Assembly: GCF_014203155.1 (NCBI RefSeq)
Contig: NZ_JACHIK010000003.1
Location: 372,001 to 436,000 of the forward strand
DNA length: 64,000 nucleotides
Direction of reading: 5' to 3'
Source of the DNA: Shinella fusca
GTDB lineage: Bacteria; Pseudomonadota; Alphaproteobacteria; Rhizobiales; Rhizobiaceae
This document shows positions 1 through 64,000 of this stretch, in pieces. The position numbers and the translations under genes were made by a program. The notes beneath the pieces are model-generated. The model searched no databases. It saw nothing but the letters and a program-made list of their open reading frames with translations, and was not told where the DNA came from. Each line of letters begins with the position of its first letter. Position 1 is the first letter of the stretch.

Positions 1-696
1 TGGGAAGTCGGCAAGCCGGAGATGCAAACGGTGCGCGTGTTCCGGCCGGCCGACGAGGTGTTCAGCACCGATACCATGCAGAGCTTCGCGCATCGCCCTG
101 TCACCCTCGATCATCCTGACGAAGCGGTCAGCGCTTCCAACTGGCGCGACGTCGCCAAGGGCTGGAGCGACGGCGAGGTGGCGCGGGACGGCGAGTTCAT
201 CCGCGTCTCGATGCTCCTGGCCGACGCAACTGCGATTGAGGCGGTGGAGAAAGGCCAGCGGGAGCTTTCCATGGGGTACGATTGCACCTTGGACTGGACC
301 GCCGGCAAGTCGCCCTCCGGCGAGGCTTACGACGCCGTGCAGCGCGGCATCCGCTCCAATCATATCGCCATCGTCAAGCAGGCTCGCGGGGGTGCTGACC
401 TTCGGATCGGCGATAGCGGCCATAAGAATCTTGCTACGGTGGAAGATGCCGAGCGCCGCGCCATGCGGGATAGCGTCAAGGGAATGCCGCTCACCGATGC
501 CATGGCACTGCCGCTCTATGACGACATTCGGGGCGTGATCGTGTCGGGGATGCCGGCTGAGCGGTATTACGCGATCCTTGACGGTGCGAACGTGGGCGAA
601 CATCGGCGAAGCGCCGAGGAGATCGCCTGCGATCAGGCCTACACAAAGATGGTCGCCGATCTGAACAAAGCCTATCGCGGTGGAGGAACTGAATGA
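1..696 (+). CDS. DUF2213 phage head-associated protein (5' end off window)
   Basis: The reading frame is open from base 1 upstream of the first ATG (position 22), so the gene starts outside the window. Residues after that ATG match DUF2213, a prophage family usually encoded near portal and capsid genes and thought to act in head assembly; motifs such as RPVTLDHP, SMGYDCTLDW and SNHIAIVKQARGG are seen. The family's usual long C-terminal part is absent: after the LRIGD motif the protein goes straight into about 80 residues with no recognisable relation. This may be a deletion junction that joined DUF2213 to the end of another gene. It overlaps the next gene by ATGA. Confidence 0.75.
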   Translation, partial: WEVGKPEMQTVRVFRPADEVFSTDTMQSFAHRPVTLDHPDEAVSASNWRDVAKGWSDGEVARDGEFIRVSMLLADATAIEAVEKGQRELSMGYDCTLDWTAGKSPSGEAYDAVQRGIRSNHIAIVKQARGGADLRIGDSGHKNLATVEDAERRAMRDSVKGMPLTDAMALPLYDDIRGVIVSGMPAERYYAILDGANVGEHRRSAEEIACDQAYTKMVADLNKAYRGGGTE

Positions 697-1025
697 GGCT
701 CTTTCCCGCAATCGATAGCGAGCCGGCACCAGCCTACACCGACCCGGCCGACCTCGCGTTCTTCGAGGCCCACCCGGAGCGCAGCTATCGAGCGCGGGCA
801 CCTTTCGCGCGGGAGATATTCCAAGCCCTCAGCCGGGGTCATTGTCTCGATCTGGAGCCCGGCCAATCCCTTGCGGTGATCGTCACCCGCGTGAGCAATA
901 CCTTCATCACTACGCTGGCCAAGGTCCGTCTCGATCAGCCCGGCGTCTACCCCGACAACGACGACGACATTCGCGGTGGTTTCAGGGGGCCGCGTCCCGT
1001 CGCACCAGCCGGCATCCCGGCATAA
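693..1025 (+). CDS. Hypothetical phage protein, 110 aa
   Basis: Starts at ATG 693 inside the stop region of the DUF2213 gene (ATGA overlap), which indicates translational coupling. The N-terminal half contains FFEAHPERSYRAR and AREIFQALSRG, and the middle is a short hydrophobic beta-rich stretch (GQSLAVIVTRVSNTFITTL). No signal peptide or membrane segment is obvious. I recall such 'HPxRxYRAR' proteins only as unknowns in proteobacterial prophages. No function is assigned. Confidence 0.65.
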   Translation: MRLFPAIDSEPAPAYTDPADLAFFEAHPERSYRARAPFAREIFQALSRGHCLDLEPGQSLAVIVTRVSNTFITTLAKVRLDQPGVYPDNDDDIRGGFRGPRPVAPAGIPA

Positions 1026-1042
1026 GGAAGGAGGAGGCCGAT

Positions 1043-2710
1043 ATGGGTACGGCGATAGATGAACTGTATGCGGTGCTCGGCTGGAAGCTGGAGGGCGAGC
1101 AGAACCTGACGCGGTTCCAGAAGGGGCTTGATAACGCTACGAAAAGCATTTCAGTCCTTGGGGTCGCAGCCGGCACTTTCATCGGCAACCTAGCGACCCA
1201 GGCATTCTCAAAGCTCGGCAGCGCCATCGGATCTCTACCGGGTGATGTCATTGGCATCTCCGCGAAGTTCGAGACGTTCCAGGCCACTCTTGAAACGGTG
1301 GAGGGCAGTTCCGACAAGGCCCGGGCCGCTCTCGACTGGATCAGCGACTTCGCCAAGCGGACACCCTACGAGGTCGAAGAACTGACTGCAGCGTTCGTGA
1401 AGCTCCGGGCCTACGGCCTCGATCCGACGAACGGTCTCATGGAAGACCTTGGCAATGCATCATCGGCTATGGGGAAGACGCTCAATGAGGCTGTGGAGAT
1501 GATCGCTGATGCTGGCACCAACTCGTTCGAGCGCATGAAGGAGTTCGGCATCACGGCGAGCCAGGCCGGGGACAAAGTCACCTTCTCTTGGGATGAAAAC
1601 GGCAAGACCGTGACGAAGACTGTCAAGAAAACGAGCGAAGAAATCCGAAAATTCGTACAGGAAACTTTGGGGAAACGCTTCTCCGGCGCGATGCTCAGGC
1701 AGTCGAAAACATGGGAAGGCATGATGAGCAATCTCGCCGACACATGGACGGATTTTCAAAGGAGGATTGGCGACGGCGGTTTCTTCGAGACGGTTAAAAA
1801 CAAGCTGGCCGGCGTGCTCGACTACCTCGGAAGACTCGACGCGGACGGGACGCTTGACCGTTGGTCGAAAAGCCTTTCCTCGGCCTTCACCTGGGCCGCT
1901 GACACCATAGGCCGGCTCGCCGTCACGTTGGGCCGCGACCTCGGCTCCATCGGCGAACTGCTCAACAAGTACAAGGGCGCATGGGAGTGGTTGAAATGGG
2001 TTGTCGGTGCGATAGCCGTCCGGCTCTTCCCGATGACGACGCTGCTTGTCGGGGCATATTTGGCGCTCAATGAGCTGCTGACCTACATGCGCGGCGGCAA
2101 GTCCGTCATCGGTGACTTCCTGGAATCGCTGGAGGGGCTGACCGGCATAGACGCGGACAAGATCAGCGAGATTGTTGGCACCCTCGGCGGCATGGCTGGA
2201 CTGGCGCTGGCGGCCGGCGGCGTGGCGTTGTTTGCCATGTCGCTGAGTCCGCTGACGAAAGCTCTGTTGCTCTTTGCTGGGGCCTACACCGCTGCGAAGG
2301 CAGGCCTGGAGTTTCTGTCCAGCCAAGACATCATGGGCGACAACAAGAAGGCGACCGACAATCCGCGCACCAAGCCCGGCTATATCGAGCAGACGGGCGA
2401 AGTCCTCTATATGGACGGGAACCGTATCGTTGACCGGCCAGCCGAAAATCCCACGGCCGGCTTCACCAAGGATGCGCTAGACTGGAAGTTCAAGATGCAA
2501 AACCTGGAGGGGAATCTGGCGAAGATGAACGGAGCGGCACAGACCGTCATCAACGACAACGCCGATAGGTCCATCAATGTGAAGGCCACAGCGTCGGTCT
2601 CCGTCACAGAAGTGAACCAGGCCGCATCTGCCGCCGGCCGCGAGACTGAAAACGCAGTTCGCAACGCTCTCACCAGCAAGCCTCGCCTTCTCAACAAGGG
2701 GATGTATTGA
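1043..2710 (+). CDS. Phage tail tape measure protein
   Basis: 555 aa from ATG 1043, preceded by the strong ribosome binding site AAGGAGGAGG. An alternative upstream start at 842 would overlap the preceding gene in another frame and is rejected. The N-terminal half carries the tape-measure domain seen in many myophages: ISAKFETFQATLETVEG, DFAKRTPYEVEELTAAF and SAMGKTLNEAVEMIADA. Central hydrophobic segments (about residues 310-345 and 385-430) fit membrane-active tape-measure regions. The protein sets tail length and helps DNA entry. Its stop overlaps the spike gene start (TGATG). Confidence 0.8.
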   Translation: MGTAIDELYAVLGWKLEGEQNLTRFQKGLDNATKSISVLGVAAGTFIGNLATQAFSKLGSAIGSLPGDVIGISAKFETFQATLETVEGSSDKARAALDWISDFAKRTPYEVEELTAAFVKLRAYGLDPTNGLMEDLGNASSAMGKTLNEAVEMIADAGTNSFERMKEFGITASQAGDKVTFSWDENGKTVTKTVKKTSEEIRKFVQETLGKRFSGAMLRQSKTWEGMMSNLADTWTDFQRRIGDGGFFETVKNKLAGVLDYLGRLDADGTLDRWSKSLSSAFTWAADTIGRLAVTLGRDLGSIGELLNKYKGAWEWLKWVVGAIAVRLFPMTTLLVGAYLALNELLTYMRGGKSVIGDFLESLEGLTGIDADKISEIVGTLGGMAGLALAAGGVALFAMSLSPLTKALLLFAGAYTAAKAGLEFLSSQDIMGDNKKATDNPRTKPGYIEQTGEVLYMDGNRIVDRPAENPTAGFTKDALDWKFKMQNLEGNLAKMNGAAQTVINDNADRSINVKATASVSVTEVNQAASAAGRETENAVRNALTSKPRLLNKGMY

Positions 2711-3366
2711 TGACCGGCTATCTGGGTAAAGTCGCGTACACGGAAGCCGATGTGATCGGCACAAGCTCCCTGAACGAGGTTGGGAGCATCTGGGGGGAGA
2801 TGCCCGGCCGTATCGTGTCATTCGACCCGGTTACTCAAACGGCGACGGTAAAAGCTCTCTACAGGCCGAACGTGAATGGCGTGGCCGTGGACATTCCCGA
2901 GTTGTTGGAGGTGCCGGTGCGCTTCCCGCGCGTTGGCGGGTTCGTCATGACCTATCCAGTGAAGCCGGGCGATAAGGTGAACCTCCGCCCCCAGATGCGA
3001 AGCACCGAGTCCTACGAAGGCGATGATGGGTTTGAAAGCAGCGATGCCAGAATGTTCCACATCTCGGACATGCAAGCCTTTCTCGACGGCGGCGAGCCAG
3101 TCGGGAACCCCATCCAGAATTTCAATTCCTCGAACATGGAAATACGGTCGGCGGACGGGCAATTCGCTATCGAGATGAGCGAGGACGGGAAGTTCAAGAT
3201 CCGGGGCAGCGAGGGCAACGTTTACGACCTCCTCGCGCAACTCGCGGAATTGCTCGGGGCTGAGACAACGACGGTCTCAGGCGGTTCGTCATCCGGTATT
3301 TGGCCGCTCACTCATCAGGCACAGTTTGCCGAAATCGCCGGCAAGCTGCGGGCAATGGCACTTTAG
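2710..3366 (+). CDS. Gp138-type baseplate spike protein
   Basis: 218 aa from ATG 2710, overlapping the tape-measure stop as TGATG. The N-terminal half reads as a gp138/gp5-like OB-fold: PGRIVSFDPVTQTATVKA, then LEVPVRFPRVGGFVMTYPV and KPGDKVNLRP. These are the hallmarks of the central membrane-piercing spike of contractile tails. The C-terminal part (NMEIRSADGQFAIEMSEDGKF) is a short beta-repeat region like a spike tip stem. Its presence indicates a contractile-tail (myovirus) origin for the left prophage. Confidence 0.75.
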   Translation: MTGYLGKVAYTEADVIGTSSLNEVGSIWGEMPGRIVSFDPVTQTATVKALYRPNVNGVAVDIPELLEVPVRFPRVGGFVMTYPVKPGDKVNLRPQMRSTESYEGDDGFESSDARMFHISDMQAFLDGGEPVGNPIQNFNSSNMEIRSADGQFAIEMSEDGKFKIRGSEGNVYDLLAQLAELLGAETTTVSGGSSSGIWPLTHQAQFAEIAGKLRAMAL

Positions 3367-3377
3367 GGGAGGCGAGA

Positions 3378-3872
3378 TTGCTTACTGTCCGGGCGATCCG
3401 CAAGAAGCGCGGGAAGGGCGTTAAGGGTATATCCTCACTGCTTCCCGGCCCCAATTCGGTGAGAGTGGGTTTCTGGAAAGGCGAGACAAATCCCATCGAT
3501 ATCGAAAAAGCGATCTACCAAGAATTCGGAACGAGGGGCGGTGCTTCCGGCGGAGGTTGGGGCGGTCCTATCCCCGAGCGTCCCTTTATGCGGGATGCGT
3601 TGCGCGACGGGCGAGAGGCGAACCGTGCGCTGCTCAAGAGCGAAGCGCGGCGTATCGTTCTAGCTGCCGTTCGGGGGGCGAGCGCCGCCGACGCGAAGCG
3701 CATGGCCCTTCGAAGGCTCGGCATCAAGATTCAGGGTGATATACAGGCGAGTATCGCATCGCTGACCACACCACCGAATAGCCCTGTTACGATTGCGCTC
3801 AAGGGATCGAGCAATCCCCTAATCGACTCAGGCGAACTACTTCAATCAGTCTCATGGATTGTCGAGACGTAG
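3378..3872 (+). CDS. Phage neck or tail-completion protein (gpG/gp10-like)
   Basis: 164 aa from TTG 3378, chosen because AGGGGAGG lies just upstream and the longer frame would read back into the spike gene. It contains AIYQEFGTRGG, IPERPFMRDAL, a basic helical middle, and a C-terminal NSPVTIALKGSSNPLIDSG followed by ELLQSVSWIV. This layout is typical of small virion-morphogenesis or tail-terminator proteins (HK97 gp10 / Mu gpG-like). The exact role is inferred. It is the last structural gene before the accessory genes. Confidence 0.6.
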   Translation: MLTVRAIRKKRGKGVKGISSLLPGPNSVRVGFWKGETNPIDIEKAIYQEFGTRGGASGGGWGGPIPERPFMRDALRDGREANRALLKSEARRIVLAAVRGASAADAKRMALRRLGIKIQGDIQASIASLTTPPNSPVTIALKGSSNPLIDSGELLQSVSWIVET

Positions 3873-3897
3873 ATAACACTTTTTCGCTTAACTCGAA

Positions 3898-3924
3898 TTG
3901 TGGGTATTCGTCACGCAGTATAAT
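3898..3924 (+). promoter_or_regulatory. Sigma70-type promoter for the HEPN-like cargo gene
   Basis: A perfect TATAAT (3919-3924) lies 35 bp upstream of the ATG at 3960, with TTGTGG (3898-3903) 15 bp upstream of it. The stretch is AT-rich compared with its surroundings. It would let the downstream gene be expressed independently of phage late transcription, as is usual for lysogen-expressed cargo genes. Confidence 0.5.
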
Positions 3925-3959
3925 TAAAAGAGTGTCTTTTCGCGCTAGAGGAAGCGACG

Positions 3960-4547
3960 ATGGTAACTAAGGCAACACTTCTGAAGATGGACCCTGACAT
4001 TCGCGCCTTTACGCTTGTGGGCGCGTTCATGGGATACTTTGCGGTTCTTGAGCTTGGTGTTAACGAAGCACTTTCAAAGGTGCTTGGTCTTGAAGTTGCA
4101 GCTTCAGTGGTAGTCTCCAGGAATATGTCATTCGATGACAAACTAAAAACGCTGCGCGCTTTGGTTTCACGCTTCACCATTAGCGAGTCCAAAGCCAAGG
4201 AGTTTGACGAATTAGTCAAGAGAGCGCGAAAGTGCGGAGAAATTCGAAATACTATTGCCCACAGCCCATTTCGTCGCAGTGAAAAAACTGATGGCGTTGA
4301 AGTTTTTGTCGTATCTGCCAATTCATCCCTGAAGTTTATCGAAATGGATTGGTCTGTCGACCGTTTCCTGGGGCAGATTGATGAGATAAACACGATAGAT
4401 AACGAGCTTCGTGCGATAGAGAAGACAGTGGCTATGCACCGAATTGGGGAGGCTCTTCTGAATCTCGGAGAAAGGGAGAGTGCAGACGGCGAGCAAGTCG
4501 GCGGGCTTCTGACGCTTGGGAAGCTCATCATGGAAGGTGAAATTTAG
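3960..4547 (+). CDS. HEPN-like cargo protein with Rx4H motif
   Basis: 195 aa, predicted almost all helical. Residues 96-101 are RNTIAH, the R-x4-6-H signature of HEPN RNases, placed after a long helix (FDELVKRARKCGEI) as expected for the fold. The N-terminal helices (about 15-45) resemble the first HEPN helices. HEPN proteins cut RNA in toxin-antitoxin, abortive infection and CRISPR-linked systems, so a defence or toxin role is plausible but inferred. Codon use is AT-richer than neighbouring phage genes and it has its own promoter, both signs of horizontally acquired cargo. No small antitoxin-like ORF is adjacent. Confidence 0.6.
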   Translation: MVTKATLLKMDPDIRAFTLVGAFMGYFAVLELGVNEALSKVLGLEVAASVVVSRNMSFDDKLKTLRALVSRFTISESKAKEFDELVKRARKCGEIRNTIAHSPFRRSEKTDGVEVFVVSANSSLKFIEMDWSVDRFLGQIDEINTIDNELRAIEKTVAMHRIGEALLNLGERESADGEQVGGLLTLGKLIMEGEI

Positions 4548-4569
4548 GGCCAATCTCGGAGGCTTAGGA

Positions 4570-5004
4570 ATGATCACGGAAATTGATGTCGATGGCGTTG
4601 GCATCATGCGCCACCTCAACAACTGGCAGGTAATGGCAATCCGAAAGATGGCGAACTCGAAGCGACGGTCCATTGCCGAACTGGCCTTCGGTCTCGGCAT
4701 GACGGTGCGCCAGTTCCAAGACCTGTCCGTTTCCCACCAGAACGCCGCCAGGGAGGCACACAAGCGCCTTTACAGCCCGGAGGCATTCAGCCCGCCCAAA
4801 CCAGAGAACGCGCCTATGCGGCTCCCACGGCCCTATGAGCGGGTGCCGGAAAACAAGATGGCCGCTTTGGGTGCCGAACTCCTACAGGTCAAGCGCAAAC
4901 TGCCCCACGGCCATTTCCGTTTGTGGGTGGAGGAGAAGAGCGGGATTTCCTACAGCCAGGCGCAGCGGTTCATGCGGATGGCGAAGGAAGCGAAGGCCGC
5001 ATAA
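4570..5004 (+). CDS. DUF3102-like phage protein
   Basis: 144 aa from ATG 4570. This start follows a purine-rich site and avoids overlap with the preceding gene. The N-terminal part contains a helix-turn-helix-like stretch (SIAELAFGLGMTVRQFQDLS). The C-terminus matches the DUF3102 pattern: ELLQVKRKLPHGHFRLWVEE followed by SYSQAQRFMRMA. DUF3102 proteins occur in phages and plasmids and are probably nucleic-acid binding. It is co-oriented with the HEPN-like gene and convergent with the nuclease gene at 5052. Confidence 0.6.
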   Translation: MITEIDVDGVGIMRHLNNWQVMAIRKMANSKRRSIAELAFGLGMTVRQFQDLSVSHQNAAREAHKRLYSPEAFSPPKPENAPMRLPRPYERVPENKMAALGAELLQVKRKLPHGHFRLWVEEKSGISYSQAQRFMRMAKEAKAA

Positions 5005-5051
5005 TGTGGGAAGTTGCCACAATAAACGGCCCTCGTATTCCGGCTTTGCAG

Positions 5052-6110
5052 TTAAGAGGGGGCGGCGTATCGCTTTGCTGTTTCCCTTAGACGCTCTGCA
5101 TGATCGTAGATGTGATCGAGCGAGTCGATAATGACGCGATCCTCGTTATCACCGTCGAAGAGACCAATGTATTTGACGGCCCTGTTGAACCACAAGCGCG
5201 CCAACGGACGACGGTTATTGTTGTCGATCAATACGGCGCAGTAAGATTTCGCGTCTCTCATTGCCACTCGCTTGGGGCTGATCGTATCGCGGACGATAGC
5301 CTTAACAATCATGTAGCCTTCACGCTCTTCATCGGTGGTAACCACATCCGGTTCGTCGTCGGCAGGATCATCGATTTTTTCAATGACCTCCTGCGTATCA
5401 GCAAGTGCGCTTGAAAGGCGGCTTTTCACGGAATCCATAATTACTTCTCGAAACGCGGCTCTGACGATGCCCGTGAACATCTCTTTCACCTGGGCTCGCA
5501 TCTGCCCCTCATAGACATTGCGAGATACGATCCGCACGAACTCCTCGGTCGGTTCTTCGATTAGCTTGGCGATTTCCTGCTTTACGCCTGAGGTATATTT
5601 CAGCCGTTCCGCCGTGGCCAAAATCGCAGAAACGTCGAACGAACCCTTCTCGAACTTCCGAAGTTCTGCGAGAATTCCTGCATTGAAGTCTGTCACATCG
5701 AAGACGAAGAAGGGCCTGGTATCGAGCTTATTGGCTGCTTCCAAGTCAGTGTAGAAATTGAAGGTCCGACCGTTTGTCAGAATCGCAAACTTCGCGTTCG
5801 TGACGGTAAAGTACCGGAAAAGCTGATCCAAATGCTTCTTTTCAAGTTGCACGGAAATCGGCTTGCACTCGATTAGTATGCGAATATCGCCGTCGATCTT
5901 GATGGCGTAATCAACCTTCTCGCCCTTCTTGCCTACCGCATCAGCGGTGAATTCCGGCACTACTTCAGTCGGATCGAAGACGTCATAGCCGAGGGATCGT
6001 AGAAATGGCAGGACAACTGCGGTCTTGACGGCTTCTTCGGTTGCCATGGTGCTTGAATGCGATTTGACGCGTTCGGCAATCGCGCGAAGGCTCTCTTCGA
6101 TGGTGCTCAT
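5052..6110 (-). CDS. Lone HSDR_N-type restriction nuclease
   Basis: 352 aa. The N-terminal domain (about residues 1-130) matches the type I restriction HsdR N-terminal nuclease family (COG4748-like): TEEAVKTAVVLPFLRSLGYD, then VDYAI and ILIECKPISVQL, giving a PD-(D/E)xK core with D67, E81 and K83, followed by QLFRYF and FAILTNGRTFNFY. No HsdR motor, HsdM or HsdS gene is nearby, so it is a solitary nuclease rather than a complete type I system. The C-terminal half is helical then beta-rich and unassigned. A GGAGGGGAT ribosome site precedes ATG 6110. Prophage location suggests defence or superinfection exclusion (inference). Confidence 0.75.
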   Translation of the reverse strand: MSTIEESLRAIAERVKSHSSTMATEEAVKTAVVLPFLRSLGYDVFDPTEVVPEFTADAVGKKGEKVDYAIKIDGDIRILIECKPISVQLEKKHLDQLFRYFTVTNAKFAILTNGRTFNFYTDLEAANKLDTRPFFVFDVTDFNAGILAELRKFEKGSFDVSAILATAERLKYTSGVKQEIAKLIEEPTEEFVRIVSRNVYEGQMRAQVKEMFTGIVRAAFREVIMDSVKSRLSSALADTQEVIEKIDDPADDEPDVVTTDEEREGYMIVKAIVRDTISPKRVAMRDAKSYCAVLIDNNNRRPLARLWFNRAVKYIGLFDGDNEDRVIIDSLDHIYDHAERLRETAKRYAAPS

Positions 6111-6167
6111 ATCCCCTCCAGAACATTCCCCTTGAAGGTGAGTACACTGGCAGGGCGCACGCCAGAG

Positions 6168-6521
6168 TCAAGCGGGGCGTAATGAACGTAGGCCCCCGAG
6201 AAGTGCTTGGACTTCAGAGAAATGCATGGCTTCGCCTGACCATGCATCGGGAGCGGGTTCGTGTTCATAGTCCAGTTCTTGGTGCGTACGGCCACGCACG
6301 ATCTTCACCGGGAATGGGATCCTCAACTCCTCGCCGTCAACTTCATCATAGATGAAATCTTCAATCTGATAATCTGGATACCGTGGGCTAGAAGTTAGTA
6401 GCAGACGGACTTGGCAATCCCTCTTTAGCCCTGTCATGTTGCCAAGGACCATGCGCACGAACTCTGCCGGCGCTTTCAATTGATCGGCAATGCTTCGGAG
6501 GGTGGCACCATTTGGCAACAT
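6168..6521 (-). CDS. Small protein with HTH-like N-terminus (uncertain)
   Basis: About 117 aa if started at the ATG ending at 6521. Residues from TLRSIADQLKAPAEFVRMVL read like a helix-turn-helix, and the rest is acidic (IEDFIYDEVDGEELRIPFPV), which looks protein-like rather than random. It lies just upstream of the nuclease gene on the same strand. A competing small ORF (6107-6295) overlaps it in another frame and ends in ATGA overlap with the nuclease start; I cannot decide which is translated. The low confidence reflects this conflict. Confidence 0.4.
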   Translation of the reverse strand: MLPNGATLRSIADQLKAPAEFVRMVLGNMTGLKRDCQVRLLLTSSPRYPDYQIEDFIYDEVDGEELRIPFPVKIVRGRTHQELDYEHEPAPDAWSGEAMHFSEVQALLGGLRSLRPA

Positions 6522-6699
6522 GGAATGCACGCTGCCAGAGCGTGTCGCGTGTTGCAATCCATGTCGCACGGATTTGCCGAGCGTGGAAGGAAACCATTGA
6601 AAATCAAGGGAAGTGAGTTGCAACACAATGCAACACGAAACCGGCAAGTTTGCCGGTTGTCTTGTCGTCTATCGCATTGATATTATTTTGGTATTTGAG

Positions 6700-6773
6700 T
6701 GGAGGCCTCGCCCGGAATCGAACCGGGGTGCAAGGATTTGCAGTCCTCTGCGTAACCACTCCGCCACGAGGCC
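6700..6773 (-). tRNA. tRNA-Cys (GCA)
   Basis: The minus strand gives a 74-nt cloverleaf with encoded CCA: acceptor stem GGCCTCG/CGAGGCC, D-arm, anticodon loop with GCA, and T-arm CCGGTTCGATTCCGG. The 3' end (position 6700) faces the left prophage, so it is the likely integration target of that element; a partial copy of its 3' end would be expected at the prophage's other end outside the window. Confidence 0.95.
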
Positions 6774-7062
6774 ATCCGTTTGCTTTAAAAGCGAGTGGTG
6801 CCGGGCGTTTAGAACGAATTGAGAGAGGGCGCAAGGGGCATGTGAACCGAATGCGGTCCTTTTTTCGAAAGACCACACTTTCCCGGGCATCCGGCGGCGG
6901 AAAGCCGGGGTTTCCACTGCGGCCGGGGCGCTGCGATTTGCCGGCGTCGCTTCCGCCTTGGAACTAAACGGCTGTTTTCCTTACCAAAATGTAATGTTGT
7001 ATTCATTTCCGGTTCATGGGGCCGGCCCTAGGTTCCTCTCATCAACAACGAGGAAGCCTCCC

Positions 7063-7383
7063 ATGAAACTCTTCACCCGCACTCTTCTCGCCGCCGTCGC
7101 CCTTTCGTTTGCCGCCGCGCCGATGGCGCAGGCCCAGCAGTACGGCCATGACCGCAAGCCCGGCTATTCCTCGTCCTGGCACAAGAAGGAAGTCCGCAAG
7201 CAGCGCCACTGGCGCAAGGGCGAGCGCTATTCCGACTGGAAGCGCCGGCCGGCCGTGCGCGACTACAAGCGCCATGGCCTGCGCACGCCCTCCCGCGGCC
7301 AGCAGTGGGTGAAGGTCGACAACAACTACCTGCTGCTGAGCATCGCCACCGGCGTCATTCTCGGCGTCGCCGCCGCTCATTGA
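7063..7383 (+). CDS. RcnB-like periplasmic protein
   Basis: 106 aa. The start at ATG 7063 gives a clear Sec signal peptide (KLFTRTLLAAVALSFAAAP, cleavage after AQA). The mature part is very basic and contains WRKGERYSDW, then DYKRHGLRTPSRGQQWVKVD and a hydrophobic end (YLLLSIATGVILGV). This matches the RcnB family, small periplasmic proteins linked in E. coli to nickel/cobalt homeostasis; in rhizobia the family is large and mostly uncharacterised. A perfect hairpin follows at 7391. Confidence 0.8.
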   Translation: MKLFTRTLLAAVALSFAAAPMAQAQQYGHDRKPGYSSSWHKKEVRKQRHWRKGERYSDWKRRPAVRDYKRHGLRTPSRGQQWVKVDNNYLLLSIATGVILGVAAAH

Positions 7384-7390
7384 TCCTTCG

Positions 7391-7422
7391 GGCAAGACGC
7401 CGCAGCGATGCGGCGTCTTGCC
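7391..7422. terminator. Bidirectional hairpin between convergent genes
   Basis: A perfect 14-bp inverted repeat (GGCAAGACGCCGCA / TGCGGCGTCTTGCC) sits between the convergent RcnB-like and DUF2938 genes. The T-run is weak, so it could be a terminator or an mRNA-stabilising hairpin for either gene. Confidence 0.6.
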
Positions 7423-7427
7423 TTCAC

Positions 7428-7910
7428 TCAGGAAAGAACGAGCGCCGTTCCGTAAAGCCCTGCCGCAAAGACGGTGTGCGCCACGAGATTGAGGGCGCGG
7501 ACCGTGCCGGCATCCGGCAGTTTCGACGCCGCAACGCCGATGCCAAGGCCCGGCTGCAAGAGAAACCAGCCGGCGCCCACCGTGACGATGCCGAGGATGA
7601 AGGCCGGCAGGAAGGTGGGAGCGGCAAACCAGCCCGGGCCGACGATGACGGCAAGGATTATCCCGTAGAGGATGCCGACCGCATAATGGCCGATCCAGCC
7701 GAGCGCCCGTTCATGCGCATAGGGCTCGGCCTTGCCGATATCGTCGTGGAAGACCGTTCCGTTCTTCAGGTGCCAGAACCAGCGGCCGACGGGCGCCCAG
7801 TTCGGCTTCGGCCGGCCGAAGACGGCCGTCAGGACGATCGCCCACAGATCCATGAGGATCGTCGCCCCTACGCCGATCGCGATCGCCTTTACCAGCACGT
7901 CCATGCTCAT
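7428..7910 (-). CDS. DUF2938 membrane protein
   Basis: 160 aa with four or five hydrophobic segments. Motifs such as DLWAIVLTAVFGRPKPNWA, RWFWHLKNGTVFHDDI and HERALGWIGHYAVGILYG match DUF2938, a family of small inner-membrane proteins of unknown function common in proteobacteria. It is convergent with the RcnB-like gene. Confidence 0.75.
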   Translation of the reverse strand: MSMDVLVKAIAIGVGATILMDLWAIVLTAVFGRPKPNWAPVGRWFWHLKNGTVFHDDIGKAEPYAHERALGWIGHYAVGILYGIILAVIVGPGWFAAPTFLPAFILGIVTVGAGWFLLQPGLGIGVAASKLPDAGTVRALNLVAHTVFAAGLYGTALVLS

Positions 7911-7973
7911 CCCCTGCCCGAAGCCCTTTTCGCGTTTAGAGCAGGTCCGTTCGCCTTGCGCAACGTGGCGGCG

Positions 7974-8252
7974 TTATCGGTCCGCCTTGCGGCGCCCGGC
8001 CCACCAGACGGCAAGCCGCCGGCGCTGGCGGCGGACGAAATGGGAATCGTGCGAGAGGACGAGAAGGCCGAGCGGCACCATCCAGAAGCCGAGCACGGGC
8101 AGGAAGCCGAGCAGGCCGCCGCAGACGAGAAGGACGCCGATGGTCCTGCGCAGCCAGCGCGATTGCGGCAACTTCAGGCGGAATTTGCCGAGGACGATCT
8201 CCTCCGTGCGAGGATCGATCCCGAAATGCATGTTGGATTTCCGTTCCGCCAT
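7974..8252 (-). CDS. Small conserved membrane protein, 92 aa
   Basis: The N-terminus is soluble and charged (about residues 1-33). A hydrophobic hairpin (IGVLLVCGGLLGFLPVLGFW, then VPLGLLVLSHD) follows, with a basic tail rich in R and W. It is read on the minus strand upstream of the DUF2938 gene. The family looks rhizobial-conserved but I know no function. Confidence 0.6.
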   Translation of the reverse strand: MAERKSNMHFGIDPRTEEIVLGKFRLKLPQSRWLRRTIGVLLVCGGLLGFLPVLGFWMVPLGLLVLSHDSHFVRRQRRRLAVWWAGRRKADR

Positions 8253-8415
8253 TTACCGCTCATTCCGCTGCAAAGCCCGGTTTTCCGGGGTTTAGTCCCC
8301 TGCAATTGGAGGCTTCTCCACAATCAATCAAGGCCGGTGCATTTTTTTGTCAAAAAGCGCTTGGCAAATCGATCCAGCATTTGTATTACCCGCTCACTCC
8401 GCGGCGAGCGGATGA

Positions 8416-8490
8416 TCCCTGGTAGCTCAGCGGTAGAGCATTCGACTGTTAATCGACAGGTCGCCGGTTCGAATCCGGCCCGGGGAGCCA
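8416..8490 (+). tRNA. tRNA-Asn (GUU), prophage integration target
   Basis: 75 nt including encoded CCA. The acceptor stem TCCCTGG pairs with CCGGGGA, the D-stem is GCTC/GAGC, the anticodon loop CTGTTAA carries GTT, and the T-arm is GCCGGTTCGAATCCGGC. Its last 17 bases are repeated at 49134, showing that the 40.7-kb element is integrated in its 3' end. The gene remains intact at the left junction. Confidence 0.95.
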
Positions 8491-8498
8491 GTTTAAAA
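8474..8498. repeat. attL core, 25 bp
   Basis: The 25 bases from the T-stem of tRNA-Asn through its CCA and the following GTTTAAAA are identical to 49134-49158. Together with a tyrosine integrase beside the right copy, this defines the attachment core of the prophage. Confidence 0.9.
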
Positions 8499-8504
8499 AG
8501 TAAG

Positions 8505-8545
8505 AGCCCGTTATCGTTGAGAAATCCGATAGCGGGCTTTTCTTT
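8505..8545 (+). terminator. Terminator after tRNA-Asn
   Basis: A 12-bp stem (AGCCCGTTATCG / CGATAGCGGGCT, one wobble) with a GAAAT-containing loop is followed by TTTTCTTT. It is similar to the hairpin at 49163 beyond attR, so the homology between the two junctions extends past the 25-bp core. Confidence 0.75.
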
Positions 8546-8664
8546 CCCCACAAATCTTCCCCGCTTTTGAAAGCCGTTTGGTTTAAAGGTGGAGTCGAAC
8601 CTCAGCGACTTGGATTCGTGGTGGCTGCAAGAAATACCGAATCCGCCGCCACCGACTCGTCGGC

Positions 8665-8790
8665 CTACTCATCAATTTCTTTCTCGGCTCGCAGCCAGTG
8701 ATCGAGACTGCGGCCATAAGGCAACCCTCTTTCTGCCAAAGCTCGAATGCCATCGGTTTGATCTTTATGACGTTACGATGGTCGCCCGGG
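8665..8790 (-). pseudogene. Relic of a DUF2934 gene
   Basis: On the minus strand one frame reads AFELWQKEG and, after a frameshift, another reads GRSLDHWLRAEKEIDE then stop. The intact chromosomal gene at 49792-49968 has AFELWQQEG and GRSLSHWLQAEKEVDDE. The copy here is frameshifted and has no clear start. It is inside the prophage next to attL, so the element carries degraded chromosomal-type DNA. Apart from this relic I see nothing in 8546-8875. Confidence 0.55.
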
Positions 8791-8875
8791 CCCAGGTAGA
8801 AAGATTTTCTTTTGCGTTTCGGCGTGCCATCCTACCGTGATAAAATTGTTACGTGTCGACCGAGGCTTGAGCAGG

Positions 8876-10069
8876 ATGAATGCACAAAGACTTTTGAAGC
8901 TTCTGGTCGAAATGGATAACCGCATAGCTAGAATTGTTAAAGAGCTAAGGGTCGGCGGCGCAGGGTTCCCCATCTCCAATGAGTTGCTGTCCCGGCTAGC
9001 TGATATGCGAGCGGATCTTCGCCGGTTACACGGAAAGATCGACACCCTATCCATGGGAGATGTAGAAAGTTTGGAACGCGGTATCACGCGCATTTCCGAG
9101 CTGTCTGACCAAACGATGCGGACTACGATCGCGCGAGTATCACCGGGTGATGCACTTAGAGTGACTGAAACACTGAGGGCGCTCAGCGAGGGAAGCGTGC
9201 TGGCCAACTACACTGGCGGGCTCAGGATTGGCCTAATTCAGATTGAGCCAGATGAATTCATTGAGCGCGTTCCTGGTCAAAAGCTGGCAGCCTTTCAGTT
9301 TGGGTTTGAAGACAACACTCTTGTGGTCGTCGACCAGCCCATTTTGGCAGCAGAGCGAGAACACGGCATCGCGGAGGCAGCACTGGAGGCGGCGATCGAA
9401 CAAGGTGATTACGTCGTCGCCGATTTGCAGACCAGCAATGCGTCACCACGCCTTAAGGACGCTTACTCCCGTCTCCAGATGATGATGAGCTCGCACAAGA
9501 ACATCGTTCAGATTGGCGCGCGAGCGCAGATATGCAGCCGAATTGTGCAAGCAGAGGTAGACGAGCTTTCGCCCGCTCTTTTTGGCCTGCTCCTAGGTCA
9601 TGTCGAAACTGTTTTCGCTGCCTTGTCCCAGTTCAGCGATTGGCGGGAGTATTGCGAGAATGCGTCGACTGTAACGCTTGATCGAAACGCGATAGATGAC
9701 CTGACACGTGTTACAGCACAAATAATCGCCGATATTCGGCAGTCGGGTGTGACCCACCCGAATGTAGTCGACGCTCTTGAAACCGCAACTGATTGGGTCG
9801 CTCAACCGGCTACTGTCGATAAGCGGGACGTCTTCTCCTTAACGCGAACACTTGAAAATCTGTGGTCCATAGTCGTGAAAGCTACGCTCTCAGTAGGTGG
9901 AGAGACCCTGTCCGAGACGCGCAAGCTGGCGGCGAAAACCGTGCTGATATCCCTCCTGGTGGTTGGTGCTGGGGCGGTACCCATTATCAGTAAAGTTCCA
10001 GGTGGGGAGTGGGTGCAAACCGTGTACAACTATCTGCAGTCGATGGGCTTTAAACCCGGGGCTAATTAG
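8876..10069 (+). CDS. Orphan membrane-anchored prophage cargo protein
   Basis: 397 aa from ATG 8876 (GAGCAGG upstream; an in-frame GTG at 8837 is the alternative). I do not recognise a family. The N-terminal 110 residues are helical and probably coiled coil (LLVEMDNRIARIVKELR, MRADLRRLHGKIDTL). A mixed alpha/beta middle (GLRIGLIQIEP, LAAFQFGFEDNTLVVVDQP) is followed by more helices. A single hydrophobic segment lies at about 354-372 with a short C-terminal tail, suggesting a tail-anchored inner-membrane protein. Position beside attL, own orientation and lack of structural features mark it as lysogenic cargo, possibly defence or exclusion (inference). Confidence 0.7.
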   Translation: MNAQRLLKLLVEMDNRIARIVKELRVGGAGFPISNELLSRLADMRADLRRLHGKIDTLSMGDVESLERGITRISELSDQTMRTTIARVSPGDALRVTETLRALSEGSVLANYTGGLRIGLIQIEPDEFIERVPGQKLAAFQFGFEDNTLVVVDQPILAAEREHGIAEAALEAAIEQGDYVVADLQTSNASPRLKDAYSRLQMMMSSHKNIVQIGARAQICSRIVQAEVDELSPALFGLLLGHVETVFAALSQFSDWREYCENASTVTLDRNAIDDLTRVTAQIIADIRQSGVTHPNVVDALETATDWVAQPATVDKRDVFSLTRTLENLWSIVVKATLSVGGETLSETRKLAAKTVLISLLVVGAGAVPIISKVPGGEWVQTVYNYLQSMGFKPGAN

Positions 10070-10290
10070 GTGTCGAAGCTTTTGCAAAAACCGCCCGCTC
10101 CTGCGGTGGTGAGAGCGAGCGGCGTTGGGCTGGACTGACCCGGGCGCATCTGCATCTTACAGCGTTCGCATACCGACAGGCTTCCGCCCGGGTCAGTTGA
10201 ACCGCGCCACGGCTGCCATGCGCCGTCGCCTCGCGGTTCATAGTCGCCGAGCGCGCCGGACGTGTAGGGCCGGTGGTGATCGCGCTTCAA
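10066..10290 (-). CDS. Possible 74-aa protein (weak)
   Basis: An open frame with a CERCKMQM motif (CxxC) that spans a perfect inverted repeat. It lies antisense to the end of the orphan cargo gene by 4 bases and upstream of nothing obvious. No clear ribosome site is seen. It may be real but cannot be distinguished from chance. Confidence 0.25.
   Translation of the reverse strand: MKRDHHRPYTSGALGDYEPRGDGAWQPWRGSTDPGGSLSVCERCKMQMRPGQSSPTPLALTTAGAGGFCKSFDT
10134..10197. repeat. 13-bp inverted repeat, 38-nt spacer
   Basis: ACTGACCCGGGCG (10134-10146) is repeated inverted as CGCCCGGGTCAGT (10185-10197), about 70 bp after the cargo gene stop. There is no T-run, so it is not a classic terminator. 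It could fold as an RNA hairpin or be a protein-binding site. Confidence 0.6.
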
Positions 10291-10305
10291 GGCTCTGGTA
10301 AAGGG

Positions 10306-10382
10306 TGGTGGACCGCCCCGGACTCGAACCGGGAACCTCCAGGATAGAAAGCCGGTGCGCTATCCAGTTGCGCCAGCGGGCC
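10306..10382 (-). tRNA. Phage-borne tRNA-Arg (UCU), imperfect stems
   Basis: 77 nt with encoded CCA: D-arm GCGC/GCGC, loop TTTCTAT giving anticodon TCT with T33 and A37, and T-arm CCCGGTTCGAGTCCGGG. The acceptor stem has a C3-T70 mismatch, and the anticodon stem has one wobble and a C31-C39 mismatch, so it may be degenerate or function poorly. It would read AGA, a codon rare in this high-GC host, which is the usual reason for phages to carry such tRNAs. Confidence 0.8.
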
Positions 10383-10388
10383 GAAAGG

Positions 10389-10577
10389 TCAGACGTGAGG
10401 ATATTTGATGCCGGTAACCACCTGCGGCACGAAGTCCGGCGCAATGGTCATGGCGCGATCGCCCGTCTTCAGGCAGTAGAGGTCCAAGCCAAGCCCGTGT
10501 TCATTATAGGTGGCGATATAGCGCTCGCGGCCGATGAAGACGATCGAGCCCTCGGGGTAAAAGTCGCGCCAGGTCAT
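10389..10577 (-). CDS. Small phage protein, 62 aa
   Basis: Begins MTWRDFYPEGSIVFIGRERY and ends in GIKYPHV; a compact beta-rich fold is likely. It overlaps the upstream 114-aa gene by 4 bases (ATGA), so the two form a leftward operon from the operator region at 10946. No family recognised; the position opposite the repressor suggests an early or regulatory role. Confidence 0.65.
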   Translation of the reverse strand: MTWRDFYPEGSIVFIGRERYIATYNEHGLGLDLYCLKTGDRAMTIAPDFVPQVVTGIKYPHV

Positions 10578-10918
10578 GCGGATTCCCCCTCAATGTCCAG
10601 ACCGACCAGACGGCGGTACATATCGACCCCCTCACACCCGAATTCATCGATCTTGATGACGCGCAGCGCATCGAGGTCAGACCGCGTCAGGCGGACCAGA
10701 TGCGGGTTGCCGTCGTAGCAAATCACGTCGAAATCGTTGCCGCGGATATCGAGGATAAGCAGCGGCCAGTTCTGACCGTCCATCTTCGCGAAGGTCACGC
10801 AGTCGCCGACGCGGAAGCGCGCCGGATTCGGGCCGCGAACGTGCGCCAGATAGCGGGCGATGGTCTTCGGGTTGTTTCCGTTCTTTAACGGACTGTTAGG
10901 TACGTTTTGCTTCGGCAT
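10574..10918 (-). CDS. Phage protein divergent from the XRE repressor, 114 aa
   Basis: Start ATG 10918 with GAGGTGG upstream. The basic N-terminus (to about residue 35) is followed by a beta-rich domain (RVGDCVTFAKMDGQNWPLLI, then GNDFDVICYDGNPHLVRLT) that reads like a small SH3/KOW-like barrel. It is divergent from the XRE gene across three operator-like repeats, the place of a cro-like or early lytic gene, but it has no visible HTH. Function unknown. Confidence 0.65.
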   Translation of the reverse strand: MPKQNVPNSPLKNGNNPKTIARYLAHVRGPNPARFRVGDCVTFAKMDGQNWPLLILDIRGNDFDVICYDGNPHLVRLTRSDLDALRVIKIDEFGCEGVDMYRRLVGLDIEGESA

Positions 10919-10945
10919 GGGCCACCTCGTTGCGTCTGTTCTGAA

Positions 10946-11005
10946 ATCGGTATACCGTACTGATATCCGAACATTATCGGTACGTCAACAGGAAATCGGT
11001 ACGGT
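10946..11005. promoter_or_regulatory. Three operator-like repeats between divergent genes
   Basis: ATCGGTA occurs at 10946, 10976 and 10995, each followed by CG or ACCG. The first copy is part of the perfect palindrome CGGTATACCG (10948-10957). They lie in the 93-bp gap between the leftward gene (10918) and the XRE gene (11012), as expected for binding sites of the repressor controlling both promoters. Confidence 0.7.
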
Positions 11006-11011
11006 GTCACG

Positions 11012-11242
11012 ATGAATGCAGTTCAGTGCAAAATGGCGCGCGCCGCGCTGGGTCTCGGCGTGAGAGAATTAGCAAAACTCGCTGAAGTGTCCGTCGATAC
11101 CGTATCCCGCCTCGAGCGCGGCGAGGAGCTCATGCCCCGCACCATCACCACCATCCGCCAAGCCCTGCAATCTGCCGGCGTCGAATTCATCAATGATGAT
11201 CGTGGCGAGGGCGTCGTAAAGCTGCGCGATCGGCAGGATTGA
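11012..11242 (+). CDS. XRE/Cro-CI family repressor, 76 aa
   Basis: A single-domain helix-turn-helix protein: ARAALGLGVRELAKLAEVS (helices 1-2), VDTVSRLERGE (recognition helix) and a TIRQALQSAGVEFI end, typical of rhizobial XRE regulators. It has no C-terminal cleavage domain, so it would not be RecA-inactivated like lambda CI. It faces the operator array and is followed without gap by 11239 (stop and TTG start overlap), so it is the first gene of a rightward operon. Confidence 0.85.
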   Translation: MNAVQCKMARAALGLGVRELAKLAEVSVDTVSRLERGEELMPRTITTIRQALQSAGVEFINDDRGEGVVKLRDRQD

Positions 11243-11880
11243 GCCTCGACTACACCATAAGGCTCTATGAGCTGTTGCCCGATGGGAAACTGGAGGCCCT
11301 GGGCGGCGGGCCAATCAGTCGCTTCGTTGGGGCATGCCCCAACGTGGGAGACACGATCGCCCGCCGCGAGATCCTCAGCGAGACCTTTCAGTTTTACAGT
11401 GTTCAGCGTCGGATATTCGTCGACAGTGCCGACGGAGACGAAGGGTGGGCCGTGGTGATACGTGCCACTGATGCGTCGCCGTTCCTAACCAAAGTCGCAG
11501 AAGAATGGATAGACGAAACGAAATTCTGGCGCGAAGTCGACGAGCAAGAAAGGCGCGAGGAATATGAGAAGGCCGCTGCGACAAAAGGCACGATAGAGTG
11601 GTCACGAAGGAATACCGCGGAGCGAGCCAAATATCGGCCGCAATATGGTCTCGACGGCCGAGAAATGGGCGTCCTGCGCTTTATGTCCAAGAACCGAAAA
11701 CGCAATACCATTGACCGCATCCCGCAGGCTGGCGAAAAGACTATGCGGAAACTTTCTGAGATCGGCGTTGTACGAGCTGGCGAAAACGACCCTCGTGGGG
11801 AGCAACAATGGTATCTAACGAAGGAGGGGCGCGCAGAGTTAAAGCGGTGGGATACATGGACGAACTGGAAGTATGAGTGA
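11239..11880 (+). CDS. Hypothetical protein with C-terminal winged-helix-like region
   Basis: 213 aa from TTG 11239, overlapping the repressor stop. The N-terminal part is beta-rich (YTIRLYELLPDGKLEALGGG). From about residue 145 the chain reads like a winged helix (MRKLSEIGVVRAGEND, QWYLTKEGRAELKRW). It belongs to the repressor operon and is coupled to the next gene, so regulation of lysogeny or cargo is plausible. Unrecognised family. Confidence 0.65.
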   Translation: MSLDYTIRLYELLPDGKLEALGGGPISRFVGACPNVGDTIARREILSETFQFYSVQRRIFVDSADGDEGWAVVIRATDASPFLTKVAEEWIDETKFWREVDEQERREEYEKAAATKGTIEWSRRNTAERAKYRPQYGLDGREMGVLRFMSKNRKRNTIDRIPQAGEKTMRKLSEIGVVRAGENDPRGEQQWYLTKEGRAELKRWDTWTNWKYE

Positions 11881-12413
11881 CCGATCCCCTCTCGAAGCTC
11901 CCGCTCTTCGCCACCGACCGTGAGATCGCCACTGCCGTCGTCGGAAAGGAGCGCGCTGCGATGTATGTGAAGGTGGTCATCCCCATGCTTGAGCGGCAGG
12001 GCTTCCCTAGAATCGACCCGCTCCACGATGGCAGACCAACACTGTTAGTTCGCCGGTTCTACGACGGCTATCTCGGGATCACGGCAGGGTTCCAGGTGGC
12101 CGCTCCGGACGGCGAGGAGAATTTGGGTGTGTGGAAAGGCCGGCGACAAGCGCGGAACGAGCGCAAACCACAGCTCGACCTCAACACCAGATGCGTGAAC
12201 GCCCTTCGCTACATGGTCGAACATCCCGACGTGACGACGAGCGCGGAAATCCCCGGAGCTACTGATTTCACGATGCGGGAACTGGTCGATAAAGGCGCGC
12301 TCAGAGAAGGAAAGAAAGACACGCAAGGCGATCGCACCTGGATCGTTCTGGATGCCGGTCGCGAGGAGATTGCGCGTTACAACGACTGGCATGGCGGAAA
12401 GCGGCGGCGATAG
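11877..12413 (+). CDS. Putative DNA-binding protein with winged HTH N-terminus
   Basis: 178 aa from GTG 11877 (overlaps the previous stop). Residues 10-55 (FATDREIATAVVGKERAAMY, VIPMLERQGFPRIDPLHDGR) match the winged HTH typical of rhizobial phage excisionase/AlpA-like proteins. The C-terminal half has a second wHTH-like unit (CVNALRYMVEHPDVTTSAEI, RELVDKGALREG), similar in style to the end of the preceding protein. Last gene of the repressor operon. Confidence 0.65.
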   Translation: MTDPLSKLPLFATDREIATAVVGKERAAMYVKVVIPMLERQGFPRIDPLHDGRPTLLVRRFYDGYLGITAGFQVAAPDGEENLGVWKGRRQARNERKPQLDLNTRCVNALRYMVEHPDVTTSAEIPGATDFTMRELVDKGALREGKKDTQGDRTWIVLDAGREEIARYNDWHGGKRRR

Positions 12414-12798
12414 AGCAAGTACCCGACTCGGAACAATACAAGAACGAAACTCTGCAATTGATCTGTGGATTAGGCCGTTCTGCATAAGGCGACACAAAGC
12501 GGGTTGCGTCATAATACACGGGTAGTTCGGAGGAAGCGGGTGCGTTGACACCGCAGCATTTCCCGCCCCCCCCCGACTACTGGCGACACCCGCCGAAGAT
12601 GAGGACGTTTGCCGCGTCCTCATCTCTCGGGCGTCTTCAGCATTGTGCGACACGTTTGCCGGCAAGGCAAAAGCGAAAGTGGATTTTCCAACTTTTTGTT
12701 CAGGCCAGAACGCTATTGGTCGGCCATTCGCACTATTGCCACCCCTCGACAACCCCAGATCGATCTGCTTTGATCAGCGCGCAATTCTGGGGGACACA
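12414..12798. other. 385-bp gap with a strong hairpin
   Basis: No convincing gene. It contains a C9 run near 12567, a TTGACA at 12544-12549, and a perfect 10-bp hairpin (12598-12624). The last 60 bp probably hold the promoter of the lipoprotein gene at 12799. Open frames here lack codon structure and start signals. Confidence 0.5.
12598..12624. terminator. 10-bp perfect hairpin
   Basis: GATGAGGACG and CGTCCTCATC flank a 7-nt loop. There is no T-run, so it is either a weak terminator for the repressor operon or an RNA structure. Confidence 0.4.
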
Positions 12799-13131
12799 AT
12801 GAAATTCAAATACCTTGCCGTCGCGCTCGCCGCGGCTACTGCCACATCGTGTGCAAAGCGCCCGGACGCAATCGTGCCGGCAGACATTCCGATGGCAGCC
12901 TATACGCCGCAAAGCTGTTCTTCGCTTCAAACCGAACTCGCCAAGGAGCGGGCCGCTCTCACCGCGGTGTCCGCCGAACAGCAGAACGCGGCAAACGGCG
13001 ACGCCTTTGGCGTCTTCCTGATCGGCGTGCCTATGTCGAGCACGTTCGGCGGCGACAAGGAAGGAAACGTTGCGGTTGCGAAGGGGAAGGTGCAGGCAAT
13101 CGAGAATGCTATGAAGAGCAAGGGGTGTTGA
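12799..13131 (+). CDS. Small lipoprotein
   Basis: 110 aa. ATG 12799 (after GGGGGACA) gives a signal peptide ending in the lipobox ATSC (Cys at about residue 18), so it should be lipidated and membrane-attached. The mature part has a helical stretch (SLQTELAKERAALTAVSAEQ), a hydrophobic turn (AFGVFLIGVPMSS), and GGDKEGNVAVAKGKVQAIEN, the pattern of small outer-membrane or spanin-like lipoproteins. It may be prophage cargo modifying the envelope; function unproven. Confidence 0.75.
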   Translation: MKFKYLAVALAAATATSCAKRPDAIVPADIPMAAYTPQSCSSLQTELAKERAALTAVSAEQQNAANGDAFGVFLIGVPMSSTFGGDKEGNVAVAKGKVQAIENAMKSKGC

Positions 13132-13132
13132 A

Positions 13133-13498
13133 GTGCCGGTGAGTAGGCGTGTGATCGGTTGCGTCGCCGCCTTCGCGGTTCTCTCCCAGGTGCCTGCCGG
13201 TGCCCAAGAGAACATAACGCCGGCCGAAATGATGGCAAGGCTGAACAGTATGCAGACCGCGAGAGAAGCAGGACAGATCATCGCGACTGCCGACGCCTGC
13301 GGCTACACGCTCAATCCAGAAAAGGTGTCCACCTTCATGAGGGACACGTTGGCGGAAATGGATCAATCCGCGCGAATGGTGTTTCAGTCTGCCGCTGGCG
13401 CTCAAAAGATCCGCATGGGAGAAATGTCCGAGATCGAGCGAACCGGAGCTTGCGCACTGCAAGCGAAACTAGCGAAGAAAATGGGCTTGATGAACTGA
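13133..13498 (+). CDS. Secreted protein of unknown function
   Basis: 121 aa from GTG 13133, one base after the lipoprotein stop, so co-translated with it. Residues 1-24 form a signal peptide (cleavage after AGA). The mature domain is helical with two cysteines (ADACGYTL, RTGACALQAKL) that could form a disulfide. Together with the lipoprotein it makes a two-gene envelope unit in the lysogenic cargo region. No family recognised. Confidence 0.7.
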   Translation: MPVSRRVIGCVAAFAVLSQVPAGAQENITPAEMMARLNSMQTAREAGQIIATADACGYTLNPEKVSTFMRDTLAEMDQSARMVFQSAAGAQKIRMGEMSEIERTGACALQAKLAKKMGLMN

Positions 13499-13599
13499 TA
13501 TGCAGCCAGCCCTCACCGGCGGGCCTTTTCGTGCATGCGCCGACAACTTTATGTAATGTAGAAACCGGCAGGAAACACCCAACGGTTATCCTTCCGGGA

Positions 13600-13863
13600 A
13601 TGAGCAACTTCACCTTCCTCGTCATTGGCGCGTCGGTCGCCAGCTTCCTAGCTATCGGCGGGTACTCCCTCGTCCCGCGCGAGATCTACGACCCGAGCTG
13701 CAATATCAAGGGCAACGTCTCCTACAACGGCGGCCAGCGGATATATCATGTCCCGGGTCAGCACTATTATGACGAGACCCGGATTACCTACACGAGGGGC
13801 GAGCGGTGGTTTTGTTCCGAAGCTGATGCCAAGGCTGCCGGCTGGTGCCGGGCCGGGTACTGA
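13600..13863 (+). CDS. Sunset-domain secreted/membrane protein
   Basis: 87 aa from ATG 13600. The N-terminus is one hydrophobic segment (residues 3-24). The C-terminal 55 residues contain CNIKGNVSYNGGQRIYHVPG, then YYDETRI, GERWFCSEADAKAAGWCRA, the pattern of the small 'sunset' domain found at the end of rhizobial ExoI-like thermonucleases and in phage proteins. The first and penultimate cysteines probably pair. No nuclease domain is present, so it is a stand-alone version of unknown role. Confidence 0.75.
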   Translation: MSNFTFLVIGASVASFLAIGGYSLVPREIYDPSCNIKGNVSYNGGQRIYHVPGQHYYDETRITYTRGERWFCSEADAKAAGWCRAGY

Positions 13864-14008
13864 TCTAGCACAGCGGTCATTGTGACCGCAGGTCTCGAAC
13901 GCCCGGGATTCTTTACACACTCCAGTTGACTCATTCCGGAATGAGAACATACTAGGAACACGTCGGTGATGCCGCCGCCCACCATACACCTAGAAGCAGA
14001 GCCCTACT

Positions 14009-14248
14009 GTGATACCGACGCAGGAGAACGACGACGTGTACCCACTCGAAAGAGGACGAGAGGCTGATGAAGTTGATGCAGCGCTTGCCTGGCACGATGG
14101 CGATGTACGCGCCACCGTCGCCACCCTGCTTGCTGACTGCGCGTATTTGCGCTGGCAACTGGAGCTTGCGAGAAGAGCGATGGGCCGAGGATTTGTTCGC
14201 GGATGGGAGCCCCATGCGGCGCGCGGCCTAACCGAAGGCGACCGATAG
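14009..14248 (+). CDS. Small phage protein, 79 aa
   Basis: GTG start at 14009 (an in-frame GTG at 14035 is possible). Helical: ADEVDAALAWHDGDVRATVA, LADCAYLRWQLELARRAMGR. This looks like the small helical proteins common in rhizobial prophages. No function recognised. Confidence 0.5.
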   Translation: MIPTQENDDVYPLERGREADEVDAALAWHDGDVRATVATLLADCAYLRWQLELARRAMGRGFVRGWEPHAARGLTEGDR

Positions 14249-14256
14249 CTGGCGCG

Positions 14257-14595
14257 ATGCCATGGAGAAGAAAATACCGCTGGGTGCGCACTGTGCCCGA
14301 TCAAGCGAAGGAAGACTGGTCAGCATTCCATGACGGCCTTTACATCGGTCGGATATCACTCGACCAGACGAGCTTGAAACGGGGTACGTATATGTGGAGC
14401 GGCGGCTGCTCTGAATGGCCGGGTTTCAAAAGGCCCCTGCCCCACTCGGGGCGCATGCCAGAAGCGTGGCGGGCCGCGAAGGCGGTTGAAGACTGGTATG
14501 ATGAGGGATTGGAGCGCACGGGGCCGCGGCCGGCGATTGTCGCACAAAACATCGGAGCGCTGGATGAGGAAGGTCTGCCACTCTGGTTGAGGTAA
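14257..14595 (+). CDS. Small phage protein, 112 aa
   Basis: Start set at ATG 14257 (MPWRRKYRWVRT), just after the preceding gene; the longer frame would read through that gene. Contains HDGLYIGRISLDQTSLKRG, YMWSGGCSEWPGF and EDWYDEG. The aromatic-rich composition suggests a compact fold. No family recognised. Confidence 0.6.
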   Translation: MPWRRKYRWVRTVPDQAKEDWSAFHDGLYIGRISLDQTSLKRGTYMWSGGCSEWPGFKRPLPHSGRMPEAWRAAKAVEDWYDEGLERTGPRPAIVAQNIGALDEEGLPLWLR

Positions 14596-14618
14596 CCGAC
14601 TCGGCGTAGAGGATAGAC

Positions 14619-14828
14619 ATGGCTGTAGACGACCGTACCCCGACACACCCCGCCGCCCCTGTTCATGCCGAACACTATTGCGAGCACCCCGGTTGCAACG
14701 ATTGGGGCGGCCTGGGTTATGCCCGGATGAAAGGCGAGCCGGGAAGCTGGTGGTGCGCGCGACACTACCCACATTGGCGCGATGACGTGAAGGCCAAGTA
14801 TGCGGTGGAACCCGAAGCGTTGAAATGA
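14619..14828 (+). CDS. Small zinc-binding-like protein, 69 aa
   Basis: Contains HYCEHPGCNDWGG and, 21 residues later, WWCARHYPHW, giving a Cx4C...CxxH arrangement that could bind one zinc ion. Such tiny zinc proteins are frequent in alphaproteobacterial prophages. Function unknown. Confidence 0.6.
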   Translation: MAVDDRTPTHPAAPVHAEHYCEHPGCNDWGGLGYARMKGEPGSWWCARHYPHWRDDVKAKYAVEPEALK

Positions 14829-14894
14829 AGGGAACAATGTAGTCCGGGCCACGCTTTCTCCAACGCCCCCGGGACGGTGTTCGTGAGTACGTAG

Positions 14895-15059
14895 ATGCGC
14901 CAACGCTTCAACATTATCGGCATGTGCCTGCTGGCGATATTCATCGTCCTATTCGGGTCGATTATCGCTATGCCGCTGCTGTCGGATACTCCTAGCGGTC
15001 CACTTGAAATCAACGTGGACGCCGTGGCGGCGACAGGGGACGGTGGAGACACACAATGA
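14895..15059 (+). CDS. 54-aa single-pass membrane peptide
   Basis: ATG 14895 to TGA 15059. One strong hydrophobic helix (GMCLLAIFIVLFGSIIAMPL) follows a basic N-terminus, with an acidic C-terminus. Its stop overlaps the ATG of the DUF982 gene (ATGA), supporting translation despite the small size. Confidence 0.55.
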   Translation: MRQRFNIIGMCLLAIFIVLFGSIIAMPLLSDTPSGPLEINVDAVAATGDGGDTQ

Positions 15060-15307
15060 ACCGCAGCTACTGGTCTCGCCCCGTCACCTTCGAAACGACG
15101 ACACTGGGTGTCTACCGCACAATCTCAAGCACGGCAGAGGCGGCTCGCGTTCTGCTCGACGACTGGCCGGTGGACGAAGGGGCGGCATGGTCCGTGGCGC
15201 AGCAGAAGTGCCTCGTGGCGCTGGAAGGCGGGATTGACCACGAAGAAGCCAGGCAGGCGTTCCTAAAGGCTGCGGAAGAGGCAGGGGTATTTGTCAGGGA
15301 TTCGTGA
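15056..15307 (+). CDS. DUF982 protein
   Basis: 83 aa. Matches DUF982, a small family nearly confined to rhizobia: WSRPVTF, RTISSTAEAARVLLDDWP, AQQKCLVALEGGIDHEEARQ and FLKAAEEAGVFV. Function is unknown; copies are common on rhizobial plasmids, islands and prophages. Last rightward gene of the cargo region, facing the lysis cassette. Confidence 0.85.
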   Translation: MNRSYWSRPVTFETTTLGVYRTISSTAEAARVLLDDWPVDEGAAWSVAQQKCLVALEGGIDHEEARQAFLKAAEEAGVFVRDS

Positions 15308-15315
15308 GGGAGCCC

Positions 15316-15660
15316 CTACCCTGAACGCCCCGCCGGCCTCGCCTCATAGAGGCGGTCCAGCCGCTCGCCAAGGCTGTCGATCCTGTTGCCGACGCCCTCG
15401 ATTGCTCGCATGATCTGGGCCGTCTGTTCCTGCATCCCCGCCTTGGTGACGTAGGTCTCTGCGGTATGCAGCTTGTGGTCGGCGAGCTCCTGTCGCGTCA
15501 GCGCGGCAAGAGCGTTTGCAGCGGCGGCCATGCCGGAGGCTTCCGTTTTGGCCTTATCCACCTTGCCCTCGATCCGCCACCAGATGCCCCAGAGCGTACC
15601 GGACACGATAATGAAGAAACCGATGCCGCCGACCAGTTGCGCCCATAGTTCTGAGGTCAT
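15316..15660 (-). CDS. Membrane-anchored coiled-coil protein of the lysis cassette
   Basis: 114 aa from ATG 15660 (overlapping the holin stop by 4 bases). One N-terminal membrane helix (LVGGIGFFIIVSGTLWGIWW) is followed by a long charged helix (ALTRQELADHKLHTAETYVT, IMRAIEGVGNRIDSLGERLD). The placement after endolysin and holin and the i-spanin-like topology suggest a role in disrupting the envelope at lysis (inference). No overlapping o-spanin frame was identified. Confidence 0.7.
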   Translation of the reverse strand: MTSELWAQLVGGIGFFIIVSGTLWGIWWRIEGKVDKAKTEASGMAAAANALAALTRQELADHKLHTAETYVTKAGMQEQTAQIMRAIEGVGNRIDSLGERLDRLYEARPAGRSG

Positions 15661-16067
15661 TTCTTGCCCCCAATCGCCTTCGCGATCAACTGTGCGCCGG
15701 CAACGCCACCGCCTACATAGAAGATGTTCGCGAACACGATGTCCGCATATTCCTTGAGTTGCGGCGGGAGGGCCGAAACGTCCGGCAGGGTGCCGTTGAA
15801 CAGCGAGTCCGTCATGCCCCAGCCGAACCACGCCGCGGTCGGCACGGCGGCAATGAGCCACGGAATCCAGAACGCCTTGTGCTGCATGCCCTCGCGCACG
15901 ACCACCGCGTTGTTCGCCTGCGCCGCCATCTGCGCCTCGATGGCCTTGATGGACACGTCCGCCTTGATGCGGTCGGCATCATTCGCGGCATTGAGCTTGA
16001 GCTCGTAGGCACGCGTGAGGGCGGTGGCGAGATCGCCACCGAGCCATTTCAGGATAAGCTGGATCAA
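15657..16067 (-). CDS. Holin, 3-TM gene-transfer-agent type
   Basis: 136 aa. Starts with a short amphipathic segment (MIQLILKWLGGDLATALTRA), then a helical region and two clear membrane segments (FWIPWLIAAVPTAAWFGWGM; IVFANIFYVGGGVAGAQLIA). This matches the holin-of-3-TMs family used by GTAs and related phages. It overlaps the endolysin stop by 4 bases and would permeabilise the inner membrane to time lysis. Confidence 0.8.
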   Translation of the reverse strand: MIQLILKWLGGDLATALTRAYELKLNAANDADRIKADVSIKAIEAQMAAQANNAVVVREGMQHKAFWIPWLIAAVPTAAWFGWGMTDSLFNGTLPDVSALPPQLKEYADIVFANIFYVGGGVAGAQLIAKAIGGKK

Positions 16068-17002
16068 ACCGCCACCTCCTTACCACGCCAGGTGTTGACC
16101 CACCGTGCAATGATGTCCCGCTTGCGGTAGACGACGTAGCCGACCACGGCGACAGTCACGCCCGCGGCGATCCAGCCCCAAGGCAAGCCAGCGGCGAGCG
16201 CAAGGGCGCCGGAACCAAGGGCGGAGCCCGCACCCTTGGTGACGACCTCGCGCACCGTGGCGGCGTCGCGCCGCAGCTGAGAAAGCGTTGCCGGCCCGAT
16301 AACGCCGTCCGCCACAAGATGCGGGTGCGCTTTCTGGTAGGCTATCACCGCAGCGCGCGTCTTCTCTCCCATCCAGCCGTCGATGGCGCCAGGATTGAAG
16401 CCCTTGCTGGTCAGGATTTCCTGCGCTTCCTTGACGATCGGGTCGGGCTTGGTCTTGGTGGGTGTCGCCGTGCGCGGCTCGCCTTCCGGCTTGCTCGACG
16501 TGACGCCGGCATAGTTGCCGTTCAGGAAGAGATTGGCCTCCTCCTTGCGACGACGAACGAGACCGGCAGGCTTCTTGCCGCCAGCCGTGTTGTAGTGGCT
16601 GCCGAGGTATGCGGCGGCTTCCTTGATCTTGCCTGCCCGCCAGAGCGTCGCCCACTGCCAATCCATGGCCCCTGTGCCGAGATTGTAGATCGCGCTGACC
16701 GATGCATCCATCTGATGCTGCTTGCGGTCGGCTGGACTGTTGGCGACGACGGCGGGCTCGAATTCGGCGGCGAGAACCTCGAGCAGGATTTCGTCGGACT
16801 GCTCCGCGGTAATCTTCGTCTTGCCGGGCACGAGCTTGGTGATGCCGCGTTTGCCCAGAGCAGCGCGCACGGCCTTAGAGCGCATGGTGAAGCCCTGCCC
16901 GATCGTCGGCTCGTTGACCGAATCCAGATAGCAGGTCAGCGGATTGCCTTCGTGGCCACGCAGAAACGCGCGGCCACGCTGGGACGTGGTCGTGATGGTC
17001 AT
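16064..17002 (-). CDS. Endolysin: GH24 lysozyme, PG-binding domain, C-terminal TM
   Basis: 312 aa. The N-terminal GH24 domain has the canonical E-x8-D-x5-T triad at E18, D27 and T33 in a GHEGNPLTCYLDS context. A peptidoglycan-binding domain (about residues 190-246; PGAIDGWMGEKTRAAVIAYQ) follows, then a hydrophobic segment (about 262-287; AAGLPWGWIAAGVTVAVVGY) and a basic tail. The C-terminal membrane helix is unusual for a soluble lysozyme and may keep it at the inner membrane until holin triggering. First gene of the lysis operon endolysin-holin-coiled-coil. Confidence 0.9.
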   Translation of the reverse strand: MTITTTSQRGRAFLRGHEGNPLTCYLDSVNEPTIGQGFTMRSKAVRAALGKRGITKLVPGKTKITAEQSDEILLEVLAAEFEPAVVANSPADRKQHQMDASVSAIYNLGTGAMDWQWATLWRAGKIKEAAAYLGSHYNTAGGKKPAGLVRRRKEEANLFLNGNYAGVTSSKPEGEPRTATPTKTKPDPIVKEAQEILTSKGFNPGAIDGWMGEKTRAAVIAYQKAHPHLVADGVIGPATLSQLRRDAATVREVVTKGAGSALGSGALALAAGLPWGWIAAGVTVAVVGYVVYRKRDIIARWVNTWRGKEVAV

Positions 17003-17204
17003 TGGGGTGTCCTAAATTAAACGCCCAAGATCGCCGCGCCATTCGGGATGGTGCGGTTCATGGTTCTGTCCTTGGTTGGTGACGCTAGGCCTGCCGGGCG
17101 GATTGCCCGCTTAACTATTGCTGGTACAAGGTGGGCTGCTCACGGTGGGTACTGCGTAAGATCGTGAGGGGACCCGGTTGAGCGATACGAGGCGTTCCCG
17201 GGTC

Positions 17205-17630
17205 TCAATCGGGCCAGACGATGGGCGGCAGTTCTGTCAGGAAGTCTTCTGCTGTTGGCTGATCCCGCTGGCCGGCCTGCACCTTGGCAAGCTCTGAATA
17301 GGCATAGGCCCATACTTCATCGCGCCATGCGATGAAGGCGACAGATTCAGCCGCCCACCGTGGGTTCGTGGACGCGGTGTAGGAGGCGAGCGTCACGCCG
17401 TCGCGGAAGAGCTTCTCCTTCGCGGTGGCGTCGATCATGCCTTGGATGGCGTTCTCGTAGTCGGTGAGGCTTGGCGCTGGCGGCTGATATGGCGGGATGG
17501 TGTTGCCTTCCGCCTCCCATTCGGCGATCATCTGCCGATGGCGGTTGGTCAGGTCATCTGGGACGCTCCATCGCTCACCGTCAATCGTGATTTCAACACC
17601 GCCAGTAGAATTAAATCCGTGAACAATCAT
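17205..17630 (-). CDS. Tail fibre assembly-like protein
   Basis: 141 aa from ATG 17630, three bases after the fibre gene stop. The N-terminus is beta-rich (VEITIDGERWSVPDDLTNRH) followed by PPYQPPAPSL, and the C-terminus ends in AFIAWRDEVWAYAYSELAKV and LPPIVWPD, the usual look of tail-fibre chaperones. It probably helps fold or attach the adjacent fibre. Confidence 0.65.
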   Translation of the reverse strand: MIVHGFNSTGGVEITIDGERWSVPDDLTNRHRQMIAEWEAEGNTIPPYQPPAPSLTDYENAIQGMIDATAKEKLFRDGVTLASYTASTNPRWAAESVAFIAWRDEVWAYAYSELAKVQAGQRDQPTAEDFLTELPPIVWPD

Positions 17631-17632
17631 AA

Positions 17633-18883
17633 TTAAAGCCTCGCGTCTGCGGATGAACCTTCTAATATTACCGCGACGGCACTCGCGTTGTTTGTCACTC
17701 TGGCACCATCCACTGTGGCTTGCCGCAACTGAGTAGAAGATGCTCCTGCCCAAAACATGCTTGGTGTTGCGCGCTTCCTCACCTTGAATAGCCATGTTGC
17801 ACCGGAGTTGTCTGCCGCAGCCACAACGGTGCCCAGAACTCTTATTTCAAGCACCTCAAAAAATCTCTGGCAGCACACCAATTCCTGCGAGAAGTCCCGC
17901 TCTCCATAAGGCCACTTTTCAGCTGTCGCGTCTCCCTGGACCAGCCCCCAAACCATATCCAGTGTGACGTTCTGTGCGGCCGTGCCTTCGGTCCACAAGA
18001 ATACGATCAGGTTGTTGCATGACCCGCTGATGTTCGCAGTCAGCGACCAGTCGGTGAGCGTATTCGCAGCCGGCGTGATGGTGCCGACTGCTGCAACGGT
18101 CAGGTTCGAGCCAAGAAAGAAGTTGCCCGCCGTGAAGGAGCCGGACGTCCAATTCGCAACCACGTCGGAGGTGACGACGTCTGCCGTGCCCGTCCATTCG
18201 AGAACAGCATAACGGATCGCCTGAGAGGACGAGCACCGCAGCTTTCCGCCGAGCGTAACCTGCTCGCCGCGAAGACGCTTCGAAACCTGCGCCTCTACGA
18301 TCTGAGCGTTACCCATGCGTTGCGCCGTGGCCTGAGACTGCGAGAGCCGCATCATGAACGGCAGGCCGTTGGCGACGTCCGTCAGGATCGTCGGCGTGAT
18401 TGCTGCCGCCTGCGTCAACACATAGTGCATATCACACCAGTAGGTGTCGTCATTAACCGTCGTATAGGTTGCCTGGCTTATCCGTCCATCGCCGTTGATG
18501 AGTCTGTCCCGATCGCCAGACAGACTGCCTGCGCCTAAGTTGGCGAGACCCTGACCCTTTTCCGCATCGGAAAAATTCTGCGCTTCGTCCACGCGGACAC
18601 ATTTCTCAACATCAGAATTACTGGCCTTTTCTCCGGCAAGTTCGTCTATTGCGTCCTGTACGTTTTCTGCGCCCAGGCCAGAACCAGAATTGTCATAGTC
18701 GATTTCTCCGGCAGTGCCGCCTCCCACCTCATCAAGACGCGCCATCTCTATGCCGCCTGGGGTGGCGCCGTCACCCAACACAATACGACCGGTTTCGTCG
18801 TCGCTACCGATCTGCCCCAGCGCGGGCGTCGTCGCCATGCGCTGCGCGGTGGTCCCATGAATAAGTATGCGCTCGGTGCTCAT
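17633..18883 (-). CDS. Tail fibre, distal
   Basis: 416 aa from ATG 18883, overlapping the previous gene stop (ATGA). The N-terminus is a phage fibre repeat (ILIHGTTAQRMATTPALGQI, then TGRIVLGDGATPGG). A coiled linker (AENVQDAIDELAGEKA) leads to a large beta-rich C-terminal domain (DRLINGDGRISQATY, RAAT-like repeats) typical of receptor-binding tips. It likely determines host range together with the assembly protein that follows. Confidence 0.75.
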   Translation of the reverse strand: MSTERILIHGTTAQRMATTPALGQIGSDDETGRIVLGDGATPGGIEMARLDEVGGGTAGEIDYDNSGSGLGAENVQDAIDELAGEKASNSDVEKCVRVDEAQNFSDAEKGQGLANLGAGSLSGDRDRLINGDGRISQATYTTVNDDTYWCDMHYVLTQAAAITPTILTDVANGLPFMMRLSQSQATAQRMGNAQIVEAQVSKRLRGEQVTLGGKLRCSSSQAIRYAVLEWTGTADVVTSDVVANWTSGSFTAGNFFLGSNLTVAAVGTITPAANTLTDWSLTANISGSCNNLIVFLWTEGTAAQNVTLDMVWGLVQGDATAEKWPYGERDFSQELVCCQRFFEVLEIRVLGTVVAAADNSGATWLFKVRKRATPSMFWAGASSTQLRQATVDGARVTNNASAVAVILEGSSADARL

Positions 18884-19920
18884 GCGCCCCATACTCCGTC
18901 GTTTGCAGTTTCAGAAATTGTTTCGCCCCAGACTCCATCGTTGATGGCCGCGGGGATGGAGCCGGGGAAGAACGCCCAGTCGGAAGGGTTGTCCCTCGGC
19001 TTGCTGTTCGTGTTCGTCGTATTGGAGATGTACGAGGCCGGGGCACCTTCGGCGTCTTCGTCAACCACGAGATCGCCAAGTGTGTAGTTCTCCGATGAGG
19101 ACCAGTTACCGCGGAACTGGACCCCGCGCGGCCCCAAAGGACCCTGCATGCCGCGGATGTTGACGGCATCGGCAATGTTCGCGACCAGGCCGCCGTGTCC
19201 GACGTAGTGGCCGATGCCCGAGGGCTTCGCACCCTCGCCACCGATGAAGTCAGCAACCCGCATGACGGAGCGAAGTTCGTCGGCGACGATCTCTGTCTCA
19301 ATAGTCCAGCCCTTGAAGCCCTGGATGCCGGCCGGGACGGTGAAAGCGAGATCGTAGGGTCCGGCGCCGGTCACTTCGAGACTTGCCGGCGTTCCCGGTG
19401 CGCCCGTGACGACAGGAGAGAAGGTGAGATTTGGCGCCGGGCCCTGCGGCCCCACCCCATACGAAAACGGCCCCACCCAGTCCGCCTCGTCATTGGACGC
19501 CTTGATCCAGAGTGCCGGCTGCTCGCCTGACACATCCAGATACGAAAACCCCTTCGGCCGCGTATCGTAAAATGCGCGACCCGCCGTATCGCCGGACGCG
19601 TCGTATTTCCAAATCGTGCCAGCCTCAAGCTCGGCAACGAGCCGGGCGAAGATCTCGGCGTTCTTCGCAACCTGCTCGTCATAGGTCGTGCTGCGGCGAA
19701 GGACGTAATTATATGTGCCCGTCGCGCCAGCCCATGCGATAGCGGCCGTGATTTGCGTGTCGCTATCGACGCTGTCGATGGGCAAGGGATTGCCGGCGGC
19801 CTCGACGTAGATCGTGCCGCCAACGATGAGGGCGATTTGCCACGCGGTGCCAACGCCCGTGACCACGGCGCTGCCGTTCGTCAGGGAGACGGTCCCCGCC
19901 GTATAGTTGAGTGCAGTCAT
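18880..19920 (-). CDS. Tail fibre, proximal, collagen-like and carbohydrate-module features
   Basis: 346 aa. N-terminus: YTAGTVSLTNGSAVVTGVGT, a fibre attachment module. Middle: GPQGPAPNLTFSPVVTGAPG and MQGPLGPRGVQFRGNW, short collagen-like GxP stretches. C-terminal SSENYTLGDLVV and ASYISNTTNTNSKP resemble the small carbohydrate-binding modules found in phage fibres. It probably links the tail tip to the distal fibre. Confidence 0.7.
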   Translation of the reverse strand: MTALNYTAGTVSLTNGSAVVTGVGTAWQIALIVGGTIYVEAAGNPLPIDSVDSDTQITAAIAWAGATGTYNYVLRRSTTYDEQVAKNAEIFARLVAELEAGTIWKYDASGDTAGRAFYDTRPKGFSYLDVSGEQPALWIKASNDEADWVGPFSYGVGPQGPAPNLTFSPVVTGAPGTPASLEVTGAGPYDLAFTVPAGIQGFKGWTIETEIVADELRSVMRVADFIGGEGAKPSGIGHYVGHGGLVANIADAVNIRGMQGPLGPRGVQFRGNWSSSENYTLGDLVVDEDAEGAPASYISNTTNTNSKPRDNPSDWAFFPGSIPAAINDGVWGETISETANDGVWGA

Positions 19921-19947
19921 GTGCTGGATTTCCCTTTGGCCGCGGCG

Positions 19948-21489
19948 TCAGGCCGGAATACCGAGGATGTAGTAGCGAATGCCGACGATGGGCGACGGGT
20001 CATAGTCGTAGGACACGACGTTGTTGTTGTAGTCCTCAAAGTCATCGTAATAACGCCGGATCGGCTGCCCCCGGAACGTGTAGAATGTCGCTTGAGAGTT
20101 TGTCAGAGTGCAGTACGTACTGTCTCCACCCTGCCCCCCGCTCCATCCGACTTTGTAGACGCCACAAAGATTGAGGAATGGCGCGCGGACGCGGCTGCTC
20201 CACGAGGGAACGAAATATTCCGGGCCGCCTGAGCCGGAGCCACCTCCGTGGACGGTCATATATTTGACCATCGGAAAGCAGCCGGCGCCGTCGAAATTGA
20301 CCGTATGCGTGAGGATGCCGGTCCCGACGGAAATATACCCTTCCTTCAGGATCTGGATGCAGGGCCACCGGCTATCCACGACGATATCGGCAAAGGTCGG
20401 ATTTGCGCCCGCACCAGGCCGCAGGATCTGGACAACGTTCTCTCCGCCCGACGTAAACTGTCGAATGACGTCATTGTCGCCGCTGGTCGTGCCCTGCGTG
20501 CTGACGGCGTAGATTATGAAGCGTGCGCGGCAGGCCGTGTACGGATTATTGAATTGGATCGTGGACCCGCTGAACCAGTATTCCGCGCCGTATTTTACCT
20601 CGAAGCCCACGGGCTCCATTGGGTAATAGATCGTGCTCCCCTGGTAGAAATGGACGTCCGCAACCGCGTTCGGCGGGATCGTCACACCTATGTCGTAGGA
20701 GGACGCCCCCGGCGGGCAGTAAATATCCGCCGCCCCGATGATCTTGGTGGGGTGATTGGCGGTATCGAAAGCCAGTTGCGTCGGACGCGAGATAGAGTTG
20801 AGGTTGAAGCCCGGCTTTGCCACCCGCATTCCGGCACTGTCCAACTGTATCACCGTGGCACCGCCCACCGGGGGCGGCGGGGTGCCATCGAGGATGGCGG
20901 TGGAGTCCCCCGGCAGATTCCAGACGACAATGTTGTTGTAAAACGGCTCGTTCAACTGGCCGGACGGCCAAACGAAGTCGTTGGTGACAACCGTACCCGT
21001 GCCGAGGTATCCACTGCCGGCGTTGTAGTAGACGGTCATACCTGTACCCCAGCCAAACCATTCCCTGGCCGGGGTTCTCCAGTTGCCCGCACGTCGATCA
21101 TATCCGGTCAGAACCTCGGTTATAACTGAGCCGAAAAACCTGCCGTTACTGATGCGCTTTGTCTTCACTTCGCAGAGCGGAAGATCGTACGCAAGGTTTG
21201 GAAAGTACGAGTTCCTAAAGTAGGAGTTCTGGCGGTTGATGTTGAAGCTTCCGACAGGCTCGGTGTACTTCGTATAGTTGGAAAGCCCTGACCCAGAAGG
21301 CGTGAACGTCGCCGCGCCAACCTGCGGCATCAGGTCGATGCCGGCGATCTTGTAGTCCTTCGTCCACTTGCTGTTATACAAGAAGGAGCCGACATTATCG
21401 TCCGGCTCCTCCGCAGGATCAATGGAACCCTTTGTGATCTTTACCGCCGGCACGCCTTCGTAGTCGAGCCCGATGAGCGTCTGCGTCAT
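19948..21489 (-). CDS. Tail tip/fibre structural protein, glycine-rich
   Basis: 513 aa, rich in Gly, Tyr and Asn. Contains LIGLDYEGVPAVKITKG at the start, SRPTQLAFDTANHPTKI in the middle, and glycine loops such as VHGGGSGSGGPEYF and GGQGGDSTYC. No enzyme motif is seen. It overlaps the tip protein gene by 4 bases, so it should be part of the tail tip or a side fibre. The family is known to me only as a hypothetical in alphaproteobacterial phages. Confidence 0.65.
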   Translation of the reverse strand: MTQTLIGLDYEGVPAVKITKGSIDPAEEPDDNVGSFLYNSKWTKDYKIAGIDLMPQVGAATFTPSGSGLSNYTKYTEPVGSFNINRQNSYFRNSYFPNLAYDLPLCEVKTKRISNGRFFGSVITEVLTGYDRRAGNWRTPAREWFGWGTGMTVYYNAGSGYLGTGTVVTNDFVWPSGQLNEPFYNNIVVWNLPGDSTAILDGTPPPPVGGATVIQLDSAGMRVAKPGFNLNSISRPTQLAFDTANHPTKIIGAADIYCPPGASSYDIGVTIPPNAVADVHFYQGSTIYYPMEPVGFEVKYGAEYWFSGSTIQFNNPYTACRARFIIYAVSTQGTTSGDNDVIRQFTSGGENVVQILRPGAGANPTFADIVVDSRWPCIQILKEGYISVGTGILTHTVNFDGAGCFPMVKYMTVHGGGSGSGGPEYFVPSWSSRVRAPFLNLCGVYKVGWSGGQGGDSTYCTLTNSQATFYTFRGQPIRRYYDDFEDYNNNVVSYDYDPSPIVGIRYYILGIPA

Positions 21490-23915
21490 GACTTGATGAT
21501 GATCCGCCCGTTGTTGAGGTCGATGTCCATTTTCTCGTTCTGCGAGAGCATGCGTCCAGCCCGCACGAGACCGATATTGGCAATCTGAAGCTTCAACTCG
21601 CCGTCCTCGAAGACGAGCGGCAGGAAATTGCTGTTGAGGTCGCCCGGGTTGATGACGACGAACCGATCCGCCATGACGGCGAATTCGGATCGCACGTCTT
21701 CGCCGTCATCGACGACCTGGAGGTAGAAGCCGGAATCAGTCCAGGCATCCTCCTCGCCGACGCGAAGCTGCACGGCGAACCGTGCGAGCGCCCCGGTCTG
21801 GTCAGCCGCTGCGGTAAACCGGACACGACCCTGCGCAAAGCGGTCATCCACAGCGACCGTGACGTCGGTGATCTGCTCGGCCAAGGCCTCCAGTTCGCTG
21901 GCGACGACCACGATCTGCTCATCGAAGGCCGCCCGGTTGCGTCCGACCTCCACCGCCAGGCGGCGGCGCGCCGATTCCGAGACCGCGCCATGAAGCTGCT
22001 GGTTCGTCAGGATTTGTTCCAGCAGCGGGCGGGTGTCGTCGAGCCCCTGTTGCAGTTGCTTGAAGACGTCGGTGACCTCGTCTTTCAGGTTACCGAGCCC
22101 AACTTCAAGGTCCGCATTGCCGCCGTCGAGCGACGTTATGCTGACCCATGCGACATAGCCAGGTGCTGGCCGTCCTTCGACGATGACGCGATAGCGGAAC
22201 TCGTATTCCGTCAGGCTGAGAATGCCCTCCTGAACGAAGGCGATCTGCGCGTCAGCCGGAACCGTCCGGGTGAAGATGTTCGTCGGCTCGGTCTTGATGC
22301 GCCACTGGAATTCAACGGAAACCACGGTCGGGTCGACAATCGACGACCACGACAACCGGAACGCGGCATAGGAGCGGCCATCGGCGCCGGTCGCGATAAC
22401 CGGGATGATGGCATAATCCGGCAGTTCGTTGACATAGGTCGGCTCGCCAGGCGGAATCGGAACGACAGGCGGCAAGACGCCGACGCTGTCGTAGATGGCC
22501 CCGTCGCGCTCGACGAGCGAAAGCGCCACGTTGCGCGGCCCGTCACTGGTGAGCGCCTTGATGGAGCGGCTGGAGACCATCCATACGCGGTCGCCGTAGC
22601 GTGCCGAATTCCACCGAATCCAGTCGCCCGCCTTGATCGTCTGGAAGCGCGGCCGCACGACGATCTCCGCCGTCGCCTCGTATCGGTTCTCCTTATAGTA
22701 GATCGACGCAAGCTGATTGGCCTGCGCCTTGTAAGGCACCGTCGGCAGGTCAAGCTTGAAATCACGCGTGCGGCGGTCGAGCGACACCTGGGATGTGTTC
22801 GTCTGCGTGTCGTAGCCGACCGGAGACCAGATGTTCGATGGCTCCGGATAGGTGCCCTGCACCGAGTTCACGATGTCGGCCTGCGACTTGTACTTCTGGA
22901 AGCGTATCGGCTCCGTGCTGATCAGGTCCGCGTCGGTGATTGTCTCCACGATGGGCTGGTTCGTTCCGATCAGCGGCCAGGAGCCGTCCACGCTGTCGAC
23001 CACGATACCGCCGCAGGACTGCATGACGGCGTCGATATTGTCGCCGTGCTCCAGGTCCGCGTCGAAGATCACCGAGCAGCGGTAGCGCTTGCCGTAGCTG
23101 GCGATCTCGTCACAAATATTGGCGGCGATGGCGTACCGATCAACTGGCAGATCAGCCGGCGACATGCCCATGCCGAGGAAAACGTCGCCGTTGACCGAAA
23201 AGCCCCGGCGATAATTGTAGTCCATCACGACAGGATTTTCGGTCCACTCATAGGTCGAGTAATCGCCCCAGCGATGCGGGCCGACGCCGCCGGCCGTGGA
23301 ATCCTTGCGAACGTCGTAGAGGCGAGCGCCACGTATCTCGAAAAAGAATTGCGGCGGCTGCGCAAGCCTCTCCTGATCATAGGTCAGGTAGGCGACCAGA
23401 TAGCAGATTCCCGTGCCGACGTGGTTTGCCGTCCATCGGCCGGATGGATTCGAGCCGCTGATAAGCGTGGCGTCAGCGCTAACCTGGGTGCCGTCGTAAA
23501 AACGAAAGGACATGAGCCCGGCATAATCACCACTGTCGACGGTGTAGTATCCGCCGCCCTGGTGCGTCAGCGGCAGTTCCTTGCCGCCAGCCCAGATGCG
23601 CGAAAGGCCATCGCACGGGAAGTCCGAGAGGGCATAGACCTGCTGCAGGCGTTTGTTGGCATCGCCGTAAGTGTTGACGTAGCAGTCGTGACCGGCAATG
23701 CCGACACGCCCGCAAGCCACCTGGCGCGAGACGTTCTCGCCGTATTGGCGCTCGAACTGCACCCCGCCGGCCTGCTGCTCAACCTTCTTGGCGCGGTTCT
23801 TTTGCAGCTTGGCGCTGATGAGCTGCAAGCCGATGCCGAGCACAAGCTTGCCAACGATGCCAAGGCTGCCAATAAACGTAGATACGGCGCCAAATACCGG
23901 AGCGAGAAAAGGCAT
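21486..23915 (-). CDS. Tail tip host-specificity protein (J-like)
   Basis: 809 aa. The N-terminus is hydrophobic (VGKLVLGIGLQLISAKLQKN), then FERQYGENVSRQVACGRVGI and YALSDFPCDGLSRIWAGGKE, typical of phage tip attachment proteins. Repeated fibronectin-like strands occur around 520-640, and the C-terminus (coiled coil VAVDDRFAQGRVRF, end MDIDLNNGRIIIKS) resembles DUF1983/lambda J ends. It follows the three small tail-assembly genes, as J follows L, K and I in lambda. Main adsorption determinant by position. Confidence 0.85.
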   Translation of the reverse strand: MPFLAPVFGAVSTFIGSLGIVGKLVLGIGLQLISAKLQKNRAKKVEQQAGGVQFERQYGENVSRQVACGRVGIAGHDCYVNTYGDANKRLQQVYALSDFPCDGLSRIWAGGKELPLTHQGGGYYTVDSGDYAGLMSFRFYDGTQVSADATLISGSNPSGRWTANHVGTGICYLVAYLTYDQERLAQPPQFFFEIRGARLYDVRKDSTAGGVGPHRWGDYSTYEWTENPVVMDYNYRRGFSVNGDVFLGMGMSPADLPVDRYAIAANICDEIASYGKRYRCSVIFDADLEHGDNIDAVMQSCGGIVVDSVDGSWPLIGTNQPIVETITDADLISTEPIRFQKYKSQADIVNSVQGTYPEPSNIWSPVGYDTQTNTSQVSLDRRTRDFKLDLPTVPYKAQANQLASIYYKENRYEATAEIVVRPRFQTIKAGDWIRWNSARYGDRVWMVSSRSIKALTSDGPRNVALSLVERDGAIYDSVGVLPPVVPIPPGEPTYVNELPDYAIIPVIATGADGRSYAAFRLSWSSIVDPTVVSVEFQWRIKTEPTNIFTRTVPADAQIAFVQEGILSLTEYEFRYRVIVEGRPAPGYVAWVSITSLDGGNADLEVGLGNLKDEVTDVFKQLQQGLDDTRPLLEQILTNQQLHGAVSESARRRLAVEVGRNRAAFDEQIVVVASELEALAEQITDVTVAVDDRFAQGRVRFTAAADQTGALARFAVQLRVGEEDAWTDSGFYLQVVDDGEDVRSEFAVMADRFVVINPGDLNSNFLPLVFEDGELKLQIANIGLVRAGRMLSQNEKMDIDLNNGRIIIKS

Positions 23916-24319
23916 TATTCCACCCTGAAGGCGGCGAGGGCTGCGGTGGGCGGCAGGAAGACAATCCCCTGCTCACCGCGAACCATGAAACCGACCGACG
24001 TGAAGATGCCGCCGGAAATCTCGCCATTGTTGTCGTAGACGCCGATGTCGCCGCGCTGGGCGAGTAGGACAGGAATTTCCGTGAACCGGGCAGCGAAGGC
24101 ATCCCGCACGCTTTTGAAGCCGCGCTTGCGCAGCTGCTTTGCCGCTCCGGCCGGCGAGGTGTAGCGGCGGGCTGCCTCGCCATGCATAAAGCTGCCGGTG
24201 ACAGCCTCTACTGCGTCGTCGGCGATGAGATAGCAGTCGGACACGCCATACTGCGCGGGCAATGCCTGATGCTTCGCCACAACGTCGTTGAGGCGTTTCA
24301 ACCAATCTGGGTGTCGCAT
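23915..24319 (-). CDS. NlpC-like tail tip assembly protein (DUF6950-like)
   Basis: 134 aa from ATG 24319 (MRHPDWLKRL). The motif SDCYLIADDAVEAVTG matches the Cys-Asp nucleophile region of the short NlpC/P60-type phage proteins, with QRGDIGVYDN and FMVRGEQGIVFLP later. These are tail-tip peptidases that may cut cell-wall peptides during entry, or structural relatives. It corresponds to lambda K in the gene order. Confidence 0.7.
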   Translation of the reverse strand: MRHPDWLKRLNDVVAKHQALPAQYGVSDCYLIADDAVEAVTGSFMHGEAARRYTSPAGAAKQLRKRGFKSVRDAFAARFTEIPVLLAQRGDIGVYDNNGEISGGIFTSVGFMVRGEQGIVFLPPTAALAAFRVE

Positions 24320-24324
24320 AACAC

Positions 24325-24975
24325 CTACCTGAACAACCCAAGGAAGCCGCGCGAGACCGCTCCGGCCCACGCGCCTCGATTAGGGGACGTTTGCGCGCCA
24401 GACGGCCCCGCCCTGCCCCAGATCAACTCAACCCGGCCGGCAGTCGCGGCGTGCTCGAAGAACATGTCGCCCTCGTCGCGCCGCTTCTGATCTGCAATCG
24501 ACCGATACCGGCCGTTCTTTCGGCTGTAGTCGAGTTGTCGGCCTTCACATGTCGCCTCGATGTAGGCGCCACCGTCCGTGCCGAAGTGATGCTGGATCGT
24601 GTCGACATAGCCGCGCGCAACCGTCTCGACCTGAATCAGCGCGCCCGTATCGGGATGGAAATGCGCATCCATCACGCGTACCGGCCGGTCGCGATAGTCC
24701 TCGTCCTCGATCGCGGTCAGCATCGCGGGAGTGAGACCGAAATCCTTACTCTCCGCCAAGCGAAGCGTGAAATTGCCGTCGGCCGATGTGCCAAGCCCGC
24801 CGCCCAAGTCTGAAACCTCTATGAGGCCGAACGGCTGATAGGTCACTCCGCTGTAAGTCAGAGCGTCCTTGTCGGCGATGAAGCCATAGGTGCCCGTTCC
24901 GAAGTCGAACCGGATCATCTGCCGGGTGGCAATCCGGCCGGCGTCGTAGAGGTCTTTGACGTCATTCGAGAGCAT
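24325..24975 (-). CDS. Tail assembly protein (DUF2163-like)
   Basis: 216 aa. Contains DVKDLYDAGRIATRQMIRFD, YQPFGLIEVSDLGGGLGTSA, DFGLTPAMLTAIEDEDYRDR and CEGRQLDYSRKNGRYRSIAD. This pattern is the minor tail protein that comes before the peptidase in GTA and siphophage tail modules. It overlaps the upstream gene by one base. Confidence 0.7.
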   Translation of the reverse strand: MLSNDVKDLYDAGRIATRQMIRFDFGTGTYGFIADKDALTYSGVTYQPFGLIEVSDLGGGLGTSADGNFTLRLAESKDFGLTPAMLTAIEDEDYRDRPVRVMDAHFHPDTGALIQVETVARGYVDTIQHHFGTDGGAYIEATCEGRQLDYSRKNGRYRSIADQKRRDEGDMFFEHAATAGRVELIWGRAGPSGAQTSPNRGAWAGAVSRGFLGLFR

Positions 24976-25592
24976 TACGCACTCTCCACCAACTTGAACG
25001 AAACGGTATAGAACCGCCCACTACGCGGCGCCTGGAAGCTATCCGGCACGGGACGCATGAGAATGGCCGGCTTGGCGAAACGCACCACAGCGCCAGCCTG
25101 TGCAACCGTGGCGAACGGCGGCGGCTCGACCGTGATCGTGCGTGTCGTGTCTGTGCCCGCCACCTCAGTGACGCGGCCGACGTAGTAGCGGCTCGATCGC
25201 TCAAGGCCGATACGATCGCCCGGGGTCAGGACCAAGGCAGCATCGACGCTACTGACGGACAGGACGTTGCCGTCGGTGACGCTCACCAGGTTGCCAGGAT
25301 CATCGGCCGGACCGTGGTCCTGCCAATGTGCCTTCGGATAGCAAACGTGCGGATGCCGAAACAGCACCGAGCGCAGGCCACCACGCAGGGAAAGCCACCA
25401 TGCTTCGACCTCGGCGAACTGCGACAGAAGCAGAGGCCGGGTCGTAAGCGTGGCTTCCCATGCCGTCGGCGCGACCTGCGTATAGTTGATCAGGCCGCTT
25501 GCCGCCGGGGAAGCCGTGACGCCTTCGCGCAGCACTACGTCTGCCGTGACGTAGCCGACGTCCGGCAACTCGCGGGGGAATGTGATTGGCAT
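24975..25592 (-). CDS. Minor tail protein (distal-tail-like)
   Basis: 205 aa, first gene after the tape measure. Contains FPRELPDVGYVTADVVLREG, a beta-rich body, and FQAPRSGRFYTVSFKLVES at the end. It occupies the place of lambda M / GTA distal tail proteins and should join the tube to the tip. No enzymatic motif. Confidence 0.65.
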   Translation of the reverse strand: MPITFPRELPDVGYVTADVVLREGVTASPAASGLINYTQVAPTAWEATLTTRPLLLSQFAEVEAWWLSLRGGLRSVLFRHPHVCYPKAHWQDHGPADDPGNLVSVTDGNVLSVSSVDAALVLTPGDRIGLERSSRYYVGRVTEVAGTDTTRTITVEPPPFATVAQAGAVVRFAKPAILMRPVPDSFQAPRSGRFYTVSFKLVESA

Positions 25593-25613
25593 CTGGAATC
25601 CTTGCTGCTGGCG

Positions 25614-28352
25614 CTAGAGGCCGCGCCGCTGCTGCGCATCCTTGACCGTCTTGACGATCGTGCCGGGGAGCTCGCGCTGGAGAGCGGCGAGCCGTTGCTC
25701 CACGCGGGCAAGACCGGCGGCGTCTGCGCCCGTGGCATCAATGTTGATGCTGATGGGGGCGGTGATGGCGGATTGGGCCGTTCGAGGCGCTACTCTCGGC
25801 AGGGTCGGTGCCCGAACGCCAACCGGGCCGCCATCCGCATATCCACGCCGCAGCGCCTCCACAGCAGCCACGCCGCCCATACGGGCAACGTCGGCCTGCG
25901 AGAAGACGACTTCACCCTTATGGACGATGCCGGCCGGCTGGTTTTTACCGCCTGGTCCGGTGTAGCCGCCGGAGGCGTAAAGCCCTATGCCGCCGCCGCT
26001 AGCGATACCGAACTGGCCTCCACCAAAAAGGCTGAACAGGCCACCTAACAGGCCGCCACTACCGCCTGCGTTCTGCACCTTGAAGATGCTGGATAAAACG
26101 TCGTCGATCAGCGCCTTGCCGATCTTTTTGAGCGAATTGGCGAAGATGTCCGCGGCCTTCTCACCCTCGATGAAGCCATCGATCATACCGCTGACGACGT
26201 CTTTGGCGGTATTGAGCGCGTCCTCGGCCTTCTTCTTGATCTCTTCCTGCTTTTCCTCGAAGCGCTGGGAGGCTTCAGTCGCCACGCCGTAATTGGTCGC
26301 CAGCTGCAACATGGACTCTGCCTGCTTCCGTGCAGCCGGAGATAAGCCGTCGAACTCACCGCGCAGCAACTGCTGAACGTCCTTCAGCTCCTTGCCGGCA
26401 GCGGTGCCCGCCTTCTGAGCGGCGCTGAGCAAATCTTGCGCCGCCTTTGCGCGGGCCGTCGAATAGCCGTAGTCATTGATCAGCGGGTTCAGGCCTGCCT
26501 GCGCAGCCGTCTCCGCCTGCAAAGCGGCAGTCCGGTCCTTGATTTGCTGGACTTCGCGCTCGTACTCGTTCTTGCGCTTCTTCTTGCCTGAGCCGCCGTC
26601 TGCGCCGGCTATGCCGCCGCCGAAGCCATCCGTGTTACGGGTTGGCTTTTTCCTGCCAGAGGCAACATCTTCGAAGTCCTTCTGGACCTTCTCGAGATCA
26701 GCAACCTGCTTCTCAATGGTGTCGATGAGGTCCTGGCGATCCTTGACAGCCGGACTGTTATCGACCGTGTTCTGCACATCCGTCGCGTCTGGCGACGGAT
26801 AGAGTTTCATCTCAGGTTCTACCGCGTCCTTAACGATAGACGCCGCAAGCTCCCGTTCGGCCTTGGCACGAGCAAGTGCGACTTTCGCCGCATCGATATC
26901 AGCGGCGATCTTCTGCCGCGTCGAGTCAACCGCTGTCTTGTTCGCCCAGTCCAAAGTCTCAATCTGGAAAGTAAGCTCCTTGAGCGACTTCCCATGGACC
27001 TCCGCAGCCTCCTGAGCGTCAGTTTGGCTGGACGAAAACTGGTATATTGCATAAGCAGCAAGAAGCGCTGCGCCACCTGGACCGCCAACGAGAGCAAGGG
27101 CTCCATTCAAAACCGAAACAGCGCCAGCAGTCGCCGTGGCCACCACGCCAACTCGCGCCATTGCAGCGGTCGTCGCCGTGGACGCTGCCGTCACGGCAGT
27201 GGTTGACCTCGCCATGGCAGTTTGCGCGACAACCATGTCACGCGAAGCCTTTGCAACGCTCAGACCAAGAGCTGTGCCGTTCCGCGCCGCAACGAGTGCG
27301 GTCTCGGCGTAACGGAGATTTGCCGCTGCGGCAGCTTGCTTTGTCTGCGCAGCTTCCAGCGCAGCCCGCGCACTAGCGACGGTAGCCGCGCGCTCTGCAA
27401 CATTCGCCGCAATCAGGCCGTAGGTTGCAGAGATGGCCCCGCCTACCGCTCTGCCGGCGTAGTTGACCAGAAGGGCGCCGGAAAGGACCAGAACGGCGTC
27501 CGCAACGATCCCGATATTGTCGGCGAGGAGCCCAAGCGCCTGCCCGAGGCGAACAGAGACGCCGCTCGAAGAGTCCGCCGTGCCAACGTACTGAATGACA
27601 TTGTTACGGAGGCGCGTGAAGCTGTCAGCTATGGTGGCGTTCGTCTTGGCGAACTGCGCCTCAATCGGCTTCTGCGCGTTGATGATCGCCCGGAAGACGC
27701 GATCAGAGGTGAGCTTGCCTTCTGAGCCCAGTTGTTTCAGGCCTGCAATCGTCACTCCGAACTCATCGGCAATGGCTTTGGCGACAATCGGCGCATTTTC
27801 GCGCAGGGACCGAAGTTCATCGCCCTGAAGGACACCGGAGCCAAGAGCCTGACCGAGCTGTAGAATGCTCGCAGCCTGTTCCTGCGTGCTTGCGCCACCA
27901 GCCTTCATCGCCTTGGAGACCAGCGACGTGGCGAGCGCAATCTCCTCTTCGGACTTCGCCACGCCAGATGCCGACCGGATAAGTCGAGCATACAGGTCGA
28001 CGTAGGTTTCAAGCGAGGTCCGCGCTTCGTCTGCGCCCTTACGCAGATCCTCTAGAGAGCGCGTCTGTACGCCAGCCGACTGTGCGGCGGCAGCAATCAT
28101 GTTGCCGGCCTGCGTCCAGGCGTCGGCGTACTGCATCACCTCTCGGGCGCTGAAGGCCCCAGCACCGACAGCCGCACCAGCCTTCAGCGTGTTCGCGAAA
28201 CTCGCGTTGATGTTCTTGTTCATACGCTCGAACCGAGACTCGATAGCCTTCGTTCTCTGGTTCGTCACGCCCATTGCGCGGTTCAGGGCGTTCTCGTAGC
28301 TCTTGATGTTGGCGGACAGCTGGACGACCAGCCGCTCGATGTCGGTTGCCAT
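25614..28352 (-). CDS. Tail tape measure protein
   Basis: 912 aa. N-terminal tape-measure domain (ERLVVQLSANIKSYENALNR; LQLGQALGSGVLQGDELRSL; LGSEGKLTSDRVFRAIINAQ), then Ala-rich coiled coil and hydrophobic stretches around residues 290-430, and a glycine-rich C-terminus (LLGGLFSLFGGGQFGIASGG, GKNQPAGIVHKGEVVFSQAD). This fits a long-tailed siphovirus; at about 1.5 angstrom per residue the tail would be near 135 nm. It follows the frameshifted chaperone pair, with one foreign gene in between. Confidence 0.9.
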   Translation of the reverse strand: MATDIERLVVQLSANIKSYENALNRAMGVTNQRTKAIESRFERMNKNINASFANTLKAGAAVGAGAFSAREVMQYADAWTQAGNMIAAAAQSAGVQTRSLEDLRKGADEARTSLETYVDLYARLIRSASGVAKSEEEIALATSLVSKAMKAGGASTQEQAASILQLGQALGSGVLQGDELRSLRENAPIVAKAIADEFGVTIAGLKQLGSEGKLTSDRVFRAIINAQKPIEAQFAKTNATIADSFTRLRNNVIQYVGTADSSSGVSVRLGQALGLLADNIGIVADAVLVLSGALLVNYAGRAVGGAISATYGLIAANVAERAATVASARAALEAAQTKQAAAAANLRYAETALVAARNGTALGLSVAKASRDMVVAQTAMARSTTAVTAASTATTAAMARVGVVATATAGAVSVLNGALALVGGPGGAALLAAYAIYQFSSSQTDAQEAAEVHGKSLKELTFQIETLDWANKTAVDSTRQKIAADIDAAKVALARAKAERELAASIVKDAVEPEMKLYPSPDATDVQNTVDNSPAVKDRQDLIDTIEKQVADLEKVQKDFEDVASGRKKPTRNTDGFGGGIAGADGGSGKKKRKNEYEREVQQIKDRTAALQAETAAQAGLNPLINDYGYSTARAKAAQDLLSAAQKAGTAAGKELKDVQQLLRGEFDGLSPAARKQAESMLQLATNYGVATEASQRFEEKQEEIKKKAEDALNTAKDVVSGMIDGFIEGEKAADIFANSLKKIGKALIDDVLSSIFKVQNAGGSGGLLGGLFSLFGGGQFGIASGGGIGLYASGGYTGPGGKNQPAGIVHKGEVVFSQADVARMGGVAAVEALRRGYADGGPVGVRAPTLPRVAPRTAQSAITAPISINIDATGADAAGLARVEQRLAALQRELPGTIVKTVKDAQQRRGL

Positions 28353-28416
28353 GGCTACATGTTCCCTGTTGACTTTGGCGTGCGCGCTGCCACTCTGCGT
28401 TGTCGCGGAGGGCTAA

Positions 28417-28770
28417 ATGGATAAATTTCTTGAAATCGCAGGGATTCTTACGGTCCTGCTCGCATTGCTCGCAGCACTCATCATCGTTGGATCGAGCGGC
28501 AATGCCACGACCCTGCTCTTCATATTGCCGTGGGTAGTCACGTCCGTTATTGGCGGCGTTGTTTTGGCTGCCTTCGGTTCAATGCTCACGCAATTGAAGG
28601 CAATACGGATCGCTGTGGAAACTCAGGTTCTCCGAAACGGCGCGGCTAGCTACCGCCCGAACGAAACTAGCAGCACACTGCTGGCCCACATGAAAAAATG
28701 CAGGGAATGCGCCAGCCCAATTCGCGCTGACGCAAATGTTTGCTCATACTGCGGCGCGAAACAGACGTAA
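28417..28770 (+). CDS. Membrane protein with C-terminal zinc ribbon, on opposite strand inside tail operon
   Basis: 117 aa with two membrane helices (about residues 6-25 and 33-56), a basic linker, and a C-terminal zinc ribbon with C95-x2-C98 and C109-x2-C112 (KKCRECASP, VCSYCGAKQ). Ribosome site CGGAGGG. It is read against all tail genes, between the chaperone and tape measure, with a TTGACT -35-like box at 28369 but a weak -10. It is a textbook position for lysogen-expressed cargo. Membrane proteins of this kind could act in superinfection exclusion (inference). Confidence 0.75.
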   Translation: MDKFLEIAGILTVLLALLAALIIVGSSGNATTLLFILPWVVTSVIGGVVLAAFGSMLTQLKAIRIAVETQVLRNGAASYRPNETSSTLLAHMKKCRECASPIRADANVCSYCGAKQT

Positions 28771-28776
28771 GCACCA

Positions 28777-28974
28777 CTACCCCTTCCCCTGCAGCCACTC
28801 CCAGATTTCATCGACCTCGCCGCCGTCAAGCTTTCCGGGTTCGTCAGTGCTGTTGGCCTTGATGTAGCCGTCGACCGCAGCCATAAACTGCCACATGGTC
28901 ATGTCATTGACCTGCTGCGGCGTGAAGCCAATAGCCGCTCCGGTGCCGTAGATAGAGGCTAGCCTGATTTTTCC
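28777..28974 (-). CDS. T-like tail assembly chaperone extension, made by -1 frameshift
   Basis: The 65-codon frame after the A5 slip site has no plausible own start: the first in-frame ATG would leave only 41 residues. It contains ASIYGTGAAIGFTPQQVNDM, TMWQFMAAVDGYIKAN and DEIWEWLQGKG, a rcc01693-like chaperone sequence. A -1 slip at GGAAAAA on the minus strand (28968-28974) would fuse it to the upstream 127-aa protein, exactly as lambda G and GT. Confidence 0.7.
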   Translation of the reverse strand, partial: GKIRLASIYGTGAAIGFTPQQVNDMTMWQFMAAVDGYIKANSTDEPGKLDGGEVDEIWEWLQGKG

Positions 28975-29342
28975 GTTGGGGAGGTCGTCGATGCGTTCTC
29001 CGCCTCCCCTTCGTCCTCCCCCACTTTTTCCTCTGGCGCGCCCTGCAGACCAGCGGCCAAGACCGCCTGCGCGATGAGTACGTTGTCCAGCGGCGGATAG
29101 GTCTCAACATAAGCGCGGGTCAGGCGCAACGCGTCGGCCGGCTTCGTGCCGCCACCGATGAGGCCGAGGCGGATGACGTTCGCGATGTCTTCCATTTTCC
29201 ACTGCCCGCCATAGAGACGGTTCAGCACAACATACGGCCCAGCGTCACATTTCTCCTGGAGCTCGACCAGTTGCCCCCACGCCAGGCGGAAGGCATAGGT
29301 GCCGTCCGCCCAGTCGAGTTCAATTCGTGCATCACGAGCCAT
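28959..29342 (-). CDS. G-like tail assembly chaperone (GTA gp10-like)
   Basis: 127 aa. Contains ARIELDWADGTYAFRLAWGQ, LQEKCDAGPYVVLNRLYGGQ and VIRLGLIGGGTKPADALRLT, the pattern of the small protein after the tail tube in GTA-like tails. The C-terminal tail is acidic and unstructured. Just before its stop lies GGAAAAA, a -1 slippery site leading into the downstream T-like frame. It should coat the tape measure during tube assembly. Confidence 0.8.
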   Translation of the reverse strand: MARDARIELDWADGTYAFRLAWGQLVELQEKCDAGPYVVLNRLYGGQWKMEDIANVIRLGLIGGGTKPADALRLTRAYVETYPPLDNVLIAQAVLAAGLQGAPEEKVGEDEGEAENASTTSPTEKSG

Positions 29343-29785
29343 TACGTGGCCTCGCTAGTCCGGACCATTTCGCCGTCGGACTGCATGCTGATGGAGATGG
29401 TCGCGCGCTCGCCGTTGTTGGCACCGATTTCAAGCGACTCCACCTGCATCTTGCCGGTGTAGATGTAGGTAGTCGCGGGGAACTCGATCTCGACTTTCAC
29501 ATCAACGGAGTCGATGCTCTCGGCAGCGTCAAGCCACGCCACAATCGATTCCGAAGCAAGCACGCCCTCGCCACTGATCGACATGGAGAGCGATGCGGCG
29601 TCGCGACCGATCCAGTCCACCTTGTCCGGGTCCAAGCAGTCCGGAATCGAGACTTCGTTCAGGTTCTTGCTGAGCGTCACACTGCGCTGCGTGAGGCCGC
29701 ACGGCGCGGTATAGACGGCAGGGGATGCGCCGTCGGAAAGCATGACGCGGATTTTTCCGCCCTTGATCGTGGTGGCCGATGCCAT
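29342..29785 (-). CDS. Major tail tube protein
   Basis: 147 aa. Contains KIRVMLSDGASPAVYTAPCG, VTLSKNLNEVSIPDCLDPDK, WIGRDAASLSMSISGEGVLA and AESIDSVDVKVEIE, the beta-sandwich pattern of TP901-1/GTA tail tube proteins. The gene follows a hairpin terminator (29801-29822) and so may have its own expression level, fitting a high-copy tube subunit. Confidence 0.85.
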   Translation of the reverse strand: MASATTIKGGKIRVMLSDGASPAVYTAPCGLTQRSVTLSKNLNEVSIPDCLDPDKVDWIGRDAASLSMSISGEGVLASESIVAWLDAAESIDSVDVKVEIEFPATTYIYTGKMQVESLEIGANNGERATISISMQSDGEMVRTSEAT

Positions 29786-29800
29786 TCATAACTCCATATG

Positions 29801-29822
29801 AAAAAGGCCGCTCAAGGCGGCC
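29801..29822 (-). terminator. Intrinsic terminator between head-completion and tube genes
   Basis: On the minus strand GGCCGC-CTTGA-GCGGCC is followed by TTTTT. It lies just upstream of the tail tube gene, within an otherwise continuous late operon, so it would attenuate late transcription or be overridden by antitermination. Confidence 0.6.
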
Positions 29823-29855
29823 AGATGTTCGGATTTTGTGGGTGGTGGAGACGCG

Positions 29856-30257
29856 CTAGATGGCGTCGATGATCGCTGTGAAGCGGACCGACGCCTGATT
29901 GATTGGGGGATTGCGAATGTAGTCCGTTCGCCAATGGGAGAACGACACAACACGATTTGTCGCGAGCGCCGGCACCCAATCTCGCGTTGCAACGCGCAAA
30001 GCGTCCGCGATAGCTCGCACCGTAGCGAGGCCCGTCACCGACCAGCAATCGAACTGGATCATTACCTCGCCGCCATCTACGCAATCGTAGTCGTCAGGCA
30101 TGAAGTTAGACGGGCCAACGCTGATGTAGTCGACGTTCGTCCATGTTGCGTTCGGTATATCGCGGATGCGTTCGGCTGGAACCAAAGCCGTTACGGCAGG
30201 CGTCGCCCGTAGGCGCGTGATAATCGCGCCCTGAAGCTCAAAAACAGGATCGGCCAT
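29856..30257 (-). CDS. Tail completion protein (DUF3168)
   Basis: 133 aa from ATG 30257 (MADPVFELQGAIITRLRA). Contains LVPAERIRDIPNATWTNVDY, GGEVMIQFDCWSV and VRFTAIIDAI, the DUF3168 tail-terminator pattern. It caps the tube and joins it to the head. Confidence 0.8.
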   Translation of the reverse strand: MADPVFELQGAIITRLRATPAVTALVPAERIRDIPNATWTNVDYISVGPSNFMPDDYDCVDGGEVMIQFDCWSVTGLATVRAIADALRVATRDWVPALATNRVVSFSHWRTDYIRNPPINQASVRFTAIIDAI

Positions 30258-30265
30258 ACGCGCTC

Positions 30266-30727
30266 CTACCGGCCCGCAGCAACAGCCTTGGCCGACTTCG
30301 TAATTGCTCGTGTGATGCGGGATTTCGTGCGCCGACGCAGGGCCCGCCAAGAGACGAAGAAGAACGGTTGCGCCTTCGTTCCGGGGTGCATGGTGCCGGC
30401 ATAGATGCCGCCATTCTCGTGCGCCGCGGTGGCGAACTCGACGAGATGGGCGTAACGAACCTTGCTGTTGCCAGCGAAGATAGTCAGCGCCAACTTTCCG
30501 TCCGCAGACTTCACGCTGGCAATGGCTTGGCTGTATTTCGGGCGCTCTCCCCACGTCCAGCCTATGCTGTCACGTAGATCGCCACTATCAACGGCGACCA
30601 ACGACTTCATGAGCGCGACGATCTCGTTGGCGCCCTGCTCCATTGCGGCACGGATGGCCGCTTCAGCAGCGGCAGGCAGTTTCTGTAGCTTCTTGTTCAA
30701 GCGGGCGAGGCCCAAGACTTTGGTCAC
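30266..30727 (-). CDS. HK97 gp10-like head-tail joining protein
   Basis: 153 aa. LNKKLQKLPAAAEAAIRAAM, VDSGDLRDSIGWTWGE, VRYAHLVEFATA and MHPGTKAQPFFFVSWRAL match the HK97 gp10 family. It overlaps the head-closure gene by 4 bases. Confidence 0.85.
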   Translation of the reverse strand: MTKVLGLARLNKKLQKLPAAAEAAIRAAMEQGANEIVALMKSLVAVDSGDLRDSIGWTWGERPKYSQAIASVKSADGKLALTIFAGNSKVRYAHLVEFATAAHENGGIYAGTMHPGTKAQPFFFVSWRALRRRTKSRITRAITKSAKAVAAGR

Positions 30728-31074
30728 CCCGCCTCCCCCTCAACAACCAGCATCTCCAGATAAGCGTTCCGCTCATCAACATTGACCGACGTCTTGATGT
30801 TGTACTCGCGGCCCGTCCGAACATTCCGCACACGCCAGGCCGGCGTTACTGAACGCGTCCTCGCGCTAGACCGCACGGTCAGCAGATACGGCTGGATGCC
30901 CTGTAGACGGCCAGCCACGACGGGTTCGCTGCCAAGCTTGGGGGAAAGCCGTGCAGGTTCTTGGAACTGCTCCTGCCAGCCGACCACAACGCCGCCGTAG
31001 CCGTCGTCGCCCTCAACCTGCTGGAGGAAGGCTACGCGTTCGCTGAGGGAGCCTGATCCACTACGCTTTACCAT
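30724..31074 (-). CDS. Head closure / head-tail adaptor (SPP1 gp16-like)
   Basis: 116 aa. SLSERVAFLQQVEGDDGYGG, WQEQFQEPARLSPKLGSE and YLLTVRSSARTRSVTPAWRV, with GREYNIKTSVNVDERNAYLE, are the standard small beta-barrel adaptor pattern. It seals the portal after DNA packaging. Confidence 0.85.
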   Translation of the reverse strand: MVKRSGSGSLSERVAFLQQVEGDDGYGGVVVGWQEQFQEPARLSPKLGSEPVVAGRLQGIQPYLLTVRSSARTRSVTPAWRVRNVRTGREYNIKTSVNVDERNAYLEMLVVEGEAG

Positions 31075-31222
31075 CGCGCTCCTCCTTGCTTGCAGCTACT
31101 GCCTTGTCGCCAGCGGCAGCAGCGCAGGCACGGGTTACGTTGAGGACCATCCCAGCCTTATAGGCCACGGTGAACCCTGGCTGACGCCAGTCGAAGTCCT
31201 CAACGAACTGGACCCACGGCAT
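31061..31222 (-). CDS. Small phage protein, 53 aa
   Basis: ATG 31222 overlaps the stop of the upstream gene (ATGA), and its end overlaps the adaptor start by 14 bases. MPWVQFVEDFDWRQPGFTVA, then YKAGMVLNVTRACAAAA. This tiny gene is typical between connector and adaptor in rhizobial siphophages (DWRQ...TVAYKAGM). Function unknown; tight overlaps support translation. Confidence 0.65.
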   Translation of the reverse strand: MPWVQFVEDFDWRQPGFTVAYKAGMVLNVTRACAAAAGDKAVAASKEERDGKA

Positions 31223-31650
31223 TACTCAGAAGCCGCCACGCCTGGGAACTGGATATTGATGTCCAGCACCGTTGCCGACTTCGCCAGACCGAGCAGGACG
31301 TAGTATTCGCCGCCCGAAACGTCCGCCAGCGGGCAAATCTTGCCGGCCGTTCCCGAGAGGTAATAGGCGGTTCCCGCCGTGAGGACGGAGCCAAGCGTAA
31401 TGGGACCGCTGGTCTGGACGACCAACGGCTGATTGGCAGCAGCGCTGTTGAGCGCGATACCCGTGTTCGCCGTGCCACCGCGAGCAGCAGCCGAGGCGGC
31501 ATCGCTGTCTGCGAGCTGCCATTTCCCGGTGGTGGTCGTGTCGAGATAAACAACGTCGCCGGCCGCGATTGTTGCGCCAGCCGTTCCGGTCTTTGTCGGC
31601 GCACCGGCGCCTCCAACCACGTTGGAGGCTGTTACGGAAATGTCTGCCAT
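31222..31650 (-). CDS. Putative head decoration protein
   Basis: 142 aa, beta-rich and low in charge: IAAGDVVYLDTTTTGKWQLA, LVVQTSGPITLGSVLTAGTA and YYLSGTAGKICPLADVSGGE. This resembles decoration/DUF2190-type proteins. It sits between connector and adaptor genes instead of directly after the capsid gene, so the assignment is tentative. Confidence 0.55.
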   Translation of the reverse strand: MADISVTASNVVGGAGAPTKTGTAGATIAAGDVVYLDTTTTGKWQLADSDAASAAARGGTANTGIALNSAAANQPLVVQTSGPITLGSVLTAGTAYYLSGTAGKICPLADVSGGEYYVLLGLAKSATVLDINIQFPGVAASE

Positions 31651-31665
31651 GTGTTCTCCTGCGGC

Positions 31666-32199
31666 TCAGCGCCGATAGTTGACCAGAAGGGCGTCGAACG
31701 CCGTCCACGGTGGTGTCTCGCCGTTCTCGCGATGTTCGTAAGCGTCCGAGATCCACAAAAGCATGGCGTGCCGCACGGAAGGCGGCGGGGCCTCATAGCC
31801 GACGACCGCAGTCACCGTGATCCGCGACCCGGTGCGGTGCGCCGGCCAGGTCTTGCCATAAGTTGGCACGACAGAGGCCTCGAGACCGTCAGCGCGAAGT
31901 TCATAGTTTGTATCCGGCAGCGTCTGCGTGGTGCCATCCGGCGCGACATATTCGATTTCCACGTCACTGACCGGCGCCACGGGCAGCCGCGACATATCGC
32001 AGAAGCCGTCGCATTTCATTTCGACGGTCTGCAGTGCAATCGGCGTGCCGCAATACTTCTCGACATAGTCGCGCGCCGCGGCGATCAGACTGGCGAAAAG
32101 CTCGTCATCGTCGTCGTGCAGAACATTGCACTGGCGCTTCGCCTCAGCGATCGTTACCGGCTCGGCCGGAGGCGTCGTTACCTTCGCCGGATACCACAT
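31666..32199 (-). CDS. Head-tail connector (gp6-like)
   Basis: 177 aa from ATG 32199 (GGGGCAGGG upstream; an in-frame ATG at 32238 is possible). VTIAEAKRQCNVLHDDDDEL, FASLIAAARDYVEKYCGTPI and HAMLLWISDAYEHRENGE are diagnostic of the HK97 gp6-like connector family. Confidence 0.85.
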   Translation of the reverse strand: MWYPAKVTTPPAEPVTIAEAKRQCNVLHDDDDELFASLIAAARDYVEKYCGTPIALQTVEMKCDGFCDMSRLPVAPVSDVEIEYVAPDGTTQTLPDTNYELRADGLEASVVPTYGKTWPAHRTGSRITVTAVVGYEAPPPSVRHAMLLWISDAYEHRENGETPPWTAFDALLVNYRR

Positions 32200-32389
32200 C
32201 CCTGCCCCGCTTTCCGCGCCGCTCCTGCGCATCTGCATTCACGGCCCGCTCGACGGGGTCGACAACCACCGGCACGGCGTATCCCGCCTCGATGAGGCGG
32301 ATAGCCTCGTCATCGGGAAAGTGAAACTCGTCGCCGGGATCGAGCACGTATGCTGGCCCGGCGATCGCCACGTTCATACGGACAAGCAT
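32144..32389 (-). CDS. Small phage protein, 81 aa
   Basis: MNVAIAGPAYVLDPGDEFHF, DDEAIRLIEAGYAVPVV gives a short SHS2-like or capsid-associated unit typically found between capsid and connector genes. The C-terminal 30 residues are polar. The stop overlaps the connector start region. Function not known. Confidence 0.6.
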   Translation of the reverse strand: MLVRMNVAIAGPAYVLDPGDEFHFPDDEAIRLIEAGYAVPVVVDPVERAVNADAQERRGKRGRDVVSGEGNDASGRAGNDR

Positions 32390-32595
32390 TATGCGCCCGC
32401 GCTGATGGTCAGAACGCCACTGTTATTCCAGAGGGCACCCGCAACGTTCGGGTTGGCCGTCGGAAGGCCCGTCACGATCACACCGCCGTTGGCATCTACG
32501 GTGAACACCGCGTTGCCAAGCTTAAGCACGCCGCCAGCGGAAACAACCTGCCGATTGCCGTTGGCATCCTTGTAGACTTTCGATTCGTAGCTCAT
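32389..32595 (-). CDS. Small phage protein, 68 aa
   Basis: Start ATG 32595 (MSYESKVYKDANGNRQVV) after GGAGGTGGCG. Beta-rich: SAGGVLKLGNAVFTVDANGG. It directly follows the capsid gene and might be a decoration protein (position only). One base overlaps the next gene. Confidence 0.6.
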   Translation of the reverse strand: MSYESKVYKDANGNRQVVSAGGVLKLGNAVFTVDANGGVIVTGLPTANPNVAGALWNNSGVLTISAGA

Positions 32596-32640
32596 CGCCA
32601 CCTCCAAATTGGAGGGCGGACCGAAGCCCGCCCGTTATTG

Positions 32641-33918
32641 TCAGGCCTGGATGAGGTGCTTGACGGCAGCGGTGTCGCCGAGCTCGCCGTCGAAGTAGAT
32701 CAGGCCGGCGATGCCGAGATCCGGCCAGAAGCGTTCGCGCAGGACGCCGATGAGCGGCGAGCCGACCTTACGGACGAAGTACTTGCCGAAGTCACCGAAC
32801 AGCAGCGTCTTGTTGCCGGTGGCGATGTTCGCCATGGCCTGGTTGATGCTGTAGTTGTAACCGAGCAGCACGTTCGGAACGCCCTGCTGGACGTTACCCA
32901 TCGTCCAGATGTAACGGCCCTCGCCGTCCTTCAGCTTGCGGATGGCCGAAAGCGTCAGGTCGTTGAACATGAACCGGACCTTCGGCGACTGGCGGTAGGC
33001 CGGGTCCACCGAGTGGATGAGGTCGATGATTTCGTCGTACGTGATTGCGCCGGCGGCTGCCGCGGTCTTGCCGAGCGAGGATGCCGTCACAATACCGTTC
33101 GGATCGCCCGTGCCGTCGCCGACAGTCAGCTCCTGGTTGGCAATGCGGCCAAGGCGCTCACCGAGAAGCTGACCGAGCAGCGACTCCATGTTGAAGATGG
33201 AGTCGCGGGCAAGCTCCAGCGAGAACTTCACGAACTCGGTGTCGTAGCCGTAGGAATCCAGCGACTTCTGGCCGAACGTGACGTCCTTGCCGCCATCATC
33301 CGTCAGCGCCGTGCCTTCCGTGTGCTTTTCAGCTGTAACAGCGGTGTCGTCGACCGTCGGAACCTTGATCGGATTGCCGGTCGCCGTATTGAGCGTGGTG
33401 CAGATGTCCTCGTCATACATCGGACCCCAAGCCTTCATGGACTTGATGATCGTGTTGGCGAGTTCCGTCGGGACGGTGAAACCGCCTGCGGTCGTGGTGC
33501 CGACGGACTGGATACGCTTCTCGGCTTCCTTCGGGGCTGCGCCAGCGCGGAGGATCTTGCGCTCTTCCGGCTCAAGGAACGACGGGTCCGCGCCGCCCGC
33601 AAGGAACTTGTAGAACACCTGACGGTATTCGATAGCCGCGCCCTCTTCCTGACCGCGCGTGTCCGTGTCCTCGCCCTTGGGCCGCTTCCTGGCGCGCTCT
33701 TCTTCCTGGCGAGCCGCAAAACGCGCCTCAACGTCTGCCATCTTCTGCTCGCGCTCGATAGTGCGCTCGATTTTATCGAACTCCGCCATGATGTCGTCAT
33801 GGCGCTTGTCAAGCTCGGCCGCGCGGGCTTCGTCGGTGTTCTTCTTGATTTCATCAAGAGCCTCGCGAGCCTGCGTCATAAGACGGCCGCGCTTCTCCTG
33901 CAGTTCCGTAAGGGACAT
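32641..33918 (-). CDS. HK97-family major capsid protein
   Basis: 425 aa from ATG 33918 (MSLTELQEKRGRLM). Residues 1-110 are a charged coiled-coil delta/scaffold domain. After IQSVGTTTAGGFTVPTELAN comes the HK97 fold, with NQELTVGDGTGDPNGIVTAS and RKVGSPLIGVLRERFWPDLG. Processing by the adjacent protease before about residue 120 is expected. Confidence 0.93.
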   Translation of the reverse strand: MSLTELQEKRGRLMTQAREALDEIKKNTDEARAAELDKRHDDIMAEFDKIERTIEREQKMADVEARFAARQEEERARKRPKGEDTDTRGQEEGAAIEYRQVFYKFLAGGADPSFLEPEERKILRAGAAPKEAEKRIQSVGTTTAGGFTVPTELANTIIKSMKAWGPMYDEDICTTLNTATGNPIKVPTVDDTAVTAEKHTEGTALTDDGGKDVTFGQKSLDSYGYDTEFVKFSLELARDSIFNMESLLGQLLGERLGRIANQELTVGDGTGDPNGIVTASSLGKTAAAAGAITYDEIIDLIHSVDPAYRQSPKVRFMFNDLTLSAIRKLKDGEGRYIWTMGNVQQGVPNVLLGYNYSINQAMANIATGNKTLLFGDFGKYFVRKVGSPLIGVLRERFWPDLGIAGLIYFDGELGDTAAVKHLIQA

Positions 33919-33991
33919 ACTGGTCTCCAGTCTTCGATTGTTGGGGAAAATGGCAGGACGTTCGTCCTTGCCCTCCGGCAGCGCCGGGTGA

Positions 33992-34636
33992 CTACGAGGC
34001 GCCCTGCCCGTCGCTCTGCGACTGGATGCCCCGAAACTTCTGCTCCATGGCGGCACGCTTTTCAGCGATACGCCGCTCTGCGGCCGCTCTGTTTTCTGCT
34101 TTCCTCTGCTCGACAGCCGTTGCGTCCTCCGCACCTGCGCGGAAAGCCTCCAGCGAACGAACGCCGATGGTCGTATCCTCGTATGCGGGCCACGCGACCG
34201 CCGACACCTCGTGCAACTCCACCTTCTCGATGGTGCGCATGGGTGGCGACACAGTCTCGTCCCAGGTTTCCTTCTTCACGCGGAAACCGAAGGACATTCC
34301 GGAAATGTCGCCACGGGACACGAGCTCCCACAGGTCGTTGCCGTCGCTGGTGTTCGGCACATCGATCTCGACGCGAAGGCCGACGCCGTCCTCCGAGAGC
34401 CGCAGCGTGCCAGACTTGGTTCTTCCGACCACGCGGCCGGGATCGTGATCGACGAGCGCCCGAACGTCCCCGTCCAGCGCGTCGGAAAACGCGCCCGGGG
34501 ACAGCTTCTCCTGAAAATAGGATCCGATATTGGTCAGCCGCTCGAAAACGGCCGCATAGCCAACCAGCGTGCGCTTGTCGTTGTCCGCCCGCACCTCAAG
34601 CCCGAGGCCGGCGGAACGGCGTTCAATGTCAATCAT
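33992..34636 (-). CDS. HK97-family prohead protease
   Basis: 214 aa. KRTLVGYAAVFERLTN, YFQEKLSPGAFSDAL, then ALVDHDPGRVVGRTKSGTLR with H64 and ISGMSFGFRV with S115, the herpesvirus-type serine protease residues. The C-terminal 45 residues are helical and charged and may be autoprocessed. It matures the capsid protein encoded just downstream. Confidence 0.92.
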   Translation of the reverse strand: MIDIERRSAGLGLEVRADNDKRTLVGYAAVFERLTNIGSYFQEKLSPGAFSDALDGDVRALVDHDPGRVVGRTKSGTLRLSEDGVGLRVEIDVPNTSDGNDLWELVSRGDISGMSFGFRVKKETWDETVSPPMRTIEKVELHEVSAVAWPAYEDTTIGVRSLEAFRAGAEDATAVEQRKAENRAAAERRIAEKRAAMEQKFRGIQSQSDGQGAS

Positions 34637-35904
34637 GCGGCTTCAGCCTCACCCTCGTTGCCGTCTTGCGGCTGGTTGTCATTCGCCGGAGCCGGCTGCT
34701 TGCCCGCCTTATCGAGCGGGATCGTGGCCCCCTGAATCAGGAGCCGGTCGCCACCGTTCAAAGGCTCTCTGTTGTCGAGAGCGCGCGCTTCATTCGGCGT
34801 CAGTTGCCCCGTCTGGATAGCGCGGGCATTGCCTTCCATGCGGGTCTTGTAGTCGCCGCGCAGCAGTCCATCGAGATTGTGCTCAAGATACCGCCCGCGC
34901 GACGTTCGTCCGAACACCTTGAGGTTCAACTCACCCTCAAACGCCTTGGCCCACTGCCCGACGAGGTGCTTTACGAGGTGCAAGTCCTGCTGCTCTGCGT
35001 TGCTGAACGTCGCCCGCGTCAGATCCTGCAGGAATGCCGGCGGCATCTGGTAGGCCCGCGCGATTTCTTCGACCTGGAAACGCCGCGCCTCGATCATCTG
35101 ACCCTTTGCAGGGTCCAGGCCGACCGGGTTCAACTTGTATCCAGGCGGAATCGGGAAGACCGATTCCCCAGCGCCCTTCGCGCCGTCGATCGCCCGCTTG
35201 ATGTCGGCCTTGGCGCGGTTCATCGCGTCATTGTTGGCCGGCAACGGCCCCTCAAGCACCAGCGGCGGCACCCCGCCACCGGCAAAGAAGTTGCTGCCGT
35301 AGTCGTTCATCGCCAGGGCAAGCTGGATAGCCTTCGATGCCTGAACGATCGGGCCGTAGTGCTTAAGGCCATCAGCCTTAAGCATGAACGGCACGTCGAT
35401 CACGTCTTCGGCGGGATACTCGACGCCATCGTGGGTATAGAATACCTTGCCGCCACGGCGTGAAATCGTCGTCTTGCCGGGGTCAAGAGGCCAAATCGCC
35501 TCTACCCCCTGTGGGGTGCGCTCGATCCACGCCAGGCCCCGTCCGCCGGTAAACACCTGCGCCCAAAACCACTGCCGGAACTTGAAGCTGTCCTGCGACG
35601 GGTTCGGAGCGTCGTGCACCACCGTCGCCAGCATTCCAGTTATGCGCTCCGACCCCGTTTTTGTCTTCCGGTACGGGTGCAGTGGCAACGCCGCGAGCGT
35701 GCGGGACAGAAAGTTCACCGCCGCCCACACCGCAGGCACGGTAAGCGCGGTGTCGATCGTAACCGCTGGTAGGTTCGCCGACTGCACCCCAAAGAACGCC
35801 AGGAAATTCTCTGCGCTCACGGGGACAGTCGGATTTTCTATGCTGGCCCGCGTTTCCGCAGGCTTTCCCGCGTTTCGGCGGCTAAACCAGTCTTTCACAG
35901 CCAT
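34633..35904 (-). CDS. Phage portal protein (HK97 type)
   Basis: 423 aa. ALTVPAVWAAVNFLSRTLAA, LPLHPYRKTKTGSERI, VEEIARAYQMPPAFLQDLT and NAEQQDLHLVKHLVGQWAKA are diagnostic for the portal ring protein. The C-terminus is a disordered PAPANDNQPQDG tail. Overlaps the protease by 4 bases and follows the large terminase. Confidence 0.93.
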   Translation of the reverse strand: MAVKDWFSRRNAGKPAETRASIENPTVPVSAENFLAFFGVQSANLPAVTIDTALTVPAVWAAVNFLSRTLAALPLHPYRKTKTGSERITGMLATVVHDAPNPSQDSFKFRQWFWAQVFTGGRGLAWIERTPQGVEAIWPLDPGKTTISRRGGKVFYTHDGVEYPAEDVIDVPFMLKADGLKHYGPIVQASKAIQLALAMNDYGSNFFAGGGVPPLVLEGPLPANNDAMNRAKADIKRAIDGAKGAGESVFPIPPGYKLNPVGLDPAKGQMIEARRFQVEEIARAYQMPPAFLQDLTRATFSNAEQQDLHLVKHLVGQWAKAFEGELNLKVFGRTSRGRYLEHNLDGLLRGDYKTRMEGNARAIQTGQLTPNEARALDNREPLNGGDRLLIQGATIPLDKAGKQPAPANDNQPQDGNEGEAEAA

Positions 35905-37571
35905 TATGCCGCCTTTGCGATACTGAATTCAGGATTGTCCCACGGCGACGAAGCCTCGGAGGCTCCCTCGTACGTCCCAGCCATTGCCGCCGCCTGCGCC
36001 AGAGCAACAGCGCCGTCGATACGACCGCGTGACTTTTTCTTTTCGAGCTTCCTGTTGCCGCTCGGATCCTGCTTCACGGTGGCATTCATCATGCACATCG
36101 TCAGGACCGGGTGACCGCCATGGGCTATCCGCCTGTTCAGGATCAGGCTCTCCAGGTCCCTGAGGGCTGGAGACATGGACGCAAACCCCTGACCGAACGG
36201 CTCGAATACAGCGTTATCGCCGTCCAGCTGCTCGTCGGTGAAGCCGGCCGCCTGGAGCCACGGTTTCAAGTGCCGCCAGTTCCAGCGGTCAAATCCGATC
36301 TTCCGAATGTCCATTCGGTCAAACAGCCCGCGCAGGTGATGCGCCACGAATTCATATTCGACCGTCGGCCCCGGCGTCGTCTCAAGAAACCGCCTTCCGT
36401 CTTCATCCGGCGTGTTCCACACGTCATATGGCACGCGGTCTGCCTTGGCCTTCTCGCGCAATCCATCGCCGGGCAGCCAGAACGTCGGCTTCACGTGCCA
36501 GACAGTCTTGCCATCCACGTCCTTCGGCGCCATCAGCACCAAGGCCGTCAGGTCGCTCACCTCCGACAAATCGAGCCCGCCGAATACCGGCAGACCGTCA
36601 AAATCAGAAACCGGCCCATCACAAGCCCGCCATACTGCAGGAGACACGAACGGCGCCGATGCGTCGATGCGTTGGTTCAGGTGAAGCCAGCGAAAACTAG
36701 CCTCCTCGGTCGGCATGCGGGCAGCGCGTTCCGCATCGTCCCGAATGGACGACACGGACTTGAACACGCCCAACGCCGGGTTGGCGGCCTTCCACGCGTC
36801 CTCGTCGAGGACATCGCAATCTGCTGGAGCCGCATAGAGATGCGACACGGTGCGGGGTGCCTTGGACGTCTCAGCGTCATCCAGCCAGCGAGAAAACAGG
36901 TCGTTGTCCGTGGCCGCCTGCGTCGAGATGGCGAAGATCATCGCCTTGTCGCCGTAAGCTCCCTGAGACGTGACGATCGCCTCCACGAAATCGTCGTGCG
37001 GGCCCTTGATCTGGCCGACTTCATCGAGGATGGCGACAAGCGGCGAACCGCCGTGCGCGCTCTTTGCTTCAGCCGAACTGGCGCGATAGACGACGTTCTT
37101 TTTCAGTCCGACTATCATCTTGCCGGACGGCACGATGCGGTACTTGCCCTTCAGGCGCTCCGACATCATCAGCATCTTGCTGGCGTAATTGAACACCTCA
37201 GCGGCCTGGTCGCGAGACCGGGCGCCGGACATGATGCGGCTGTTCGGAAACGCCTCAGGACCGACAACATGCCCGAGAAGCAGGCAGGCAATCGTGGCCG
37301 TCTTGGAGTTCTTACGGGCAATCGAGAGATACGCTCGAGATGTACCCGCCGGATTGTCGTAAACCGCGAGGATAAACGCGACCTGGAAATCCAGCAACCG
37401 GATCGGCTGGCCGACAAGTTCGCCCTCAGGGACGACAAGGTAGGTCTCAATGAACCTGCACATCCGCTCGCCGCGGGTCAGCTTCTCGGTGGGAAGTTTG
37501 CGCCAGTCACGCAGGACTGGAGTCGGGCCGCACTTGATGGCGCCAACCACAGCCTCAGAGAGCATTTTCAA
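35904..37571 (-). CDS. terL: Terminase large subunit
   Basis: 555 aa. ATPase: Walker A variant IARKNSKT at residues 84-91, Walker B LVAILDEVG with D183-E184, and coupling motif FAISTQA. Nuclease: FGGLDLSEVSDLTALVLM carries the first acidic residue, with DRWNWRHLKPW and later acidic positions. It cuts and pumps phage DNA into the prohead together with the P27-like small subunit. Confidence 0.95.
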   Translation of the reverse strand: MKMLSEAVVGAIKCGPTPVLRDWRKLPTEKLTRGERMCRFIETYLVVPEGELVGQPIRLLDFQVAFILAVYDNPAGTSRAYLSIARKNSKTATIACLLLGHVVGPEAFPNSRIMSGARSRDQAAEVFNYASKMLMMSERLKGKYRIVPSGKMIVGLKKNVVYRASSAEAKSAHGGSPLVAILDEVGQIKGPHDDFVEAIVTSQGAYGDKAMIFAISTQAATDNDLFSRWLDDAETSKAPRTVSHLYAAPADCDVLDEDAWKAANPALGVFKSVSSIRDDAERAARMPTEEASFRWLHLNQRIDASAPFVSPAVWRACDGPVSDFDGLPVFGGLDLSEVSDLTALVLMAPKDVDGKTVWHVKPTFWLPGDGLREKAKADRVPYDVWNTPDEDGRRFLETTPGPTVEYEFVAHHLRGLFDRMDIRKIGFDRWNWRHLKPWLQAAGFTDEQLDGDNAVFEPFGQGFASMSPALRDLESLILNRRIAHGGHPVLTMCMMNATVKQDPSGNRKLEKKKSRGRIDGAVALAQAAAMAGTYEGASEASSPWDNPEFSIAKAA

Positions 37572-37577
37572 CCTCGA

Positions 37578-38030
37578 CTAGGCCAGAAGCAGATCGTCGT
37601 CGCTCGCCGCCGCCCCCTCGATTTCCTTCGCCGCCTCACGTCGTTTCGCGACGTCCCGCGCTTCGCCACCCTGCGCCCGCGCATGCAGGGACAACGACCG
37701 GCGGAATGACAGGATCGATGAGGCGTGCATCTGAACGACAGCCTTGCGCGGATTGGCGAGCGGAGAGCCTTTTTCGGAGTAGGCAACAGCACCTTCCGTG
37801 CGCAGCAAATCCTGCTCGCGCACTAGATCCGCCATGGTGCGAGCCAGCATCGCGGCAATCTCAAGCTGGTGTGCCGACCACTCGGCGCGGGCGTATTCGG
37901 CGATCACATTCCGGAAAAATGGAATGTCACCGTCGGACAACGGCACGTTTGCAGGCATTTGGATGTCGTCAGCGGAAGCGATCCGTACCGCTTCGGTGAC
38001 GCTGTCGACGCGACCGCGCTTGCGAGCCAT
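37578..38030 (-). CDS. terS: Terminase small subunit (P27-like)
   Basis: 150 aa from ATG 38030 with GAGGAGCG upstream; a longer frame to 38072 has no support. Helical: FFRNVIAEYARAEWSAHQLE, AAMLARTMADLVREQDLL and ANPRKAVVQMHASSILSFRR, the P27-family pattern. It recognises phage DNA and recruits the large subunit. Confidence 0.8.
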   Translation of the reverse strand: MARKRGRVDSVTEAVRIASADDIQMPANVPLSDGDIPFFRNVIAEYARAEWSAHQLEIAAMLARTMADLVREQDLLRTEGAVAYSEKGSPLANPRKAVVQMHASSILSFRRSLSLHARAQGGEARDVAKRREAAKEIEGAAASDDDLLLA

Positions 38031-38146
38031 GGCGCTCCTCCTCGCGCACGCGCGCTTGCGCACGCGAGGCAAAAATCTGTGTTTGCATTAACGTTCTTGG
38101 TCCGCGCCGCTCCTGCGGCCGACAGTCGGAAGGGCCGACCCTCCCC

Positions 38147-38458
38147 CTACCCAATCTCGATGGGATACCCATCCACGCCGTAGGTGACGACCTTCACGCC
38201 GCGCTCCATTGCCTGCTTTGCGCTGTCATGGTGATGCCGGCAAAGGGACTGAAGATTTTCAGGGTCGAAGAACAAGGCCTCATCGCCTTTGTGTTCCTTG
38301 ATGTGGTCGACCACCTCGGCAGCCGTCACGTCCTCGGTGATAAGGCAGAACCGGCACAGCGGCTCACGGGACAACTGCTGCTCACGCAGATTCAGCCAGC
38401 GCGATCGCTTATAAAGGTGCTGCCATGCAGCGCTTTCGCCGCGACGTTTGGTTGCCAT
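38147..38458 (-). CDS. HNH endonuclease
   Basis: 103 aa. C35-x2-C38 (PLCRFCLI), AAEVVDHIKEHKGDEALF with D51-H52, then PENLQSLCRHHHDSAK complete the beta-beta-alpha metal site. It sits just upstream of the small terminase, where HK97-like cos phages encode an HNH protein needed for terminase cutting. Confidence 0.9.
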   Translation of the reverse strand: MATKRRGESAAWQHLYKRSRWLNLREQQLSREPLCRFCLITEDVTAAEVVDHIKEHKGDEALFFDPENLQSLCRHHHDSAKQAMERGVKVVTYGVDGYPIEIG

Positions 38459-38549
38459 CGCCTACCTATAAGCGCACCACGAACGCCCGGTGCCGGGGGA
38501 GCGCCGATGGCGCTGAAACAAAAGCGGTTGGAGAATGCTGTCCGCTGAC

Positions 38550-39041
38550 TTACCGAGTGAACTTTCCCCGCAAGAGGATGTGCATACGCTTCAACACCAT
38601 GAGCATCGTGAGAAGAAAGTTCAATCCAACAAAATAGATAACAGCCTCGATTATGATTTGCCCTATTCCACCCACAAAAAGAAGAACCACTAGAAGCATA
38701 ACGGCCAACAACGAGGACATGACCGCGAAAGAGATATTTGCAAACGACTGCTGTACGAGCTCTTCTCGCACCGGATCAGGCTCTTCTTCTCCCGAAGAGA
38801 AACTGTAGATCAGGACGAGCACGTTAAAGAGAAGCCCGCCAAAGATAGCGAAAGCCGAGATGAGAGTGCCTACGTGTCCATCCGGTATGTGGAATCCAGC
38901 GACGGCGGAGCCAACTGCCACCGCAATAGGGAATCCAACCATCACGGCAAAGTCGAGGGCACTAAACTTACCGGTTGCTTCGTCTTTGAACGTTGCAAAA
39001 TGATCTTGAACAATGGCACGGAGATCGATCTTCGACGTCAC
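38550..39041 (-). CDS. RexB-like four-TM membrane protein
   Basis: 163 aa with four membrane helices at about 30-50, 58-80, 103-124 and 129-150, a charged loop between helices 2 and 3 (SGEEEPDPVREELVQQ), and a basic C-terminus (KRMHILLRGKF). Its ATG overlaps the stop of the 306-aa gene (ATGA), so the two are co-translated. Size, topology and pairing match lambda RexB (144 aa, four TM), the ion-channel part of the RexAB exclusion system. Sequence similarity cannot be claimed by eye. Confidence 0.7.
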   Translation of the reverse strand: MTSKIDLRAIVQDHFATFKDEATGKFSALDFAVMVGFPIAVAVGSAVAGFHIPDGHVGTLISAFAIFGGLLFNVLVLIYSFSSGEEEPDPVREELVQQSFANISFAVMSSLLAVMLLVVLLFVGGIGQIIIEAVIYFVGLNFLLTMLMVLKRMHILLRGKFTR

Positions 39042-39958
39042 AACTTGATCCCTCCTCGTTTCGCCAAGTCGGCCGCAACTTTATCAAACTCGCTCTTAAG
39101 GCTTGCCCTTGTCGGGTGCCCATCGGCTCCGAACTTCACGTCATCAGTGATATCCACCGACATCGAGATCGAATCCGGCTTGGTCAAGTTTACGGACTTT
39201 AGCTCGTCGCCTATCCTAATCTTGGCCTTAACGACATCGAAGCCGTGATCGTCAAACTCAAACACATCCTCAAGCTTCTTCTGCCCCTTGGCGAAGGCGA
39301 TTAGACCGCTCTTTTTAAAGAGACCCGCGCTTGACTTAATGATCTGCGTAAAAGTTCCGGGGTAAACCTTCTTCTGGCCACCGTACAGATCCGCGATGTC
39401 GGCTGGAATCTCGTGTTTTTCAACTATAAGCTCCTCAACATTCCCGCCCTTAAGGTACTGCGCAAGAGTGTCTGCGATAGTCAATTGCCGAACGTGCAGG
39501 CGGTAATCCGGGTATTGAGATTCAAAAACGCCAACGACTGCTGTCTCAAACAACCCCTTTACACCCTGCAGACCAGTTTGCTGCAAGACTACAATCCCTC
39601 TAGTTTCGTTATCCGGGACCGCAATGTAGAAATAGAACGGCTCAGCCAGGGATTCCGTCTTCTTCTTTTTGTACGATACGTTGCCGCTCGCAGAATCGAT
39701 AATGTCTCCGGCCTGCCCATAATCCCCCGACATGATTAATCCAGTTAGAGGGCCGGCATTTGCCTTGTCTAAATCGACTTTGAATATCTTGTCGTGCAGC
39801 TTCAGAGCGACATATTTGGGGTACTTTTGCAGTATCTTTTGCAGCGCTATTCTCAGCGCCTGAGATCCGTCAAATTTCCCAAATTTCAGGTTGTCGCTCG
39901 ACCGTGCATTGAGCTTACGCACCTCAATTAGATACGCTACCGCCTTACATCGTCTCAT
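39038..39958 (-). CDS. RexA-like soluble partner
   Basis: 306 aa from ATG 39958 (GGGGGAT upstream; ATG 39970 is possible). No membrane segment. Alpha/beta pattern: LRIALQKILQKYPKYVALKL, IFKVDLDKANAGPLTGLIMS, PFYFYIAVPDNETRGIVVLQ and, at the C-terminus, KAKIRIGDELKSVNLTKP. The order (short KI/FKVD strand region, FYFYIAVPDNE strand, C-terminal beta-rich domain) parallels lambda RexA (279 aa). Paired with a four-TM protein it suggests an abortive-infection or exclusion system. Family not recognised with certainty. Confidence 0.6.
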   Translation of the reverse strand: MRRCKAVAYLIEVRKLNARSSDNLKFGKFDGSQALRIALQKILQKYPKYVALKLHDKIFKVDLDKANAGPLTGLIMSGDYGQAGDIIDSASGNVSYKKKKTESLAEPFYFYIAVPDNETRGIVVLQQTGLQGVKGLFETAVVGVFESQYPDYRLHVRQLTIADTLAQYLKGGNVEELIVEKHEIPADIADLYGGQKKVYPGTFTQIIKSSAGLFKKSGLIAFAKGQKKLEDVFEFDDHGFDVVKAKIRIGDELKSVNLTKPDSISMSVDITDDVKFGADGHPTRASLKSEFDKVAADLAKRGGIKL

Positions 39959-40677
39959 TCGATCCCCCATACTTAGACGTGTGGGGACGCTAGCAAAACA
40001 TCACAACCCAGTCTAAGGTTGCAACCGCTTTTAAACCGATTTCTTTCCTGTACCTAGCGCATGAAAACAAAAGCGGCCGCTCGACACCGCCAAGCAGTGG
40101 AGCAGCCGCACGATTGTCTGTCGCTAGAGGAGGAGCGCCAGACAATTGGAATTCGGCAAGCCAGCGCCTCCTCTCTGGGTTACGGCGCGCGAAGTGGCTG
40201 ACCTGCCGAATGGGGGTCGGGAAGGCGAAGGGACCGCAGCGCTTCGCTCTTATTCCAGCCTGGGCCTTTCAGCCGAGGACTTCCCGATAAAGAGCCCGCC
40301 AGGGTACGCCGAAGCGTGGCAGGCCTTGTCGACTAATTAGCAGGCGGCGCCCTCCTGTTGCTTCAGGACGTTGGGCATATGACCGACACCGCCACGGTGC
40401 GAACCCCGGTGCGAAGCCAGCCACAGAGGCTCAGGATGCTCATGAAGTCGGCAAGGAACGGCCATGAACGAACCACGACCTTCTCGGCTTGCGCCGCCTT
40501 GCCTGTTTGGTTGCGCCCGGCTCGCACGCGGCCGAGCGTCCGTCGCAAACATAGGTGCGCCCGGAAAGGTGTGGGGCGCGCAACGTAGTTGCAGTTCACT
40601 CTCACCGATCGGGCCAATGTAAACCTAGACAACTCGCGACCGACGTGCAGGAATGCGATCACCGTTCGGAGTTACCC
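39959..40677. other. 720-bp stretch without a convincing gene
   Basis: The part next to 39958 must hold the promoter of the RexAB-like pair and contains the palindrome GGTTGCAACC near 40020. Several overlapping frames exist on both strands (for example 40146-40340 plus, 40363-40662 minus), but none has a good start and they conflict. Small regulatory RNAs or peptides cannot be excluded. Confidence 0.4.
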
Positions 40678-40977
40678 ATGCGCACATTCTTGCTTAGCAT
40701 TCTTCTCGCCCTGGCCACTCCGCTATCGACATACGCCTGCTCAGAGCCGTCTGCTCCAAGCTGCGCTACGCGGTACGGTTCGTTTGACGATGAATGGGAA
40801 TTTGACCGCTGCAAAGACGAAATGGAATCCTACAAATCGGAGGTCGAGGACTATATGACCTGCCGAAATCGCGAAGCCCAGGAAGCAATCGACGACGCCA
40901 ATCGGGACAACCGCCAAGCAGAATCTGACTACAGTGATGCGGTAGATAGTTTCAACCGCCGGGCGCGCAGCAACTAG
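40678..40977 (+). CDS. Small secreted protein
   Basis: 99 aa from ATG 40678. Signal peptide RTFLLSILLALATPLSTYAC, followed by a mature region with cysteines (ACSEPSAPSCATRY, DRCKDEM, MTCRNRE) and a long charged helix (EAQEAIDDANRDNRQAESDY). It is read against the surrounding early and late operons, so it looks like an independent cargo gene. A periplasmic role is likely; function unknown. Confidence 0.65.
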   Translation: MRTFLLSILLALATPLSTYACSEPSAPSCATRYGSFDDEWEFDRCKDEMESYKSEVEDYMTCRNREAQEAIDDANRDNRQAESDYSDAVDSFNRRARSN

Positions 40978-41042
40978 ATTGGATTCGGGGCAGTCCCGGT
41001 TTCACTCGCGAGTTTAAAACGTCCGCGGCTTGCCGGCGCCCC

Positions 41043-41071
41043 AAAGAAAAGGGGCCGCGCAAGGCGACCCC
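41043..41071 (-). terminator. Terminator of the early operon
   Basis: On the minus strand GGGGTCGC-CTTGC-GCGGCCCC (one wobble) is followed by TTTTCTTT, 52 bp after the stop of the 387-aa gene, the last gene of the leftward early operon. Confidence 0.75.
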
Positions 41072-41122
41072 CGGAACTATCCCTTCATAATGATACGATG
41101 CGACGACCGAATTGACCGGACA

Positions 41123-42286
41123 TTACGCCGCGATCTTCTTCTTTTTTTCGTCGACAACCCACCGGGCCGTCTCATCTGCCGCAATCAGCGCGTCAATCGC
41201 GGCGTCGATCAGCCACGGGCCGACTTTTTCCGCATAGGATCGCCCCTTCCCCATAGCGCTGCCAATCTCCTGCGCGGTCGCGTCGCCAATAGCCAGGTCG
41301 AGCACCTTCGCATGATCGCCGAGGATTCTCCGTAGGTGGTCGACATAGTCGCCAGTTTCGATGCGTCGTGAAAGATCACATTCTGGCCCGGCAGCCGCGG
41401 ATATCTCGCCCAGTGGTTTCGGCTTCTTGATGCCGCCCACCCATTGCGGGCCCACGACGAGGGCGTCCTTGCACTGCGTCGCGGCGACCGGGAGATCTGC
41501 GAACGCCACCGAGCCGTCTACGCCGTGGTCGCGTAGGACGGCGCGCGCCTCTTCGACGCCAAAGCGACCGAGCTTATCGTTAGCGCTGGGTGCCTCTCTG
41601 CGGAGCGGATCGTACAAATCCGGGATCGCCCGCTCGCCGGAAAACGGACGCCTAAGCGACACGGCAGTGAACGGCGACGGCGTTGTTGCTGGCGCCCGCA
41701 GATACGCCAGGATGGCGGCCTCTGTTCGCTCCTTAGGTGATGCCCCCTTCACGCCTCGAGCACGCTCAACCGGCCGAAGCGCCCTGCCCCGTTTCGTGCG
41801 GCCCCATTCGATCAGCGCGCCATCGCGGAAGACCAGATCGCCGAGCTCGATGTCGACAGTGCCGTTTCGATGGCGCTTGACCGACGGTGATAGGTCGGCA
41901 GATGCATAGGTGTTCACCAATTTGCCTGTATGCTCCCATCGCTCTCTCCCCGTCACGGTCCAGCCGACCGCGCGGAGGAGCTCGGCTTCGGAGGGGCGAA
42001 CCTCTACCTGCGGTTCGTCAGTATCGTCGTCGGTCGGTTCTGGCGGGATGTAGGAGGAACCTGGGAAGCAAAGGTTTCGCCAATGGCGCAGTGCATAGAC
42101 CCGCGCTTCATCGCCACGATGAGCGAGACGTTCCAGGGTCGGCCAGGCTAGGACGTCGGGTGCGCGGTTGTCGTTGGCGGGAGCCGGCGTTGGCTTCTTC
42201 GGCTTGGGCGGTGCGGGCGCGTGGGAAGCGACCGCGAGGAGCGCCGAGAGTTGACTAAGATCACGATTGCTGGGCGAGTCGCTCAT
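41123..42286 (-). CDS. Hypothetical early phage protein, 387 aa
   Basis: ATG 42286 (MSDSPSNRDLSQLSALLA) overlaps the preceding gene by 26 bases. The N-terminal 60 residues are Pro/Ala-rich and disordered with a PAPANDNRAP motif. A middle region reads WPTLERLAHRGDEARVYALR, and the C-terminus is helical (DLAIGDATAQEIGSAMGKGR, WLIDAAIDALIAADETA), possibly HTH-like. Last gene of the early operon. I know the family only as a phage hypothetical of Rhizobiales. Confidence 0.7.
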   Translation of the reverse strand: MSDSPSNRDLSQLSALLAVASHAPAPPKPKKPTPAPANDNRAPDVLAWPTLERLAHRGDEARVYALRHWRNLCFPGSSYIPPEPTDDDTDEPQVEVRPSEAELLRAVGWTVTGRERWEHTGKLVNTYASADLSPSVKRHRNGTVDIELGDLVFRDGALIEWGRTKRGRALRPVERARGVKGASPKERTEAAILAYLRAPATTPSPFTAVSLRRPFSGERAIPDLYDPLRREAPSANDKLGRFGVEEARAVLRDHGVDGSVAFADLPVAATQCKDALVVGPQWVGGIKKPKPLGEISAAAGPECDLSRRIETGDYVDHLRRILGDHAKVLDLAIGDATAQEIGSAMGKGRSYAEKVGPWLIDAAIDALIAADETARWVVDEKKKKIAA

Positions 42287-42659
42287 CGAGTTGCTCCTGT
42301 GTGCAAAATTTTGGCTTCGGGTTTGGAATGCAGTCGATTGCATAGGACATAACCGTCGGGATGCCCTCGTCTCCCTCAACAATGCTCGCGGCCTTCTCGC
42401 GCATCCAGGCTGCCGCTCGCTGCCTCTCTTCCTCCGCGGCGGTGCGAGTGACGCACAGGCTGAGCCGGTAGTCGCAGTCGCGTTTCAGCCGTTCCAGCGA
42501 GTCCTCGAGTTCCGTAATCCTAAGCCGGAACGCTTCGATGATCGTGTGAGCTTCCGCGAGGCACGAGCGATAATGCCGGCCTTGGTACTTGGGGTTGGTG
42601 GGCGCCATCCGATCCGCCACCTCGAGGGAAAGCTGACCGGGACCGGTGCGACGTTTCAT
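42261..42659 (-). CDS. Hypothetical early phage protein, 132 aa
   Basis: A long helical/coiled-coil middle (RSCLAEAHTIIEAFRLRITE, LEDSLERLKRDCDYR) and a short end with CIPNPKPKFCTQEQLDERL. It follows the primase gene after a 160-bp gap. No function recognised. Confidence 0.6.
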   Translation of the reverse strand: MKRRTGPGQLSLEVADRMAPTNPKYQGRHYRSCLAEAHTIIEAFRLRITELEDSLERLKRDCDYRLSLCVTRTAAEEERQRAAAWMREKAASIVEGDEGIPTVMSYAIDCIPNPKPKFCTQEQLDERLAQQS

Positions 42660-42821
42660 GCCTGTATCCAGTGTTGCGTCATGGGTTTCCTCCTATTGGC
42701 GAACTGGCCGCGACTGGCCCTTGCGCATGCGCGGGGAACAGACTGCGAAAAATGAAGAAAAGAGTTGGATTCCTATCGTGTTGCTGCGCGCGCAAGGGAC
42801 ATTTGGTGACACTTGCACTTA

Positions 42822-45326
42822 TCACGGCAACGCAACCAGTTCGCGAACTCGCTCGCGCCGCGCTTTTTCCTTCTCCGCTCGGTGCGCAAAATCATCGAAG
42901 ACCGCCGGATTGACGATGTAAGTCGTGGAATCTTTTCGCGCCGTCGGGACTGGCTCCACCCATGAGAGCGCATCGAGCTTTCGAAGCACCTCCTCGGCCT
43001 GGTCAACATCCATCTCCCGCATGGTCCGGTCGCCTCGGCGCACGTCTCGCACTGTGATCTTCTCCGGTCGGTGAGACAGTATCCATCCGGCAGTCGCTAG
43101 AACCGCGTCGTGCCGATCTGAAAGCCCCAAGACGTTCTGGTAAAACGCCAAAGCATGGGGGAACAAAAACTCGTGCAGGAACTCCGCGACCCGCTGTGCC
43201 ACATCAATCGAAACCGTGGTGGATGGCCTCGTGCTCTCGGCTTCAATGCAGTGAAAGAGCACGCAAAGCCTGGCGTATAGGCCGTCATACTTCCCGATGT
43301 GCGCGGCAAGCTTCTTGTTGAGTATCTCCCAACTCGTCTGCATTTCGTGATGCTTTTCAGATAGTTCATGCCGCAAGTCCTGAGCCGCCGCGTCAAACTT
43401 CAGCGACACCTCAAGCATTTTGCCCTGTAGGGGGCGCTGCATCTGATGGAGGCGATGCACCAGCCCCGCGTACTGACCGACGGCGGCGGAGGGCGGCACA
43501 TCAAGGCCTACCGACGACGGCCCCAAGCAGATTGGGAAAAGACGTTGGAGCAAGCCGTCATCCGCAGTATCGGCAGCAATCCTCCGGATTGGTTCCGGCT
43601 GGATGCCACCGAGCATGGACACAGACAGATTATCTATCGCGACGACGCCACGCCCCACGCGGTTGACGCTATAGCTCCCCCCGTTGAACGCCTGAAGCCA
43701 AAAACTGCGGTCGGCAGCCGCTCCCTTCCCTGTCCCATATTTCTCCATCGAGCCGAACCAGCCAGAGAGTTCGTCGCGGATGAGCAGGACGCCCTCTGTT
43801 GTATCGCGCAGGATTTCCTGCGCAGCCTCAACCGTCACATCCTCCATACGGGCACGGATCTGCTTCGGCGCCGGCTTGTCGCTTTTCCCGGCTTTGTCGA
43901 GCCCGTCGTATAAGCGCTTCTCATTGAGGTAGGCTCGCACCAATTCGTCATCGATCGACCGCAACGGCCGGGTCGCGGCGCTGATGATAGGAGATTTCTT
44001 GGCGCTCGGATTGCCAATGAGCGCCACCCATATACGCGCGGACTCCTCCCATTCGTCGTGCCGCTTTACCCTCAACGTGATCCTGTCTGGAAGCGCCGCG
44101 GCACAGACCGCGAGTGCCGCGGCCGCTAACCCTCCGGCGTCGACGCCCATAATCTCCGCCTGCGAGCGCGCGAAGTCCTCAATCCCGGCCGGGAGCAGTC
44201 CGAACGGCAAGGTCGGATGAGACCGCTGTGCCCAAGGGTCTACCGGCCGAGGGATTTCCTTCTCGGGAGCGGCCGGCATTTTGTTGTTGTCGTTGGCGGG
44301 GACTGGCGTGGTTTTCATACGGTTGCCCGAGAAAATCTCCGCCACGCTGGCTGCATGCGCCCGCTCCTCGGCATGGTGTACCGCGTATTTTCCCCAAAGC
44401 CGTTTGAAATCAGCAACGGGGTCCTTTCCTTCGTATCGCGCAAACCAGTTGCCAGTCGCCGAAAGAAATGCCGCACAAGCCTGCTCCGCTGTAAGCCCAT
44501 CGAAACCCAACTGCTCGACCACCCGCGCCGCGTGTTCGGAGCGCTTTTCAACATCATCCGCCGCCAGCATTTCCGCAGCAACGGGGCTGATCTCGATGCC
44601 ATCGACCATAGGAAGCTCGCCCAGTGCCACTGGCCCCGTGGGTACCGCGGCAGACGACCAAGGCTCGAGCTCGTTTCGAAGATTCTCAATGCTAGTCAGC
44701 GACCCGTCCCATGCTTCGGCAACCGTTACCGGGACGGGCTCTGGATCTCGACCGCGGGCAAGCTTAGTGGCGCCAGGCCAGTTTAGAGTGCCACTGACGC
44801 GCCAGACGTGACAAATATCAGCGGTTCCCGCATCGCTACCTGTAGCGCGACGGAGAGCTGCTGCAAGCGGCCTCGCTTCTGCCGGCGGCAAGGCGCGATC
44901 AAACAGCCAAAACGGCTGTCCATTCCCGGGACTGGTCTCGATGGTGTAGTTGGGCTCGACTGGCAGTTCGCCGGCCGCCTTACCCGTGTCCCCGTCCATG
45001 TCGGCGACGAGGCCAAGAACCGCGACGATATCGGCCTCGGTCCCGCGCTTGCCGCGGGCAAGTCCAGGACGCATAACCTGAAGGCCCGCGTAGACGTTGG
45101 CGCCCCGTGTGACGCCGTGAGCCATGATCGATTCCACCATACCGTCGACGTCGCCGACGCGGTGGTGTGTGATGATACCCTTGTCTGTCGGCAGGGCGGC
45201 GTTGAAAACCGAGACGACGAGAACGCCATCAATTCCATTAGCAAGCTCGTGCAACATTTGCACGTGCTCTCGGATCGCTGGCTCATCGAAGAGGATCGAG
45301 GGGCTAAGCTGCGTGGCTGCGGTCAT
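42822..45326 (-). CDS. Primase/helicase-like replication protein (RepB-primase + DUF3987)
   Basis: 834 aa from ATG 45326 (overlap with the upstream gene). Residues 1-190 form an archaeo-eukaryotic-type primase: ADIVAVLGLVADMDGDTG with D109-x-D111, YTIETSPGNGQPFWLF, and CHVWRVSGTLNWPGA. A VPANDNNKMP linker follows near 380. The C-terminal part (from about 410) matches DUF3987, a RecA-like ATPase: WVALIGNPSAKKSPIISAAT (Walker A region), GVLLIRDELSGWFGSMEKYG (Walker B). It should initiate phage DNA replication. Confidence 0.85.
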   Translation of the reverse strand: MTAATQLSPSILFDEPAIREHVQMLHELANGIDGVLVVSVFNAALPTDKGIITHHRVGDVDGMVESIMAHGVTRGANVYAGLQVMRPGLARGKRGTEADIVAVLGLVADMDGDTGKAAGELPVEPNYTIETSPGNGQPFWLFDRALPPAEARPLAAALRRATGSDAGTADICHVWRVSGTLNWPGATKLARGRDPEPVPVTVAEAWDGSLTSIENLRNELEPWSSAAVPTGPVALGELPMVDGIEISPVAAEMLAADDVEKRSEHAARVVEQLGFDGLTAEQACAAFLSATGNWFARYEGKDPVADFKRLWGKYAVHHAEERAHAASVAEIFSGNRMKTTPVPANDNNKMPAAPEKEIPRPVDPWAQRSHPTLPFGLLPAGIEDFARSQAEIMGVDAGGLAAAALAVCAAALPDRITLRVKRHDEWEESARIWVALIGNPSAKKSPIISAATRPLRSIDDELVRAYLNEKRLYDGLDKAGKSDKPAPKQIRARMEDVTVEAAQEILRDTTEGVLLIRDELSGWFGSMEKYGTGKGAAADRSFWLQAFNGGSYSVNRVGRGVVAIDNLSVSMLGGIQPEPIRRIAADTADDGLLQRLFPICLGPSSVGLDVPPSAAVGQYAGLVHRLHQMQRPLQGKMLEVSLKFDAAAQDLRHELSEKHHEMQTSWEILNKKLAAHIGKYDGLYARLCVLFHCIEAESTRPSTTVSIDVAQRVAEFLHEFLFPHALAFYQNVLGLSDRHDAVLATAGWILSHRPEKITVRDVRRGDRTMREMDVDQAEEVLRKLDALSWVEPVPTARKDSTTYIVNPAVFDDFAHRAEKEKARRERVRELVALP

Positions 45327-45567
45327 GGCGGGCGATATCTCCGATGGATTGGTTGGCGAGGCGGACCAGTGTAGCCGCGAGGTCAGGCGTGAGGGTCGCA
45401 ACAGACGAGCCGTACGCGGAGGGCGCATGAATCCGCCGCCCGGAGGGGCCATCGACCAGCTTCAAATTGAACAGCCGCAGTCCATTGAGTTGGACATCGA
45501 CGAACGCGATGGCCCGACCAGCGCCAGGAGGCGCCGGTCTGACTGCAATGATTGAAGGGTGAACCAT
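45304..45567 (-). CDS. SpoVG-like small protein
   Basis: 87 aa. AIAFVDVQLNGLRLFNLKLV, GPSGRRIHAPSAYGSSVATL resembles the short SpoVG-like fold (beta-strand, then KLV..G...APS). SpoVG proteins bind nucleic acid; phage versions are early genes. It overlaps the primase gene by 23 bases. Confidence 0.6.
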   Translation of the reverse strand: MVHPSIIAVRPAPPGAGRAIAFVDVQLNGLRLFNLKLVDGPSGRRIHAPSAYGSSVATLTPDLAATLVRLANQSIGDIARHDRSHAA

Positions 45568-46013
45568 CAGGCAGCCCTGGCCCCGCGGGCAGCGATCTCG
45601 TTTTGCTCCGCCTCGTACTCTTTCCGCCAGTCCTCAAGTGAGGCGAACAGATTGTGGTCAGAATCGTAGACACCGCCAGCGGGATCTATGATCACTACAT
45701 AGTCGTCGTCACCTTCATTGTAGCCCTCGAAGAGTGGGTAATTGCCCGATGCGCGGAGTTGCCATGCGATTACTGAGCGGCGACGGTAGTGAAAAGTACC
45801 GTCGCTCAAGCGGTCGACAAACACCGCAACGAACCCAGAATTGGCCTTGATGACCGGGATGAACAAGTCGCGGAGGTCGTCACTGCACGTATCCACATAT
45901 TGCTCTCCGCCCGTCGACAGCAGGATTTTTGTTTGGCCGCTCCGCAATGTGGTGAACTGCACGACGTGCGCAGGATTGATGTTCAGGCCTTCCTCGGTAG
46001 TAATTAGACGCAA
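45567..46013 (-). CDS. Hypothetical early phage protein, 148 aa
   Basis: Beta-rich N-terminus (ITTEEGLNINPAHVVQFTTL), middle GFVAVFVDRLSDGTFHYRRR, and a C-terminal helix with an acidic stretch (LEDWRKEYEAEQNEIAARG). One base overlaps the next gene. No family recognised. Confidence 0.6.
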   Translation of the reverse strand: MRLITTEEGLNINPAHVVQFTTLRSGQTKILLSTGGEQYVDTCSDDLRDLFIPVIKANSGFVAVFVDRLSDGTFHYRRRSVIAWQLRASGNYPLFEGYNEGDDDYVVIIDPAGGVYDSDHNLFASLEDWRKEYEAEQNEIAARGARAA

Positions 46014-46125
46014 GGTTCCTCCTCTCCGGCGCGAGGCCGGTTCAATTTTTTAGTGCTGGTGGGTGTTGGCGCGCGCTAAGCGGGCGCTATTTCAATAACC
46101 TATTGACAACGAAAATCGTCAAGGC

Positions 46126-46314
46126 TTACGCGGCCAGAAGGCCTTCACGAGCATCGTCGACCGCGATTTCCTCCGCAATTGCGAACCCGCGCATGAACGC
46201 CTCGTGGGAGATGCTCGGAAAACGGTCGCGGACTACAGATGCGCGATGCCGTTCTGGAATGTCGCGATACTCGTCAATGAGGAAAGCGGCGAAGTCCGCG
46301 GCCTGATCGGTCAT
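46126..46314 (-). CDS. Small early phage protein, 62 aa
   Basis: Helical: ADFAAFLIDEYRDIPERHRA, RFPSISHEAFMRGFAIAEEI. It overlaps the previous small gene by 4 bases (ATGA), so it is part of the early operon. Unknown function. Confidence 0.6.
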   Translation of the reverse strand: MTDQAADFAAFLIDEYRDIPERHRASVVRDRFPSISHEAFMRGFAIAEEIAVDDAREGLLAA

Positions 46315-46493
46315 GCTGCGGCCCTCAAAAGCGAAACCCTGTCCCGCAGTTTGTCGAGCCGGTGCAACGTGGTGAAATCAGCCTCATTGAGATACGCGTC
46401 GGGTGGGCCGTCCGGATTAAGGCCGATCCGGTGCCAAAGCTCCGCCTCGAAGGCGTCGAGCTCAGCTTCGGCTTGCACAAGTTCTTTTGTCAT
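46311..46493 (-). CDS. Small early phage protein, 60 aa
   Basis: ATG 46493 (MTKELVQAEAELDAFEAEL) with AGGAAGAA upstream. Contains LWHRIGLNPDGPPDAYLNEA and LHRLDKLRDRVSLL, a helical hairpin. The longer frame to 46628 crosses a region without coding character. Unknown function. Confidence 0.6.
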   Translation of the reverse strand: MTKELVQAEAELDAFEAELWHRIGLNPDGPPDAYLNEADFTTLHRLDKLRDRVSLLRAAA

Positions 46494-46581
46494 TTCTTCC
46501 TCCTTGATTGCGCACGAAGGCGCGGCCCGCCGGCACGCGGCCGGCGGGTGGTTGAAATCATTGGGTGCAAAATTGCGTTGG

Positions 46582-46926
46582 TTAGGCGGAGCGAGCCGCA
46601 GACTTGGCGTCATGATAAATGGCGCCAATGGGAATGACGTCTTGGCCGTCCAGTGGAAGTATCAACTCACCATTGCAGGCGAGTGAGGCTACCCAGCTCT
46701 GCGGGGTTAATCCTGTTGCCGCAAACGATCCAGCGGCCTGAGCGGCGTTATATGGCGAGAGACCCCGCTCATGCAGGCTTTTAGCAAGTGCGACGACTGC
46801 CACATCGTCGGCAGTGTAAGAATTCTCTTTGACGCTAGGACCGCCCCGCGAGCGCGCGCAGGTCAGTACTTTGTGGAAGTCTGATACCTGCAACAGTGAG
46901 ATTGCTTGTTCTAAAGATAGGCTCAT
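46582..46926 (-). CDS. Small early phage protein, 114 aa
   Basis: ATG 46926 overlaps the AlpA-like gene stop (ATGA). NSYTADDVAVVALAKSLHER, GLSPYNAAQAAGSFAATG resembles a MerR-like helix pair, and the rest is beta-rich (WVASLACNGELILPLDGQDV). Possibly a regulator working with the AlpA-like protein (inference). Confidence 0.6.
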   Translation of the reverse strand: MSLSLEQAISLLQVSDFHKVLTCARSRGGPSVKENSYTADDVAVVALAKSLHERGLSPYNAAQAAGSFAATGLTPQSWVASLACNGELILPLDGQDVIPIGAIYHDAKSAARSA

Positions 46927-47132
46927 GCTGCTGCCCTCGCCGAGATCTTTGCCTTGACCCAGTCGGCAACTTCAGACCGGACGAAGGCCACGCGTCTGTC
47001 TCCGAGTTCCACGGCAATCGGAAAGCGCCCTTCCGCGCGATATCGGTTCAGCATGCTTCTGGACATCGAGGTCATCCGGCATGCGGCGTTTAGGCTTATG
47101 AGTGTGGGCACGTTGTCGTTGGCAGGGGTCAT
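46923..47132 (-). CDS. AlpA/excisionase-like HTH regulator
   Basis: 69 aa from ATG 47132 with AGAGGAGAT upstream. TLISLNAACRMTSMSRSMLN, RYRAEGRFPIAVELGDRR and FVRSEVADWVKAKI are the AlpA winged-HTH pattern. It begins MTPANDN. As first gene of the early leftward operon and near int it is the best excisionase or early-activator candidate. Confidence 0.85.
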   Translation of the reverse strand: MTPANDNVPTLISLNAACRMTSMSRSMLNRYRAEGRFPIAVELGDRRVAFVRSEVADWVKAKISARAAA

Positions 47133-47270
47133 AACATCTCCTCTCATGAACGGCGGAAGCGGCGCGCCTCCATAAATGTAATATGCGCATTATTGATAAA
47201 AAAGTCAATACCGTCTTGCGTACATTATTGATTTATGCGATGTAGATTACTGGCACATGGAGGCAACGCA
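47133..47270. promoter_or_regulatory. Divergent early control region
   Basis: An AT-rich 138-bp gap between the AlpA-like gene and the rightward gene at 47271. It contains ATTATTGAT twice (near 47191 and 47224) and the inverted repeat TATTGA / TCAATA around an A-rich centre. It likely holds both promoters and operators for the early switch. Confidence 0.55.
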
Positions 47271-47837
47271 TTGGCAACGCAGAAAGAATTGATCGCGGTG
47301 GTCGCCGAAAATATGGGTGTGCCTATAGAGACAGTGACGGTGATTGATCGTTATCTGGCAGAAGCTGGGCTCCGCACCAGGGCCTTACGGGGGCGAGGAA
47401 CCACGCCCATGACATATGCTGATGCCGCGAACATGATCATCGCGACGGCCTGGGACGCAAACCCGAAGGACGCGGTTAATCTGGTAAAGGCCTTTCGTGA
47501 CCTGCTGGCGAACCGAGTAAGAGAGACGGTTTATGTGGCTAAAGATGCGCTAGGCTCGACGTTCGGCGAAGCCCTATCGAACATGATCGAATCAATTCCA
47601 GAGGAGCGTGCGGCCTTCAGCGCGCCTGATGACGCACCGGGGCATATGTCCGTAAGGGTAATTATGTATGGGCCGGAGCCAAGGGCAGATGTTATCTTAG
47701 TAAAAGACGGCGAGCCGAACACGTTTGAATTCGGCCCGATGTTCAGCCGCTCCATTGATCTCCGTAGGACTGTAGAGTTTTCTCAGATCACGCTCGGATT
47801 CGTCGGCGAAGCCATTGCAGACGGATTCTCCAAATAA
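47271..47837 (+). CDS. Candidate non-canonical prophage repressor
   Basis: 188 aa from TTG 47271 (TGGAGG 9 bp upstream; an in-frame ATG at 47235 lacks a ribosome site). Residues 2-75: ATQKELIAVVAENMGVPIET, VTVIDRYLAEAGLRTRALRG and TYADAANMIIATAWDANPKD give an HTH-like helical domain. The C-terminal half is beta-rich (MSVRVIMYGPEPRADVILVK) and could dimerise. It is divergent from the early operon and its 3' end overlaps the integrase end by 55 bp. The family is common in Rhizobiales islands but not characterised as far as I know. Confidence 0.7.
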   Translation: MATQKELIAVVAENMGVPIETVTVIDRYLAEAGLRTRALRGRGTTPMTYADAANMIIATAWDANPKDAVNLVKAFRDLLANRVRETVYVAKDALGSTFGEALSNMIESIPEERAAFSAPDDAPGHMSVRVIMYGPEPRADVILVKDGEPNTFEFGPMFSRSIDLRRTVEFSQITLGFVGEAIADGFSK

Positions 47838-48991
47838 TCAGCCCAGGTCTGCATCAGCTCCCTCCTCCGCTCCAAAGCATCAGAGCGGGCGTACGAACGC
47901 TCGACGGCGTCGCCGACCGCGTGCGCGAGTGCGGCCTCGGCAATCTCACGAGGTGCATGGGCGACCTCTGTTGACCAGTCCCTGAATGTGCTTCGAAAGC
48001 CGTGCACAGTATGGGCGCCATTATCCACGGCCTTGAGCACTGCCCCAAGCGTCGCGTCGGCAAGCATCTTCCCATCTCGGACACTAGGGAAAACAAAGTC
48101 ATTGACCGACTTCTTCACCATCTGCTTAAGCAGAGTAATAGCTTGGCTAGAGAGTGGCACGCGATGAATTTTCCCGGGCTTCGTCCGGATGGCCGGGATG
48201 GTCCATACCTTTTTCTGGAGATCAATTTCGGACCATACGGCGCCGCGTGCTTCTCCGCTCCGCACCACGGTCAAAACTGTAAATTCGAGCGCACGCGCCT
48301 CGACGGTTTTGATCTGGCGCAGCTTCTTCATGAAATCTGCAGCGGCCGCGTGAGGCATTGCTGAGTGGTGCTTTTTGCTCGTTAGTGCGTTCGGCTTGTG
48401 AAGGGCGAATTCCAGGACGCCTCTCCACCGAGCTGGGTTGTCGCCCGTCCTGTGCCCCTCCACCTTCGCAGCATCAAGCACTCGCTCGATTGCCTCCCTC
48501 AATTTTTCCGCGGTTTCCTGACGGACGCCCCAAATCGGGCGTAGCACATCCAGAACGTCGGGCACGCCAATGGCGTTCAGAGCCTTCGGCCGTAGACCTG
48601 CAGCGTGGTTCTCCAAGAGGTTTCGCCACCGCGCCTCCGTCTTCGCACCGCGCCACCGACCAGCCTTCACCGCGTCGTCAATGAAGCCGTCGGCGTATTG
48701 CCCGAAGGTTGTCGACTTGACCTCAGAGACGTGGCGTCGCGCGATGGGATCGATACCGCTTCGAACAAGCTTGCGGGCCTCGTCGGCCTTCGCCCTGGCC
48801 TCCGCCAGACCCACACTCAGCAAAGGACCGAGGCCGAGTTGCCGGCGCTTTCCCCCGAGGGTAAAGTCGAACACCCAGTACCTGGCGTCACCTTTCGTCA
48901 CGAGCCAAAGGCCACCGCCGTCGCGCAGCTTCTTCGCGGAGCTGGCCGCAATTGCTTTGACGGTGAGCACATTTCGAGTATGGCTCCCCAT
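47783..48991 (-). CDS. int: Tyrosine integrase (P4 type)
   Basis: 402 aa from ATG 48991. N-terminal arm-binding domain (LRDGGGLWLVTKGDARYWVF, GPLLSVGLAEARAKADEARK), core-binding domain, and catalytic residues R244 (TVVRSGEARG), K271/H276 region (KPGKIHRVPLS), H330-x2-R333 (HGFRSTFRDWS), H357 and nucleophile Y367. It lies 143 bp from attR and drives integration at tRNA-Asn. Its 3' end overlaps the candidate repressor. Confidence 0.95.
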   Translation of the reverse strand: MGSHTRNVLTVKAIAASSAKKLRDGGGLWLVTKGDARYWVFDFTLGGKRRQLGLGPLLSVGLAEARAKADEARKLVRSGIDPIARRHVSEVKSTTFGQYADGFIDDAVKAGRWRGAKTEARWRNLLENHAAGLRPKALNAIGVPDVLDVLRPIWGVRQETAEKLREAIERVLDAAKVEGHRTGDNPARWRGVLEFALHKPNALTSKKHHSAMPHAAAADFMKKLRQIKTVEARALEFTVLTVVRSGEARGAVWSEIDLQKKVWTIPAIRTKPGKIHRVPLSSQAITLLKQMVKKSVNDFVFPSVRDGKMLADATLGAVLKAVDNGAHTVHGFRSTFRDWSTEVAHAPREIAEAALAHAVGDAVERSYARSDALERRRELMQTWADYLENPSAMASPTNPSVI

Positions 48992-49133
48992 TTTCCTTCC
49001 CCGCAATTTTCCCCACTTTTTGGGTCGTTGCTAGTATTAGGCACAATGGTCACAATGGGCAAGGAAATCCCGAAACCACAGCACATCAATGGCTTAGAAG
49101 GATCAGTATGGTCGCTATGGATGGCTCAGCTTT

Positions 49134-49158
49134 TCCGGCCCGGGGAGCCAGTTTAAAA
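49134..49158. repeat. attR core, 25 bp
   Basis: Identical to 8474-8498. Only the last 17 bases of the tRNA plus GTTTAAAA are present, so no functional tRNA is made here. Confidence 0.9.
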
Positions 49159-49162
49159 GCAA

Positions 49163-49207
49163 AGCGCCTGTTATCGTCGAGAAATCCGATAACAGGCGCT
49201 TTCTTTT
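49163..49207 (+). terminator. Terminator beyond attR
   Basis: A perfect 14-bp stem (AGCGCCTGTTATCG / CGATAACAGGCGCT) is followed by TTCTTTT. This is probably the original chromosomal terminator of tRNA-Asn, displaced by the insertion; the prophage brought a similar one now at 8505. Confidence 0.8.
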
Positions 49208-49412
49208 CCACAAATCCTCTCCGCTTCTGAAATTTGCCCTGTCTCCGCTACCAGGGCAACGCCGACGCCTTGGAGCCTGTTCCAGGAAGAATCCGGCTCT
49301 ACGGCCGGGCGGATAGCACCCAGCCGTCACTCACCACCGGCTCCCTTCCTGCGCGATACTGACAAGTGTCAAAAAACATGTTTCCATCCGCAAAAATCAT
49401 ATGGAGGGGTCC

Positions 49413-49787
49413 ATGCCAGCTATATCTCGCTTCTACTTCATGACGGCGATCTGTTTCCTCACCGCCGGTATCGTGCTCGGCCTGAAAATGGGAAGCACCC
49501 ACGACTACGCAGCGGTCGGCGCGCATGCGCACATAAACCTGCTCGGCTGGGTGACGATGTCGATCTTCGGCATTTATCACGCCCTCAACCCATCCGGCGC
49601 CTCTTCCAGGCTCGCGAAGCTGCAGGCATATATCTATGTGCCGGGTGTGCTGGTCATGGCGATAGGGCTTTACCTTCTTCTGACAGGTACACAGGCCGCA
49701 GAACCGGTCGTCGCCGTCGCGTCGCTTGCCGTCTTCGTCGGCGTGTTGATGTTCGGGGCGATTATTTATCGAACCAAGACCGCATAA
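49413..49787 (+). CDS. Small membrane protein, cytochrome-oxidase subunit I-like
   Basis: 124 aa from ATG 49413 (GGAGGGG upstream). Four membrane helices. HAHINLLGWVTMSIFGIYHA is the motif of small proteins resembling a fragment of heme-copper/NO-reductase subunit I, widespread in Rhizobiaceae. The histidines could bind heme, but a full oxidase fold is not possible at this size. Function unknown. Confidence 0.7.
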   Translation: MPAISRFYFMTAICFLTAGIVLGLKMGSTHDYAAVGAHAHINLLGWVTMSIFGIYHALNPSGASSRLAKLQAYIYVPGVLVMAIGLYLLLTGTQAAEPVVAVASLAVFVGVLMFGAIIYRTKTA

Positions 49788-49791
49788 ACGT

Positions 49792-49968
49792 CTATTGGAG
49801 CGATAGCCCCGTGGTGTCGGCCCGGTCTTCCGGCACCTGCTCGCTTTCATCGTCGACTTCCTTCTCGGCCTGCAGCCAATGGCTGAGGCTCCGCCCGTCC
49901 AGAGAGCCTTCCTGCTGCCACAGCTCGAAAGCCCGCTCGCGGATCCGGTCCTCGCGGTCGTCGGTCAT
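49792..49968 (-). CDS. DUF2934 protein, 58 aa
   Basis: ATG 49968 to TAG 49792. REDRIRERAFELWQQEGSLD and GRSLSHWLQAEKEVDDE match DUF2934, a tiny rhizobial family of unknown function. A frameshifted relative lies inside the prophage at 8665-8790. It is convergent with the membrane protein gene. Confidence 0.8.
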   Translation of the reverse strand: MTDDREDRIRERAFELWQQEGSLDGRSLSHWLQAEKEVDDESEQVPEDRADTTGLSLQ

Positions 49969-49977
49969 GGTCGTCTC

Positions 49978-50244
49978 CTATTCCTCGCTGACGGGCTGGC
50001 CGCTCTTCGAATCGATATTGATCTCGACCTTCGCCTTGTCGCCGGTGCGGTACTCGATCTCGTAATAGCCCCGGTCGTTCCAGGACATCTCGATCAGGCG
50101 CAGGAAATCAGGCCGGCTCTCGATCATGGCCAGGATCTCGGAGGGTTTCTTGCCCTCCTCGGGCTTCGGTTTGGCGTCCTGTGCCGAAGCTGCCGTCATG
50201 GAAAGCGCGAGAACGCTGGCTGCAACGACGATTTTCCTGATCAT
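49978..50244 (-). CDS. Periplasmic PepSY-domain protein
   Basis: 88 aa from ATG 50244. Signal peptide (RKIVVAASVLALSMTAASA), then KKPSEILAMIESRPDFLRLI and YYEIEYRTGDKAKVEINIDS, the single PepSY-like domain found in small secreted rhizobial proteins. It probably inhibits or senses something in the periplasm; no specific role known. Confidence 0.8.
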   Translation of the reverse strand: MIRKIVVAASVLALSMTAASAQDAKPKPEEGKKPSEILAMIESRPDFLRLIEMSWNDRGYYEIEYRTGDKAKVEINIDSKSGQPVSEE

Positions 50245-50314
50245 GGTGGCCTCCGTCAAAATGGTGAAGCCCAAACGGAACACGCAGCGACAAGTTCCCT
50301 CCCGGAAACAGGAA

Positions 50315-50340
50315 AAGGCCGCGCTCAGCAGCGCGGCCTT
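50315..50340 (-). terminator. Terminator after the 64-aa gene
   Basis: AAGGCCGCGCT-CAGC-AGCGCGGCCTT hairpin. On the minus strand it is followed by TTTTCC, so it ends the gene at 50373. Confidence 0.75.
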
Positions 50341-50372
50341 CCTGCTTTTCAGGCTCTCACATCCATTCCGGT

Positions 50373-50567
50373 TCAGCGCAACGCCGTCGGCAGGCGGCGG
50401 ATGTTCATCTGGAGTTCGTGGCGGCTGGCGAAGCGGCCGAAGAGAAGGAGGAGCTTGCGTTCCTGCGCCTTGTCGAGGCCGTTCTTGCGGCAATGCTCGG
50501 CGACATCGAGAACGTGCCGGGTGATCTTCCTGGTACTGAACTGGCGATTGTCGATGTGATGGGTCAT
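50373..50567 (-). CDS. Small conserved protein, 64 aa
   Basis: Helical, basic: MTHHIDNRQFSTRKITRHVL, AEHCRKNGLDKAQERKLLLL. GGAGGCCGCC precedes the ATG at 50567. It looks like a rhizobial conserved hypothetical. No function known. Confidence 0.65.
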   Translation of the reverse strand: MTHHIDNRQFSTRKITRHVLDVAEHCRKNGLDKAQERKLLLLFGRFASRHELQMNIRRLPTALR

Positions 50568-50635
50568 GGCGGCCTCCTCCGTTGATGAGGGAGAAATCCG
50601 CCGAGGTTCCCAATGTTCCCGGCGCGCCGCGCTTT

Positions 50636-50845
50636 TTAAGGCACCATGCCGGCGCCCGCCTGGCCGGCGGCGCGGACCGTGCCGTAGTCGCGCTCATGGG
50701 CGCTGCGGCGGAAGGCCGTGCTGCGCTCGCGAGGGCGGGCGGAGGGGTCGCAGAGCGGCGTGCCGATCATTCCGTCCGCATAGGTGCCGGTGGCGATATC
50801 GTCGTCCCGCTCGGCCGGGCCCTGCTGGAAAAATCCGAAAAGCAT
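50636..50845 (-). CDS. Small conserved protein, 69 aa
   Basis: MLFGFFQQGPAERDDDIATG, TYADGMIGTPLCDPSARPRE and AHERDYGTVRAAGQAG. ACGGAGACACC precedes the start. Moderate confidence that it is translated. The 272 bp between it and cysK would hold both promoters. Confidence 0.5.
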   Translation of the reverse strand: MLFGFFQQGPAERDDDIATGTYADGMIGTPLCDPSARPRERSTAFRRSAHERDYGTVRAAGQAGAGMVP

Positions 50846-51117
50846 CTTGGTGTCTCCGTTTGCCGTTCAACGGGCGGCCGAGGTTTCCGTTCCCTGCCGC
50901 ACGCCGGATAGACGCAAAATTAACCATGTTTGCTAACAGCCCGTTAAAGGCCGGCCATTTTCCGGCCTCGAACCGGGCGGCTCCTTGCCTTGCCGTCGCG
51001 CATTGGAAAAAATCGCTCTCGAAGCCCCCGCTCTCGAAACGACATTCCTTGCAAAGCGGCGCTCACAGGCCGAAAACCCCTTATATTCCCGATACCAACC
51101 CGAAAGGCTCGCCTGCC

Positions 51118-52158
51118 ATGTCCATTCTCCCGTCCGTCCTTGACGCAATCGGCAACACGCCGCTGATCCGCCTCAAGGGAGCCTCCGAGGCGACCGGCTG
51201 CGAGATCCTCGGCAAGGCGGAGTTCCTCAACCCCGGACAGTCGGTGAAGGACCGCGCGGCGCTCTCGATCATCCGGGCGGCCGAGCGCTCCGGCGCGTTG
51301 CGGCCGGGCGGCGTCATCGTGGAAGGCACGGCGGGCAATACCGGCATCGGCCTTGCGCTGGTCGCGCAGGCGCTCGGCTACCGCACCGTCATCGTCATTC
51401 CCGAGACGCAGAGCCAGGAGAAGAAGGACGCGCTGCGCCTGCTGGGCGCGGAACTGGTGGAAGTGCCGGCGGTTCCCTACAGGAACCCGAACAACTACGT
51501 GAAGCTCTCCGGCCGCCTTGCCGAACAGCTCGCCAGGACCGAGCCGAACGGCGCGATCTGGGCCAACCAGTTCGACAACGTCGCCAACCGCGACGCCCAT
51601 ATCGAAACGACGGCGCCGGAAATCTGGCGCGACACGAACGGCAAGGTGGACGGCTTCGTCTCGGCCGTCGGCTCCGGCGGAACGCTCGCCGGCGTTGCCG
51701 CGGGCCTGCGCGCGAAGAACCCGGACATCAAGATCGCCCTTGCCGACCCGCAGGGCGCCGCGCTCTACAACTATTACGCCCATGGCGAACTGAAGGCCGA
51801 GGGCAGCTCCATCACCGAGGGCATCGGCCAGGGCCGCATCACGGCCAACCTCGAGGGCTTCACGCCGGACTATTCCTACCAGATCCCGGATTCCGAGGCG
51901 ATTCCGCTGGTCTTCGACCTCATCGAGGAGGAAGGCATCGCCGTCGGCGGCTCCTCCGGCATCAACATCGCCGGTGCGATCCGCCTCGCCAGGGACCTCG
52001 GCCCCGGCCATACGATCGTGACGATCCTCTGCGACTATGCTAACCGCTACCAGTCGAAACTCTTCAACCCGGACTTCCTCGATTCGAAGGGCCTGCCCGT
52101 TCCCGGATGGCTGACGGCGAAATCGGGGATCAAGGTCCCCTATCAGCCGGTCGAATAG
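51118..52158 (+). CDS. cysK: Cysteine synthase A
   Basis: 346 aa from ATG 51118 (a longer frame to 50566 has no start signals). Fold-type II PLP enzyme making L-cysteine from O-acetylserine and sulfide. PLP lysine K44 in NPGQSVKDRAALSII, substrate loop EGTAGNTGIGLAL, phosphate loop SAVGSGGTLAG. The EGTAGNTG variant is the form seen in alphaproteobacterial CysK. It is followed within 6 bp by alaX. Confidence 0.9.
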   Translation: MSILPSVLDAIGNTPLIRLKGASEATGCEILGKAEFLNPGQSVKDRAALSIIRAAERSGALRPGGVIVEGTAGNTGIGLALVAQALGYRTVIVIPETQSQEKKDALRLLGAELVEVPAVPYRNPNNYVKLSGRLAEQLARTEPNGAIWANQFDNVANRDAHIETTAPEIWRDTNGKVDGFVSAVGSGGTLAGVAAGLRAKNPDIKIALADPQGAALYNYYAHGELKAEGSSITEGIGQGRITANLEGFTPDYSYQIPDSEAIPLVFDLIEEEGIAVGGSSGINIAGAIRLARDLGPGHTIVTILCDYANRYQSKLFNPDFLDSKGLPVPGWLTAKSGIKVPYQPVE

Positions 52159-52163
52159 GTCTC

Positions 52164-52907
52164 ATGTCTCTTCCCACCACCGCCCTCTTTCGCGACGATT
52201 TCTATCTTTCGACAAACGAGGCGGTGGTGACGGCGGTGCACGAGGACGGCGGCATCGAGCTGGACCAGACCTGTTTCTACGCGACGTCCGGCGGCCAGCC
52301 GGGCGATACAGGCTTTCTGGAGCGCGCCGACGGCGGGCGCATCGCGCTCGGCCCGGCCGTCACCGGCGCCACCAAGGAGATCATCATCCACCGGCCGCTG
52401 GAGGGCGAGGCCCTGCCGATCGTCGGCGAGACGGTCATCGCCCATATCGACTGGGCGCGCCGCTACAGGCTGATGCGCATGCACACGGCCTGCCACCTCC
52501 TTTCCGTCGTCTGCCCCTACCCGATCACCGGCGCTGCCGTCGGCGAGGACGACAGCCGCGTCGACTTCGACATGAGCGAGACCATCGACAAGGACGAGGT
52601 GACGGAAAAGCTGATGAGGCTCGTCGCGGAGAACCACCCGGTCTTCGTGCAATGGATAACCGACGCGGAACTCGCCGCCAATCCCGGCATCGTCAAATCG
52701 AAGAACGTCCGCCCGCCGATGGGCCTCGGCCGCGTCAGCCTCGTGTGCATCGGCGAGAATTCATCCGTCGACAGCCAGCCCTGCGGCGGCACGCATGTGT
52801 CGGAAACGCAGGAAGTCGGCGCCATCCACATCGCCAAGATCGAGAAGAAGGGCAAGGAGAACCGCCGGTTCCGCATCCGCTTCGGTGCGCCGGGTTCCGA
52901 GGCCTGA
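52164..52907 (+). CDS. alaX: Alanyl-tRNA editing protein AlaX
   Basis: 247 aa. Stand-alone trans-editing domain that hydrolyses Ser-tRNA(Ala) or Gly-tRNA(Ala). Zinc ligands H107-x3-H111 (RMHTACHLLS) and SQPCGGTHVSE near 210, with TCFYATSGGQPGDTGF. Directly downstream of cysK, so probably co-transcribed. Cytoplasmic. Confidence 0.9.
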   Translation: MSLPTTALFRDDFYLSTNEAVVTAVHEDGGIELDQTCFYATSGGQPGDTGFLERADGGRIALGPAVTGATKEIIIHRPLEGEALPIVGETVIAHIDWARRYRLMRMHTACHLLSVVCPYPITGAAVGEDDSRVDFDMSETIDKDEVTEKLMRLVAENHPVFVQWITDAELAANPGIVKSKNVRPPMGLGRVSLVCIGENSSVDSQPCGGTHVSETQEVGAIHIAKIEKKGKENRRFRIRFGAPGSEA

Positions 52908-52919
52908 GAGGAGGATCAC

Positions 52920-53774
52920 ATGTCCATAGACAAGAGCAGGTTCGTCGTTTCGCCGGATTGGGTGGAAAAGCAGCTTGGCGCCCCGGCCTTCCGCGTGGTC
53001 GACGCCTCCTGGTATCTGCCTGCGCAGAACCGCAACGGCGCGGCCGAATATGCGGCCGGCCATATTCCCGGCGCCGTCTTCTTCGACCAGGACGTGATCG
53101 CCGACCATGCGAGCGGGCTGCCGCACACCATCCCCTCGCCGGAATTCTTCGCCACCGAAGTCGGCAAGCTCGGCATTTCGGATACGGACACGATCGTCGT
53201 CTGCGACGGCCCCGGCATCTTCACCGCGCCGCGCGCCTGGTGGCTGTTCCGCACGATGGGCGCGAAGACCGTCTTCGTCATGGACGGCGGCATCGACGGC
53301 TGGAAGAAGGAGGGACGCCCGCTTTCGACCGACCTGCCGGAACCGGCGCCCGCCGTCTTCCACACCAATTTCAATCCCTATGCCGTGACCTCCTTCGAGG
53401 AGATGCGCGGCATCGTCACCACCGGGTCGAAGCAGATCGCCGATGCGCGCGGCGCCGGCCGCTTCACCGGCGAGGAGGCCGAGCCGCGCGCCGGCATGCG
53501 CTCCGGCCATATGCCGGGGGCGAAAAGCATGCCCTCCGGCACCTTCTCCGAGGGCGGGAAGTTCAAGGATCTCGACAGCCTCCGCCGGCATTTCGAGGCC
53601 TCGGGCATCGACCTTTCGAGACCAGTCGTCACGAGCTGCGGCTCGGGCGTCACGGCCGCGATCATCTCGCTGGCGCTCGCCTCGCTCGGCCATAAGGACA
53701 ACACGCTCTACGACGGCTCCTGGTCCGAATGGGGCGGACGCGACGACACGCCCGTCGTGACCGGGAAAGGCTGA
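52920..53774 (+). CDS. sseA: 3-mercaptopyruvate sulfurtransferase
   Basis: 284 aa, two rhodanese domains. The active-site loop is CGSGVTA with C240, the MST signature (thiosulfate sulfurtransferases have CRxGxT). It transfers sulfur from 3-mercaptopyruvate to cyanide or thiols, linking to cysteine metabolism with cysK. GAGAGGAGGATC ribosome site; 12 bp after alaX. Confidence 0.92.
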   Translation: MSIDKSRFVVSPDWVEKQLGAPAFRVVDASWYLPAQNRNGAAEYAAGHIPGAVFFDQDVIADHASGLPHTIPSPEFFATEVGKLGISDTDTIVVCDGPGIFTAPRAWWLFRTMGAKTVFVMDGGIDGWKKEGRPLSTDLPEPAPAVFHTNFNPYAVTSFEEMRGIVTTGSKQIADARGAGRFTGEEAEPRAGMRSGHMPGAKSMPSGTFSEGGKFKDLDSLRRHFEASGIDLSRPVVTSCGSGVTAAIISLALASLGHKDNTLYDGSWSEWGGRDDTPVVTGKG

Positions 53775-53779
53775 TTCCC

Positions 53780-54370
53780 ATGGCCAGGAAGGTCCAGCCC
53801 GCACCGATCGCCGTGCACATCACGGCGCTCGAGATGACCGCGCCGCCGAAACAGAGCCTGCCGGTGCCGGTCAACGTGCACACGGCCATCCTCAGCGCGC
53901 CGGAAATCCCGCCTGCCTTCTACCGCTTCCTCTACCGGCAGGTCGGCAGCCGCTGGCACTGGGTCGACCGGCTGCGCATGGACGACGAAACGCTGGCCGC
54001 AACGCTCTCCGACAAGCGCAACAGCGTGACGGTGCTCTATGTCAACGGCGCGCCGGCCGGCTTCTTCGAGCTGTGGCAGGAGAACGAGGACGTCGTCGAG
54101 CTCTCCCATTTCGGCCTCTTCGAGCGGGCGCTGGGGCTCGGCATCGGCAAATGGTTCCTGCTACAGACGCTCTATGCCGCCTGGTCGTCCGGACCGAAGC
54201 GGGTGCGCGTCACCACCAACAATCTCGACCACCCGCGCGCGCTCCAGCTCTACCAGATGTTCGGCTTCTCGCCGGTCGGCACGCAGGATGCCGAGCTCGT
54301 GCCGCTCTCCGACGCCGAGCTGCTGGAACTTGCCAAGCGCGACTGTCTGATGCCGGCCGAGCGCCGTTAA
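53780..54370 (+). CDS. GNAT N-acetyltransferase
   Basis: 196 aa from ATG 53780. GNAT core: FFELWQENEDVVELSHFGLF, ALGLGIGKWFLLQTLYAAW (acetyl-CoA loop), RVTTNNLDHPRALQLYQMFG. Substrate unknown. It follows sseA by 5 bp and is likely the last gene of the cysK operon. Confidence 0.85.
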   Translation: MARKVQPAPIAVHITALEMTAPPKQSLPVPVNVHTAILSAPEIPPAFYRFLYRQVGSRWHWVDRLRMDDETLAATLSDKRNSVTVLYVNGAPAGFFELWQENEDVVELSHFGLFERALGLGIGKWFLLQTLYAAWSSGPKRVRVTTNNLDHPRALQLYQMFGFSPVGTQDAELVPLSDAELLELAKRDCLMPAERR

Positions 54371-54462
54371 GCATTCTGAACGCAACCTGCAAGGCGGGTT
54401 CAGGCTCGCTTCAGGCGGCGCATGGCAACTTCCGGCCGAACAGACAGACAAGGAGTACCGCC

Positions 54463-55026
54463 ATGCAACGCCGCGCTTTCCTCACCGCCTTCGCCACCGC
54501 CCTTGCCGTTCCGGCCTTCTCCGGCTTCGCGCAGGCGCAGGAAACCCCGTCGGAAGACATGATCCTGCGCCGCCTCGACGCCGCTCCCGCGCGGCGCATG
54601 CGCGAGAACGAGCGCGTGACGATCCGCGAGTTCAAGCGCCGGCCGGACCTGCGCGGCGCGGCGCCCTCGATCAACATCCAGTCGATCAACTTCGCCTTCG
54701 CCTCCGCGGAAATCCCGCATTCGGAATACCGCAAGGTGCGCCAGATCGCCCGCGCGATGAGCCGCATCATCGACCGGCGCCGGCGCGCCGTCTTCCTCAT
54801 CGAGGGCCATACGGACGCCGTCGGCTCGGCCTCCTCCAACCAGATCCTCTCCGAACGCCGGGCCGAATCGCTGAAGCGCGTGCTCGTGCAGGAATTTGGC
54901 ATCCCCTACCGGGCGCTGGAGACCGTCGGCTACGGCGAGGAATACCTGCTGGTGCCGACCCAGAACGAGGAATGGCGCAACCGCCGCGTGACGCTCCGCC
55001 GCATCGACGAGTTCGTGCGCGACTAA
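54463..55026 (+). CDS. OmpA-family secreted protein
   Basis: 187 aa from ATG 54463 with AAGGAG upstream. Twin-arginine-like or Sec signal (MQRRAFLTAFATALAVPAFS, cleavage after AQA). C-terminal OmpA domain: NFAFASAEIP, FLIEGHTDAVGSASSNQILS, ERRAESLKRVL, VGYGEEYLLVPTQNEEWRNR. It should bind peptidoglycan in the periplasm. Monocistronic by spacing. Confidence 0.9.
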   Translation: MQRRAFLTAFATALAVPAFSGFAQAQETPSEDMILRRLDAAPARRMRENERVTIREFKRRPDLRGAAPSINIQSINFAFASAEIPHSEYRKVRQIARAMSRIIDRRRRAVFLIEGHTDAVGSASSNQILSERRAESLKRVLVQEFGIPYRALETVGYGEEYLLVPTQNEEWRNRRVTLRRIDEFVRD

Positions 55027-55092
55027 CGTTTCCACTGGCATATTTTCCAGCGGTTTCGTTCATTGGGCAGGAAACCGATATCCCTCCCCTCC

Positions 55093-55168
55093 GTCATGCT
55101 CGGGCTTGACCCGAGCATCCACCAGCCGCGGATGCCGCGTGGATCCTCGGGTCAAGCCCGAGGATGAC
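55093..55168. repeat. Palindromic intergenic repeat
   Basis: Two mirrored hairpins: ATGCTCGGG-CTTGA-CCCGAGCAT and ATCCTCGGG-TCAAG-CCCGAGGAT, separated by about 24 bp, with GTC and GAC ends. This is the dispersed rhizobial palindromic type found many times per genome between genes. Confidence 0.8.
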
Positions 55169-55198
55169 GGCAGAGGGTGGGCGATGGCCGGTATTCCC

Positions 55199-55222
55199 AA
55201 AAGGCCCGGATCGCTCCGGGCC
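55199..55222 (-). terminator. Terminator of ald
   Basis: GGCCCGGA-TCGC-TCCGGGCC; on the minus strand followed by TTTT. It lies 21 bp beyond the ald stop. Confidence 0.75.
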
Positions 55223-55242
55223 CTTCTTTCATCCCGCCGCCA

Positions 55243-56361
55243 TCAAGCGACGTTCAGCACAGCCTCGGGCGCGTAGGACTCGTAGCCGAGCGCTTCGGCG
55301 ACCGCGTGGTTCGTCACCCGGCCCTTGTGCACGTTAAGGCCGGCGCGCAGGTGCCGGTCTTCGGCGATGGCCTTGAGGCCCTTGTCGGCAAGCTGGAGGC
55401 CGTAGTGCAGCGTCGCGTTGTTGAGCGCGTGCGCGGAGGTCACCGGCACGGCGCCCGGCATGTTGGCGACGCAATAGTGCACCACGCCGTCGACCTCGAA
55501 GGTCGGATCGGAATGGGTCGTCGCATGCGAGGTCTCGAAGCAGCCGCCCTGGTCGATGGCGACGTCGACGATGACCGCCCCCTTCTTCATGCCCGAGAGC
55601 ATTTCGCGGGTGACGAGCTTCGGCGCGGCGGCACCGGGGATCAGCACGGCGCCGATGACGAGGTCGGCCGAGAAGACCTCCTCCTCCAGCGCGTCGATCG
55701 TCGAATAGCGCGTGTGGACGCGGCCGCCGAAAAGATCGTCGAGCTGGCGCAGCCGCGGGATCGAGCGGTCGAGGATCGAAACGTCCGCGCCGAGGCCGGC
55801 GGCCATGCGCGCGGCGTGAAGGCCGACGACGCCGCCGCCGATGACGGCGACCTTGGCCGGCGGTACACCCGGCACGCCGCCGAGCAGGATGCCGCGCCCG
55901 CCGTTCGCCTTCTGGAGCGCGGTGGCGCCCGCCTGGATGGAAAGCCGCCCGGCAACCTCGGACATGGGAGCGAGGAGCGGCAGGCCGCCGCGCTCGTCCG
56001 TCACCGTCTCGTAGGCGATGGCGGTGACGCCGGAGGCGAGCAGGCCCTTGGTCTGCTCCGGATCGGGCGCAAGATGCAGGTAAGTGTAGAGAATCTGTCC
56101 GTCGCGCAGTTGCGCCCATTCGGCGGGCTGCGGCTCCTTGACCTTCACCACCATGTCGGACCTGCCGAAGATATCGGCAGCGGTGGGAACGATCTTCGCG
56201 CCGGCGGCGCGGTAGGCGTCGTCGTCTGCGCCGATGCCGGCGCCGGCCTTGGTCTCGACGAGGACCTCGTGGCCGTGGGCGACATATTCCCGCACGGCCC
56301 CGGGCGTCAGACCGACCCGGTACTCGTGATTCTTGATTTCCTTCGGACAACCGACACGCAT
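55243..56361 (-). CDS. ald: Alanine dehydrogenase
   Basis: 372 aa, usual length. [20 protein letters not shown] is the family signature; [10 protein letters not shown] carries the substrate lysine; [20 protein letters not shown] is the NAD-binding loop. It reversibly oxidises alanine to pyruvate and ammonia. Divergent from the AsnC-type gene, its probable regulator. Confidence 0.93.
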
Positions 56362-56524
56362 GCGCGTTCCTTCCCTGTCTTCAAGTTCCCGATTGATTGC
56401 CGCCGCATCGGCGGGTGATCATGGAAGCAGAGGAAACGCGCAATGTCCTTGCAAAGCCGGTTTGCGAAAGGGCGGCTTGTCGAATATTCTTCGAATATCA
56501 GCGGAAATTTCGTAGGAAATTCGA

Positions 56525-56986
56525 ATGGCGCAAATGGATGCAATCGATGCTGCGATTCTGAGAACCGTTCAGCAGAACGGCCGCATTTCCAACGCGGAGC
56601 TTGCCGAGCGGGTCGGCCTGTCGCCCTCGGCCTGTTCGCGCCGCCTCGATATCCTGGAGAAATCCGGCGTCATCAACGGCTATTACGCCCGCGTCTCGCC
56701 GAAGGCGCTCGACTACAAGATGATCGCCATCGTGCACATCTCGCTGTCCGGCCAGTTCGCCAAGACGCTCGCCGAATTCGAGGCCGCGGTGAAGCTCTGC
56801 CCCAACGTTTTGGTCTGCTACCTCATGTCCGGCGAATACGACTATATCCTGCGGGTCGCCGCCAAGGACCTTGCCGACTACGAGCGCATCCATCGCGACT
56901 GGCTTTCGGCGCTTCCCCATGTGGTGAAGATCAATTCGAGCTTCGCGCTGCGCGAGATCATCGACCGGCCGAATGTCGGCGTCTAG
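56525..56986 (+). CDS. Lrp/AsnC-family regulator, probably of ald
   Basis: 153 aa. N-terminal HTH (LRTVQQNGRISNAELAERVG, LSPSACSRRLDIL) and C-terminal RAM domain (IVHISLSGQFAKTLAEFEAA, YLMSGEYDYILRVAAKDLAD). Divergence from ald, 163 bp apart, is the classic AldR arrangement in rhizobia, where alanine is the effector (inference for this copy). It overlaps the convergent GGDEF gene end by 4 bases. Confidence 0.9.
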   Translation: MAQMDAIDAAILRTVQQNGRISNAELAERVGLSPSACSRRLDILEKSGVINGYYARVSPKALDYKMIAIVHISLSGQFAKTLAEFEAAVKLCPNVLVCYLMSGEYDYILRVAAKDLADYERIHRDWLSALPHVVKINSSFALREIIDRPNVGV

Positions 56987-58230
56987 CGGGAGACCACGCG
57001 GTTGCGGCCGGCATTCTTGGCCGCGTAGAGCCGGGCATCGGCGGTGGAAAGCAGGGCATTCAGCGTCGTGCCGTCGTGATAGCTGTTGGCGACGCCGATG
57101 CTGACGGTCACCGGCTCGCCGTCCGGCCGGCGGATATCCGCCGCGACGGCCCGCCGCAGCATTTCGGCATGGTCGGCGCCGGCATCCGGCAGGATATCCT
57201 CGCTGATCACCACGAACTCCTCGCCACCGAAGCGGAAGAGATGGTCGCCGCTGCGCAGCACCCGCTTGAGGCAGGCGGCCGTCTCCTTGAGCACGCCGTC
57301 GCCGGCAAGATGGCCGAAACGGTCGTTGACGTCTTTAAAATGGTCGGCGTCGATGATCATCAGCCCCAGCGGCTTGCCCTCGACCAGCATGGCCGACAGC
57401 AGGCGCGGCGCCTCGAATTCCAGCCGGCTGCGGTCGTAGACGCCGGTCAGCGCGTCGCGGCCGGAGCGGTCGAGCAGGTCCTCGTAGCGTTCGCGGAAGG
57501 TGAGGTCGGCGAAGATATCCGAGATCGGCCGCGGCGAGACGGGAATGGCCGAGAGGCGGGAATAAGAGAGGTAGACCGTGATCAGCACGGCATAGGCGCA
57601 GGCCGCCATCATCTTGGCGATCCAGCCGCCCCAGAAAACCTCGATCGGTGCGCCATTGAGGAAATGCAGCGCCGAGAAGAAGCCGATCTGGTCGAAGGTC
57701 AGGACGACGACGCCGACGACGAAGAAGCGCATCGCGGTTCGGTGCCTGAAGACGCGGCCCAGCCGCTCGTAGAGCAGGATGATGGCGAGCGAATCGACAT
57801 AGAGCATCATCGTGCCCCAGAGCATCAGCCAGCCCATCTCGTCGATGAAGGCGAGATCGGCGATACGGCCCGGCACCGCGCCCACCGTCTGGTGGTGGCG
57901 CAGGAAGAAGCTGAGGCCGACCGTCAGGAAGTTGCCGGCAAGCAGGCCGTAGATCGGCGCGCGCACGACCGCGGCGTCCTCCTTCACATAGAGCAGGAGG
58001 ATCATCATCAGCTTGCCGGAGAAGAGCACGGACGAGCCGGGCGAAATGACGCCGAAGGGCAATTCGATATAGAAGACGGCGGCAAGATACGTCTCGAGGA
58101 AATGCATGACGCCGAGCGCGGCAACGAAGACGCCGATGCCGAGCTGATGGCGCAGGTGCAGCAGACCCACCATGAAGACGAAATAGAACCCCGCCTCGAT
58201 CAGGAGCAGGATCAGGTTTTCAGTGCCCAT
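56983..58230 (-). CDS. Membrane diguanylate cyclase
   Basis: 415 aa. N-terminal seven or eight membrane helices (to about residue 220), then a GGDEF domain: SGRDALTGVYDRSRLEFEAP, LGLMIIDADHFKDVNDRFGH and LFRFGGEEFVVISED. GGEEF is an active signature, and RSGD five residues before it is an RxxD inhibitory site. It should make c-di-GMP in response to an unknown membrane signal. Confidence 0.92.
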   Translation of the reverse strand: MGTENLILLLIEAGFYFVFMVGLLHLRHQLGIGVFVAALGVMHFLETYLAAVFYIELPFGVISPGSSVLFSGKLMMILLLYVKEDAAVVRAPIYGLLAGNFLTVGLSFFLRHHQTVGAVPGRIADLAFIDEMGWLMLWGTMMLYVDSLAIILLYERLGRVFRHRTAMRFFVVGVVVLTFDQIGFFSALHFLNGAPIEVFWGGWIAKMMAACAYAVLITVYLSYSRLSAIPVSPRPISDIFADLTFRERYEDLLDRSGRDALTGVYDRSRLEFEAPRLLSAMLVEGKPLGLMIIDADHFKDVNDRFGHLAGDGVLKETAACLKRVLRSGDHLFRFGGEEFVVISEDILPDAGADHAEMLRRAVAADIRRPDGEPVTVSIGVANSYHDGTTLNALLSTADARLYAAKNAGRNRVVSR

Positions 58231-58387
58231 GCGCAGTCCGCAGATCTTGCGATGCCCGGCGGCCGCCGCCGGGAGAGTCGCATCCCATCGTCTTCTGCGG
58301 ATACAGCCAATCGCGCCGGTTCTCCAGCGTCTTCATGGAAAAAGCACGACTTTTCGTTGCGGCGCGGCAGATTTGCCGCGTTCTGCG

Positions 58388-58702
58388 TCAGACCTGCCGG
58401 CTCTCCGTGCCGTCGCTGAAGAGCGAGGAACCGTGCTGGTCGGCGATCTGCCGCGCCTTGCGGAAGGTCGCGCCCACGGTGTCGTCGCGCGAGGAAAAGA
58501 GGTCCGCCCGGATGAAGCTGCGCACCAGCACGCGCTCGCCATCCCGCTTCTCGATGCGGCCGGCCAGACGATACTGCCCGCCCTCCGCAATGGGCGCGGC
58601 GACGAGAAGAAGGTCGTTATAGGCCTCGGTTTCCTCGGCGATCTTCGCCGGAGAAGCCGGTTCGCCGCCGCGACCGAAAAGTTTTGAAAAGAACGATGCC
58701 AT
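58388..58702 (-). CDS. HlyU-family protein
   Basis: 104 aa. MASFFSKLFGRGGEPASPAK, then AYNDLLLVAAPIAEGGQYRL, AGRIEKRDGERVLVRSFIRA and ADLFSSRDDTVGATFRKARQ match the HlyU-like family common in Rhizobiales. HlyU in Vibrio regulates virulence; the alphaproteobacterial proteins share the family name but lack a wHTH and their role is unknown. Confidence 0.8.
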   Translation of the reverse strand: MASFFSKLFGRGGEPASPAKIAEETEAYNDLLLVAAPIAEGGQYRLAGRIEKRDGERVLVRSFIRADLFSSRDDTVGATFRKARQIADQHGSSLFSDGTESRQV

Positions 58703-58773
58703 AGGCGATTGCTAGCACAGGCGGAAGCGGGCTCCAAGGGGCGGGTGTGGATGGAGAGCATTGTGCGTGCAAT

Positions 58774-58928
58774 ACCCCCCTCTGGCCTGCCGGCCATCTC
58801 CCCCTCAAGGGGGGAGATTGGATGGGGCGATGCCTTGCCCGCTACAAACGTTGCGGTTGAGACGAGGGGCTTGCCATTTACCGATCTCCCCCCTTGAGGG
58901 GGAGATGGCCGGCAGGCCAGAGGGGGGT
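58774..58928. repeat. Perfect 45-bp inverted repeat, 65-nt loop
   Basis: 58774-58818 is exactly the reverse complement of 58884-58928. The arms contain CCCCCTCTGGCCTGCCGGCC and the inner palindrome CTCCCCCTCAAGGGGGGAG. It lies between convergent-spaced HlyU and ilvA regions, directly after the ilvA stop. This is another dispersed rhizobial intergenic palindrome; it may work as a terminator. Confidence 0.85.
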
Positions 58929-58945
58929 GCCACGACACCGCGCCC

Positions 58946-60190
58946 TCAGATGATAAGGTTGGCCAGGATCTCGTTCTCCGTGATGTCCTGGTAGCGCATC
59001 CCAGCCGCATCGAAGGCCTTTTTCAGGGCCGCGAAATTCTCCGGTGCCTTCGTTTCGATGCCGATCAGGATGGAGCCGAAGTTGCGGGCGGATTTCTTCA
59101 GGTATTCGAAGCGGGCGATGTCGTCGTCCGGGCCGAGCATGTTGAGGAAGTCCTTCAGCGCGCCGGGCCGCTGGGCAAGGCGCAGGATGAAGTATTTCTT
59201 CAGCCCCGCATGACGCATCGCCCGCTCCTTGACGTCCGGCAGGCGCTCGAAGTCGAAATTGCCGCCGGAGACGACGGCGACCACCGTCTTGCCCTCCAGC
59301 CCCTCGCGGCCGAGCGCTTCCAGCGCCGTCAGCGACAGCGCGCCGGCCGGCTCCAGCACCACGCCCTCGACATTCAGCATCTCGACCATGGTCACGCAGA
59401 TCGCGTTTTCCGACAGCAGCATCACCTGGTCGGCGGAAAAGCGGCTGAGGGCGGCGAAATTCAGCGCACCGATCTGGCCGACGGCCGCCCCGTCGACGAA
59501 ATTGTCGACCTGGTCGAGCGTCACCACGGCACCGCTCTCAAGGCTCCGCTTGAGGCTCGGCGCGCCGGCGGGCTCGCAGAAGAGGAAGCTCGACGGGCCG
59601 ACCATGCCGTCGAGATAGCCGGTGACGCCGGAGGCAAGCCCCCCGCCCCCGACAGGCAGGACGACGAGGTCCGGCAGCCTGCCGTCAAGCTGGGCGACGA
59701 TCTCCGCCGCCACCGTCGCCTGCCCCTCGATGATATCCGCATGGTCGAAGGGCGGCACCATCAGCGCGCCGGTTTCCGCCGCATGGTCGCGCGCGGCCTT
59801 GTAGCACTGGTCGAAGAAGTCGCCGACGAGCCTGATCGTCACGAACTCGCCGCCGAAGATGCGCGTCTTGTCGATCTTCTGCTGCGGCGTCGTCACCGGC
59901 ATGAAGACGACGCCCGGCACGCCGAAATGGCGGCAGACGAAGGCAAAACCCTGTGCATGGTTGCCGGCCGAGGCGCAGACGAAGCTGCGCGCGCCGTCGT
60001 CCCTCGCCAGCACCTTGCGGAAGAAATTGAAGGCGCCCCGGATCTTGTAGGAGCGCACGGGCGAAAGGTCTTCGCGCTTCAGGTAGATATCCGCGCCGTA
60101 ACGGGCGGAAAGATGCTCGTTGAGCTGGAGCGGTGTTTCGGGAAAGAGCCCGCGCAGGGCCTCGCAGGCCGCGTCTACGTCCGGTTTCAT
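58946..60190 (-). CDS. ilvA: Threonine ammonia-lyase
   Basis: 414 aa. PLP lysine K49 in RSYKIRGAFNF, phosphate loop LPVGGGGLASGV, and a C-terminal ACT-like regulatory part (RHAGLKKYFILRLAQRPGAL, then GSILIGIETKAPENFAALKK). It deaminates threonine to 2-oxobutanoate for isoleucine synthesis. Length is that of the single-ACT-like form. Confidence 0.92.
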   Translation of the reverse strand: MKPDVDAACEALRGLFPETPLQLNEHLSARYGADIYLKREDLSPVRSYKIRGAFNFFRKVLARDDGARSFVCASAGNHAQGFAFVCRHFGVPGVVFMPVTTPQQKIDKTRIFGGEFVTIRLVGDFFDQCYKAARDHAAETGALMVPPFDHADIIEGQATVAAEIVAQLDGRLPDLVVLPVGGGGLASGVTGYLDGMVGPSSFLFCEPAGAPSLKRSLESGAVVTLDQVDNFVDGAAVGQIGALNFAALSRFSADQVMLLSENAICVTMVEMLNVEGVVLEPAGALSLTALEALGREGLEGKTVVAVVSGGNFDFERLPDVKERAMRHAGLKKYFILRLAQRPGALKDFLNMLGPDDDIARFEYLKKSARNFGSILIGIETKAPENFAALKKAFDAAGMRYQDITENEILANLII

Positions 60191-60339
60191 GCCGTTCGTG
60201 CCATCCTTGAGTTTGATCGATGCAAAGGCTATAGCATCGAGCCGGGACGTGGGCAGCGGTTTTCGGCAAAATCGATGCGAAAAACAACAGGCTGCCTATC
60301 GCTGAGACGGACACCAGCCGCCATTGAGGACGACCTTCC

Positions 60340-61794
60340 TTGAACGCGACGATCTTCCGCTCCGCCATCAACATCGCCGCCATCGCAGGCATCTATCTTT
60401 CGCTGGCCATGCTCGTCCCGGCGTTCATCGACGTCTACTACGGGCATCCGGATTCGGAGATATTCTTCCTCTCGGCCTTCGTGACGGGCGGGCTCTCGCT
60501 TGCGACGGCCGCCGCCACGCGCGCCGGCCCGCCGCCGTTCAACAAGCGGATGGGCTTCCTCGTCGTCAACATGCTGTGGCTTTCCGCCTGCGTGATCGGC
60601 GCCATTCCGCTGTGGCTCTCCTCGCTGAAGCTCACCTTCGCGCAGGCCTTCTTCGAATCGGTCTCGGCGATCAGCACCACGGGCTCCACGGTGATCGTCG
60701 GCCTCGACCAGGCGCCGCCCGGCGTCCTCATGTGGCGCTCGCTGCTCCACTGGCTCGGCGGCGTCGGCATCCTCGCACTCGGCCTCTTCATCATGCCGTA
60801 TCTGCGCGTCGGCGGCATGTCGTTCTTCAAGCTGGAATCCTCCGATACCGCCGACAAGCCGTTCGCCCGCATCGCCAGCTATACGCGCGCCTTCCTCGCC
60901 ATCTACGTGGCGATCACCCTTCTTTGCGCCGTCGTCTACGCCATGCTCGGCATGAGCCGCTTCGACGCGCTGAACCATGCCATGTCGACGGTCGCCACCG
61001 GCGGGCTTTCCACGCACGACGCCTCCTTCGGCTACTACAAGAGCCTGCCGCTGCTGTGGGCCGGCACCTTCTTCATGACGCTCAGCAGCCTGCCCTTCTC
61101 GGTCTTGATCCTCTTCGTCGTCCGCCGCCGGCTCGATGCCTGGCGCGACCCGCAGATCCGCGTCTTCCTCGGCTATCTCGTGCTCTTCTCCGTCGCGGCA
61201 AGCGTGTTCATGCGCCTGCACAACGGCGTCGATTTCCACCAGGCGCTGGCCCATTCCTTCTTCACCGTCTCCTCCATCCTCTCCACGACCGGCTTTGCCA
61301 GCGACGACTATACCCAATGGGGCCATTTCATCGTGGCGCTCGCCTTCGTCGCCACCTTCATGGGCGGCTGCTCGGGCTCGACGGCGGGCGGCCTGAAAGC
61401 CTACCGCCTCATCATTCTCTTCAACTTCATCCGCACGGGCCTCTACCGCCTCATCTATCCCGACGGCATCCATGCGGTGCGCTACGGGCCGATGACGGTG
61501 GATGCCGACCTCCAGCGAAGCGTCTTCCTCTTCTTCATCACCTATGTCGCCATCTCGGCCATGGGCGCGATCCTGCTCGGCCTGATGGGCTACGACGTGC
61601 TGACGGCCTTTTCGGCGGCCGCCACCTCGCTTTCCAACGTCGGGCCCGGCGTCACCGACACGATCGGCCCGGCCGGCACCTTCGCGGGTTTCCACGATGC
61701 GGCGCTCTATCTCCTCTCCTTCCTGATGCTGCTCGGCCGTCTCGAAATCCTCACCGTCCTCGTCATCCTGACGCCGCTCTTCTGGAAGGGCTGA
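60340..61794 (+). CDS. trkH: TrkH-family potassium uptake protein
   Basis: 484 aa from TTG 60340 (MNATIFRSAINIAAIAG). The four selectivity loops are visible: SAISTTGSTVI, STVATGGLSTHDAS, SILSTTGFASDDYTQW and SLSNVGPGVTD, each between membrane helices. It imports K+ with a TrkA-type partner, not encoded here. The glycine at each filter is present. Confidence 0.93.
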   Translation: MNATIFRSAINIAAIAGIYLSLAMLVPAFIDVYYGHPDSEIFFLSAFVTGGLSLATAAATRAGPPPFNKRMGFLVVNMLWLSACVIGAIPLWLSSLKLTFAQAFFESVSAISTTGSTVIVGLDQAPPGVLMWRSLLHWLGGVGILALGLFIMPYLRVGGMSFFKLESSDTADKPFARIASYTRAFLAIYVAITLLCAVVYAMLGMSRFDALNHAMSTVATGGLSTHDASFGYYKSLPLLWAGTFFMTLSSLPFSVLILFVVRRRLDAWRDPQIRVFLGYLVLFSVAASVFMRLHNGVDFHQALAHSFFTVSSILSTTGFASDDYTQWGHFIVALAFVATFMGGCSGSTAGGLKAYRLIILFNFIRTGLYRLIYPDGIHAVRYGPMTVDADLQRSVFLFFITYVAISAMGAILLGLMGYDVLTAFSAAATSLSNVGPGVTDTIGPAGTFAGFHDAALYLLSFLMLLGRLEILTVLVILTPLFWKG

Positions 61795-61862
61795 CCCGAC
61801 CGTCCTTGACTGTTGTCACGCTTCTTCGCATCCTGCCGCCCATCCGGCTGGAGGAAGACTGA

Positions 61863-62441
61863 ATGTTGGTGCCGAAGTTCCTGTTGCGCTTGACCTTTAT
61901 CGCCGCGCTCACGCCGGCGTTCGCGCTTGCCGGCCCGCTCGCCGATGCGGCGAAGAAGGCGGAGGAACAGGCGGCGGCGGGCGATACGGTCGGCGCGCAC
62001 GACACGATCCGCGATGCCTACGGCGCCTTCGCCGCCACGCTCCCCTTCTCCATCGGCAAGTCCGTCTTCGTTTCCGCACCGCCGCAGGGCTACGGCATGT
62101 ATGCGGCGCGGCCGGATGCGACCTTCAAGCCGGGCGAGGCGCTGATCTCCTATGTCGAGCCGGTAGGCCTCACCTGGCGGCCGGCCGATGGCGGACTGCT
62201 GGAATCCCACTTCACCGTCGACCTCGAACTCATGGATGCCAAGGGCGCCAGGCTTGCCGAGCAGAAGGCCTTCGGCTCCTTCGACTTCAAGGGCAGCGTG
62301 CGCAACCAGGAGGTCTTTGCCAAGCTGACGCTGAACCTGACGAGCCCGCCGGCCGGCGACTACGTGCTACGCTACCGTTTCCGCGACAGCGCGAGCGGCG
62401 CCGTCGCCATCAGCGAGCAGCCCTTCAAGATCGCGCCCTGA
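61863..62441 (+). CDS. Conserved secreted protein, 192 aa
   Basis: Signal peptide MLVPKFLLRLTFIAALTPAF (cleavage near ALAG). The mature part: DTIRDAYGAFAATLPFSIGK, EALISYVEPVGLTWRPADGG, then SHFTVDLELMDAKGARLAEQ, a beta-sandwich look. A rhizobial conserved periplasmic protein of unknown function, 68 bp after trkH. Confidence 0.75.
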   Translation: MLVPKFLLRLTFIAALTPAFALAGPLADAAKKAEEQAAAGDTVGAHDTIRDAYGAFAATLPFSIGKSVFVSAPPQGYGMYAARPDATFKPGEALISYVEPVGLTWRPADGGLLESHFTVDLELMDAKGARLAEQKAFGSFDFKGSVRNQEVFAKLTLNLTSPPAGDYVLRYRFRDSASGAVAISEQPFKIAP

Positions 62442-62565
62442 TCCCTCCCCGGCCCGTTTACCGCGTGCCAAGAGAATTGTGACAAGCCGAAAATCAAGGC
62501 TTTTCACCGGCGGGACGCTCAATTATGACAGCCGCATGACAAGCCCAGCCGCAGAGGGGCCATCC

Positions 62566-63210
62566 ATGCTTTCGCTGTTTCGTAAACTCATGCCGCGTGA
62601 AGACCGCTTCTTCGATCTCTTCGCGCAGCATTCCCGCACCGTCGTCGGCGCCGCCGAAGCCCTGAAATCAGCCCTTGCCGGCGGCCCCGACATGGCCGCC
62701 CACTGCGACCGCATCGTCGCGCTGGAGGACGAGGCCGACGAGATCACCCGCGAGGTGCTGCTGGCCGTGCGCCGCAGCTTCATCACGCCCTTCGACCGCG
62801 GCGACATCAAGGACCTGATCCAGTCGATGGACGACGCCATCGACATGATGCACAAGACGGTCAAGACCATCCGCCTCTACGAGCAGACGAGCTTCCAGCC
62901 CGGCATGCAGGAAATGGGCGAGGCCATCGTCAAGGCCGCCCATCTCGTCGCCGAGGCCGTTCCGCTGCTCGACAAGATCGGCGTCCATGCCGGCCGGCTC
63001 AGCGCCATCGCCGAGGAGGTCACCCGCGTGGAAGGTCGCTCGGACGAGCTGCACGACCAGGGCCTCAAGAACCTCTTCCGCGATTTCGGCAAGTCCGATC
63101 CGATGGCCTATATCATCGGCAGCGAGATCTACGGGCAGCTGGAGAAGGTCGTCGACCGCTTCGAGGACGTCGCCGACGAGATCAGCGGCATCGTGATCGA
63201 GAACGTCTGA
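62566..63210 (+). CDS. DUF47 (PhoU-like) protein paired with PiT
   Basis: 214 aa from ATG 62566 (GCAGAGGGG upstream; an earlier in-frame start at 62479 is unlikely). Helical PhoU-like: RFFDLFAQHSRTVVGAAEAL, HCDRIVALEDEADEITREVL and FDRGDIKDLIQSMDDAIDMM. DUF47 proteins occur as operon partners of Pit transporters and are thought to control them. The stop overlaps pit (TGATG). Confidence 0.92.
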   Translation: MLSLFRKLMPREDRFFDLFAQHSRTVVGAAEALKSALAGGPDMAAHCDRIVALEDEADEITREVLLAVRRSFITPFDRGDIKDLIQSMDDAIDMMHKTVKTIRLYEQTSFQPGMQEMGEAIVKAAHLVAEAVPLLDKIGVHAGRLSAIAEEVTRVEGRSDELHDQGLKNLFRDFGKSDPMAYIIGSEIYGQLEKVVDRFEDVADEISGIVIENV

Positions 63211-64000
63211 TGGAGGCCACGCTCGCCCTTCCGCTGCTGATCGGCCTCGTCGGCGTCGCGCTGGTGTTCGACTTCCTGAACGGGCTGCACGATGCGGCCA
63301 ATTCGATCGCCACGATCGTCTCCACGCGCGTGCTGCGTCCGCAATATGCGGTGTTCTGGGCAGCCTTCTTCAATTTCATCGCCTTCCTGTTCTTCGGCCT
63401 GCATGTCGCCGAGACGCTCGGCAAGGGCATCATCGATCCGGCCATCGTCAGCCCGCTCGTCATCTTCGCGGCCCTGATGGGCGCGATCGTGTGGAACGTC
63501 GTCACCTGGGTCTTCGGCATCCCGTCGAGCTCCTCGCACGCGCTCATCGGCGGCCTCGTCGGCGCGGGCCTTGCCAAGTCCGGCTTCGACGCGGTCGTCT
63601 GGAGCGGCCTCATCAAGACGGCGAGCGCCATCGTGCTCTCGCCGGCCTTCGGCTTCTTCCTGGCGCTGGTGCTCGTGCTGATCGTTTCCTGGTTCTTCGT
63701 GCGCCAGACGCCCTTTGCCGTCGACCGTACCTTCCGCATCCTGCAGTTCGTCTCGGCCTCGCTCTATTCGCTCGGCCACGGCGGCAACGACGCGCAGAAG
63801 ACGATGGGCATCATCGCGGTGCTGCTCTATTCGCAGGGGTATGGCGGCGGGGAGTTCCACGTTCCCTTCTGGGTCGTCATCTCCTGCCAGACGGCGATGG
63901 CGCTCGGCACGCTGATGGGCGGCTGGCGCATCGTCCACACGATGGGCTCCAAGATCACCCGCCTCAACCCCATGCAGGGTTTCTGCGCGGAAACCGGCGG
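63210..64000 (+). CDS. pit: PiT inorganic phosphate transporter (3' end off window)
   Basis: From ATG 63210 (TGATG overlap with the DUF47 gene) to the window end with no stop, 263 codons visible. Signatures FDFLNGLHDAANSIATIVST and LGHGGNDAQKTMGI, and GIPSSSSHALIGGLVGAGLA, are the duplicated PiT motifs. Low-affinity phosphate/proton symporter of the inner membrane. Confidence 0.93.
   Translation, partial: MEATLALPLLIGLVGVALVFDFLNGLHDAANSIATIVSTRVLRPQYAVFWAAFFNFIAFLFFGLHVAETLGKGIIDPAIVSPLVIFAALMGAIVWNVVTWVFGIPSSSSHALIGGLVGAGLAKSGFDAVVWSGLIKTASAIVLSPAFGFFLALVLVLIVSWFFVRQTPFAVDRTFRILQFVSASLYSLGHGGNDAQKTMGIIAVLLYSQGYGGGEFHVPFWVVISCQTAMALGTLMGGWRIVHTMGSKITRLNPMQGFCAETG

Follow-up and report, generated by a model that had tools for sequence, protein, structure and literature searches.

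We found that the two overlapping genes at positions 38550 to 39958 of the window, by which we mean the whole 64,000-nucleotide stretch of Shinella fusca DNA analysed here, probably encode a prophage-borne, Rex-like abortive-infection (superinfection exclusion) system, in which the product of the first gene, A, would sense infection and activate the product of the second, B, so that growth is arrested. Membership in the Rex-like kind follows from the actinophage homologues of A and from the conserved membrane partner, not from lambda. The two genes are:

39038..39958, minus strand: gene A, a soluble, basic (pI 9.1), Rex-like protein of 306 aa, proposed to be a DNA-binding infection sensor
38550..39041, minus strand: gene B, a 163-aa product whose four hydrophobic segments are predicted to lie in the membrane, proposed to be the membrane effector

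The original prediction, a 306-aa soluble protein and a 163-aa protein with four membrane helices, was confirmed at the level of the ORFs, both on the minus strand. Gene A has two possible starts, ATG 39958 (306 aa) and ATG 39970 (310 aa); the former has GGGGGA just 5′ and coincides with the start of the relatives L003 and L005. A simple hydropathy scan placed four hydrophobic segments in window B (residues 31-49, 60-78, 105-123 and 129-147) and none in the 32 A proteins examined, window A among them. Four segments were also counted in 29 of the 32 family B proteins and three in the other three; the same scan applied to known proteins gave four in three of five RexB-type proteins and in only one of three actinophage proteins. 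Residues M148, R152, P38 and K4 of window B were identical in all 32 aligned members. The predicted translational coupling is borne out by a 4-nt overlap of the A stop with the B start, although the junction reads GTGA and not the predicted ATGA because B starts with GTG. Among 33 family pairs, B starts with ATG in 29, the two genes overlap in 28 (21 of them sharing 4 nt), and no gap exceeds 18 nt.

The pair lies as a unit within a prophage, as had been proposed, with an HNH gene and the terminases on one side and a helicase-like gene and the integrase on the other. The surrounding features are:

8474..8498: 25-bp repeat, left copy, located where tRNA-Asn (8416-8490) has its 3′ end and probably an att site
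35904-37571, minus strand: large terminase, downstream of the pair on the same strand
37578-38072, minus strand: small terminase, downstream of the pair on the same strand
38147-38458, minus strand: HNH gene, downstream of the pair on the same strand
40000..40025, minus strand: terminator-like hairpin just upstream of A
42822-45452, minus strand: DUF3987/helicase-like gene, upstream of the pair
47783-49006, minus strand: prophage integrase, on the upstream side of the pair
49134..49158: 25-bp repeat, right copy, next to the integrase and probably an att site

The prophage spans approximately 40.7 kb between the 25-bp direct repeats, and its carriage of the pair is established by the integrase, the terminases and the repeat at tRNA-Asn. 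The GC content of the A-B cassette is 49%, lower than the 61% of the window and the roughly 62% of the adjoining phage genes. The hairpin before A is weak evidence of an insulated cassette; five terminator-like sites were found in 2.5 kb, compared with 2.5 expected in shuffles. No repressor gene stands next to the pair, and the upstream ORFs had no repressor matches. Outside the prophage, a 352-aa ORF at window positions 5052-6110 (minus strand) has a start that by eye resembles restriction-enzyme-type proteins.

The protein family databases had little to say about either product. No Pfam or PADLOC family matched window A or window B at E<=1, and NCBIfam gave one match per protein, each below its cut-off (17.6 bits against 140 and 9.6 bits against 285). 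In PHROG, window A matched phrog_15676 (1.8e-6, partial, residues 74-264) and phrog_36224 (1.2e-4), and window B did not reach E<=0.001 with phrog_15250; all three are labelled function unassigned. The statement that no recognised family is evident was thus nearly right, holding for Pfam and PADLOC but not for PHROG, and no unrelated characterised family claims A. At E<=0.001, phrog_15676 was matched by 11 of 17 A proteins and phrog_15250 by 8 of 17 B proteins, both sets including the window. Lambda RexA and RexB fall in other PHROGs (12654 and 14878).

The family of A was placed by comparison with the actinophages. CarolAnn gp44 and Sbash gp30 are recognised as homologues of RexA and are described as forming dimers and binding DNA non-specifically (PMC11077077), and exclusion is reported to be conferred by the CarolAnn gp44/gp43 pair of a Gordonia phage and by the Sbash gp30/gp31 pair of a Mycobacterium phage (PMC6426606, PMC6426596). 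When a 32-sequence A profile was compared with CarolAnn gp44, Sbash gp30 and Sejanus 46, hhalign gave 98% with P=2.3e-13 over 299 columns, and the score of 97.2 was reached by none of 100 column shuffles (maximum 21.8). Each half of the A family gave the match as well (Pseudomonas-like 94.8%, window-like 97.6%), as did a 12-sequence alignment (97.4%, P=1.1e-11). Taken singly, the actinophage proteins scored 69.3, 74.8 and 77.3 against the A profile, with 122 unrelated proteins at or below 23.0. In the reverse direction, the three-sequence actinophage profile scored 12.0-55.6 (mean 29.5) against 32 single A proteins, with unrelated proteins up to 25.9; some A members lie inside the control range here because that profile is thin. 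By sequence comparison, the homology of A with CarolAnn gp44 and Sbash gp30 extends over nearly its full length, and the original RexAB-like reading gains support from this match to studied proteins.

The arrangement is also shared, in that the CarolAnn and Sbash pairs have the same gene order, overlapping genes, a small membrane protein downstream and carriage by a phage. A is about 65 aa shorter than its counterparts (370-372 aa). No repressor gene adjoins the window pair, and Sbash is described likewise, whereas the CarolAnn order is 45 (immunity repressor)-44-43. For B, the comparison with CarolAnn gp43, Sbash gp31 and Sejanus 45 gave a score of 26.4 (P=1.8e-3, probability 15%) against a shuffle maximum of 18.6 (0 of 100 reaching the score), but shuffling destroys membrane segments; singly, the actinophage partners scored 11.0, 23.3 and 23.6 against B, and one of 15 unrelated membrane-type ORFs reached 25.4.

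The predicted match to lambda RexA/RexB stood in gene order and topology (a soluble protein followed by a membrane protein with four hydrophobic segments) and, marginally, in the sequence of A. It failed for the Pfam models and for similarity between B and RexB. Lambda's own proteins match PF15969 (RexA) and PF15968 (RexB) at 1e-97 and 8.5e-92; neither model matched window A or B at E<=1. The A profile scored 31.0 against RexA, with shuffle maxima of 22.4 (200 shuffles) and 26.2 (100 shuffles) and 106 unrelated single proteins at or below 23.0, and the alignment, made in global mode, was collinear over nearly the full length. Of five RexA sequences taken singly, one (27.7) exceeded the unrelated maximum. 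Given these unrelated-protein controls the signal is not decisive alone, and we regard the sequence similarity of A to lambda RexA as marginal. B gave no signal against RexB, as 49 of 200 shuffles reached its score, and no similarity emerged when profiles of A and B from smaller alignments were compared directly with RexA and RexB. In the same test, the Rex proteins of the actinophages showed no signal against lambda RexA either (46 of 100 shuffles reached the score) and were also negative against RexB, indicating that a test against lambda RexA lacks power. The lambda order, cI-rexA-rexB, differs in that the genes follow cI and that 15 nt separate rexA and rexB, with no overlap.

The AlphaFold2 model of A built on the 12-sequence alignment had pLDDT 81 and pTM 0.68 (the single-sequence model, pLDDT 35). 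Inspected by eye, it has an N-terminal sheet, alternating strands and helices and a long C-terminal helix, an order of strands and helices resembling the RexA layout as published in PMC11077077. Foldseek against PDB returned nothing at E<=0.001, and RexA was absent among the 50 of 1038 matches listed, so that the likeness of A to RexA suggested in advance stood in the strand-helix order by eye but not among the matches listed. Against the viral library (BFVD), five matches at E<=0.001 with probability 1.0 were obtained, all uncharacterised phage proteins (A0A6J5Q1Z2, A0A8S5S8L2, A0A8S5MSR5, A0A8S5PCY0 and A0A8S5QGP5), which may be further Rex-like proteins.

A sceptical reader may take from these comparisons that the pair belongs to another kind of two-gene system, a membrane defence (Kiwa-like, for instance) or toxin-antitoxin one, and is Rex-like only in size and topology. 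The direct sequence link to lambda is marginal for A and RexA and absent for B and RexB, RexA is not among the 50 Foldseek matches listed for the A model, and the scores of B against the single actinophage membrane proteins fall within the range of the unrelated membrane-type controls, leaving its homology to any Rex membrane protein unproven. We nevertheless consider this explanation extremely improbable, because A matches the CarolAnn and Sbash proteins strongly, and because PADLOC, empty for window A and B, gave only two single weak matches among 17 A proteins (PDC-S15 0.007, PglX 0.031). We dropped Kiwa, judged by the PADLOC models, and the other PADLOC systems because none matched convincingly.

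Conserved pairing is the second ground for placing the window genes in the Rex-like kind. The search for A covered collections of viruses and genomes as well as phages, plasmids and whole genomes, and A and B occurred together in 33 of 34 opened loci, in agreement with the co-occurrence that the original prediction proposed to check. This count leaves out OR863247 and NZ_CP156782, two more records with an A match, and two other places on the plasmid of locus L064. Through A, 26 distinct loci were reached, including the window, and B lay directly downstream in 25; in 24 of these B was recognised by eye and then aligned, and in L063 it was recognised by profile. A search of IMG/VR with an eight-sequence B alignment returned ten viral contigs, all ten with A directly upstream; two were already known, and the A proteins of the eight new ones scored 158-253 bits to the A profile. 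Distances among A proteins and among their B partners were correlated over 32 pairs (r=0.88; maximum 0.19 in 1000 permutations), which is also expected from shared ancestry of the cassette and therefore shows only that partners are not reshuffled. The exception to the pairing is an N-truncated A remnant without B at L064:2974-3645 (NZ_CP134948, a Halobellus plasmid), near an IS1595-family transposase gene. In L005 an intact pair stands next to an IS1595-like transposase (by eye).

With a single-protein query, A was found in 5 of 297 genomes of the window's own family, and with a small alignment in 3 of 385 genomes of the class and 7 of 398 of the phylum, the window's genome being counted in each of these three samples. 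A larger alignment found A in 7 of 398 Pseudomonadaceae genomes. In two genera, picked because they already held a match, A was present in 1 of 25 genomes of one and 2 of 82 of the other. The pair is thus carried by roughly 0.5-2% of the sampled Pseudomonadota genomes. Window A and the A of L008 had no match in the phage collection and one weak match among plasmids, which proved to be the archaeal pair of L063. Scans of viral contigs with single A proteins (of L008, L007, L035 and L020) or with Salmonella phage RexA found no relative, and the same scan with lambda RexA found 11 loci, every one of at least 76% identity and so no distant bridge. The RexA Pfam model matched in 1 of 274 genomes of one class.

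The genomic settings of the relatives vary. Both L022 and L050 carry, immediately upstream of A-B and on the same strand, a repressor-like ORF (by eye of LexA/S24 type); this is the order of lambda cI-rexA-rexB and of CarolAnn 45-44-43. In L042, an HTH ORF and a fragment like a repressor end lie upstream of the pair, and in L054 and L057 repressor-like ORFs are separated from it by two ORFs and one ORF, respectively (all by eye). Lysis-type genes precede the pair in L003 and L043 and chromosomal-type genes adjoin it in L004, again by eye, and in L036 and L063 it is on plasmids. The varied positions and the low GC content fit a mobile moron. In L035:2524-3995 (OQ658363), the pair adjoins an integrase gene; this Pseudomonas aeruginosa phage record has coat genes of Pf1 type and is apparently a filamentous prophage. 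In L041:3044-6479, an ORF resembling an integrase flanks the pair on one side and a retron-like reverse transcriptase ORF on the other (by eye), which may represent a defence cluster.

The plasmid of L063 (NZ_CP084471) belongs to the haloarchaeon Natrinema salinisoli and carries the pair at 2507-4059, with a 4-nt overlap (GTGA). Its A protein (345 aa) scored 87.8 bits to the A profile (E 4e-28), and its B protein (172 aa, four hydrophobic segments) scored 38.3 bits to the B profile (E 6e-13), both searches covering the ORFs of that locus only. The B gene is missing from the distributed gene table. Among the papers listed in a literature search, none on archaeal Rex pairs was seen, which is not proof of absence.

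These settings bear on the idea that A mainly tunes the lysis-lysogeny switch through DNA binding, with defence a side effect or absent. The idea draws on the account that RexA is able, without RexB, to bias the bistable switch of lambda (PMC11077077). Pure regulation would not need B, yet B is retained with A in all but one of the opened loci, and the pair is also found beside chromosomal-type genes and on plasmids; in addition, the P. putida RexAB pair is described as having no effect on its own repressor promoter (PMC12894663). We therefore judge a mainly regulatory role to be very improbable.

The Rex-like abortive-infection reading can be compared with the RexAB of Pseudomonas putida prophage P1 (PP_5643/PP_5644), published in 2026, for which PMC12894663 describes a defence that needs both genes, non-specific DNA binding by RexA, and RexB as the effector, triggered by overexpression of RexA with inhibition of growth. 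By this account RexB damages the membrane in a subpopulation of cells with no measurable depolarisation, and for that reason an ion channel is an unsafe inference for B. Such systems outside lambdoid phages, called little described in the original prediction, are somewhat better described than that, P. putida RexAB included, and the same source (PMC12894663) counts only five RexAB-like systems. As described there, the P. putida proteins resemble the window pair in that a soluble A of similar size accompanies a four-helix B. Within the present family, the Pseudomonadaceae locus L054 comes close to the description: the two ORFs that separate A-B from the repressor-like ORF, here partial, are placed as in P1, and its A is 36.3 kDa, where 37.5 kDa is reported for His-tagged P. 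putida RexA (PMC12894663). Of the seven residues reported for RexB, its B (187 aa) shares W25 and S145 and differs at the other five, and the full set of reported residues was present in none of the seven A-matched loci from the 398 sampled Pseudomonadaceae genomes. The window pair and P. putida RexAB are probably one family, the case being circumstantial and made by description.

The division of labour between the two proteins might instead be reversed, an arrangement that PMC12894663 describes as reported for gp30/gp31 of mycobacteriophage Butters, to which we liken the pair by description. A would then be the toxic or antiviral effector, tethered and silenced at the membrane by B and released upon infection. 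The basic character of A (pI 9.1) is what a nucleic-acid-acting effector might show, but no catalytic motif was recognised in A by eye, and PMC12894663 assigns the effector role in CarolAnn, Sbash and P. putida to the membrane protein. For these reasons we hold the reversed arrangement to be unlikely.

Under the preferred reading, with A as sensor and B as effector, A would be a cytoplasmic, DNA-binding and probably dimeric protein, as its studied relatives suggest, and would be activated by a product of the infecting phage, for example DNA-protein intermediates of replication or recombination, or a phage protein. Activated A may then engage B on its cytoplasmic face. B, a small membrane protein with four predicted helices, is probably oligomeric and, by analogy with the relatives for which membrane damage or toxicity is described, would open or disrupt the inner membrane. 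Growth would stop before the invader finishes its cycle, through death of the cell or arrest only, giving the defence phenotype that the relatives lead us to expect. The overlap of the genes may hold the A:B ratio fixed and so keep B silent in the lysogen.

The pair belongs to a known kind, the Rex-like one, and the breadth of the family is the interesting part. Two PHROG families of unassigned function (15676 and 15250) are now tied to this kind, and annotation with PADLOC (2023) would miss the system since no convincing match exists there. The 33 natural pairs, one of them on a haloarchaeal plasmid, form a comparative set for the trigger of the sensor and for killing or arrest by the membrane partner. 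A wider reading, to which we give an even chance, is that Rex is a broad, still unannotated immune module, made of a DNA-binding sensor and a four-helix membrane effector, which moves across replicons (tailed prophages, Pf-type filamentous prophages, plasmids and chromosomes) in Pseudomonadota and reaches the haloarchaea, as in the Natrinema plasmid pair. If this is true, the pair works in archaeal as well as in bacterial membranes, and the 70-year-old question of the signal for RexA would be open to comparison of dozens of divergent natural systems.
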